DNA of 39,793 nt from Frankiaceae bacterium (GCA_030840585.1 JAVEEG010000237.1:1-39793), one strand, 5' to 3'; positions 1 to 39,793 are shown, counted from the first letter of the stretch. Made by a program: numbers and translations. The notes: a model not told the origin generated them from the sequence alone.

Positions 1-157
1 GCATGCCGTCGCGCACCTCGCCGGTCGGCTGCCAATGTGACGCCGCGAACATCAGGTCGGCCGCGCCGGTCGTGTGCGCGGACTGGCGGATGTCGGCCGC
101 GCCCAGCGGGTACCAGACGGGGTCGCAGCAGGCACCGCACGCCGAGCACACCGCCAC
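1..157 (-). CDS. 5' end of a Cys-rich (YkgJ-like zinc/iron-chelating cluster) protein, truncated by window edge
   Basis: Reverse strand from GTG at 157 reads VAVCSACGACCDPVWYPLGAADIRQSAHTTGAADLMFAASHWQPTGEVRDGM..; CxxCGxCC motif near N-terminus; runs off window start. Confidence 0.4.
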   Translation of the reverse strand, partial: MAVCSACGACCDPVWYPLGAADIRQSAHTTGAADLMFAASHWQPTGEVRDGM

Positions 158-175
158 GACCGGCAGGATAGGCCG

Positions 176-730
176 ATGGTCGACGTACCGGAGTGGCTGT
201 CCAGCACTCTCGCCGCCGACGGCGCGGCCGGCGCGGGAACGTTGCCCCACTGGATCCGTGCGCTGTCACCGGATGCGACCGTTGCCGGGCCGGCCTTGGT
301 CGTGGCGTTGGCGAGGGACGACAACACGCCGATGCGCGCCGTTCCCGGTGCGGTGACGCAGCCGGGCACGGTGCTCGTGGTCGCCGGCGCGAGCGAATCC
401 CCTACGGCGGTGCTGGGTGATCTGGTCGCGGCCGATCTGCTCGCGGCCGGCATCGTCGGCGTCGTCACCGACGGACTCATCCGTGACTCGCGGGCGGTCG
501 CGAAACTCGGGTTGCCGGTGTGGGCCCGCGGCGTGACGCCGGTTGCGAGCCGCAAGGACGGCGCCGGCTCGATAGGCGGGCACGTGACGATCGGCGGGGT
601 CGACGTACGCGACGGTGACATCGTCGTGGCCGACGCGGACGGGGTCGTCGTATGGCCGGCGGAACGGTACGACGAATACCTCGCCGCGGCCGATGCGAAG
701 CGACGGCAGGACGAAAGCCGCGTGCGGTAA
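176..730 (+). CDS. RraA-like (demethylmenaquinone methyltransferase-like) family protein
   Basis: ORF from ATG 176 (MVDVPEWLSSTL..); G-D-L-V-A-A..A-G-I-V-G-V-V-T-D-G-L-I-R-D and P-V-W-A-R-G-V-T-P motifs typical of the RraA fold. Confidence 0.75.
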   Translation: MVDVPEWLSSTLAADGAAGAGTLPHWIRALSPDATVAGPALVVALARDDNTPMRAVPGAVTQPGTVLVVAGASESPTAVLGDLVAADLLAAGIVGVVTDGLIRDSRAVAKLGLPVWARGVTPVASRKDGAGSIGGHVTIGGVDVRDGDIVVADADGVVVWPAERYDEYLAAADAKRRQDESRVR

Positions 731-770
731 TCCGCTTCGAAATGTCGGTGCCGTAAGGCATCGTGGGGGC

Positions 771-1985
771 ATGGCCTTCAGTCGTTACCGCGAGGTGCTG
801 CGCGCCCCGGGGATCCTGCGACTGGTGGTCCTCACGCTGATCGCGCGGGCGCCGAACGGCATGTCCAGCCTCGGCATCCTGTTGCTCGTCTCGCCGCGAC
901 ACGGCTACGGTCACGCCGGCCTCGTCGTCGGCACATATGTCGCCGTCGTCGGCCTGTGCGCGCCGCTGTCGACGCGGCTGTGCGGGCGGCTCGGGCTGCG
1001 GCGGGTGCTGCCGGCGATGGCGGCCGGCTACTGCGCCGCGATGGTCGGTCTCGCGGTCGTGTCGGACGGGCCGTTCGCCGGCTTGCTCGCGTGCGCGGTC
1101 GCCGCTGGCGTTGCGCAACCGCCGATCGTCGCGCTCGTTCGCGGGCTGTGGCCGCGGCTGTTCCCGCCCGAGCAGGTGCCGGTCCTCTACGGGCTGGAAG
1201 CGACCGCGCAGGAGCTGGTGTTCGTCTTCGGCCCGGCGCTGGTCGCGTTGATCGCCGCGGTCGCCGGCGCCCGGGTTGCGGTGGTGACGACCGGCGTGAT
1301 CGCGCTGGTCGGTACGGCCGGGCTGGCCGCGTCGCCGCTGGTGACCAATCCACCGGCCAGTCCGGGCGGGCGGCGCCGGGTGCTGACCCGCCGGCTGGCG
1401 GTGCTGGTCGCGCTCGGGCTGACGTGCACGGTCGGTTTCAACATGGTCGACATCGGCGTGATCGCGTTCATGAGCGGCCGGCATGCCGGGGCCGCGTCGG
1501 GCGTTGCGCTGTCGCTCTGGGCGGTCGGATCGATGGTCGGCGGGCTGTTCTTCGGGGCGGCGCGCCGTACTGCGGATAGCCGCGGTGTCGCGCTGTCGGT
1601 GGTGGCCGTGGCGATCGGCATCGCGTTGCTCGCGGCTGCGCCCGGACGGGTCGGTCTCGTCGTCATTCTGTTCGCGGGCGGCGCGGCGATCGCGCCCGCG
1701 TTCGCCCGGCTCTACGGGCTGGTCGCGGCCGACGTACCGGAGTCGGCGACGGCGGAGGCGTTCGCCTGGCTGGGCGTCGGGTTCCTGGCCGGTGCATCGC
1801 TCGGCGCTGCGGTCGGCGGGTTCACGGTCGAGGTGTTCGGGCCGCGGGCGACGTTCCTGTTCGCGGCGGCGCTACCGGCCGCGTTCGCCGTAGCGATGGT
1901 CGTCGCGGACCATTTCCGGTTACGGCGTGATGCGGCCGGGCCGGCGGTCAGCGGCGGCTCGTGCCAGCCATCACCCGCGCGATGA
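771..1985 (+). CDS. MFS transporter
   Basis: 404 aa from ATG 771, about 12 hydrophobic segments, MFS-like loops. Confidence 0.8.
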   Translation: MAFSRYREVLRAPGILRLVVLTLIARAPNGMSSLGILLLVSPRHGYGHAGLVVGTYVAVVGLCAPLSTRLCGRLGLRRVLPAMAAGYCAAMVGLAVVSDGPFAGLLACAVAAGVAQPPIVALVRGLWPRLFPPEQVPVLYGLEATAQELVFVFGPALVALIAAVAGARVAVVTTGVIALVGTAGLAASPLVTNPPASPGGRRRVLTRRLAVLVALGLTCTVGFNMVDIGVIAFMSGRHAGAASGVALSLWAVGSMVGGLFFGAARRTADSRGVALSVVAVAIGIALLAAAPGRVGLVVILFAGGAAIAPAFARLYGLVAADVPESATAEAFAWLGVGFLAGASLGAAVGGFTVEVFGPRATFLFAAALPAAFAVAMVVADHFRLRRDAAGPAVSGGSCQPSPAR

Positions 1986-2262
1986 GCAGGCCACCGACGA
2001 GGTAGACGGCGGCGGCGATGCCCCAGTTGATCCAGAGATGCCGGATGCCGTGCGCGTTGACGACGTTGTGGAACGGTGTCGTGAGCCATGCGCCGGCGTC
2101 CTTCACCCAGCGCACGGCCGAGCCGGTGGTGTGCGGCGCGTAGACGTCCAGCAGGATGGCCGCGCCGATGATGAGGGCGACGATCACGGCGGCGGCGGCG
2201 ATGAGTGCGGCGAGCCGGGACAGGGCGAACGAGCCACGTGGGCGCGAGGCGACGAGAGTCAT
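1948..2262 (-). CDS. small membrane protein, two predicted TM segments
   Basis: ORF from ATG 2262 ([44 protein letters not shown]..). Confidence 0.6.
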
Positions 2263-2372
2263 TGCGAAACCTCCGTGTTGTAGCGGCCTGTCCGGCCGGC
2301 CCGGGTGGGCCGGAATCTCTCGTTCGGTCTGCCCGTTACCGTTGTGTTCATCCATCGCGGAGGAGTTACACC

Positions 2373-3053
2373 ATGCTGTTCTCCCGCCAGAAGACCCAGA
2401 TGATCGCCGCCGAGGACGCGCTGCCCGGGCGGACCGAGCGGCCCTTCGCGGTGCCGTCGCGTCACTTTGTGCTGGGGACGCTGCTCGAGGGTGAGCCGGG
2501 GGAGACCGCGTACTTCGGGCTCGGGTGTTTCTGGGGCGCGGAGCGGCGGTTCTGGGAGACGCCGGGTGTCGTCTCGACGGCGGCCGGTTACCAAGGTGGC
2601 TTTACGCCGAACCCAACGTACGAGGAAGTCTGCTCGGCGAAGACCGGGCACGCCGAGGTCGTGAAGGTCGTCTTCGATCCGGCTCGGATTTCTTATGCCG
2701 ACTTGCTGCGCGTGTTCTGGGAATCGCACGACCCGACGCAGGGGATGAAGCAGGGGGGTGACGTCGGGACGCAGTATCGGTCGGCCATCTATGTGACGTC
2801 GGACGCGCAGAAGCAGGCGGCGCTCGAGAGCCGGGACGCCTTCCAGCCGGTGTTGGCCAGTGGTGGGTACGGCGACATCACGACCGAGATCGCGGACGCC
2901 GGCGAGTTCTACTACGCCGAGGACTACCACCAGCAGTATTTAGCTAAGGTAAGAAATGGCTACTGCGGCTTGGGAGGAACCGGGCTCTCATGCCCAGTGG
3001 GCGTGGCGAAGGCGCCGGAGGCTTCTGCCGAATTACGGCCGGACAGGGCCTAA
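2373..3053 (+). CDS. msrA: peptide-methionine (S)-S-oxide reductase MsrA
   Basis: ATG 2373 preceded by GGAGG; GCFWGAE catalytic motif, [11 protein letters not shown]-terminal tail [27 protein letters not shown]. Confidence 0.95.
2928..3053 (+). repeat. R0: msrA 3'-end repeat, resident in-frame copy (proposed proximal attachment site)
   Basis: caccagcagtatttagctaaggtaagaaatggctactgcggcttgggaggaaccgggctctcatgcccagtgggcgtggcgaaggcgccggag; matched by R1-R5, with a shorter match in R6. Confidence 0.85.
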
Positions 3054-3724
3054 AGATCGAACGCAAGCTGCGCCTGTTCTTTCAACTGGGCGTAGACGGC
3101 CCGCACTGCCCGATCGCATGGTTTCAAATCCGGGACAAAGACTTCTATTGGGGCCCAGGCGAAGACGGCGCAGACCTGGCCGGACAACCGTTCAACGGCA
3201 CCTCGGCAAAGATCACCACTCCCGAAGACTTTGAGCGCATCGCGCGAGCGGTCTGGAAAGCGTCCCACCATGCATCGGGCGTCGTGCACGTGACTGGTGG
3301 CTCTGAAAGGCAGACGCGCACCGATGTCTGGGGTTGTCCTCTGACTTCCGTCTCTAATCCGACCCGTTTCGCGGCTGTCTTTACCAAGCACCCGGTACAC
3401 ATGCCGACGTACCAGCGATCACTGACTCGGCGCCGGTCGGCGGCCATGGTGCTGAGGCTCCCGGAAGAGCGTTGGGCGGTAAGGCATTACTTGGAGTTCT
3501 TCCTGACGCCGGCTGGAACGTTCTCGGCAGTGCCGACGATGCTCCAGATGGAGCCCAAGCGCTCCGTTGAACCGCCACTCTCGCAATCATTTGGCGAAGA
3601 CGTCGACCTAGTACTGCTCGTGCGTCATTACGCCGTTGGCGGAGAGATGAGCGCTTGGAAGCCAACCGCCAGTATCTGGCTCGTCCTGGACCCGGCTAGC
3701 CCCGAAGACGGAGCGCCTAGTTAG
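2990..3724 (+). CDS. cassette 1 cargo: hypothetical protein
   Basis: ORF 244 aa, [38 protein letters not shown]..; the only upstream ATG (2990) lies inside the msrA tail, so the start is uncertain. Confidence 0.6.
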
Positions 3725-3836
3725 TCCGACTGGGCCCCGGGCCATGTTGGCTCGCGCCAAGTGCACGTACGTTCCGAGCAACTGGAAGGTCGGTGACGTG
3801 GCGATCGCGACGAGGGCCGCAACGGCTGCAGCGATC

Positions 3837-3975
3837 ACCGACGCGCTGGGGGCTAGCACCAGCAGAACTTGGCCAAGAACCCCAACTTATTGCGGGCTTG
3901 TTGGCACGGGCATGTCGTGTCCCGTCGGTGTCGCGAAGGCAACCGAGATTGCTGCCGTATAGCCGGCGTCGTTGT
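3837..3975 (+). repeat. R1: displaced msrA 3'-end repeat
   Basis: caccagcagaacttggccaagaaccccaacttattgcgggcttgttggcacgggcatgtcgtgtcccgtcggtgtcgcgaaggc..tagccggcgtcg; 2-nt deletion relative to the msrA frame; [20 protein letters not shown]. Confidence 0.9.
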
Positions 3976-4153
3976 CCCCGCGACACCCGGCCGATCCGTA
4001 ATCAGGGATACACAACTCTTAGCCGCATACGCAGCAGCGATTGAACGAATGCCTATACAGCGGCTTGCACCGAAGCACGGACGAGTGCGTGCGTGCCCAG
4101 GAGAAGAACCGGGTGTCACAGTCAGGCGCATCGCTCTGAGTTGACCGGCTGGG

Positions 4154-4456
4154 TTAGATGAGCCCGAAGACCTTGGCGATCGCTTCGTCGAGCCGAGCGA
4201 TGGCCTGAGCGGAGACAGGGCCGAGCAGGCGTCCGGCCCGCAATTCTTCTGTGGTGATCGGGAAGATTAAGTCGGTTACGACGATGCCGACGACCGGTTC
4301 GGCGTTACCCAACTCGACTGTCGTCTCAAGCAGGTCATAGGCGAAGCCCATACTGAGAACGGGCGCGGCGAGAACGCTCGGCCATTCGGCGTTACGAGTG
4401 TCCGAGGACACGATGACGACCGAGCCGGAACGCTCCGCGAACGTTCCCTCGTACAC
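4154..4456 (-). CDS. cassette 2 cargo: MazF/PemK-like toxin (start may lie about 20-30 nt upstream)
   Basis: (RRGEV)YEGTFAERSGSVVIVSSDTRNAEWPSVLAAPV..VVGIVVTDLIFPITTEELRAGRLLGPVSAQAIARLDEAIAKVFGLI, CcdB/MazF-like layout. Confidence 0.6.
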   Translation of the reverse strand: MYEGTFAERSGSVVIVSSDTRNAEWPSVLAAPVLSMGFAYDLLETTVELGNAEPVVGIVVTDLIFPITTEELRAGRLLGPVSAQAIARLDEAIAKVFGLI

Positions 4457-4485
4457 CTCGCCACGGCGGGCCAGCGCTACCCTCC

Positions 4486-4893
4486 CTAGACCGATTCGGA
4501 TGAGGCCGGGGCGCCAGCTACCAGCGCTCGCATCGCCGACCCGCCCATAGCGATTACGGACTTGTCATCGAAGGCGTTTGAGATGACGTCGCGCGTCAGG
4601 CGATACTGCTGGGCGCGCTTGGCCTGCTGGACTTGGACGAGCCCCACCAGCGCGAGTCGTCGGACGGCTTCAGAGAACGAGGAGACTTCTTCGTCCCCAA
4701 AGGCCAAGCCCAGCATTGTGCCGCTCAGACCGCCCAGGAGCGCCGAACGCAGCAACGGCGCCGCTTCGGCATCGCCAACGAGCTGCTCGATCTCTTCCAC
4801 TTCGCGCGGGCTGAAGCCGATCGTCTTGCGCTCCATTACGGCCACTGCACCTCCTAGTGCGTCGGAGATTGCATCACCTTTCGATGCGTACAT
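4486..4893 (-). CDS. cassette 2 cargo: putative antitoxin / partner upstream of MazF-like toxin
   Basis: 135 aa ORF directly upstream of and co-oriented with the toxin ORF; MERKTIGFSPREVEEIEQLVGDAEAAPLLRSALLGG.. Confidence 0.5.
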   Translation of the reverse strand: MYASKGDAISDALGGAVAVMERKTIGFSPREVEEIEQLVGDAEAAPLLRSALLGGLSGTMLGLAFGDEEVSSFSEAVRRLALVGLVQVQQAKRAQQYRLTRDVISNAFDDKSVIAMGGSAMRALVAGAPASSESV

Positions 4894-4924
4894 CGACTCA
4901 CAAACTACGGTACCTTAGGCATTC

Positions 4925-5719
4925 ATGCCGGGCAACAATCAGAGCGCTCCAGCTTCGAAATGGGCCAAAGCGGCCCAGGTCGTGCTGTTCCTGGCGGCCT
5001 TGGCGCTGCTGGGTCTGCACACCGACCAGAGTGATCTGACTGATCGCGGCATTAAGGTCCAGATCGACTCGACCAGCCTCGCGCTACTGGCCCTGATGGC
5101 CGTCGCGATCTTGCTTCCCCGTCTGAGGAGCATCAAGGCAGGCACGGTTGAGGCCGCCTTCGACGCCGCCGCCCGCGCGGGAGAGAGCGCGGCGGCCGCG
5201 GCCCAACCTGACGACCTCACCGGCCTTGCTGCCGCGACCGCGCCTGCCGCAGCCGCCGGGACCCCCGCCGAAAGCCAGTCGGTCGCTGGCGCGCTGACCG
5301 CCGCAATCGAGAACCCACTCGTCTCGATCGAAGCGTCGCGACGAGCGCTCGCTGCCGACCTGCGTGAGCTGGCGGCTGCGGTGAAGCTGGACCAGCCCCC
5401 CACGGAAATGGCCGAGCTGGGCAAACAACTGAAGGAACAAGGCGCGCTGCCGGACAAAGCAGCGGCGGCCATCACTGACCTCGTCAATGCGATTCGGCAA
5501 GCGAAGCTGGCCCAGGGACCGCTGCCCCCAGGTGTCGCGGTGGAGGTCGACACCGCAACTCAGATACTCCGCAGTGTTATTCGGAGGGCGATTACGGAGG
5601 CCACCACGCCAGCGAGCGTCCCGGCAATCGAGACCGCGCCGGCAACGCAGGCCGGGGCAACCGAGACCGCGCCGACTGCGGGGGCGCCGGCTGCCGCGGA
5701 AGGCCCCGATGCGTGCTAG
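4925..5719 (+). CDS. cassette 2 cargo: small membrane protein with long Ala-rich helical tail
   Basis: 264 aa, two N-terminal hydrophobic segments (VVLFLAALALLGL; LALLALMAVAILL); stop codon TAG falls in the first bases of R2. Confidence 0.65.
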   Translation: MPGNNQSAPASKWAKAAQVVLFLAALALLGLHTDQSDLTDRGIKVQIDSTSLALLALMAVAILLPRLRSIKAGTVEAAFDAAARAGESAAAAAQPDDLTGLAAATAPAAAAGTPAESQSVAGALTAAIENPLVSIEASRRALAADLRELAAAVKLDQPPTEMAELGKQLKEQGALPDKAAAAITDLVNAIRQAKLAQGPLPPGVAVEVDTATQILRSVIRRAITEATTPASVPAIETAPATQAGATETAPTAGAPAAAEGPDAC

Positions 5720-5835
5720 CAGTAGCTTGCTCGCAATCCATCCTTCTAGGTATTGCGGACTCGGTGGGGCCGGGCACTTCCTTCCTGGTCGGGTGGCGAA
5801 AGCGCCGGAACCCACTGCCGAGCGACCGGCGTTGC
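5714..5835 (+). repeat. R2: displaced msrA 3'-end repeat (degenerate)
   Basis: tgctagcagtagcttgctcgcaatccatccttctaggtattgcggactcggtggggccgggcacttccttcctggtcgggtggcgaaagcgccggaa..gaccggcgtt. Confidence 0.85.
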
Positions 5836-5953
5836 ACCGCGCTCAAGCACGGCCGGTGCGCCAGCTAACCGTCGCGCCGTTGCGCGACAACCGGTTGACC
5901 TCCATAACAGCAGAGGGGAGTGCTGGGACACCGCTCCGTGGTAGACGAATGTC

Positions 5954-6157
5954 ATGACGAACTTCACGGTGTTCACCCATGATGAGTCCGAGTATCCGTG
6001 CAGCGGAAACTCGAGATACAAAGTGCTGGACAGCGGCGCGCGTCAGCTGGACCGCGACGCTGCCGACAGCTTCGCTCCACGCATCGTGTTCAGCCCGAGC
6101 CACTGGCTGCGCGTTGAGGATCGTGAGCTGCCTCGGGGCGGCGGCTTGATCGCGTAG
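5954..6157 (+). CDS. cassette 3 cargo: short hypothetical ORF
   Basis: ATG-initiated 67 aa ORF MTNFTVFTHDESEYPCSGNSRYKVLDSG..; length alone is weak support. Confidence 0.3.
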   Translation: MTNFTVFTHDESEYPCSGNSRYKVLDSGARQLDRDAADSFAPRIVFSPSHWLRVEDRELPRGGGLIA

Positions 6158-6278
6158 CGCGTCAATTGCGCAACACTGAGTGACGTTCGCGATCGGCCCG
6201 GACGCCGATGCGCGCCATGGCCCGTCCTAGCGGAGCGCAGTCGCTGCCTGCTTTCGCGGGTCCGGCAGCATTTTGCGC

Positions 6279-6863
6279 ATGCCTCTGAAACTGCTCACAG
6301 AGCCCTTACTGGGCGCGGCTGCTCAAACCTCCGGCGGTAGCCCGCACGACGATGCCATCCTCATTGCGGTCATTGCAGCCGTTAGCGCCCTAGCCGGTGT
6401 CGTCCTCAGCACTGCGGGTGGATTCGTAGGCGCATGGTTGCAGCGCCGATCAGACCGGTTGCGCGATCGACAGTCGCGGCAGCATGAGTACGCAATGTCG
6501 CTCCGGAGTGATTTACGACAAGTGCTGGCACGGGTCCTCGTGTCAATGAATGACGTCTGGATCTGGTGCATTGATCAGCACAAGAGCGGCACGGCGCCTT
6601 CGCATGATCTTGTGGCGGGACATCTTCGGGATCTCAGCACCGCGCTACGTGAAGCGCGTCTGCTTGTCGAGGATGACGATGCGCTGGAGCACACAAGCAA
6701 GGCTGTCGATGACGATCTGATGGCCCTTTGGCAAGTGATGGCAGCACAGGGCGCCGCCTCACCAGCGCTCGTCCGGAGGCTCATCGACGACTTCGTCGAC
6801 GAGCGCGCGCGGGCAGAGGCAGAGATGCGTGCGCTACTGCGCCCGGTGGCAAACTCCGGTTGA
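6279..6863 (+). CDS. cassette 3 cargo: membrane-anchored hypothetical protein
   Basis: DDAILIAVIAAVSALAGVVLSTAGGFVGAWLQRRSDRLRDRQSRQHEYAMSLRSDLRQVLARVL.. N-terminal TM then helical cytoplasmic region. Confidence 0.65.
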   Translation: MPLKLLTEPLLGAAAQTSGGSPHDDAILIAVIAAVSALAGVVLSTAGGFVGAWLQRRSDRLRDRQSRQHEYAMSLRSDLRQVLARVLVSMNDVWIWCIDQHKSGTAPSHDLVAGHLRDLSTALREARLLVEDDDALEHTSKAVDDDLMALWQVMAAQGAASPALVRRLIDDFVDERARAEAEMRALLRPVANSG

Positions 6864-6950
6864 AGCCTACGGTCGACCGCGTTCGAGCCGAGGTTATGAC
6901 GGAACGCCAGCGCTGTTACCTGCTGCTTGCCATCGCGTTTTCTATGCCGT

Positions 6951-7055
6951 CGGCTGACACCAGCAGTACCTTGCTCGCAATCCTTCTTGGTACCGGGGGC
7001 TCGGTGGAAGACGGGCCTGTCTTGCCCAGTCGGAGTCGCGAAGACGAACGGCTAG
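6951..7055 (+). repeat. R3: displaced msrA 3'-end repeat (degenerate)
   Basis: gctgacaccagcagtaccttgctcgcaatccttcttggtaccgggggctcggtggaagacgggcctgtcttgcccagtcggagtcgcgaagacgaacgg. Confidence 0.85.
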
Positions 7056-7231
7056 AACGCATCCTCCACCCGATTCTTTGACATACCTCGGAATTACCGC
7101 GCGCTCTACTGGCATGTGCGAAACAGCCCGCTCCTGGACCACAGGCGGGCACCGCCCTTGCCACGGTGGATGGATCGAGGCCTATTCCAAGTTGTCGGGC
7201 CCAGTCGCCGTCCTTTCAGGGCACTCCCTCG

Positions 7232-7729
7232 CTAACGCTCCAGATCACTTCGCTCGCTATGGAAGAGGCGCTTCACTGCAGCATCTAGGTCGCTCAGCAT
7301 GTCCCTGACTTGGACCAATGTCGGTGTCGGCGTCCCGAAGTTCCGCCGGGGGCCGTTTATCCATGCGTCCACATAATCAAGATCGAACCAGGTATCCCCC
7401 GCGGCATCGCTGACCTGGGCGGAACCGAGTAATTGGATGACGTCGAGCTCCTTCCTCACCTCGCCCACGCCGCTATGCAGCTCACGCCGGAGTCGCACGT
7501 CTCCTGGTGTGTCGAGGGCCTGCTCAGCGAGTGCCCAGACCGTACGGGCCGTAGAAAGATACTCGCTGTAGGCCGCCTGCCGCCCCTGGTAAATGCGGTC
7601 AGCGCGCTGCTGGTCGGCCTCTTGTCCAAGAGTCATTCGAGTGGTCGCGACGGATGCGCCGACGCCGATCACAACGCCTGCAAGGGCGAACACTCCAGAG
7701 ATGATCACGGTGCGTACGTCGGACTTCAT
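7232..7729 (-). CDS. cassette 4 cargo: membrane-anchored hypothetical protein
   Basis: MKSDVRTVIISGVFALAGVVIGVGASVATTRMTLGQEADQQRADRIYQGRQAAYSEYLSTARTVWALAEQAL..; same topology as 6279-6863 protein. Confidence 0.65.
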   Translation of the reverse strand: MKSDVRTVIISGVFALAGVVIGVGASVATTRMTLGQEADQQRADRIYQGRQAAYSEYLSTARTVWALAEQALDTPGDVRLRRELHSGVGEVRKELDVIQLLGSAQVSDAAGDTWFDLDYVDAWINGPRRNFGTPTPTLVQVRDMLSDLDAAVKRLFHSERSDLER

Positions 7730-7921
7730 TCGCTAAGTCTCCTGCGCCGTTCCACCACGACGCCAGCAATGACGTTCGCCGTTGCGCGTGCGAGTGCGTT
7801 GCGAGAACCCACGGCCGGTTAGCCGGCGGGTGGTCGCTCGGCCAGCTGCCCCAGGATTCAGTCGCGTTGGCACCACGCCCGGTCACCGCTCTCGCCTGGC
7901 CTAGCCCACTCCGGCGACGCG

Positions 7922-7993
7922 CTAGTCGAGTCCTTCTTTGAAGGTGGCGCGGTCGCGATAGATGAGTCCGACCTCGTAAGTGCCGTTGTTCGA
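7922..7993 (-). pseudogene. orphan C-terminal coding fragment abutting R4
   Basis: Reverse strand reads ..[26 protein letters not shown] with no plausible full-length ORF; frame enters the repeat. Confidence 0.35.
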
Positions 7994-8126
7994 CGCCGGA
8001 CGCTGGCACCAGCAGTACCTCGCGAAGAACCCGAACGGCTACTGCGGGTTGGGCGGAACCGGGATGTCGTGTCCGGTTGGCGTGGCCAAGACGTCGGAGA
8101 CGTCCGCCCAAATAGACGGCGTTAGT
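7991..8126 (+). repeat. R4: displaced msrA 3'-end repeat (best preserved)
   Basis: cgacgccggacgctggcaccagcagtacctcgcgaagaacccgaacggctactgcgggttgggcggaaccgggatgtcgtgtccggttggcgtggccaagacgtcggag..tagacggcgttag; in frame [31 protein letters not shown]. Confidence 0.95.
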
Positions 8127-8231
8127 TCGCCTCGTTGAACGACCTGCTCACGATGCGTCATAGGGGTTACCGTGCGAACGTGGCGCCCGTGAAAGGCGCT
8201 GCGACTGCCTGACCGGCAAGGGGGTGCGGTC

Positions 8232-9035
8232 ATGACGCCAGGAGCGAGGCTCGCTTTCGCGTCAGTTGGACTGGCGACGATCATCACCGCGTGCGGGGGG
8301 TCCGGGAGCGGCGGCTCGGCTGCTCCGCAGCCATCTCTCAGCTCGTCAGCCAGGGCGGTGACCGTAGTTGCCCTCGGTGATTCCGATGCCACCGGAATCG
8401 GGGACTCGTCCGGACGCGGCTGGGTGGGTCGATACGGGGCTTTGCTGCACGACAAGCTCGCTTCGCCTGTCACCGTGAACAATGAGGCGGTCGAAGGAAA
8501 GACGAGCGATCAGCTGAGGAGCGAGCTTTCGAACGACGCCTCTCTGCGGCAATCAATCGCGACGGCGAAGGTGATTCTGATCGGCATAGGCGGAGCGGAT
8601 CTGAACGCCGGCGACGATGCCCTGGCGGCGAGCCGCTGCAAGGGACGTGCGTGCTACACCAAGGTTCTTCACGCCTTCGCGACCAACATCAATGCGATCG
8701 CAGCCGAGGTCCATCACCTCGCACCAGGCGCGCTGCTGCGCGCCATGAGCCTGCCGAACGCTTATCCGGGTGCGGGGAGCGCGATACCCGCGTTCATCAC
8801 CGCCGACGTCAGTCGGTACGAGGTCGTCGCCGTACGCGCCGCCGTCTGCAACGCGATGCGCTCAAACGGTGGGCGATGCGTCGATGTCGTAACTGCCTTC
8901 AACGGGAAGAGTGCCGACTCCGATGCGTATGCGAGCGGGCTCATGACCAAGGACCCGTGCTGTTACCCCAGCGCCAAGGGTCAGGAAGCAATCGCGCGGT
9001 TGCTTATAGCCAGCGGGGTGCCCGCGGCCCAATAG
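8232..9035 (+). CDS. cassette 5 cargo: SGNH/GDSL-hydrolase-like lipoprotein
   Basis: Lipobox-like LATIITACGG; VVALGDSDATGIGDSSGRGWVGRYGALL (GDS block I), IGIGGADLN (block III-like), CCYPSAKGQEAIA (C-terminal block). Confidence 0.75.
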   Translation: MTPGARLAFASVGLATIITACGGSGSGGSAAPQPSLSSSARAVTVVALGDSDATGIGDSSGRGWVGRYGALLHDKLASPVTVNNEAVEGKTSDQLRSELSNDASLRQSIATAKVILIGIGGADLNAGDDALAASRCKGRACYTKVLHAFATNINAIAAEVHHLAPGALLRAMSLPNAYPGAGSAIPAFITADVSRYEVVAVRAAVCNAMRSNGGRCVDVVTAFNGKSADSDAYASGLMTKDPCCYPSAKGQEAIARLLIASGVPAAQ

Positions 9036-9069
9036 GTGCCGTTATCGCGGCCTTGGCGACGCTCGAGTT

Positions 9070-9204
9070 CGACGCCGCACGCTGACACCAGCAATACCTT
9101 GCTAAGAACCCCAACGGCTACTGCGGGGCTCGGCGGGACGGGGATGTCGTGCCCCGTTGGTGTGGCGAAGACGCCGGAGGCGCACGTCGAATAGCCGGCG
9201 TTAC
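9070..9204 (+). repeat. R5: displaced msrA 3'-end repeat
   Basis: cgacgccgcacgctgacaccagcaataccttgctaagaaccccaacggctactgcggggctcggcgggacggggatgtcgtgccccgttggtgtggcgaagacgccggaggcgcacgtcgaatagccggcgtta; 1-nt insertion breaks the msrA frame. Confidence 0.95.
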
Positions 9205-9382
9205 ATGACGCGCGCACCGCGGCTAATAGGTGGCCGTTCGGTCCACGGCGACGAACCAGGAAGGCAAGTGCCGCAGGCGGCGGCGCGTCGGGCTGGCCCG
9301 TTTCGGCTACGACGAGAACCACCCGGTGACTAAGCCGCTTGGCGGCTCCTGACGGGCTTCGCGGCGATCGACTTCTGTGGGT

Positions 9383-9562
9383 ATGAGTGAAGGACTGACA
9401 AGAGACGAGGACACCGCCCTGCGGTGCCTGGCCGCGCTCTCCGATGTTAGGGAGCTCAGCGAGGAGCATGAAGCGCTCCTCAACGAGTTGGCCCTGCGTG
9501 ACCGACGCTCGGTCATCCGCAAGGACGGCACCCAGATTCCGGCGCAGCGGCCCGCGTCCTAG
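9383..9562 (+). CDS. cassette 6 cargo: small hypothetical protein
   Basis: ATG-initiated 59 aa MSEGLTRDEDTALRCLAALSDVRELSEEHEALLNELALRDRRSVIRKDGTQIPAQRPAS. Confidence 0.4.
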   Translation: MSEGLTRDEDTALRCLAALSDVRELSEEHEALLNELALRDRRSVIRKDGTQIPAQRPAS

Positions 9563-9580
9563 CCCGGCTCGCCGAACTTC

Positions 9581-9641
9581 CGACGAGTGCCCGGTCGGGG
9601 TAGCTGAGGCCGTGGACGACGCTACGGCCGAGGCCGAATAG
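9581..9641 (+). repeat. R6: terminal msrA 3'-end remnant
   Basis: tgcccggtcggggtagctgaggccgtggacgacgctacggccgaggccgaatagccgac = CPVGVAEAVDDATAEAE*; short match, stop codon retained. Confidence 0.6.
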
Positions 9642-9646
9642 CCGAC

Positions 9647-9688
9647 TGTCAGACGGTGACGTCGCTAGAGCAACGCCACCGTCTGACA
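9647..9688. terminator. bidirectional hairpin terminator after R6, convergent with S53 peptidase
   Basis: tgtcagacggtg - 18 nt loop - caccgtctgaca, perfect 12-bp stem. Confidence 0.7.
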
Positions 9689-9698
9689 AGTCTTGGTG

Positions 9699-11381
9699 CT
9701 AGTTGGTCGGTGCGGTCTTGCCAGCCAGCGCGATCGCCAGGCCGCTCACCCGCGGCACGCCCCACCCGGTCGGGTAGTCGTAGCCCGGCGTCGCCGGGTA
9801 GAGACCGTTGGCGCCGATGATGATGTCGGTGAATGAGCTCGCGTACTTCGTTGCGTTGGCGTTGTTGTTCCAGATCAGCGGGGCGGCGAAGCCGAGGTTC
9901 GCGATCCCGTCGGTGCCGTTCGGGCCCGCTGCGTTGACGCGCGCCCACATGCCCTGCCACAGCGGAGCCGACAGGCTGGTGCCGCCGACGGTCGTGTTCG
10001 AGCCCGCGTTCACGATGTTGTAGCCGGACAGCAGGTCACCGGACTGCGCTGACACGTCGGCGACCGCGCGTCCCGGGACCGACAGCGGTGAGCTCTGCTC
10101 CCACAACGGCGCCTCGAAGAAGTACGACGGGCCGCCGCCGCCGTGCGTCCACGCGATCTCCTGGTCACGCCGCGTCGGCGTACCGGTGGTGTAGAGCACG
10201 GTGCCGCCGACCGCGACGGAGCTGGGCGAAGTGGCCGGGTATTCCTGCGACGGGATCGGGCCGATCGTGATGCCGTTAGTGCCGATGAGGGCGGAGCAGC
10301 CCGAGCCGTTGTCGCCGGTCGACGCGAAGAACGAGCGACCCTCACTGGCGGCCTGGGCCAGCGCCGCCTCGTGCGCGTCGAACGTACCGATGAAGCCGAA
10401 CACGTCGCACAGGCCGTACGAGCCGGATGCCTGCTTGGCGCCGGCCGGATCGTCGGCCCAGCTCTTGATGGCGGCAGCCAGCAGGTCGGAGTTGCCCGAC
10501 TCGGCGAAGTAGAAGGTCATCCCGGCTGCGTCCGGCGCCATGCCGGAGGCCGCCTGGCTGTCGAGGTCCCACTCGATGAGACCGCTGGTGTCCGTACCGT
10601 GCGTGCCGACCTGCGTCACCGTGAACGGCATTGTGGGCAATCCGTTCGCGGTCTCGAACTTCCGCAGGTCGGTCGTGACGCTGCTAGGGGCGCCCCAGCC
10701 GAATGCGGCCAGCTTCTCACCGTGGCCGCGGTTGTTCGACGGCTGCTCGTAGACCGACCACAGGTCCGCCGGCGACGTCGATGCGGGGATTGGGAACGAC
10801 TTCGGGGTGGCGACGTGGGTGTGCGCCCGCGTCGACAGCGTGTCGAGGCCGGCGACCGCAGTCACCGCGGCGGGCACCGTCGGCGCGGTGGTGTTCGCGG
10901 CGAAGTGGGTCGTGCCGGTGACGTAGTTGCGCAGCGTGACCTTGAACGTGCGCTCGACCTGAGCCGCGGTGCCCTCCGCCAGCAGGTAGGTGCCGGCCCG
11001 GTCGGCGAACGTGATGTGCAGTCCGCGACTCGTGAGCCAGGAACGCACCGCCGACGTCGCCGCCGGGTCCGCGCCGAACTGCGCGGCGTACTGCTGCGGG
11101 GTCAGGAAGCGGTGGAAGTTCGGGCTGCTCTTGTCGTACTGCGAGGCGATCAGCTGCTGGAGCCCGGCCGCATTGCGACCGGCGATCGAGACGCCGACGT
11201 GCCAGTGCGCGCTCGGGCTCGGCGCGCCGACCGAATGGGCCAGCAGCTTCGACGGCAGCAGGTCGCGGCTGAGGACCTTGCTGGCCATCGTGGATGCGCC
11301 GGCTTGGGTAAGCACGGGGAGCGACGCGGCGAGGCACATCGCGGCGCCGACGGCGATGACGGTCCGGGGACGAACTGGCAC
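9699..11381 (-). CDS. secreted S53 (sedolisin/kumamolisin-like) peptidase with pro-domain
   Basis: Signal-like N-terminus; pro-kumamolisin region SPNFHRFLTPQQYAAQFG; EWDLDSQ and GGTSLSAPLWQG motifs. Confidence 0.92.
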   Translation of the reverse strand: MPVRPRTVIAVGAAMCLAASLPVLTQAGASTMASKVLSRDLLPSKLLAHSVGAPSPSAHWHVGVSIAGRNAAGLQQLIASQYDKSSPNFHRFLTPQQYAAQFGADPAATSAVRSWLTSRGLHITFADRAGTYLLAEGTAAQVERTFKVTLRNYVTGTTHFAANTTAPTVPAAVTAVAGLDTLSTRAHTHVATPKSFPIPASTSPADLWSVYEQPSNNRGHGEKLAAFGWGAPSSVTTDLRKFETANGLPTMPFTVTQVGTHGTDTSGLIEWDLDSQAASGMAPDAAGMTFYFAESGNSDLLAAAIKSWADDPAGAKQASGSYGLCDVFGFIGTFDAHEAALAQAASEGRSFFASTGDNGSGCSALIGTNGITIGPIPSQEYPATSPSSVAVGGTVLYTTGTPTRRDQEIAWTHGGGGPSYFFEAPLWEQSSPLSVPGRAVADVSAQSGDLLSGYNIVNAGSNTTVGGTSLSAPLWQGMWARVNAAGPNGTDGIANLGFAAPLIWNNNANATKYASSFTDIIIGANGLYPATPGYDYPTGWGVPRVSGLAIALAGKTAPTN

Positions 11382-11567
11382 AACAAGCTCCTCGTGGTGG
11401 GCGACCGAATCGGGCTTCTACTTGCGATTCGACGCGTGGAGATCTACACCTCTAATACCGGCCGGAGTGCCTCGCCCTTACGGGCGATTTCTCAGCGGGT
11501 TGTGGCGCTGCGTTGCATCGGGACGACGGTTGCCCGCTCCGGGGTGTCCCGCCAGCCGCTGATCTGG

Positions 11568-12344
11568 TCAGCGGAGAGGTTGAGAGCTGTCGTCCGGTCG
11601 CGGGATCGCATCCATCATGATCGCGCGGTCGATGTGGGCCTCCATCGCGTTGGCCATTGCGGATGCGACCGATTGCACGGCAAGGGCCCGCTTCTCACGA
11701 ATCTCGCGGGCCATCCGCGGCACGTCCTTCTCGGGTTCGCCCGCGTCCTCGAACGGTTGCCACACGTACTCGAGGAACGCCGCCATGAATTGCTCGGCCA
11801 GCCGGTCGACGGTGGCGAGTGTTGCCGTGGCGAGGTCGACCGTCGCGTGCGCTGGCATCCCGCTCGCCGCCAGCGATGCACCCGCGAGCACGAGCGTTGG
11901 GTTCGGCGCGACGAAGTCCTCCCCGTCGACCACGAGCAGGCCGATCTCAAGGGCGCGTTGCAGTGCCGAGAGATCCTCGTCGCCGGGGAACATCTCCGCG
12001 AGCTCGTCGGCCGTGAAGCGCCGTACCGGCTCGGTCGCGCCGCCCTCGGTGACCGCCGCCTCGATACCGAGCAGGTGTTCGAGGCCGTGCTGGGCGTCCC
12101 AGGCATCGACGAGGTCCTTCACCGCCGCGAGGGAGTAGCCCCGATCGGTGAGGCGCTGGACCAGGCGCAGCCGGGTGAGGTGCTCCGTGCGGTACGCCGC
12201 CCGCCGGCCGCGGCGCAGCGGCGCGGGGAGCAAGCCCTTTTCCTGATACATCCGCACGGTGCGGACCGTCGTACCAGCTTGGCGGGCGAGCTCGTCGATG
12301 TCGACTTCGTCCGCGAGGGCGGCCGGCGTGGCGGGTTCGGCCAT
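11568..12344 (-). CDS. MerR-family transcriptional regulator
   Basis: DIDELARQAGTTVRTVRMYQEKGLLPAPLRRGRRAAYRTEHLTRLRLVQRLTDRGYSLAAVKDLV. Confidence 0.9.
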   Translation of the reverse strand: MAEPATPAALADEVDIDELARQAGTTVRTVRMYQEKGLLPAPLRRGRRAAYRTEHLTRLRLVQRLTDRGYSLAAVKDLVDAWDAQHGLEHLLGIEAAVTEGGATEPVRRFTADELAEMFPGDEDLSALQRALEIGLLVVDGEDFVAPNPTLVLAGASLAASGMPAHATVDLATATLATVDRLAEQFMAAFLEYVWQPFEDAGEPEKDVPRMAREIREKRALAVQSVASAMANAMEAHIDRAIMMDAIPRPDDSSQPLR

Positions 12345-12377
12345 GTGACGAAGAATACTCTCAACCCCACTTGACAT

Positions 12378-12399
12378 TGTGCCAGTAGATAGTGGCACA
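12378..12399. promoter_or_regulatory. 22-bp inverted-repeat operator candidate
   Basis: TGTGCCA-gtagatag-TGGCACA perfect 7-bp arms, between divergent MerR and diiron-oxygenase genes; TTGACA at 12371. Confidence 0.6.
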
Positions 12400-12406
12400 G
12401 TGACGC

Positions 12407-13330
12407 ATGGCGATTTCAGCTCCCGAACGAACCCCCGAGAAGCGCGTCGCGCGGCTGTCCAGCGTCTCGGCCAAACGCGTCATCGAGCCGGACGAGGAAA
12501 TCCTCGGCGATTTCGGCCCCGGCCAGATCATCCCGGATGAACTGCTGCTCACCGCGGGCCTCGATCTGAAGCTCACCGCGGAGCAGCGCGCCATCATCAG
12601 CCGGCAGCAGGCAGCCGCGATGCTCGATGGCGGCATCCGGTTGGAAGCGGTACTGCTCGGCGGGTTCGGCCTGATGCTCGCCAGCTGGCCCGACCTCACC
12701 GACCCGCGCCTGGTCTACCTGTTGCACGAGGTCGGAGAAGAGACGCGGCACTCGCGACTGTTCGTGCGGATGCTTACCCAGCTGCAACCGGCTGCGCCGA
12801 ACCCATTCCACGACCGGATCGGCCGCTTCGTCGCGAAGCGCATCTATCGGTTGACCGCGACGCACAAGCTGCTGCTTTGCACGATGGTGCTCGCCGGTGA
12901 AGAGATTCCCGACCTCATCCAGCGTCGCGCGATCGAGCATCCCGACACCGACGACTATCTACGGCGCGCCAACACCTACCACCGCGAGGAAGAAGCCCGA
13001 CACATCGCGTTCGCCGGCATCCTCATGCCCGAGCTGTGGAGCCAGTCGGGTTGGCGGGACAAGTGGTTGGTGAAGCGCGTTGCACCGTCGCTCGTCAACC
13101 TCATGGTCAACACCCAGCTGATGCACCCAGGCATCTACGCGGCCGCCGGGCTGCCCGCGCTCCGGACGCATCGCGCCGTACTCCGCAGCGCAGCGCATCG
13201 CCAACTCATCGCCGAGGCGATGCGACCGGTGCTCAAGACAGTGCTCGCTTCGGCGCCACAGATGCGCGGGCGGGTGCCGCGCGGCTGGCGGCGCATCTGC
13301 CAGGTCGACCGGCACGGCCGGTCCGCCTGA
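12407..13330 (+). CDS. AurF-like diiron oxygenase
   Basis: EVGEETRHSRLF, LAGEEIPDLIQR, HREEEARHIAFA diiron-ligand motifs. Confidence 0.8.
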   Translation: MAISAPERTPEKRVARLSSVSAKRVIEPDEEILGDFGPGQIIPDELLLTAGLDLKLTAEQRAIISRQQAAAMLDGGIRLEAVLLGGFGLMLASWPDLTDPRLVYLLHEVGEETRHSRLFVRMLTQLQPAAPNPFHDRIGRFVAKRIYRLTATHKLLLCTMVLAGEEIPDLIQRRAIEHPDTDDYLRRANTYHREEEARHIAFAGILMPELWSQSGWRDKWLVKRVAPSLVNLMVNTQLMHPGIYAAAGLPALRTHRAVLRSAAHRQLIAEAMRPVLKTVLASAPQMRGRVPRGWRRICQVDRHGRSA

Positions 13331-13416
13331 GGAATCGAGCGCCAAGGCGCCACAGCCAGCAGGAGGCGACGGCCGTACGTCGAAGGGGGCGGTAAGAGTC
13401 GCGAGGAGGCTTCCCA

Positions 13417-14826
13417 GTGCGCCGTTCAGCGTATTTCCGTCTGTCCGCCGTTGCCGCTGCGTCGCTCGCCGCCGCTGCGATCGCTCCGGGTTGGGCCGCG
13501 CCTGCGGGCGCGCGCTTCACCGCGCCCGTCCAGGTCACACCAGCCAACACCGGCGGCTACGAGCCCGGGATCTACACCGGGCCGGGCAACACGCTGGTCA
13601 TGACGGCGCACAAGGAGAACGCCCAACTCGGGCTGGCTCCCGACCCGAACTCCACGACACAGACTCGGTCGATGTCGTGGGCGTGGGTTTCGACCGACGG
13701 AGGCCAGCACTGGGGCGACCTGCCGCTCGGTCCCGCCGACGCGCAGAACCACGAGTTCGGCGACGAAGGCGACATGGTCTTCGACGACGCGAGCAACCTC
13801 TACTTCGTCGACACGACCGTCGCCGACGTGACGTTCACCTCCTGGCACGAGGCCAACGGCCACTATCAGTTCGTCTACAACACGCCGATTCTCGGTGCTG
13901 CGCAGGCGGTCGATGACCGGCCATGGATCGCAGCGCACAACAACGGCGACGTCTTCTACTTCGGCAACGAGGGCGACAAGGACACCAACCCCACCGGCGC
14001 GACCAATGCGGGACCGGGCTCAGGAGTCGGCCGCTACACCGTCTACCACTCGACGGACGGCGGCAAGACCTGGGATCACCTTGGCATCCAGCTGAAGGAC
14101 TCCGGCTGGTGCCGCCCGGCAGCCGGCCCGCACTCCAACTACGTGTACGCACTCTGCACCAACGACGCCGGCGCCGACGACGAGATCCACAACCCCGGCG
14201 ATGCCGGCTACACCAAGGGCATGCTCTACGCGTACGTCTCTGCGGACGACGGCAAGACGTGGAACCGCTACACCGCGGGGACCTATAACGCCCGCGACTC
14301 GTGGACCTCGTACCCGAGCATCCAGGTGGCGCGCGACGGTTCCCTGTGGGGCTCCTACCTCGACGGCGTGACGAACAAGACGTGCAGTTCCACTTGTGCC
14401 CCCGAGACCGCGCACTTCAAGGTCATGCACTCGACCGACCACGGCAAGCATTGGACGACCTACGACGCGACGCCGACCGGCGCCAAGGGGCTGCAGTTCC
14501 GGTACAGCTGGCTCTCGGTCGCCAACGACGGCAAGTCGCTCGGCATGGCGGTCTACGCCCGCAAGTTCACCGGCGCGGGCAGCGAGCCTTGGTATGTCTA
14601 CGCCGCGACCTTCAAGGCCGGGCAGCACCCGACGCTCGTCTCACTCGACCCGAAGGAGCCCGTGGCGGACGCTGGTTACGGCGCTCCGGGGGATTTCCTG
14701 ATGGTGACGCACGACGCCAAGGGCAAGCTGCACGTCGCGTGGACCCGAGCGACCCGCTACGTGCCGATGCGCGGTAGCAATTCCAAGACGGCACTGCGCG
14801 ACATCTTCACGGCCTCTCAGCGTTAG
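13417..14826 (+). CDS. secreted BNR/Asp-box repeat (sialidase-superfamily) protein
   Basis: Signal peptide; STDGGQHWGDL, STDGGKTWDHLG, SADDGKTWNRYT, STDHGKHWTTY. Confidence 0.8.
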   Translation: MRRSAYFRLSAVAAASLAAAAIAPGWAAPAGARFTAPVQVTPANTGGYEPGIYTGPGNTLVMTAHKENAQLGLAPDPNSTTQTRSMSWAWVSTDGGQHWGDLPLGPADAQNHEFGDEGDMVFDDASNLYFVDTTVADVTFTSWHEANGHYQFVYNTPILGAAQAVDDRPWIAAHNNGDVFYFGNEGDKDTNPTGATNAGPGSGVGRYTVYHSTDGGKTWDHLGIQLKDSGWCRPAAGPHSNYVYALCTNDAGADDEIHNPGDAGYTKGMLYAYVSADDGKTWNRYTAGTYNARDSWTSYPSIQVARDGSLWGSYLDGVTNKTCSSTCAPETAHFKVMHSTDHGKHWTTYDATPTGAKGLQFRYSWLSVANDGKSLGMAVYARKFTGAGSEPWYVYAATFKAGQHPTLVSLDPKEPVADAGYGAPGDFLMVTHDAKGKLHVAWTRATRYVPMRGSNSKTALRDIFTASQR

Positions 14827-14836
14827 CACCAGCTCC

Positions 14837-15256
14837 ATGCGGTCGGGCGCCGAGAGCCCATCCGAGCGCCTTGTGGAGCAGCGGGTCCGTAACCGCGTCA
14901 TCGAATACCTCGAACTGGCGGCGTCCTTCGACGAGCAGCAACGCTATGAACACAGCGCGCCCATCGCCTATGTCCCCGGCGAGGTCATTAACCAATGGGG
15001 AGACAACTTTCCCCGCGGCTTGGAGCGGGGTCTGCCGCCCTTCAACGTCTTTTCGGCGGACGAGGTCGCTGCACTCCGACCGGTTGAGCTGGCATGCGAC
15101 GCGGCCGCGCGCGAGATCGGCCCTGGCTTTCCCGGACTCACGGAGGCCCAGGCGCTGCGAGCTTGGGCGGCACTTCGCGATGCCGCGGCTGCTGCGCTTC
15201 AGGTCTTCGCCCGACGAGGCAGGCTCCCGGAAGACGTGGAGTCGCCCGAGACGTAA
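14837..15256 (+). CDS. hypothetical protein
   Basis: 139 aa ORF, MRSGAESPSERLVEQRVRNRVIEYLELAASFDEQQRYEHSAPIAYVPGEVINQWGDN.. Confidence 0.6.
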   Translation: MRSGAESPSERLVEQRVRNRVIEYLELAASFDEQQRYEHSAPIAYVPGEVINQWGDNFPRGLERGLPPFNVFSADEVAALRPVELACDAAAREIGPGFPGLTEAQALRAWAALRDAAAAALQVFARRGRLPEDVESPET

Positions 15257-15485
15257 GTGCCCGGTCAAGCCATCTTGCCGGGCGTTACTGTCGCTTGTGA
15301 CTTTGGACGCTGAGGGCACGCCACGGTGGCTACGCAGCCTCGCTTCCGATGTGCTGGAGCACGAGAACTGCCGGGGTTGCAAGTGCCGCTGCCGCCACGA
15401 CCGACAACGAACCGCGAGCGGAGTAGCCGGCGTCATCTGACGGCGTGATTCCTGAGCAAGCGACGCCGATCTGACAGTTGACGTC

Positions 15486-15938
15486 TCATTGACCGAAGCT
15501 GAATCGCATCTCCGCATTGATCAGTTGCTGGATCCGCTTGCGCATGTGCCCCACCGAGACTGGTCCCGGATCGAGCTCGTCGGTCAGAACCCATCGCAGC
15601 TGGGTGCCACCGCCTCCGTCAGGTTCCAACTCGAAACGAATCCGGGCCGCTGGGTGCATCCGCCAGATGGATGCCCACACGACCAAGTCGTGTTCGTGCG
15701 TTTCGATGACTCTGGGTTCAACTTCGTCATCGAGCAGCTTCAACCAGTGTCGAGCTGGATCTCGGTGGAGCTGCGTAAGCGCCTCGAAGACGTACTTCGG
15801 CGGAGCCGGCTGCGGCCGACGCTTGCTCCCAAGCACCTCCACAACAGCAGGGTATGTGCAGTCGCCGCGGGTGCAGGAGACCGTGACGACTGAGGCCTCG
15901 GCGACGTAAGTGCTCGCGGGCCGAGGCCGGCGGCGCAA
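15486..15938 (-). CDS. SRPBCC-like protein (true start probably internal)
   Basis: HRDPARHWLKLLDDEVEPRVIETHEHDLVVWASIWRMHPAARIRFELEPDGGGGTQLRWVLTDE. Confidence 0.65.
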   Translation of the reverse strand: MRRRPRPASTYVAEASVVTVSCTRGDCTYPAVVEVLGSKRRPQPAPPKYVFEALTQLHRDPARHWLKLLDDEVEPRVIETHEHDLVVWASIWRMHPAARIRFELEPDGGGGTQLRWVLTDELDPGPVSVGHMRKRIQQLINAEMRFSFGQ

Positions 15939-15961
15939 GATCGTTCAGAGCCGGCGGTTCG

Positions 15962-16438
15962 TCAACTGACAAGCGCGTCGAGCCGTTCCAGCGTGCCCTT
16001 CATGGCCGGCAGCCACTGGCGGCCGTCCTCGGCTTCCGCTGCAGGCAGCCGTGACCCGTCCCACCACTCGGTGACAAGAGTCGCGGTCGAACCATTCGGC
16101 GACAGCGTGAAGCCCCACCGATGTCCCCACCGCGCGTTCGGCGCGTCCTTATGTGGATGCCCCGGCCCGTTCTCCGGCTCCCAGGCGATGCGCCGGCCGG
16201 GCTCGAACTCCACCACGTGGTTGACCATCTGGTAGTCGCCGCCGAGTCCGATGAAGTACATGTTCATGACGAACACGTCGCCGACGCCGGTCACATCTGC
16301 CGAGTCACTCCCGCGGAGCATCCCGGAGCCGTCGAACTCGAGATGCCGGCGGGGCGAGGCCAGCACCTCGAAGATCAGGTCGGACGGAGCGGCGATCCGA
16401 CGGGATGTCGACACGATCAGCTGAAGATCCTCTGCCAT
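15962..16438 (-). CDS. SRPBCC family protein
   Basis: MAEDLQLIVSTSRRIAAPSDLIFEVLASPRRHLEFDGSGMLRG..WWDGSRLP. Confidence 0.8.
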   Translation of the reverse strand: MAEDLQLIVSTSRRIAAPSDLIFEVLASPRRHLEFDGSGMLRGSDSADVTGVGDVFVMNMYFIGLGGDYQMVNHVVEFEPGRRIAWEPENGPGHPHKDAPNARWGHRWGFTLSPNGSTATLVTEWWDGSRLPAAEAEDGRQWLPAMKGTLERLDALVS

Positions 16439-16553
16439 GACTCTCCTTTGTTGTACCGCTCGGTACACCTTGAGACGAACGCCACGACCAGCACTCATCG
16501 GCCGGGCACCCGGGCCGGACAGGAGGTCGACCGGCGGCGACGAATTCAGCGAC

Positions 16554-18935
16554 ATGCAGTCGAGGCTGGTCCGGGTCATGACGGCGATGGCGATCGCCGG
16601 GGCGTGCGCCGTACCCGCTGTTTCCCACGGCGCCACCACCAGCGGCCATAGCTCGTTGGTCAACCCGCTCGCCGGCTCTCTCGGCCCAGGCTTTCCGACC
16701 GTCGCCGCCGGCGTCCCCTTCGGCATGGTGACCCCCGGCCCGGCCACCACTACACCGCTCGGCGACGACCCGGTCAACTACGTCGGCTACGCCTACCAGG
16801 ACCCGGAGATCCGCGGCTTCGCCCTCACCCACTTCTCCGGCGCCGGCATCCACATCGGCGGCGAGTTGCCGTTCATGCCGACGACGGGCGCCGTCACGAG
16901 TGCGAACCCGGCCGACTGGGCCAGCCCCTTCACCCACGCCGAGGAGACTGCCGCACCTGGCTACTACGCCGTCACCCTCGACCGCTACCAAACGCGCGCC
17001 GAGCTCACCGCCACCACCCGCGCTGCCGTTGAGCGCTACACCTTCCCGGCTACCACGCAGGCCAACCTGCTGCTCGACATCACTCGCGACAACGACAGCA
17101 ACCAAGCACCTAACGGCACGACGCAGACCGGCGACATCACCATCCAGGACGATCGAACCCTCATCGGCGACGTCGACGTCCCGGGCTCAGGCGGCATCAC
17201 CATCTACTTCACCGCCCGGTTCGACCGCGCGTTCACCGCGCAGGGCGTGTGGTCCGACGCTGCCGGTCTCCAGCCCGGTGGCGCGACAGCCACCGGACGG
17301 GGTGCCGGCGGCTGGGTCAGCTTCGACACCAGCAAAGACCGAAGCGTCGGCGTACGGATCGGCCTGAGTTACACCAGCCCGGCAGCGGCCACCGCCAACC
17401 TTCATGCCGAGGCGCCCGACGGCACCGGTTTCGACACCGCAAGAGACAGCGCGCAACAACAATGGGACGCGCGGTTGCACAGCATCGACGTCACCGGCGG
17501 CACCGCCGACCAGCAGCAGACCTTCTACACCTGCCTCTACCACGCGCTACTGATGCCGACGACGTTCGATGACGCCGACGGCAACTACCTCGGTTTCGAC
17601 GGCGCCGTACACGCGGTCGAGCCCGGCAAGCACCACTACACCGACCTCTCGCTCTGGGATACCTACCGCACCCAGACGCCGTTGCTGACCCTCGTCGCGC
17701 GCGATGTCGCACACGACGTCGGCATCTCGCTGCTCGACGATGCCGATCAGAACGGCGGCGTCATCCCGAAGTGGGTTCGCAGCAACCGCGACTACTCGAT
17801 CATGGGCGGCGACTCCGGCGCTCCCACCCTCGCGACGCTCGTCACCGACGGCGCTCTCACCGGTGCCGACGCGCAGCGTGCGTACGACGCCATCTACCGG
17901 CAGGCCACCACGAATCCGCCGCCGGGCGGGTCCCCGCGCGGCGATCTGCCCGACTATCTTTCGCGGCACTACATTCCGTTCGACCACAGTGATCGCGGCG
18001 CGGCGGTGACACTCGAATACGCGATCGACGACGCAGCCGTTGCAGCACTTGCCCGCAGTTACGGCACGAAGGCACAGACCGATGAGATGACGACGCGCGC
18101 CGGCTACTGGAAGAGCCTGTACGACGAAGACGGCTCGAAGTTCCTCCGGCCGCGCATGTCCGACGGTTCGTGGGCCAACCCGACGACAGCTGGTCCGGTG
18201 TCGACGTACGACCCGAGCTTCCAGGACGGTTATCAGGAAGGAACCGGCTGGCAGTACGAGTGGCTGGTCCCACAGGATGTCCGTGGTCTCGACCAGACCC
18301 TCGGTGACGCGACGATGAAGCAGCGGCTGGATGAGTTCTTCTCGACGCTGGTCAACCAGCAAGCGGCGCCGGCCGTACCTCTCGCGCAGCAGCACGCCAG
18401 CGCCTTCGGCGTCTATTACGCCGGCAACCAATACACGCCGGCGAACGAAACCGACCTGCAGGCGCCGTGGCTATACAACTGGATCGGCGAACCGTCCAAG
18501 ACCCAGCAGGTCGTGCGCGCCGCGACGACCGTGTTCAACGCGACGCCGTACGGGTTGCCCGGCAACGACGACGCGGGCACGATGAGCGCGGCTTACGTGC
18601 TATCGGCGATCGGGCTTTACCAGGCCCAGCCCGGTGTCGACGCATGGGAGCTGTCGACACCGATCTTCAGCAACGTGGTCATCAACGGTCCAGGCAAATC
18701 CGGCCCGCGGTTCACCATCGCCGCGCCCGGCTCGAGCAGCATCAATCAGTACGTCGCGAGCGCGCTGCTCACCCGACCGGGCGGCAGCGCAGCGGTCGCG
18801 TACGACAACACCTGGCTGCGTAACGGCGACCTGCACAGCCGCAGGACGCTGACATTCACCGTTTCCGCGGCCCCTACTAGCTGGGGTACCGCACCGTCAG
18901 CCGCGCCGCCCAGCCTCTCCGACCCGTCGGGCTAA
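16554..18935 (+). CDS. secreted GH92-type alpha-mannosidase
   Basis: Signal peptide, NPLAGSLGPGFPTVAAGVPFGMVTPGP, GFALTHFSGAGIHIGGELPFMP, DLSLWDTYRTQTPLLTL, GNDDAGTMSAAYVLSAIGLYQ. Confidence 0.92.
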   Translation: MQSRLVRVMTAMAIAGACAVPAVSHGATTSGHSSLVNPLAGSLGPGFPTVAAGVPFGMVTPGPATTTPLGDDPVNYVGYAYQDPEIRGFALTHFSGAGIHIGGELPFMPTTGAVTSANPADWASPFTHAEETAAPGYYAVTLDRYQTRAELTATTRAAVERYTFPATTQANLLLDITRDNDSNQAPNGTTQTGDITIQDDRTLIGDVDVPGSGGITIYFTARFDRAFTAQGVWSDAAGLQPGGATATGRGAGGWVSFDTSKDRSVGVRIGLSYTSPAAATANLHAEAPDGTGFDTARDSAQQQWDARLHSIDVTGGTADQQQTFYTCLYHALLMPTTFDDADGNYLGFDGAVHAVEPGKHHYTDLSLWDTYRTQTPLLTLVARDVAHDVGISLLDDADQNGGVIPKWVRSNRDYSIMGGDSGAPTLATLVTDGALTGADAQRAYDAIYRQATTNPPPGGSPRGDLPDYLSRHYIPFDHSDRGAAVTLEYAIDDAAVAALARSYGTKAQTDEMTTRAGYWKSLYDEDGSKFLRPRMSDGSWANPTTAGPVSTYDPSFQDGYQEGTGWQYEWLVPQDVRGLDQTLGDATMKQRLDEFFSTLVNQQAAPAVPLAQQHASAFGVYYAGNQYTPANETDLQAPWLYNWIGEPSKTQQVVRAATTVFNATPYGLPGNDDAGTMSAAYVLSAIGLYQAQPGVDAWELSTPIFSNVVINGPGKSGPRFTIAAPGSSSINQYVASALLTRPGGSAAVAYDNTWLRNGDLHSRRTLTFTVSAAPTSWGTAPSAAPPSLSDPSG

Positions 18936-18983
18936 GAGGTGGGCTACTTTTTCCCGAACGCTCCGACGGCACGGGCTCCACGT

Positions 18984-19040
18984 CATTGACCGAAGCTGAA
19001 GCGCATCTCCGCATTGATCAGTTGCTGGATCCGTTTGCGC
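18984..19040 (-). pseudogene. duplicated C-terminal fragment of the 15486-15938 SRPBCC-like gene
   Basis: 57 nt matching 15487-15543 with 2 mismatches; encodes RKRIQQLINAEMRFSFGQ*. Confidence 0.7.
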
Positions 19041-19241
19041 TGCTCGCATCTTCGACTTCGTCGAAGGTGTCATGCGGTGGGGACAGCGAGTCGCCGCCTG
19101 ACCAGTACCCGCCGTTCCGGCTCGCTCCCTGAGCGACGCTGACCTGTAGAGGCTCGCGTCATGTCCGCTGGCTCCTGCCGCTGCACGAGTTCTTGCGTGT
19201 GGCGGCAGGGTTTCTTCAGCGCGCCACCACGTGAGCGGTAG

Positions 19242-19826
19242 CTAGACCTCGAAGTCGGCGCCCGCGCTGTGGAACGTGATGTCGGAATCCTGCGTGCACC
19301 AGACGCCGAACGAGATGCCGATGCTGAATTTCACTAAGTGCGGGGCGGGGAGGTCGAACGCGGTGACTCCGTTGATGAGTTGGTCCGGCGACCCGTGCGA
19401 GGCCGGACCCGCGGCGAGTGGCGGGTCGATCCGCGCGGCGCCGTCCCACACGTGCACCGCGGCAACACTGATGTCGCCGGTGCCGGTCCAGAGCACGAAG
19501 ACCCGGCGAAGCGCGCTGCGGGTGCCGGCCACCAGCACCGGCGTCGGCACCGGGACGTGGAACCAGTAACCCTTCTGCGTGTACTTGAACGGATCGGCGG
19601 GGTCGTACGGGCCGGTCGTCTGCGCGCCGCCGAAGCCGATCGCCCTGCTGTCCGCGCACCGGTACGTGACGCCCCACCCGCGCGGCAGCCCGTTCACATC
19701 GGACCAGGCGACCTCCCCGTTGGTCTGATCCCAGCGGCCGCCCTGCACCTGGTGGATGTGGTCGCCAACCCACTCGGGGCGTACGGCGTACCCGTGTATC
19801 CAACTCGCATATGTTGTTGCGGGCAT
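19242..19826 (-). CDS. hypothetical protein
   Basis: 194 aa, MPATTYASWIHGYAVRPEWVGDHIHQVQGGRWDQTNGEVAWSDVNGLPRGWGVTYRC.. Confidence 0.7.
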   Translation of the reverse strand: MPATTYASWIHGYAVRPEWVGDHIHQVQGGRWDQTNGEVAWSDVNGLPRGWGVTYRCADSRAIGFGGAQTTGPYDPADPFKYTQKGYWFHVPVPTPVLVAGTRSALRRVFVLWTGTGDISVAAVHVWDGAARIDPPLAAGPASHGSPDQLINGVTAFDLPAPHLVKFSIGISFGVWCTQDSDITFHSAGADFEV

Positions 19827-20108
19827 CGACGTTCACTCCCGTTCTCGAAGCGATGAGCGGGCCGTCCAAGGTCACGGGCGGAATCACCGTCATTCAGGAG
19901 AAATTGACCCGCGCAACCGTCGCGATCGCGAACCGGAACGGCACGCAGTGTCGGCGATCCGACAATGTCCGAGCGCTGCCGGCCCCGCCCAGCGGGCCGC
20001 TGCGCTGGTGCAAGCAGCCCCACCACAGCACGGTATGTGCCGTTGGGGCGGCAGCGGGCACGCTGGCTCACGCTCAGGTAGCTACCGGGTCGTGCCGATG
20101 GTCCGAGG

Positions 20109-21572
20109 ATGATTGTGCGGCGTTTCGACGCGGTACGGCCGCTTTGGCCGTTCGTGGGCATCTGCCTGCTCGCGTTGCTCGCTACCGGCCTGCGACCGGA
20201 GGGGACGGACTGGTCCCTGGTCGCGGCTGCGGCTGCCATCGCGACCGGGTGTGCTGTTGCCGCGGCGAGCGCCGGTCGACGCGCCCGCTTCGCGCGTGTT
20301 GGCGCGGCCTTGCCCTTCGCCGCCGATCTGGTCGTGGCAGTTCTCCGGCATTCGCAGGGCGGCAGCACGTCGGGGTACGCCCCGCTGGCGATCCTCCCCG
20401 TGGTGTGGGTGGGGCTGGCCCATGGTCCCCGCATGGTCGCTGCGATCACCGGCTGGACCGCGTTGTTGTTCGGGGTCCCGATCGTGGTCTTCGCTGGTCC
20501 GCTGTATCCGGCGACCGGATGGCGCTCCGTCGTTCTGTGGACGGTCGTCGCGGCCATCGTTGGCGCTGGCGCGAACCGTGTCGTGAGCGAGCAGCGACGA
20601 CTCGCGCAACTGGCCGAAAACCGCAAGCTCGCTCTGAACAGGGTCGTCGAGGCGCAGACCGCGATCTCGACGAGCGACCTTGGTGCCGACGCGCTCATGG
20701 CGTTGCTCGCCCAGCACGCAATGCGCCTCGTCGACGCAGAGGCCGCCTGCGTCGAGTTGATCGACGGTGACGACGTGGTGTGCAGCAGCGTCGCCGGCAC
20801 CGCTACTCCGCATCTTGGCTTGCGTCTGAAAGCGGCGCAGACCATCACGGGCGAATGCTTTCGCGTCCAGCGAGTGCTGATCTGCTCTGACGCCGAGAGC
20901 GATTCCCGAGTCGCCCGTGAAGCGTGCCGGCAGGTTGGCGCACGGTCGATGATCGTCGTCCCGCTAACGCATGCCAATGACGTCCGAGCGGTTCTCATCG
21001 TGTGGTCTGCGCGTCCGTCCATGTTTGGTGAATACGAGTCGCAGCTGCTCGAGCTGCTCGCGAACACCAGCGGCGCGGCACTCGTCCGCGTGGATCTGAT
21101 TGCTCAGCTCAGCGCGCACGCCACGACCGACGACTTAACCGGTGTCGCGAACAGACGGGCTTGGCACGACCAGCTCGAGCTCGCCTTCGCTCGCTCGCAG
21201 CGCAATTCCGAACCGCTCACCGTATTGCTTCTCGACCTCGACGGGTTCAAGCAGATCAACGACACTCTCGGGCACGCGGCCGGCGACGACCTCCTCCGCC
21301 GAGCCAGCGCAGCCTGGCAGGCCACGCTACGAACCACGGACGTGCTCGGCCGGCTCGGCGGAGACGAGTTCGCTGTCATCCTCGAACGCACCGATGCAGC
21401 AGCCGCCGAGGAAGTGATCGCCCGACTGGACGCCGCCGTCACCGGGTTCGTCCGCGTGTCAACCGGGCTCGCGGTGTGGGACGGTCAGGAGACGCCCGCG
21501 ACACTGCTCGCCCGCGCTGACCGTCAGATGTACGAGTCCAAGAGCGAACGGCGGCAGGCCGTCCGGGCCTGA
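20109..21572 (+). CDS. membrane GAF-GGDEF diguanylate cyclase
   Basis: N-terminal TMs, GAF-like segment, DDLTGVANRRAW, LDLDGFKQINDTLGHAAGDDLL, RLGGDEFAVI. Confidence 0.92.
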   Translation: MIVRRFDAVRPLWPFVGICLLALLATGLRPEGTDWSLVAAAAAIATGCAVAAASAGRRARFARVGAALPFAADLVVAVLRHSQGGSTSGYAPLAILPVVWVGLAHGPRMVAAITGWTALLFGVPIVVFAGPLYPATGWRSVVLWTVVAAIVGAGANRVVSEQRRLAQLAENRKLALNRVVEAQTAISTSDLGADALMALLAQHAMRLVDAEAACVELIDGDDVVCSSVAGTATPHLGLRLKAAQTITGECFRVQRVLICSDAESDSRVAREACRQVGARSMIVVPLTHANDVRAVLIVWSARPSMFGEYESQLLELLANTSGAALVRVDLIAQLSAHATTDDLTGVANRRAWHDQLELAFARSQRNSEPLTVLLLDLDGFKQINDTLGHAAGDDLLRRASAAWQATLRTTDVLGRLGGDEFAVILERTDAAAAEEVIARLDAAVTGFVRVSTGLAVWDGQETPATLLARADRQMYESKSERRQAVRA

Positions 21573-21837
21573 GCCGTCCTGCCCCTCGGCGTCCAGCTTC
21601 CGCAACGAGGTCACCGTCACCTTCGATCGGGCAGCCGTCGGCAACGGCACCCGGGGGATTTCGACGGGCGGACCAATCGTTGATGGGGCATATTGGTTCG
21701 CACTATTAAGAGAACTGTGCTCCTGTTGGATGCCGATTGTGTCGAGTCAGTACGCATGAGCCGAGTCGGACACCATCAGTAGGTCGACTGCGGTTGCGCG
21801 GCGAGTCACGGGTGGCCGGCCTGTCCTGGCGGCGCAA

Positions 21838-24042
21838 TTGGCGCTCGCAGTGGCCGTCGTGGTTTACGGCGTGAGCACCGTGTCTGGCATCCGTGGTCAT
21901 TCCGGGTATAGCCCAGGCTGGGACGGCTGGCTGCAGAATTCCATCTTGACGTCCGCGGCGCTGTTGGTCGGGTTGCGGGCATGGCGCGAGGGTCCTAGCC
22001 GCGTCGCTTGGGGGTGCCTGGCTGTCGGGTTGGGCTTGTACGCCGCGGGCAACATCATCTATTTCGCCTACGTCCAATACCAGCCGTTCCCGCCGTCGCC
22101 ATCGGTCGCCGACATGACATGGCTGGCCAGCTATCCGTTCCTGTACGTCGGGGTAATCCGACTCGCCAGGCAGCGCACCCACGGTGCCAACTGGCTGTTG
22201 CGGTTGGACAGCGTGATCAGCGGGCTGGGCCTCTCGGCCGTGGCGATGTTGTGGTTGCGCGTGATGCTGCACGGCACAGACGGCAGCCTCGCGACCGTGC
22301 TGACGACCATGGCCTACCCGGTGGGCGACCTGTTGCTGGTGCTCATTCTGCTCGGCAGCCTGGCATTGAACAGCTGGCGGATTGACAACGTCTGGGCCTG
22401 GCTAACTGCTGGTCTCGGCATGTTCGCCGCCGCCGACACCATCTACGCCATCCGAGTGGCGACCGACAGCTACACCGCGGGCACACTGCTCGATCCGATG
22501 TGGGCCGTCGCCGCTGCCGCCATAGCCATCGCGGCGTGGCGGCACAATGACCGCGCGCCGGCTACCCGCACGGTTGGCTGGGCTGTGCTGGTCGTGCCCA
22601 CGTTGTTCATGGCGACATCGCTGGCATTGCTCGTCTTTGATCAGAGCGAGTCGGGTGCATCGCCGGTCACGATCCTTGCTGGCGCGACAGTTCTCGCCGG
22701 CCTGGTGCGCACCGGGTTCACGTTCCACGAGATGCGCGTGCTGGTCGTCAACGGAGTCGAGGCACGCACCGACGAGCTCAGTGGCCTCGCCAACCGACGC
22801 GCGTTCCACGAAGCCGCGGCCAAGCGCATCGCCGGCGGACGAGGGACCTTCTCAGTGATTCTGCTGGACCTCGACCGGTTCAAGGAGATAAACGACTCAC
22901 TCGGGCACCTCGCCGGTGATCGTCTGCTCCGCGAAGTCGGCAACCGCCTCCAAGCACGCATGCGACAAGGAGACGTGTTGGCCCGCCTCGGCGGCGATGA
23001 GTTCGCGATCCTTCTTGACAACAGCTCACCGGAAAGCGCACGCGACGCCGCTGAGCGGCTCCGGCTGGACTTGCAGAAGGCGTTCATCGACGAAGGCATG
23101 ACGATTTACTCCGATGCCAGCTGTGGCGTGGCTGTGTGGCCGGACGCCGCCGATTCGGTAGGTGGGCTGCTCCAACGCGCTGACATCGCAATGTACGAGG
23201 CGAAGCGGGAACGGCTCGGGACTGCCATTTACGCACACGACGACGAGACGGATCTGATCGAACCTCTACGCCTCGTCGAGGAACTCCGAACGGCGTTGAC
23301 CAAAGGCCAACTCGTTCTCTACTACCAGCCCAAACTCGACCTGCGCACGGGCGCGCTGCCAGGTGTCGAGGCATTGGTCCGCTGGCAACATCCCGAACGC
23401 GGGCTGCTCCAGCCGGACCAGTTCCTGCCACAAGCCGAGCGCTATGGGCTCATGCGACGGCTGACGACCTGCGTGCTATCTCTCGCCCTCGATCAGGTCA
23501 AGGAGTGGCAACGCGCCGGTCTCGACACGACGGTCGCGGTCAACATCTCAGCCTCCAACCTCCTCGACGGTGAGCTGCCCGAACAGGTCCGCACACTGCT
23601 CGCCGTCCGCAACCTCCAACCGAGCTCCCTGATGTTGGAGGTGACCGAGACCACGCTCATGGTCGACCCCCCGCGCGCGGCCGAACTCCTCAACCGGCTG
23701 CAAGCAATCGGCGTGCGCATTTCCATCGACGACTACGGCACCGGGTACTCCTCCCTGGCCCGGTTGCGCGAACTCGCGGTCAACGAACTCAAACTCGACC
23801 GGTCCTTCCTCACCGGGATAGGTGACGACGCCCGAGCCAGCGCAATCGTCAAGTCAACCGTGGAGCTTGCGCACTCGCTCGGTCTCACCCTCGTGGCCGA
23901 GGGCATCGAAACCGAGCAAAGCGAGAGCCTTCTGCGTGACCTCGCCTGCGACCAGGGCCAGGGCTACCACTTCGCGCGACCTATGCCTGCACACCAGCTG
24001 ATCCAATGGATCGCTGCTCGTGCCGAAGCGGCGACGCGCTAG
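21838..24042 (+). CDS. membrane GGDEF-EAL protein (start uncertain, TTG)
   Basis: DELSGLANRRAF, RLGGDEFAIL, GVEALVRWQHPERGLLQPDQF, SIDDYGTGYSSLARLRELAVNELKLDRSF. Confidence 0.93.
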   Translation: MALAVAVVVYGVSTVSGIRGHSGYSPGWDGWLQNSILTSAALLVGLRAWREGPSRVAWGCLAVGLGLYAAGNIIYFAYVQYQPFPPSPSVADMTWLASYPFLYVGVIRLARQRTHGANWLLRLDSVISGLGLSAVAMLWLRVMLHGTDGSLATVLTTMAYPVGDLLLVLILLGSLALNSWRIDNVWAWLTAGLGMFAAADTIYAIRVATDSYTAGTLLDPMWAVAAAAIAIAAWRHNDRAPATRTVGWAVLVVPTLFMATSLALLVFDQSESGASPVTILAGATVLAGLVRTGFTFHEMRVLVVNGVEARTDELSGLANRRAFHEAAAKRIAGGRGTFSVILLDLDRFKEINDSLGHLAGDRLLREVGNRLQARMRQGDVLARLGGDEFAILLDNSSPESARDAAERLRLDLQKAFIDEGMTIYSDASCGVAVWPDAADSVGGLLQRADIAMYEAKRERLGTAIYAHDDETDLIEPLRLVEELRTALTKGQLVLYYQPKLDLRTGALPGVEALVRWQHPERGLLQPDQFLPQAERYGLMRRLTTCVLSLALDQVKEWQRAGLDTTVAVNISASNLLDGELPEQVRTLLAVRNLQPSSLMLEVTETTLMVDPPRAAELLNRLQAIGVRISIDDYGTGYSSLARLRELAVNELKLDRSFLTGIGDDARASAIVKSTVELAHSLGLTLVAEGIETEQSESLLRDLACDQGQGYHFARPMPAHQLIQWIAARAEAATR

Positions 24043-24084
24043 GCAGCTCACCAGCGGCTCCGTCGTCCGTCACACGCCTAACGG

Positions 24085-26253
24085 CTAGCGCGCTCCGAGC
24101 GGCTGTACCGACAGGACCCGCGCGCCGTACGCCGGAACGCTCACCGGCAGGCCGGCCGCGAGCGTCGAGCCGCGGTACGCACCGAGTCGCGCGCCGGTGC
24201 GAACGTCCGTGACGGCGTACGTCCGATTCATGTCGACGCCGTGCAGCCCCAGCATCTCGGTATCCGGACCGCCCGCTTGCCGGAACGCGAAGACGTAACC
24301 GGAGTCGCCGTCCCACGGCTGCCATGCGGCCCACGATTGCCCGTCGAGCGGATCAGTCCCGGTCAGTTCGTAGACCGCCGGGCCCAACTCCGCGCGATGC
24401 GACTGATACCACCCGATCCACCACGCCGTCTCGGCCCGCTGCGCGTCAGACAACAGAGTCACGTCGGCCCAGAACGTCGCGTGCGTCAGCATGGCAAGGG
24501 GGAACAACGCGTCGACTCCGGCAACGCCGGAGTACGGACCGGTGAGGGTCCCGTCGTAGACACCAAGACCGACGGTCGCCGGTGGCACCCACGGTGCCGC
24601 GCTCCACGCGTCGTGCAACAGCTTCGCCACCGCGGTGCTGCCGTGCAAGTGCCCGTTGTCGAACCACGACGGTCCGATCGCCGCCGACTCGAACGGCCAC
24701 GCCCGCTGGTCGTTGGTCTCGTCCAGCTCGAACGTCACGTCCGGATGCCGCTGCTCCATCCGGCGAAGGAGAGACACGAACGCGTCCTCGTAGTCGGCGT
24801 AGTCGTGGTCGCCGCAGTCGACCCACGCCATGAAGTCGAACTTGAACTCGGCGACGTCGTCGTCTGCCACGAGCCGGTCGACGACTCCCAGCAGGTAGTC
24901 CCGGAACGCGGGATTGGTCGCGTCCCACACACCGAGCCCGGCATCGTCCGGATCCTGCGCGGTCACGTCGCCGACCGGCGCGCAAGCCCAGTCCGGATGC
25001 GCCGCGTAGGTCTGCGAGGCCATGTTGAACTCCAGCGGCGACATCCAGAGTCCGAGTTGCATCCCCTGCTGGTGCAGGTAGTCGACGAAGTCGGGCCGGT
25101 CGTCGGTTGCTGCGCCGGGGAACCGTGCCGGGTCCCACCGCCAGTCACCGCTCTCGCCGCCGGCGCCGCCCTGCCATTGGTCGTCGAGCATGAACGTCTC
25201 GACCCCGAGCGCCTTCGCGGCCAGCACCTGCGGGCGCAGGTTGCCGTCGCTCAAACCGTCGCCGTGACCCCACGGATGAAAGGTGTTGAGGTCGACCGAG
25301 TGCGCGTACGACGGCTCGACCGCGCCGCCGAAGTCGCGGGTGAACGCCGCGGCCGCCTCGGCCGGGCCACCGGAGTAGACCCCGAGATAGGCGGTGCCCA
25401 GGTCGAGCGAGGACAGCGGTCGCAGGACCCGCGCGCGGACCGGCACCGGGTAGGCCGGGTTGTCCAGCCGGTTGTACGACGGCGGCGACGACCGCAGCGG
25501 CCCGAAGTCGAACAAGTCGCGGGCCCAATCCACGCCGACGTAGGTCCGGCCGGTCGCGTCCCGACCGACCCGGCTCATCGAACCACCACGCCGCTGCGAC
25601 ACGAGGAACAGCCCGGCGTCGCCGCCGACGCGCAGCACCTCGCCCTCGTCGTCGAACGCCGCGGCCTCGCTGGTGATGTGACGGTAGTCGTCGCGCCAGT
25701 CCGAACCGCCGGTGTACGCGTGTACCTCGGCCGGCAGCGTCGCCGTCGTGGTGACCTGGTCGAGGGTGTACGACGACACCCGCGCCGACGCCGGCCCGTT
25801 GTCGACCAGAGTCGACGTCGTCTCGAAGACCGACGAGCCAGGGCGCAGCACCACTCGTCGGTCGAGTTCGATGCCGACCGGCGCCGTCGCCGTTGACGCA
25901 GGCGAGTAGCGGAACAGCAGAGAGTCGCTGCCCGGCGTCACCGACAGCAGCATCCAGCCGGTCGTCGACGTCGTCTGGACGCCGTCGAGATTCAGTGCGA
26001 AGTCGTCGCCGGGCGCGGTCACCCACTGCCGACCGGCGCCGGTGAGCGCCGTCGTACGTACGGATCCGCCGGCCAGGGACCAGCTGCGAGACACGACAGC
26101 GTTGCCGAGCAGCGCCGTGGTCGCGTCCACCCGAACCTCGACGGCGTTAGCCGTGCGATGGCTGTCGGCCCGGGCGGTGGCCGCCACCGGAACGACGACG
26201 GCCACGGCAGCGGTCAGAGCAATGGCGCGCCGACTACTGACCACAGGGCTCAC
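24085..26253 (-). CDS. secreted alpha-galactosidase-like (GH36/melibiase-type) hydrolase
   Basis: ETFMLDDQWQGG..GDWRWDPARFP, DYLHQQGMQLGLWMSPLEFN, EFKFDFMAWVDCG. Confidence 0.82.
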   Translation of the reverse strand: MSPVVSSRRAIALTAAVAVVVPVAATARADSHRTANAVEVRVDATTALLGNAVVSRSWSLAGGSVRTTALTGAGRQWVTAPGDDFALNLDGVQTTSTTGWMLLSVTPGSDSLLFRYSPASTATAPVGIELDRRVVLRPGSSVFETTSTLVDNGPASARVSSYTLDQVTTTATLPAEVHAYTGGSDWRDDYRHITSEAAAFDDEGEVLRVGGDAGLFLVSQRRGGSMSRVGRDATGRTYVGVDWARDLFDFGPLRSSPPSYNRLDNPAYPVPVRARVLRPLSSLDLGTAYLGVYSGGPAEAAAAFTRDFGGAVEPSYAHSVDLNTFHPWGHGDGLSDGNLRPQVLAAKALGVETFMLDDQWQGGAGGESGDWRWDPARFPGAATDDRPDFVDYLHQQGMQLGLWMSPLEFNMASQTYAAHPDWACAPVGDVTAQDPDDAGLGVWDATNPAFRDYLLGVVDRLVADDDVAEFKFDFMAWVDCGDHDYADYEDAFVSLLRRMEQRHPDVTFELDETNDQRAWPFESAAIGPSWFDNGHLHGSTAVAKLLHDAWSAAPWVPPATVGLGVYDGTLTGPYSGVAGVDALFPLAMLTHATFWADVTLLSDAQRAETAWWIGWYQSHRAELGPAVYELTGTDPLDGQSWAAWQPWDGDSGYVFAFRQAGGPDTEMLGLHGVDMNRTYAVTDVRTGARLGAYRGSTLAAGLPVSVPAYGARVLSVQPLGAR

Positions 26254-26294
26254 GGCGACAGGAGTTCGGCGATGGGGCGCAGAAGTCCTCCTCC

Positions 26295-27560
26295 GTGCGC
26301 CGCCTCACTGCTCTCGCCGCCTGCCTCACCCTGGCCGTGGCCGGCCCCGTGCTCGCCGACTCGTCGCAGCACGGACCACGACCGCCGGCCGGGTTCTGGG
26401 TCGCGGGGGATCTGCACGTGCACACCATCTATGGCCATGACACGTGCATCGACCCGACGACGGCGTGGGACCCGTCGTCAACCGACCGCGCCGCGCGCCG
26501 GTCCTGCGACGCGCCGTACACCGTCGGGTTCACACCGGCGCAGCGGCTGGCGGAGGCGCAGCAGCGCGGGCTGAACTTCGTCGCGCTGACCGACCACAAC
26601 AACGTCGTCAACCAGACCGACCCGGAGGCGCCCGCGTTCGAAGCCGCCAATCCGAACTTCGTCTGGCTGCCGGGGTACGAGAACTCGCAGCCGGGTCACG
26701 TCCAAATGCTCGGCGCCCGATCCTGCTACGGCAACAACGGCGCGATGCCGGGCGCGATCATCGAGTGTGACCAGCAAGTCACCGACAAGTCGGCGGCGGG
26801 TGAGACCGAACTCGCCGACGGGTTGCGCGCCGCTGGCGGCGTCTTCCAGATCAACCACCCGAGCGACATGAACTGGCTGCGCACCTACGGCTATGCAGTC
26901 GTCCCCGACAACGTCGAGGTCTGGAACGAGCCGTGGTTCTACCAATCACCGGCGCCGGCAAGCAACGACGACGACTTCGCCATGCAGTGGTATGACGGCT
27001 TCCTGCAACGCGGCTATCAGGTCGGCATCACCGGCGGCAGCGACTCGCACTGGGTGACTACCGACTCGGTACAAGGCATCGGTGATCCGACCACCTGGGT
27101 CTTCGTCCGGTCGCTCACCGTGCAGGGCATCCTCGACGGCTTGCGCGCCCATCACACCTTCGTTTCTGCGCTGCCGCCGCTGGAACACGGGCCGCAGCTG
27201 TTCCTCGAGGCCGACCACAACGGCGACGGCGTCTACGAGGCGATCGCCGGATCGGACACCAGCCCGCGCTCGGCGTTCCGGGTACGCACCGTCAACGCGG
27301 TTCCTGGCAGCACGCTGCGCATCGTCACCGACCGGGGCAGCGTCGACGTCCCGCTCGGCATCGCATCGACGTACGACTTCCGGCTCGGCACTGGCGGCAT
27401 CCCCGCCGGGTCGAAGTTCGTCCGCGCGCAGCTGTTCGGGCCGGACGCGCAGTCCGCGCGGCAGCAGGGTTGCGACCCGGTCGTCGGCGGCCAGTCGAGC
27501 TACTGCCGCGACGTCTTCGCGATGGAAGCAGTCACGTCACCGCTGTTCTTGGACGACTGA
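26295..27560 (+). CDS. secreted PHP-domain (CehA/McbA-like) metallohydrolase
   Basis: GDLHVHTIYGHDTC, NFVALTDHNNV, LPGYENSQPGHVQMLG, FQINHPSD, GGSDSHWV. Confidence 0.85.
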   Translation: MRRLTALAACLTLAVAGPVLADSSQHGPRPPAGFWVAGDLHVHTIYGHDTCIDPTTAWDPSSTDRAARRSCDAPYTVGFTPAQRLAEAQQRGLNFVALTDHNNVVNQTDPEAPAFEAANPNFVWLPGYENSQPGHVQMLGARSCYGNNGAMPGAIIECDQQVTDKSAAGETELADGLRAAGGVFQINHPSDMNWLRTYGYAVVPDNVEVWNEPWFYQSPAPASNDDDFAMQWYDGFLQRGYQVGITGGSDSHWVTTDSVQGIGDPTTWVFVRSLTVQGILDGLRAHHTFVSALPPLEHGPQLFLEADHNGDGVYEAIAGSDTSPRSAFRVRTVNAVPGSTLRIVTDRGSVDVPLGIASTYDFRLGTGGIPAGSKFVRAQLFGPDAQSARQQGCDPVVGGQSSYCRDVFAMEAVTSPLFLDD

Positions 27561-27568
27561 GCAATTGG

Positions 27569-27592
27569 TCTCCTCGCCCCGGGGCGAGGAGA
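27569..27592. terminator. perfect 24-bp palindrome between convergent genes
   Basis: tctcctcgccccggggcgaggaga, self-complementary over full length. Confidence 0.55.
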
Positions 27593-27599
27593 GATGCCG

Positions 27600-28853
27600 T
27601 TAGGTCTGCGGGCTCGATGCGGTGGTCGCCCATTCGGCCGGTCGGCCGAGGCGACGGACTGACGGTTCGAGCAGCAGCGGCACCACACTGCTGGTGACTA
27701 GGGCCGCGCCCACGAGCGTGCCTGCCGCGCCACCGATCGTTGCGAGGAGGGCACCCGCGACGACCGGCGCCAGCGGCGTCAGCCCGTCCGATACAAAGCC
27801 GGCGGCGCTGTTCAGCCGACCCTGCATTTCGTCGGGTGTGACGAACGACAAGTAGGCGCCGATGCCGGCGTTGTTGGCCGGCAGCAGGAAGGTGCCGACG
27901 GCAAGCAGGGCGCCGATCACACGCACGTCGGTCGTCCAGGCCATCGGCACGACGACGGCGGCGAGGACCAGACCGGTGACCATGGTCGTCGTACCGGTGG
28001 GCAACCGCTGCGCGTGCCTCGACGCGACGGCCGCGCCGACGATCCCCGCGGCTGCGGCGATCGCGTCGATGGCCCCGATGGCGGCGGGATGCACACCCGC
28101 GCGCACCAGGCGCAAGGTAATCGAGATGAGGACGTAGCCCATCGCGAAGTTGAGGATGCCGCCCCAAAGCATCATCGCGCGGGCGGCCCGGTGGCTCCAG
28201 AGGAAGCGCATGCCTTCGGCGACATCGGCGCGTAGCCGCTGTTGGCGGGTCGTAACCGGTGCCGGCAGCGGGGTTCGTAAGAAGCGAACCGCGACCGCGA
28301 ACGCTGCGAAGGTGATCGCGTCGACCGTGAACGGCAGCGAGGCCGCTACGGCGAACAGCGCGCCGCCAACTGGCGGCCCGATCAGCGAGGCGACGTGGTG
28401 GCGGGCCTGCATGCGCGTGTACGCCTGGGCTAGATCCTCGGGCGCGACAACCGCGCGCAACGATGCTGAGGCGGCCGGCGAGAAGAACGTCTCGACGACA
28501 CCAGCGAGCAGCCCCGCTACGACGAGGGTTGCGATCGACGCATTCCCGGTGGCGATCAGTAGCGCGAAAATGCCGAGGACAACGGCGGAGGCCGTGTTGC
28601 TGATCAGCAGCACGCGGCGACGGGACCATCGGTCGACGAGCGCGCCGGCAGGCAGCCGCACGATCGTTCCGGCGGCGTAGAACGCTGTGGTGGCCAGCGC
28701 GGCCTGCGTCGTCGAGTGGGTCAGTGCGTAGCCGAGCAACGGGAACACGAGCGACGACATCGCCGAGCCCAACTCGGAAGCCATGTCGCCGAGCCACAGG
28801 ATGGCGAAGTCGCGATTGCCCTTCAGGCCCGTCGTCGCCGGCGGCCCATCCAT
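27600..28853 (-). CDS. MFS transporter
   Basis: MDGPPATTGLKGNRDFAILWLGDMASELGSAMSSLVFPLLGYAL.. Confidence 0.9.
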   Translation of the reverse strand: MDGPPATTGLKGNRDFAILWLGDMASELGSAMSSLVFPLLGYALTHSTTQAALATTAFYAAGTIVRLPAGALVDRWSRRRVLLISNTASAVVLGIFALLIATGNASIATLVVAGLLAGVVETFFSPAASASLRAVVAPEDLAQAYTRMQARHHVASLIGPPVGGALFAVAASLPFTVDAITFAAFAVAVRFLRTPLPAPVTTRQQRLRADVAEGMRFLWSHRAARAMMLWGGILNFAMGYVLISITLRLVRAGVHPAAIGAIDAIAAAAGIVGAAVASRHAQRLPTGTTTMVTGLVLAAVVVPMAWTTDVRVIGALLAVGTFLLPANNAGIGAYLSFVTPDEMQGRLNSAAGFVSDGLTPLAPVVAGALLATIGGAAGTLVGAALVTSSVVPLLLEPSVRRLGRPAEWATTASSPQT

Positions 28854-28932
28854 CCCGCCGACACTACGGCGGGCCGGTTACGCCGCCGTCGAGTGGGCCG
28901 CGTCGCGCCTCAGTGTCCGGGGCTAACGTGCG

Positions 28933-29448
28933 TTGATGCTGCTTGTCGTTTCGGGGCTCCCAGGCACCGGTAAGTCGGCCGTCGCGGCGGCGTTAGCCCG
29001 AGAGATGCAGGGCGTCCATCTGTCGATCGATGCGGTCGAGGATGCACTGCTCGGTGCGGGTCTGGCTCGTGATCAGACCACCGGGATCGCTGCCTACGAA
29101 GCGGTTCGGGCGGCAGCCGAACAGAACCTGTTGCTCGGCCGTTTGGTGATAGTCGACGCTGTGAATGACAGCACCGCCGCGCGCCGGACCTGGACGAACG
29201 CGGCTGCGGCGACCGGCGCGGCGGTCCGCTTCATTGTTCTCGACGCGCCTCCTGAGGCGGAGCACCAGCGCCGGCTGGCGAATCGTGCTCGCGGGCTCAC
29301 TCACGTCGCTGAGCCCACGTGGGAGGAGGTGCAAGCCCGCGCCGCGTCATTCGAGCCGTGGGACGACGGATGCGTCCGCATCAACTCCGGGCAGCCCGTT
29401 GACGCGATTCTCCGAGACATCCGAGCGACCTTGGGTGGGAGCGGCTGA
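28933..29448 (+). CDS. AAA/P-loop kinase
   Basis: LLVVSGLPGTGKSAVAAALAREM Walker A. Confidence 0.85.
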   Translation: MMLLVVSGLPGTGKSAVAAALAREMQGVHLSIDAVEDALLGAGLARDQTTGIAAYEAVRAAAEQNLLLGRLVIVDAVNDSTAARRTWTNAAAATGAAVRFIVLDAPPEAEHQRRLANRARGLTHVAEPTWEEVQARAASFEPWDDGCVRINSGQPVDAILRDIRATLGGSG

Positions 29449-29450
29449 CC

Positions 29451-30125
29451 TCAGGCGGCGCTCGACGTGCGGGTGAGCGTGAGATGAGTGACGCCGCTCG
29501 GGGCGGTGACGCTCTCGATGTCGTAGCCCTCGTCGAGGCCTTCGAGTCCGTCCCACAACCGTTCGCCGCGACCGAGGACGATCGGTACGACCGCGATGTG
29601 CATGTGGTCCACCAGATCGGCGGCTAGGAACTGACGAACCGTCGATACGCCGCCGCCGATCCGCACGTCGAGGTCACCCGCCAGACTGCGCGCGAACTCG
29701 AGCGCTTCCTTGGGTTCCGCGTCGAGGAAGTGAAACGTCGTACCGCCTTGCATTTCGATCGGGGCGCGCTCGTAGTGGGTCAGTACGACGACCGGTGTGT
29801 GGAACGGCGGGTTGTCACCCCACCAGCCCGTCCACCCGTCGTCTTCCCAAGGACCGCGCTGGTGGCCGAACTTGTTGCGTCCCATGATTTCCACGCCGAT
29901 GCCGGCGCCCCATTTGCTGGCGTACGCATCGTCGACGCCGCGACTGCCGTCTGCTTGACCTGACATCTCGCGGAATGCCCGAGTCGGAAAGAACCACTCG
30001 TGCAGGCGGTGACTCGCGTGCCCGAACGGGGTTTCGAGGCTTTGTCCTTCCCCGGTACCAAAACCGTCGAGCGACACGGCGAAGTTATGGACGCGGACGA
30101 GTGACACACGGTCATCTTGTCGCAC
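29451..30125 (-). CDS. dihydrofolate reductase / RibD C-terminal family protein
   Basis: VHNFAVSLDGFGTGEGQS.., IGGGVSTVRQFLAADLVDHMHIAVVPIVLGRGERLW. Confidence 0.88.
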   Translation of the reverse strand: MRQDDRVSLVRVHNFAVSLDGFGTGEGQSLETPFGHASHRLHEWFFPTRAFREMSGQADGSRGVDDAYASKWGAGIGVEIMGRNKFGHQRGPWEDDGWTGWWGDNPPFHTPVVVLTHYERAPIEMQGGTTFHFLDAEPKEALEFARSLAGDLDVRIGGGVSTVRQFLAADLVDHMHIAVVPIVLGRGERLWDGLEGLDEGYDIESVTAPSGVTHLTLTRTSSAA

Positions 30126-30188
30126 CGCCTGACTAGGACACGGCGCGCCGGACGATTATGTGTTGACTCGGCTGCGAGGCTCTGACGT

Positions 30189-30941
30189 GTGGCGCTCACG
30201 ATCCACAATCGTGGCCTGGAGCCGGACATCTTCGGGACCGTCAACCACGCCGACTTCGACCGCTCCTGGCCGCTCTTCATGCAGCAGGACCCGACGGGAC
30301 AGCTCTACTACGGCGAGATCGACAAGGTCGCCGACTATGTCCTCCTTGCGACCGACGGCGACGAGCCGGTCGCGAAGGCGTACTCGGCGCCGTTCGCCTT
30401 CGGCAGCAAGGGTCGCGAGGAGCTGCCCGCGACCGGCTGGGACGGAGTCGTCCGATGGCAACACGCAGACCGGTTAGCCGGCCGCGCCGCCAATATCGCG
30501 ACCGCGCTGGAGATCGTCGTACTGAAGGAACGCCAGGGCACCGGCATCGCATCGACCATGGTGAAAGCCTTGCGGGACAACGCATTCCGGCTCGGACACG
30601 ACGTCTTGTATGCACCGGTGCGGCCGTCGCAGAAGTCCGAGGAACCCGAGACGCCGATGGACGAGTATGCCTGGCGGGTCCGCGACGACGGGCTGCCGTA
30701 CGACGCCTGGCTGCGCGTCCACGTACGAGCCGGCGGCCGGATCCTGAAGGTCTGCCCGCTGTCCATGACGATCGTCGGCACCCTCGCGCAGTGGCGAGAG
30801 TGGACCGGACTGCCGTTCGACAATGACGGGCCGATCGTCGTGGCGGGTGCGCTGACCCCTGTCCTCGTCTCCACGGCGCACGATGTCGGCGTCTACGTCG
30901 AGCCCAACGTGTGGGTCGAGCATCGCGGCGGCTCCGCGTGA
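30189..30941 (+). CDS. GNAT-like N-acetyltransferase
   Basis: TALEIVVLKERQGTGIASTMVKALRDNAFRLGHDVLYAPVRPSQK. Confidence 0.65.
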   Translation: MALTIHNRGLEPDIFGTVNHADFDRSWPLFMQQDPTGQLYYGEIDKVADYVLLATDGDEPVAKAYSAPFAFGSKGREELPATGWDGVVRWQHADRLAGRAANIATALEIVVLKERQGTGIASTMVKALRDNAFRLGHDVLYAPVRPSQKSEEPETPMDEYAWRVRDDGLPYDAWLRVHVRAGGRILKVCPLSMTIVGTLAQWREWTGLPFDNDGPIVVAGALTPVLVSTAHDVGVYVEPNVWVEHRGGSA

Positions 30942-31612
30942 CCGTCCGGGAGCAGGTCCGCCTCAGCGTCTATCGCCGCTTCGCCTACGACGGCCGCCCG
31001 CCGACGGTGGCCGACCTCGTCGACGAACTCGACAGCACCTCAGACAGCGTTGTCGCCTGCCTACAGCAGCTAGCCGACGAGCGCCATCTCGTGCTTCGGG
31101 CCGGCGGCGATGGTCTGCCGCAGATCGTGATGGCGCATCCGTTTTCGGCTGTACCACTGGGTTTCAGCGTGATGGGTCCGAGAACCCTGTGGTGGGGCGG
31201 CTGTGCCTGGGATTCGTTCGCCGTACCGCATCTCGTGCCCGACACACCGAGCGTGCTGGTCGCCACCCAGTGCCCGGCTTGTCAACGGCCGCACGCGTTT
31301 CAGGTCGCCAAGGACGCACCGCCACCGGGCGAGCAGGTCGCGCACTTCCTCGTGCCGGCCGCACGTATGTGGGACGACGTGGTTCACGCCTGCGCGAACC
31401 AGCGGATCTTCTGCTCACCGGCCTGCGTCGACGACTGGCTCGCCAGCGAGCAGCTGCCGTGCGGTTATGTGATGGATCTCGAAACTCTTTGGCGTCTCGC
31501 GTCGCACTGGTACGACGGCCGGCTGCAGCCGGGCTACACCCGACGAGAGCCCGCCGATGCGCGCGAGTACCTCGAAAGCGTCGGCCTGTCCGGCCCGTTC
31601 TGGGGGCACTGA
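30938..31612 (+). CDS. alkylmercury lyase (MerB)-like protein
   Basis: GTGA overlap with upstream gene; HPFSAVPLGFSV, GGCAWDSFAVPHLV, MWDDVVHACANQRIFCSPACVDDWL. Confidence 0.75.
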   Translation: MTVREQVRLSVYRRFAYDGRPPTVADLVDELDSTSDSVVACLQQLADERHLVLRAGGDGLPQIVMAHPFSAVPLGFSVMGPRTLWWGGCAWDSFAVPHLVPDTPSVLVATQCPACQRPHAFQVAKDAPPPGEQVAHFLVPAARMWDDVVHACANQRIFCSPACVDDWLASEQLPCGYVMDLETLWRLASHWYDGRLQPGYTRREPADAREYLESVGLSGPFWGH

Positions 31613-31689
31613 TCCGACGTCGGCGAGACAACTTGCGGCCGGTCGTCCTGCGACCCATGCCGCCGTCGCGCCGTACCGGCGCGCCCTCC

Positions 31690-31947
31690 ATGATGAAGAG
31701 CATGAGCACACGCCGGTCGCAATCCGTGTGGTGGCAGATGTGGAGCGGGATGCGCGCCTACGGCGTGAGCATCACCCTGATCTGGGCTATGTGTGCCTGC
31801 ACGGTGCTCGTAGTACTGGCCTTCGCCGTACCCGGCACGTGGTCGCACATCGCATTCGCGGGCGGGGCCGTCGTGGAACTGCTGTTGTCGGCGCTGACAC
31901 TGCGGTTCCTGAGCCGTGCGAGCGTCCGGGGGCGGCTCGACGTATAG
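31690..31947 (+). CDS. small membrane protein
   Basis: MMKSMSTRRSQSVWWQMWSGMRAYGVSITLIWAMCACTVLVVLAF.. Confidence 0.5.
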   Translation: MMKSMSTRRSQSVWWQMWSGMRAYGVSITLIWAMCACTVLVVLAFAVPGTWSHIAFAGGAVVELLLSALTLRFLSRASVRGRLDV

Positions 31948-31963
31948 GTCTGTTGCCTGCGTT

Positions 31964-32317
31964 CTACGCGACGCTGGTTGTTTGAGAGTGGCCCTGGCGT
32001 CGGGCGCGTCTGCGCGTTGACCAAGCGCGCAGAAGCAGCAAGTTGATGCAGGCGCATGCGCCGAGAAGGACCGCGAACGTTACAGCCACGGGCCACATCG
32101 GGCCGTTGTCGGGCGCGCCGCTCAGGCGCCAGGCGATGGCACCGACGAAATAGATCACCGGTAGCGCCGGCACGACCGCGGGCATTACCAGCGCGAGGGC
32201 GGTCGCCTCGATCGGGTCGAACCCGCTGTGATCATGACCCCACGCGATGCCTGCCAGCACGGCCACAGCGAGGACGTACGTCACCCTGACAGTGCGTGTC
32301 GCCCACGTTGTAGCCAC
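31964..32317 (-). CDS. small membrane protein
   Basis: GTG 32317; three hydrophobic segments. Confidence 0.5.
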   Translation of the reverse strand: MATTWATRTVRVTYVLAVAVLAGIAWGHDHSGFDPIEATALALVMPAVVPALPVIYFVGAIAWRLSGAPDNGPMWPVAVTFAVLLGACACINLLLLRAWSTRRRARRQGHSQTTSVA

Positions 32318-32391
32318 CAGTTCAGCGTAGGGCGGCCAGGCCACGTCCGATTCGCGTAGCGGGGCGAGAGGGCTGCTGCGAGCATCAGGGC

Positions 32392-32787
32392 ATGCACAGC
32401 CGCCTCGCGCCCGGCGTGGTTTGGCCGGTAGACCCGCAAACACTGCGGTCGGCGTTAGGCGAAGCCGCGACGTCGGTCGAGGTGAACTGGCTGTTCTGGA
32501 TCAAACAACCGAGCGATCGCCCCGTCGAGGCGACGTGGACACCCTTGCCGGAGGTTCTACCTGGCCTGCAGGTGACCATCCGGCCGATCGCAACGGACGA
32601 TCTTCAGGTCTTTCGACGTACCGCGCAGCCGGAGATCCTCCACGACCTCGCAGTTTGGTGCCGGCAGGCACTTGCCGCCCCCGAGGGGTGGCGGTTGATG
32701 CGGCACAACCGGCGGTGGACCGTCCACGGCAGCGAGGTCTACGCAGCCGAGCGAAGCGGTGTCGACGCGCTGCCCTGGCGGTGGTGA
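32392..32787 (+). CDS. hypothetical protein
   Basis: 131 aa ORF MHSRLAPGVVWPVDPQTLRSALGEAATSVEVNWLFWIKQP.. Confidence 0.5.
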   Translation: MHSRLAPGVVWPVDPQTLRSALGEAATSVEVNWLFWIKQPSDRPVEATWTPLPEVLPGLQVTIRPIATDDLQVFRRTAQPEILHDLAVWCRQALAAPEGWRLMRHNRRWTVHGSEVYAAERSGVDALPWRW

Positions 32788-32794
32788 TGTACGA

Positions 32795-33274
32795 GTGACC
32801 AGCCCGACGGCGATCGACGAGCTCTACGTCCAAGCCGTGCTTTGGCTCGTCGACGAGCGTGGCCTTGAACCGGTGGTCCGGGCGGCCTGCGACGCGCTGG
32901 TGGCCGGGCTCGATGGTGCGGAGTTGCAATCACTTGCCGCCCTCTCGGTCCACTCCTCGTCGTACGACAGTGAGGTGGATCAGACCGTTCGCGCGGCGCT
33001 CGCAGAACAGGGTCGACCGCTGCCGCCCAGAGGCAGCGACGAGGCAACGGAAGCGGCGGTGCGTGCGATGGCACGCGAGGCACTACGGGGGCGGTGGATA
33101 CCGCGTGAGCTGGCCGCATGGGCGCATCGCGTGATCGGTCACAGCGGACCGGCACTCGCGCAGCCACTCGTGAACCTCGACGACTGCTACGACGCGCTCG
33201 ACTACAGCGGTGACACCGAGGCTGACCTGGATGCTCAGGTGTTGTCCTTCTGCGGCTCGGTCGTTACGGACTAG
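32795..33274 (+). CDS. hypothetical protein
   Basis: 159 aa from GTG, TSPTAIDELYVQAVLWLVDERGLEPVVRAACDALVAGLDG.. Confidence 0.5.
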   Translation: MTSPTAIDELYVQAVLWLVDERGLEPVVRAACDALVAGLDGAELQSLAALSVHSSSYDSEVDQTVRAALAEQGRPLPPRGSDEATEAAVRAMAREALRGRWIPRELAAWAHRVIGHSGPALAQPLVNLDDCYDALDYSGDTEADLDAQVLSFCGSVVTD

Positions 33275-33397
33275 GTGCCTTGGGTGTGGCCTTCACCCAC
33301 GTCGCGCGGTAATGCCAACTGTCCTGGTGGCCCCAACAGTCCTCGTACGTGAACTCGACGGGCCGGGGTCAGTATTTCTCTCGGCTACGGTGCCGGG

Positions 33398-33937
33398 GTG
33401 CGGCCGAGTGATGTCGAGGCGGTGCTGATCACCGGCGGCCTCGGTGTCGGCAAGACGTCGGTGTCAGTTGCCCTTGGTGACCTGCTCGGGGCGCAGGGAG
33501 ACGCCGGCTGCGTCGTCGACCTTGACTGGCTCTGCTGGGCGTGGTCGCCGACGCTGGACTCCTCCCGGATTCACCGGCTGCTGTGCGACAACGTGCGCGC
33601 CGTCATGCCGCGGCTGCTGGTCGAAGAGCTGTCCCGGGTTGTCCTGTGCCGGGCGCTGCTCGACGACGGTCAGGTCGAAGCCCTGCGGGACGCCGTCGGT
33701 CTTCCGCTGCGCGTCGTTCGCCTGACGACTTCCCGAGCCGAAGCCGAGCGGCGACTGCGCCAACGGGACACCGGCCAAACGCTGCGCCGGCACCTCGCGC
33801 AGTTGCCGAGCTTTGCCCTTGCGGTCGAACGAACGGCGGCCGATGCGATCGTCGTCGACACGACGGAACGCACGCCCGAGGACGTCGCTGCCGAGGTGCT
33901 CGCTTTGCTCGGGTGGACATCGAAATCCGACCGCTGA
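33398..33937 (+). CDS. AAA/P-loop kinase-like protein
   Basis: VLITGGLGVGKTSVSVALGDLLGAQG Walker A. Confidence 0.8.
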   Translation: MRPSDVEAVLITGGLGVGKTSVSVALGDLLGAQGDAGCVVDLDWLCWAWSPTLDSSRIHRLLCDNVRAVMPRLLVEELSRVVLCRALLDDGQVEALRDAVGLPLRVVRLTTSRAEAERRLRQRDTGQTLRRHLAQLPSFALAVERTAADAIVVDTTERTPEDVAAEVLALLGWTSKSDR

Positions 33938-33955
33938 CGATGGATACTGCCGGAT

Positions 33956-34426
33956 GTGAGGACATTCCTCCTACCACTGCTCGTCGTGTCCGCCCCGATT
34001 CTGCCCATCCTGGCGCTGTTCAGGGTGATGCCACGTCCGCCGCGCCTCGACCTGGCCGTGGACGGCGACACCGTGGTGGTCGCCATGCACGGATGCGACG
34101 TGTTCTTCTGCATGCGGGCGCGGATCGTCGTCCCGATCGCCGCGGTCGACGGCGTGTGCGTCAGCCGACGAGACCTCGTGCCGCATGAAGGGTTACGCCT
34201 GCCCGGCACCAGCTTGGGGAAGTTGATTCGCGCCGGGTCGTACGGCGTCGGTGCCGCGCGAGACTTCTGGAACGTACGGCGAGCCGAGTCGGTGCTTGTC
34301 ATTCAGTTGTGTCCAGGCGCCGAGTACCGCCGGATCGTCCTGGAGGTCCCGGACCCCGGAGCCGAGGCGTTGCGGCTGCGACCGATCCTCGGCCCGACGA
34401 CGTTGCCGCTGCTGCCCGTGCTGTAA
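33956..34426 (+). CDS. hypothetical membrane-anchored protein
   Basis: MRTFLLPLLVVSAPILPILALFRVMPRPPRLDLAVDGDTVVVAMHGCDVFFC.. Confidence 0.6.
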   Translation: MRTFLLPLLVVSAPILPILALFRVMPRPPRLDLAVDGDTVVVAMHGCDVFFCMRARIVVPIAAVDGVCVSRRDLVPHEGLRLPGTSLGKLIRAGSYGVGAARDFWNVRRAESVLVIQLCPGAEYRRIVLEVPDPGAEALRLRPILGPTTLPLLPVL

Positions 34427-34459
34427 GAACACCGGCAATGCGTCTGACAGGGTGTCGGC

Positions 34460-34852
34460 GTGTCCGAAGAGTACGTACCGATTCGCCAAGAGCACCTCGA
34501 CGCGCTCTGTCCTGAATTGAGTCTCGTGGTCGCGGACGCGATCGCGGCCGGCAACCGGGTGTCGGAAACCTGGGACAGCTTCGGCCACGGCGTGCTGCTC
34601 CGGCACCCGCGGCCCGTTTTGGTGAACGTTCCACCGCAGACTCGTTCCGCGCTCACTTACCGGGCAATCGACGATCCGCACTACTGGCTCGGCGAGATCT
34701 GGTGCAGCCTGCACCCCGGTTGGTTCGTCGCGTTGCCGTTCACCGCGGGCGCGCGCGACCTACCCTCGCTCCGGCTTCCCGACTTCCGGTGGGGGCCGCC
34801 GACGTCTCGCCGCCGGCTTTTGCGCGCGGTGCTCAGGTTGGGCCGGCGATAA
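34460..34852 (+). CDS. hypothetical protein
   Basis: 130 aa, MSEEYVPIRQEHLDALCPELSLVVADAIAAGNRVSETW.. Confidence 0.55.
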   Translation: MSEEYVPIRQEHLDALCPELSLVVADAIAAGNRVSETWDSFGHGVLLRHPRPVLVNVPPQTRSALTYRAIDDPHYWLGEIWCSLHPGWFVALPFTAGARDLPSLRLPDFRWGPPTSRRRLLRAVLRLGRR

Positions 34853-34854
34853 GC

Positions 34855-35096
34855 GTGGTCAGCGTCCTGTTGTCGGTCACGTTCGCGTGCGGCGTACTGA
34901 TCGCGGTCGCGCATGTCCTCAACAAGAACTTCGTCGCGCCGGTCTCTACGACGTCGCGGCGAACCTCACCGCGTTCGCCTGTGCCGTCGCCGCTTCGGTG
35001 CTGCTCGACCACTGGGCCCCGGCGATGTTCTCGTCAGTCGCGATCGTCTGCTGGTTGATGCTGGCGCGACGAACGTTCCTCGCGCGCCACCGGTAA
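34855..35096 (+). pseudogene. small membrane protein split by an apparent frameshift
   Basis: VVSVLLSVTFACGVLIAVAHVLNKNF then frame change to RRAGLYDVAANLTAFACAVAASVLLDHWAPAMFSSVAIVCWLMLARRTFLARHR. Confidence 0.45.
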
Positions 35097-35101
35097 GCCG
35101 C

Positions 35102-35593
35102 CTACCGCGCGGTGACTCGGGTTCGTGCATTGAACGCCGCCAGCATCATCTTGTCCGCCCGCGAGCCTTGCGCCGGCAGCATCCCGATCTGCCGGGCGAG
35201 CGTGGCGCCGTCGTAGTAGATGGTGTTGTGCTGGATCAGGCCGTCGCGGATCTCCATCACGTCAACGCCGCGGAAGTGAATCCGGCGGCCGGTCGCGCGG
35301 ACACCCTGAAACGAACTGCCGGTGAACGTCGCGGCCGCCGACCATTGAACGACCGCCGTCGAATCGTCGGCCACGATCCGCTCGACCGACATGGTCAGGT
35401 CGGGAAACGCGGCAAACATGTCGGCGAAGAACGCACGAATCTCGTCCGCCCCCTTGAACTCGCCCACCGCGACGAAGTCGTCGACGTACCCGGGTGCTCC
35501 CAGCGCGACGATGGCATCGGGGTCGTGCGCCGCGACGGCGTCGAACGCTGCCTGGGCAACTTGCGCGGGCGTCGCGGTCATCGAGATCTCCAA
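35102..35593 (-). CDS. SnoaL-like ester cyclase / NTF2-like protein
   Basis: AVAAHDPDAIVALGAPGYVDDF..GADEIRAFFADMFAAFPDLTMSVERIVADDSTAVVQWSAAATFTG. Confidence 0.85.
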   Translation of the reverse strand: MEISMTATPAQVAQAAFDAVAAHDPDAIVALGAPGYVDDFVAVGEFKGADEIRAFFADMFAAFPDLTMSVERIVADDSTAVVQWSAAATFTGSSFQGVRATGRRIHFRGVDVMEIRDGLIQHNTIYYDGATLARQIGMLPAQGSRADKMMLAAFNARTRVTAR

Positions 35594-35627
35594 TGCAGTG
35601 TCGCCGCGAGGAACGGCGTAGCGGTTG

Positions 35628-36194
35628 TTACTTGCGCTGAGCGGACTGCGTCGGCACGGCTTCGCCGAGGGCGGCGATCGCCGCGGCCAGGATGATGTCC
35701 CGCTGCTCGGCGAGCATGCCGGGCGGGATCTGAGCGGCGCTGTGAATCACACCGAGTGCGCACGCCGTACGGACCGCGCGCTCCGGTTGCGGGTCGACGC
35801 CGGCGAGCTGCCGCTGAATCGCGATCGCGAGTGAGTGCGCGCGCTGGCCGACGTCGGGGTGGTGCAGGGTCGCGGGCTCCCGGCCGAGCAGGCCGACGAT
35901 GTCAACGTGCTCGATGAACAGGTCGAGGTACGCGGAGAGGACGGCGCGCGGATCGTGATCCTCGGCGGACCGGAGCTCGGTCACGAGCCGGCCCATCCCG
36001 TCGAGGAGCGGCCGGGTGAGCTCCAGCAGGAGCAACTCCTTGGCCGGGAAGTGGTAGTAGAGCGCGGCCTTGGTCAGCTGCAGCCGCTCGGCGATCTGGC
36101 GGAGCGAGGTGGCGTCGTACCCCTGGGCGAGGAACAGCTCGAGCGCGGTGTCGAGGATCTGCTCGCGGGTCCCCATCCGGCTTGGTGTGGTCAC
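35628..36194 (-). CDS. TetR-family transcriptional regulator
   Basis: TREQILDTALELFLAQGYDATSLRQIAERLQLTKAALYYHFPAKELLL. Confidence 0.95.
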   Translation of the reverse strand: MTTPSRMGTREQILDTALELFLAQGYDATSLRQIAERLQLTKAALYYHFPAKELLLLELTRPLLDGMGRLVTELRSAEDHDPRAVLSAYLDLFIEHVDIVGLLGREPATLHHPDVGQRAHSLAIAIQRQLAGVDPQPERAVRTACALGVIHSAAQIPPGMLAEQRDIILAAAIAALGEAVPTQSAQRK

Positions 36195-36295
36195 GATTCC
36201 CCCCGTACCTCTATGTCCGGAAAGATTAGCCGCTACAGTCTCCTTGCCGGGCGGCAGGTAGGGAGCGTGGACGGTGGCAGGGAGCAAACGGGCCG

Positions 36296-36661
36296 ATGCG
36301 TGACCCGTTCGGCCGGCACGCCCGGCGGCTGCGGCGTGCGCTGCGCGACGACCTGCCGGCCACCGAGCCCATCGAGGCATACGCCCGGGACGACACGCAG
36401 GGGGACTACTGGGTGCTCACCGGCCGGGAGCTGATCGTGCTCGGCGGCGCGCCGCTGGCGCCGCGCGGCCGCGTGCTGCTCAACGACGCTGTCGGCGCGG
36501 TCACCCCGGCGACGGTAGGGATCAGCGCGCACGTGCGCTCGCGCACCGGTAGCGGCGCCATCCTGATCGGCGCGTTCCGGACGTCGAACGGCGTCACTCG
36601 CCGGCTCGCCGCGCTGCTGGACCCAGGCAGCGACGAGCCGGAGCCCGGCCATGACGAGTGA
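36296..36661 (+). CDS. hypothetical protein
   Basis: 121 aa, MRDPFGRHARRLRRALRDDLPATEPIEAYARDDTQGDYWVLTGRELIVLGG.. Confidence 0.6.
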   Translation: MRDPFGRHARRLRRALRDDLPATEPIEAYARDDTQGDYWVLTGRELIVLGGAPLAPRGRVLLNDAVGAVTPATVGISAHVRSRTGSGAILIGAFRTSNGVTRRLAALLDPGSDEPEPGHDE

Positions 36662-36878
36662 CCGCGCGGCCGGCGAGAGCCCGCCGTGCGTCGGTTGCCT
36701 CGGTGACCGCCGCTGTTGGGTCTGCCTTGGTCAAGGGCGGCACGAAGGTCGCGAGGGACGCCTGAGCGGGGCGGCGTGCCGTCGCTGTCGCGGCACCGGA
36801 CGCTGCGCGTTGTGCTGCGACTTGAGCGCGCCGGACCGGCCGCACCCGCTCATTCGTTACCCGCTCTTGGTCCTGTGA
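36651..36878 (+). CDS. small Cys-rich (DnaJ-zinc-finger-like) protein
   Basis: CVGCLGDRRCWVCLGQGRHEGREGRLSGAACRRCRGTGRCALCC; overlaps upstream gene end. Confidence 0.6.
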   Translation: MTSDRAAGESPPCVGCLGDRRCWVCLGQGRHEGREGRLSGAACRRCRGTGRCALCCDLSAPDRPHPLIRYPLLVL

Positions 36879-36898
36879 CGGGCTGAGCCGGCGTCGGG

Positions 36899-37303
36899 CT
36901 ACTCGCTGATGATGACGTAGCTCGCCGTGCTGGTCGCCGCGGCGATGGTGCCGTTGGCGGTCGCGGTGAGCGTGGTCGTGCAGTTCAGGCCGCCCCACGC
37001 GCCGACCGAGCCGGTGCCCGGGCCATCGACGTGCGTGGTGTACGTCAGGCCGTCACAGAGGAGCTTCACGTCGGCGCCGCCGCTGGTGACGACGACGTTG
37101 ACCGTCCGGCGCACACCGCAGCTGCTGCACTCGACCGGCGGCGGGCCCTGGGTGGCGCAAGACGACGAGACGCCGGCGTTGACGTTCTGCAGCGTCGTGG
37201 CGCAGTAGGGGGTGAGCACGGAGATGGGGCCGGCGTGCGCGGCGGGGATCACAGCGGCGGCCGGCGCGAGCAGCGCGGCGGCGAGGATGAGGCGGGTGCG
37301 CAT
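36899..37303 (-). CDS. small secreted protein
   Basis: Signal peptide MRTRLILAAALLAPAAAVIPAAHA; CSSCG; Ser/Thr-rich. Confidence 0.65.
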   Translation of the reverse strand: MRTRLILAAALLAPAAAVIPAAHAGPISVLTPYCATTLQNVNAGVSSSCATQGPPPVECSSCGVRRTVNVVVTSGGADVKLLCDGLTYTTHVDGPGTGSVGAWGGLNCTTTLTATANGTIAAATSTASYVIISE

Positions 37304-37439
37304 TGGGCACCTTCCGGTCAGGGGATCACGGGCGGCGCACTGCTTCGCCGCGATCCGCGAAACTCCTTCCGGCGCCGACACTTTGTGTCACCGGGCGAGG
37401 ATCGGGCGGACGGGACCGGATCGGGGAGGGCTGCGGCTG

Positions 37440-38009
37440 ATGCGACGGGTGACCTACTCGATGGGCGTTTCCCTCGACGGCTACGTCACCGGCCCGACCG
37501 GCGGCATCGACTGGACCGGGCCCGACCCGGAGGTATTCAGCTTCGTCACCGACGAGATCCAGCAGGTAGGCGTCCACCTACTCGGCCGGCGGCTGTACGA
37601 GACGATGCTCTATTGGGAGACGGCCGACCAGGACCCATCGCTCGACGACGCGATGCTCGAATGGGCCGCAATCTGGAAGCGGCTGCCGAAGGTCGTCTTC
37701 TCCACCACGTTGACCGCCGTGGAGGGCAACGCCCGGCTCGCTACCGGCGGGCTCGCGGAGGAGATCGAGCGGTTACGGGCCGAGCGGGCGGACGGCGACA
37801 TCGCGATCGGCGGCCCGACGCTCGCGGCCCAAGCCGCCGACCTGGGTCTCATCGACGAATACCGGATGCGTCTTCATCCGGTTCTGGTGGGCGGCGGCAC
37901 GCCGTACTTCCACCGCCCGGCGAGCTACCTGAATCTCGACCTCGTCGAGAGTCGAACCTTCAGCTCGCAGGTGGTCTATCTGCGGTATCGGGTCGCGCCG
38001 AAGCAGTGA
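37440..38009 (+). CDS. dihydrofolate reductase / RibD C-terminal family protein
   Basis: MRRVTYSMGVSLDGYVTGPTGGIDW.., IAIGGPTLAAQAADLGLIDEYRMRLHPVLVGGGTPYF. Confidence 0.9.
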   Translation: MRRVTYSMGVSLDGYVTGPTGGIDWTGPDPEVFSFVTDEIQQVGVHLLGRRLYETMLYWETADQDPSLDDAMLEWAAIWKRLPKVVFSTTLTAVEGNARLATGGLAEEIERLRAERADGDIAIGGPTLAAQAADLGLIDEYRMRLHPVLVGGGTPYFHRPASYLNLDLVESRTFSSQVVYLRYRVAPKQ

Positions 38010-38927
38010 TGCCCCAGCGTCCGGACCACGTCTCTCCAGGATCGAGGACGACGAGCCCGGTGCCCGAGGCGAGCGCGTTAGGCGGTGCGGTCATGGGTTC
38101 GACACCCAGGCCGCGACGGCGCCGGCTCGGGTCCGGCAGCGCGTCGCCGGTGAACACTTCGACGTAGTCGTAGCTGCCGTCGACCCACAGCGACACCGCG
38201 CGATCCTGTTGCGGATGCGTGAGCGTCAGCGTGAACCGGCCGCCATCGTCGCGTCGTAGCCGGGTGAACGTGTAGTCGATCTCCGTCGTACCAATCGGGC
38301 GCGGCTCGCGGAAGTCGTACGGCGTGCCCTCCAAGCTGGCGACGCTGGTAGGGATCTGTTGCGCGCCGGTCTCTATCCACGCGTCGGCGGGAGGTGCAGC
38401 AACGCGTCGTCGATCGTTGCCGTGCCGGCGGTGAGGTACGGGTGCGCGCCGGCCGCGACGGGTGCCGGGCTGTCGCCGCGGTTGGTGATCGACTGCTCGA
38501 CCGACAGGCCGTTGTCGTCGAGCGCGTAGCGCACCGACACCTCGAGCGGCCAGGGATAACCGGGCTGCGGCCAGCTGGTGCAGCCAAGAGTGACGGCGGC
38601 GGAGTCGCGATCGACGACGTGCCAGCCGAGCCACCGGACCAGGCCGTGGATCGCGTTGTGCTGTTCGGGTTCGGTGAGCGAGAGCTGCTGCGGCTTGCCG
38701 TTCCACTCCCACTTGCCGTCCCGCACCCGATTGGGCCACGGGATCAACGTCTGCCCGCGCGCGCCGTCGGCCATGGCGTCGGCGGCGTAGCCGTCGAGCA
38801 CGTCGCTGTCCGCAACCCGATAGCTGCGGATGCCGCCACCGACCGTGACGACGACGGCCTCCTGGTCAGCGTGCCGAAGCACGATCTGTTCGCCCGACGG
38901 TGCCCATGTGTTCGCCACGGTGAGCAC
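37960..38927 (-). pseudogene. aldose 1-epimerase-like gene with an apparent single-base frameshift near 38395
   Basis: N-terminal frame ..EPEQHNAIHGLVRWLGW..VAAGAHPYLTAGTATIDDALLHLP then C-terminal frame ADAWIETGAQQIPTSVASLEGTPYDFREPRPIG.. Confidence 0.65.
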
Positions 38928-39021
38928 GTTCCCAGAACGCGCGCCGCGGACTCGTCCGGGCAACGGCTGGTGACACCGACCGCGTCGCGGGTGTAGGAAA
39001 ACGCCTAACGACACACGACCG

Positions 39022-39780
39022 GTGGGGGCCATGACGGGTCAGGTGGCAGCGCGCGGGCGCATTGCTCCCGGCGCGATCGTCCTTCCGCTGCTCGTCGTGG
39101 CGGCGATCGCGTGGACGCTCACGGTGCGCGCCGGCAATGGCTCGATGGGCATGTCGGCGGCCGCGTTCGTCGTCGCGTGGATCGTGATGATGGTCGCGAT
39201 GATGTTGCCGGCCGTCGCGCCGGTGGTCGCGCTGTACGCGCTGGCTGCCCGCCGCCAACTGGTCGCGGCGGTCCCGGTCTTCGTCAGCGGCTACCTGCTG
39301 GTCTGGGCCGTGTCGGCGGTTCCGGCGTACGCCGTCGCCGGCGCGGTCAACGACCCGCTGATGAACGGCGAGACCTGGGTGCAGCGCGTCGTCGGTGTCA
39401 CGTTGCTCGCCGCCGCGGTGTACCAGCTGTCGCCGTTGAAGGCGATCTGCCTGCGGCACTGCCGGTCGCCGCTGTCGTTCTTCACCGCCCGTACGTCGAG
39501 CCTTCGCACTGTGCCGGCCGCGTTTCGTGCCGGCGTCGGTCATGGCTTGTACTGCCTCGGTTGTTGCTGGGCGCTGATGGCGATCCTCGTCGTGCTCGGC
39601 GGGATGCAGCTCGCTTGGGCGCTGGCACTCGCCGCAATCATCACGCTGGAAAAGCTCGCGCCCGGTGGCCCGGCGATCGCCCGGGTCGTGGCCGGCGCGG
39701 AGGGCGGTCTCGGTCTCGCGATCGTGATCTCGCCGGGAATCGTCACGCACTTGATCTCGATGCCGTCCATGTCCATGTGA
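39022..39780 (+). CDS. DUF2182-type integral membrane protein
   Basis: WIVMMVAMMLPAVAPVVALYA, LSPLKAICLRHCRSPLSFF, GVGHGLYCLGCCWALMAILVVLGGMQLAWALALAAIITLEKLAP. Confidence 0.85.
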   Translation: MGAMTGQVAARGRIAPGAIVLPLLVVAAIAWTLTVRAGNGSMGMSAAAFVVAWIVMMVAMMLPAVAPVVALYALAARRQLVAAVPVFVSGYLLVWAVSAVPAYAVAGAVNDPLMNGETWVQRVVGVTLLAAAVYQLSPLKAICLRHCRSPLSFFTARTSSLRTVPAAFRAGVGHGLYCLGCCWALMAILVVLGGMQLAWALALAAIITLEKLAPGGPAIARVVAGAEGGLGLAIVISPGIVTHLISMPSMSM

Positions 39781-39793
39781 GGAGGCGCTATGT

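Follow-up and report, generated by a model that had tools for sequence, protein, structure and literature searches.

The 3' end of msrA in a Frankiaceae bacterium very probably serves as the attachment site of a site-specific array, assembled by a large serine recombinase through the serial insertion of small elements. The array was analysed in a stretch of 39,793 nucleotides (the window), in which six units of 0.5-1.9 kb each lie between successive cores of the repeated site (Table 1). The original prediction, made from this sequence alone, had proposed that small elements entered the 3' end of msrA in succession, so that the gene was put back in frame each time and earlier ends were displaced downstream; the comparative data described here support that proposal.

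Direct-orientation copies of the 3'-terminal 110-130 nt of msrA begin at 3857, 5715, 6958, 8007 and 9086 (R1 to R5), and a weak copy (R6) lies at 9588; R0, starting at 2928, is the end of the resident gene itself. The predicted positions of R0 to R5 proved correct on re-examination, which likewise found no second msrA body between the copies. The repeats were scored with a profile of msrA ends from the window's genus, from which R1, R2, R3 and R6 were excluded. R0 to R5 scored 23-115 bits, against a top score of 4.2 bits in 100 dinucleotide shuffles of positions 3061-9690, and are unambiguously genuine copies, including R2, which is weaker yet well above chance. The last of the seven predicted repeats, R6, is marginal (E = 0.42 over the whole window), its assignment being backed by an in-frame reading of CPVGVAEA...AEAE-stop and by a strong hairpin directly behind it. 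This hairpin is possibly the original msrA terminator; it has no T run. The borders predicted for the element site fared unequally: the left junction (CACCAGCA) holds and coincides with the crossover point, whereas the right border (TAGCCGGCGTT) consists of the msrA stop codon with its 3' flank and is hence not a crossover, because the ordinary msrA of an array-free relative (L043) is trailed by the identical string (CAATAGCCGGCGTT). This right border, in the form GCCGGCGTT, was ruled out as part of the recombination site.

Table 1. Coordinates of the msrA array in the window and of serine recombinase genes at related arrays
Feature	Position	Strand	Evidence or remark
msrA, anchor gene	2373..3053	+	PMSR Pfam match, E 2.9e-61
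Cassette 1 (core to core): R0 end, ORF ~3041-3724 without known family, distal arm, next core at 3857	2928..3856	+	R0, 112 bits
Element arm left of R1 core, ending GGGGGCTAG	3838..3856	+	
Cassette 2: R1 end, toxin, partner, 264-aa ORF	3857..5714	+	R1, 82 bits
MazF/PemK-type toxin, cassette 2	4154-4456	-	PemK_toxin, E 3.1e-6
Likely toxin partner, cassette 2	4486-4893	-	
264-aa ORF, cassette 2	4925-5719	+	
Cassette 3: degenerate R2 end, ORFs 5954-6157 and 6273-6863 (both +)	5715..6957	+	R2, 23 bits
Element arm left of R3 core, TTCTATGCCGTCGGCTGA	6939..6957	+	non-msrA
Cassette 4: R3 end, 165-aa ORF 7232-7729 (-)	6958..8006	+	R3, 50 bits
Element arm left of R4 core, TTCGACGCCGGACGCTGG	7988..8006	+	common to the arms of R5, G001 (L037) and G002 (L038)
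Cassette 5: R4 end, GDSL-type lipase/esterase	8007..9085	+	R4, 115 bits
GDSL-type lipase/esterase, cassette 5	8232-9035	+	Lipase_GDSL_2, E 2.1e-12
Element arm left of R5 core, TTCGACGCCGCACGCTGA	9067..9085	+	
Cassette 6: R5 end, 61-aa ORF 9377-9562 (+)	9086..9587	+	R5, 111 bits
R6: 3' half of msrA end, possibly what is left of the original chromosomal end	9588..9646	+	5.2 bits, reading frame
Strong hairpin past R6	9645..9691	+	region 9635-9700: MFE -33.1, z -6.2
Pro-kumamolisin-type (S53-like) secreted peptidase, right flank, outside the array	9699..11381	-	Pro-kuma_activ, E 1.5e-25
Microbispora serine recombinase	L035:5827-7341		
Second-lineage recombinase	L207:14414-15835		oriented with msrA forward
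Second-lineage recombinase	L193:10426-11847		oriented with msrA forward
Second-lineage recombinase	L182:3996-5417		oriented with msrA forward

Arrays of the same kind occur in soil actinobacteria outside the window, and profile matches are thus not confined to this locus, as a purely local repeat would require. A tblastn-type search with MsrA as query located additional ends adjoining msrA in two congeners (G001 and G002), in a further genome of the window's family (G006) and in Microbispora amethystogenes (G027, L056), the last with eight of them spread over 26 kb past msrA. At least two matches to the msrA end are present in 33 of the 121 genomes of Microbispora's family, and tandem copies are found in the window's own genus and family. 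A class-wide sample yielded a match in 314 of 395 genomes, with at least three copies, among the genomes listed, only in the window's family and that of Microbispora; one member of the genus Microbispora (G398) has nine matches in this sample. The array of G178 sits in a genome assembled as a single contig of 7.37 Mb, and draft assembly therefore does not explain the pattern. A search of viral contigs with the window-type and Microbispora-type arms found none.

Comparison between genomes sets the boundaries of the unit. In units shared between arrays, identity begins at CACCAGCA on the proximal side, runs through the msrA end and its stop codon into the cargo, continues at up to 97-100% until CACCAGCARTAC at the distal border, and drops thereafter. 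These borders define a unit comprising core, msrA 3' end, cargo and a conserved non-msrA arm that precedes the next core, and the crossover maps to CACCAGCA, within the msrA reading frame. The consensus of the arm over 60 distal sites is CGCGAATTATTGCCTGAAGCGAACCGCTAC ahead of CACCAGCAGTACC (the arm profile was built from 46 sites), and 35 msrA genes carry ordinary coding sequence at this position. The left arm of R4 and R5 in the window, also non-msrA, reads TTCGACGCCG-CG-TG(A/G) as far as CACCAGCA. Arms of this type precede msrA ends in congeners G001 and G002 as well; in these genomes the genes upstream of msrA are retained and the downstream cargo differs from that of the window.

Whole cassettes recur and change order. 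Twelve pairs of units are alike over at least 80% of both members and occupy different array positions. ParDE- and DUF6247-type cassettes follow one order in G155 and G159 and the reverse in G097 and G154, in the same orientation and with their ends just ahead of an att site. The region is not the single fixed block that would have argued against the original prediction; individual units come and go and change places from one genome to the next, and the breakpoints fall at the core. The msrA end of a shared cassette is often less well conserved than the unit body, which suggests some gene conversion among the ends. The small units are free of recombinase genes and measure 0.7-4 kb, and many of those tested carry toxin-antitoxin parts, including PIN toxins, Phd/ParE, Gp49/HTH (HigBA-like), YoeB/YefM, and HEPN with a nucleotidyltransferase-like partner. 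No homologue of the window's cassettes or cargo was found in other arrays, no model in NCBIfam or PADLOC matched the window cargo, and the ORF of cassette 1 has no homologue among 39 relatives. A conserved hairpin, GGCCCTTGGTCGCC...GATCAAGGGCC, directly follows the msrA stop codon in many cassettes (L188, L194, L207 and L035), where it is perhaps a terminator that insulates the cargo.

Large serine recombinases are found at the junctions of these arrays. In a first lineage, all six close homologues (in G027, G171, G142, G177, G119 and Herbidospora) begin no more than tens of bases from the arm, and none of 11 homologues at about 55-65% identity adjoins an msrA end. In a second, distant lineage (G117, G140 and G156) the arm is a different one, GATCGCAGCTC..GCGCATGGGTCACATAGATACACGCTCG, and the crossover point lies further 3', at GGCACCGG; this long conserved arm is also present in recombinase-less copies (L180 at 16729 and L186 at 16194). 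A third lineage, 33-36% identical to the first, abuts the msrA end in G006, within the window's family. Resolvase (PF00239) and Recombinase (PF07508) domains were identified by Pfam in all four junction recombinases tested, which come from outside the window's genome. In L035, L195 and L196, recombinase-less units flanked by att sites stand in tandem with a recombinase-bearing unit. A search with four query enzymes detected no tyrosine recombinase in the array loci; the window's genome has four tyrosine recombinases elsewhere and none in the window. The draft of that genome (388 contigs, about 93% complete) yielded no convincing serine recombinase, with no match to PF00239 and two weak matches to PF07508, so that the enzyme behind this array is inferred from relatives, and the array in the window's own genus is presumably the work of the same enzyme class.

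Several further recombinase loci were noted. Sister recombinases in L153-L157, about 60-65% identical, abut an aldo/keto reductase-like frame (MNPLC..GVGLIPWSPLARGLLAR, read by eye) at a site that has no gene-restoring end, and they provide a natural contrast to the msrA-targeting clade. In G030, msrA (73496-74131, minus strand) is immediately followed by a recombinase remnant (C8:73242-73418); this genome belongs to another family and no array was seen there. In the first module of G090 (L185, 7541-10251), a truncated serine recombinase gene lies beside a second one, apparently as a result of the insertion of one integrative element into the recombinase gene of another.

If insertion replaces the end of msrA each time, the gene should be chimaeric, and breaks of this kind are present. 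Between two Microbispora genomes (G027 and G178), identity is 96.9% in the msrA body, 68.2% in the end past the core and 55% in the sequence that follows. In the window, third-position G+C falls from 0.88 in the msrA body to 0.57 over the 14 codons that follow the core, with the break at 2928. Both breaks are what replacement of the end at each insertion predicts, and the unusual codons of the resident end are explained if R0, that is, msrA from 2928 on, was brought in by cassette 1. The polarity of the arrays is likewise consistent with insertion at msrA, newest first. By BLAST, the sequence that directly follows msrA in the array-free Planobispora longispora (L109) and Actinomadura livida (L066), the native flank, is found past the last att site in four arrays (L059, L192, L204 and L211), and recombinase-bearing units are msrA-proximal in all seven arrays with msrA on the same contig. 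In L191 and L195 the native flank lies behind an att site other than the last, which indicates that other rearrangements occur too. A search for the window's own empty site through the right-flank peptidase did not locate it; the closest homologue (G008, 73%) is not beside an msrA end.

These observations suggest the following model. The chromosomal attachment site (B-B') would be the 3' end of msrA, and the site of the circular element would combine, as its left half (P), the conserved arm of about 25 nt with, as its right half, a functional msrA 3' end of about 110 nt that includes the stop codon. A large serine recombinase would exchange strands at the core inside CACCAGCA, probably at the central CC, as judged from a dyad found in Microbispora sites, AAGGT-N14-ACCTT. 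In this way msrA would exchange its last 35-40 codons for the version carried by the insert, and the old end, now behind a P arm, would be shifted downstream. As msrA again consists of a body and an intact end, the site would stay receptive and the next insert would land in front, such that the array grows with its newest unit adjacent to msrA. Recombinase-bearing units, those of Microbispora and Herbidospora with the replication initiator RepSA and that of Microbispora also with a GntR-type regulator, are the likely autonomous members, and their RepSA relates them to actinomycete integrative elements. Recombinase-free units of 0.7-4 kb with the same arm would most likely have been moved in trans, and some may be decayed elements. 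We thus infer three steps, namely the action of the enzyme at the msrA site, mobilization in trans and re-use of the repaired site.

One alternative concerns the origin of the small units. Full integrative elements could have inserted serially and then lost their recombinase and transfer genes, leaving the small units as immobile remnants, an accretion of the type known for CIMEs. This process is established at other sites (PMC5704250), and both the proximal position of the recombinase units in the seven arrays and the recombinase-gene remnants inside two arrays (L186 and L194) are in keeping with it. Independent decay, however, would not yield an identical unit of 0.7-1 kb, whereas whole recombinase-less units recur from core to core across genomes and genera in changing order, and each small unit is a cassette of one or two genes, not an eroded island. 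Accretion with decay is accordingly the less probable account, although it may explain part of the cargo-only units. On the strength of their reordering and wide sharing, we favour the movement of cargo-only units as single cassettes. We lean, with some reserve, toward a serine-recombinase counterpart of the integron, in which a single chromosomal site takes up, releases and reshuffles recombinase-less single-gene or toxin-antitoxin cassettes in trans, and stays receptive through the working msrA ends they carry.

The remaining alternatives dispense with site-specific insertion or invoke another enzyme. The repeated 110-nt ends are potential substrates for homologous recombination, and some of them look converted, but an array made by such exchange or conversion alone is very unlikely, since identity starts and stops at the same core rather than anywhere within the end, the non-msrA arm is conserved across genera, and recombinase genes abut the core. 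A true integron, with an IntI tyrosine integrase and attC hairpins, that came to lie at msrA by chance would account for the cassette sizes, the toxin-antitoxin cargo and the reordering; given that serine and not tyrosine recombinases occupy the junctions, and that the crossover falls within an msrA coding segment and not at an attC GTT, we regard it as highly improbable. Tandem duplication of msrA followed by internal deletions has in its favour the direct orientation of copies adjoining the gene, and it retains practically no probability, as the original prediction had also held: to the left of each core lies the conserved non-msrA arm, the cargo is unrelated between units, and no remnants of an msrA body are found. 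We therefore retain site-specific serial insertion at msrA.

Among known systems, staphylococcal and enterococcal cassette chromosomes (SCC and ECC) rely on large serine recombinases, CcrAB, to enter rlmH at its 3' end and build up composite tandem islands in which some members lack a recombinase (pseudo-SCC) (PMC6222049, PMC6243372). In common with them, the msrA arrays involve element-borne large serine recombinases, a conserved target gene that is entered at its 3' end and restored, direct-repeat att sites of tens of bp, and tandem composites with recombinase-less members. They differ in their anchor (msrA, not rlmH) and phylum (actinobacteria), in having a single recombinase beside the att arm and RepSA on autonomous units, in carrying about 110 nt of the anchor gene on each unit, and in their units of down to 0.7-1 kb, which form arrays of up to eight and are shuffled between genera. 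Tandem accretion of CIMEs, IMEs and ICEs, with decayed or recombinase-less members between att sites, has been reviewed, as has the disruption of dispensable genes by serine-recombinase IMEs (PMC5704250). Serial site-specific integration and recombinase-less att-flanked units in tandem with a recombinase unit are common to both; at msrA, in contrast, the gene end is restored and the recurring members are one-gene cassettes.

The arrays resemble integrons in their fixed proximal insertion point with the newest unit first, their small toxin-antitoxin-rich cassettes and their reshuffled order. They are distinguished from them by a serine rather than a tyrosine recombinase, by an att core within a protein-coding gene and by the absence of IntI beside the arrays, so that the earlier term integron-like is apt for the behaviour and not for membership. 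pSAM2 uses a tyrosine integrase and a tRNA gene site. The recombinase units of Microbispora and Herbidospora, and these only, resemble pSAM2-like actinomycete integrative elements with RepSA (AICEs) in carrying RepSA and an integrase together, and differ in using a serine recombinase at msrA. Full-text searches of an open-access library turned up no article that describes msrA as the target of a serine recombinase, and none combining methionine sulfoxide reductase, serine integrase and attB or attachment site; msrA is absent from the main text of a large recombinase survey (PMC10083194).

The model accounts for msrA genes that are repeatedly chimaeric. If it is correct, integron-like capture of cassettes arose in actinobacteria with a different recombinase chemistry, and repeated swapping of its end can keep a housekeeping gene in use for docking over long periods. 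The arrays are a source of small cargo genes, both toxin-antitoxin pairs and unknown families, and the cores and their cognate serine recombinases constitute testable pairs that may be useful as integration tools.
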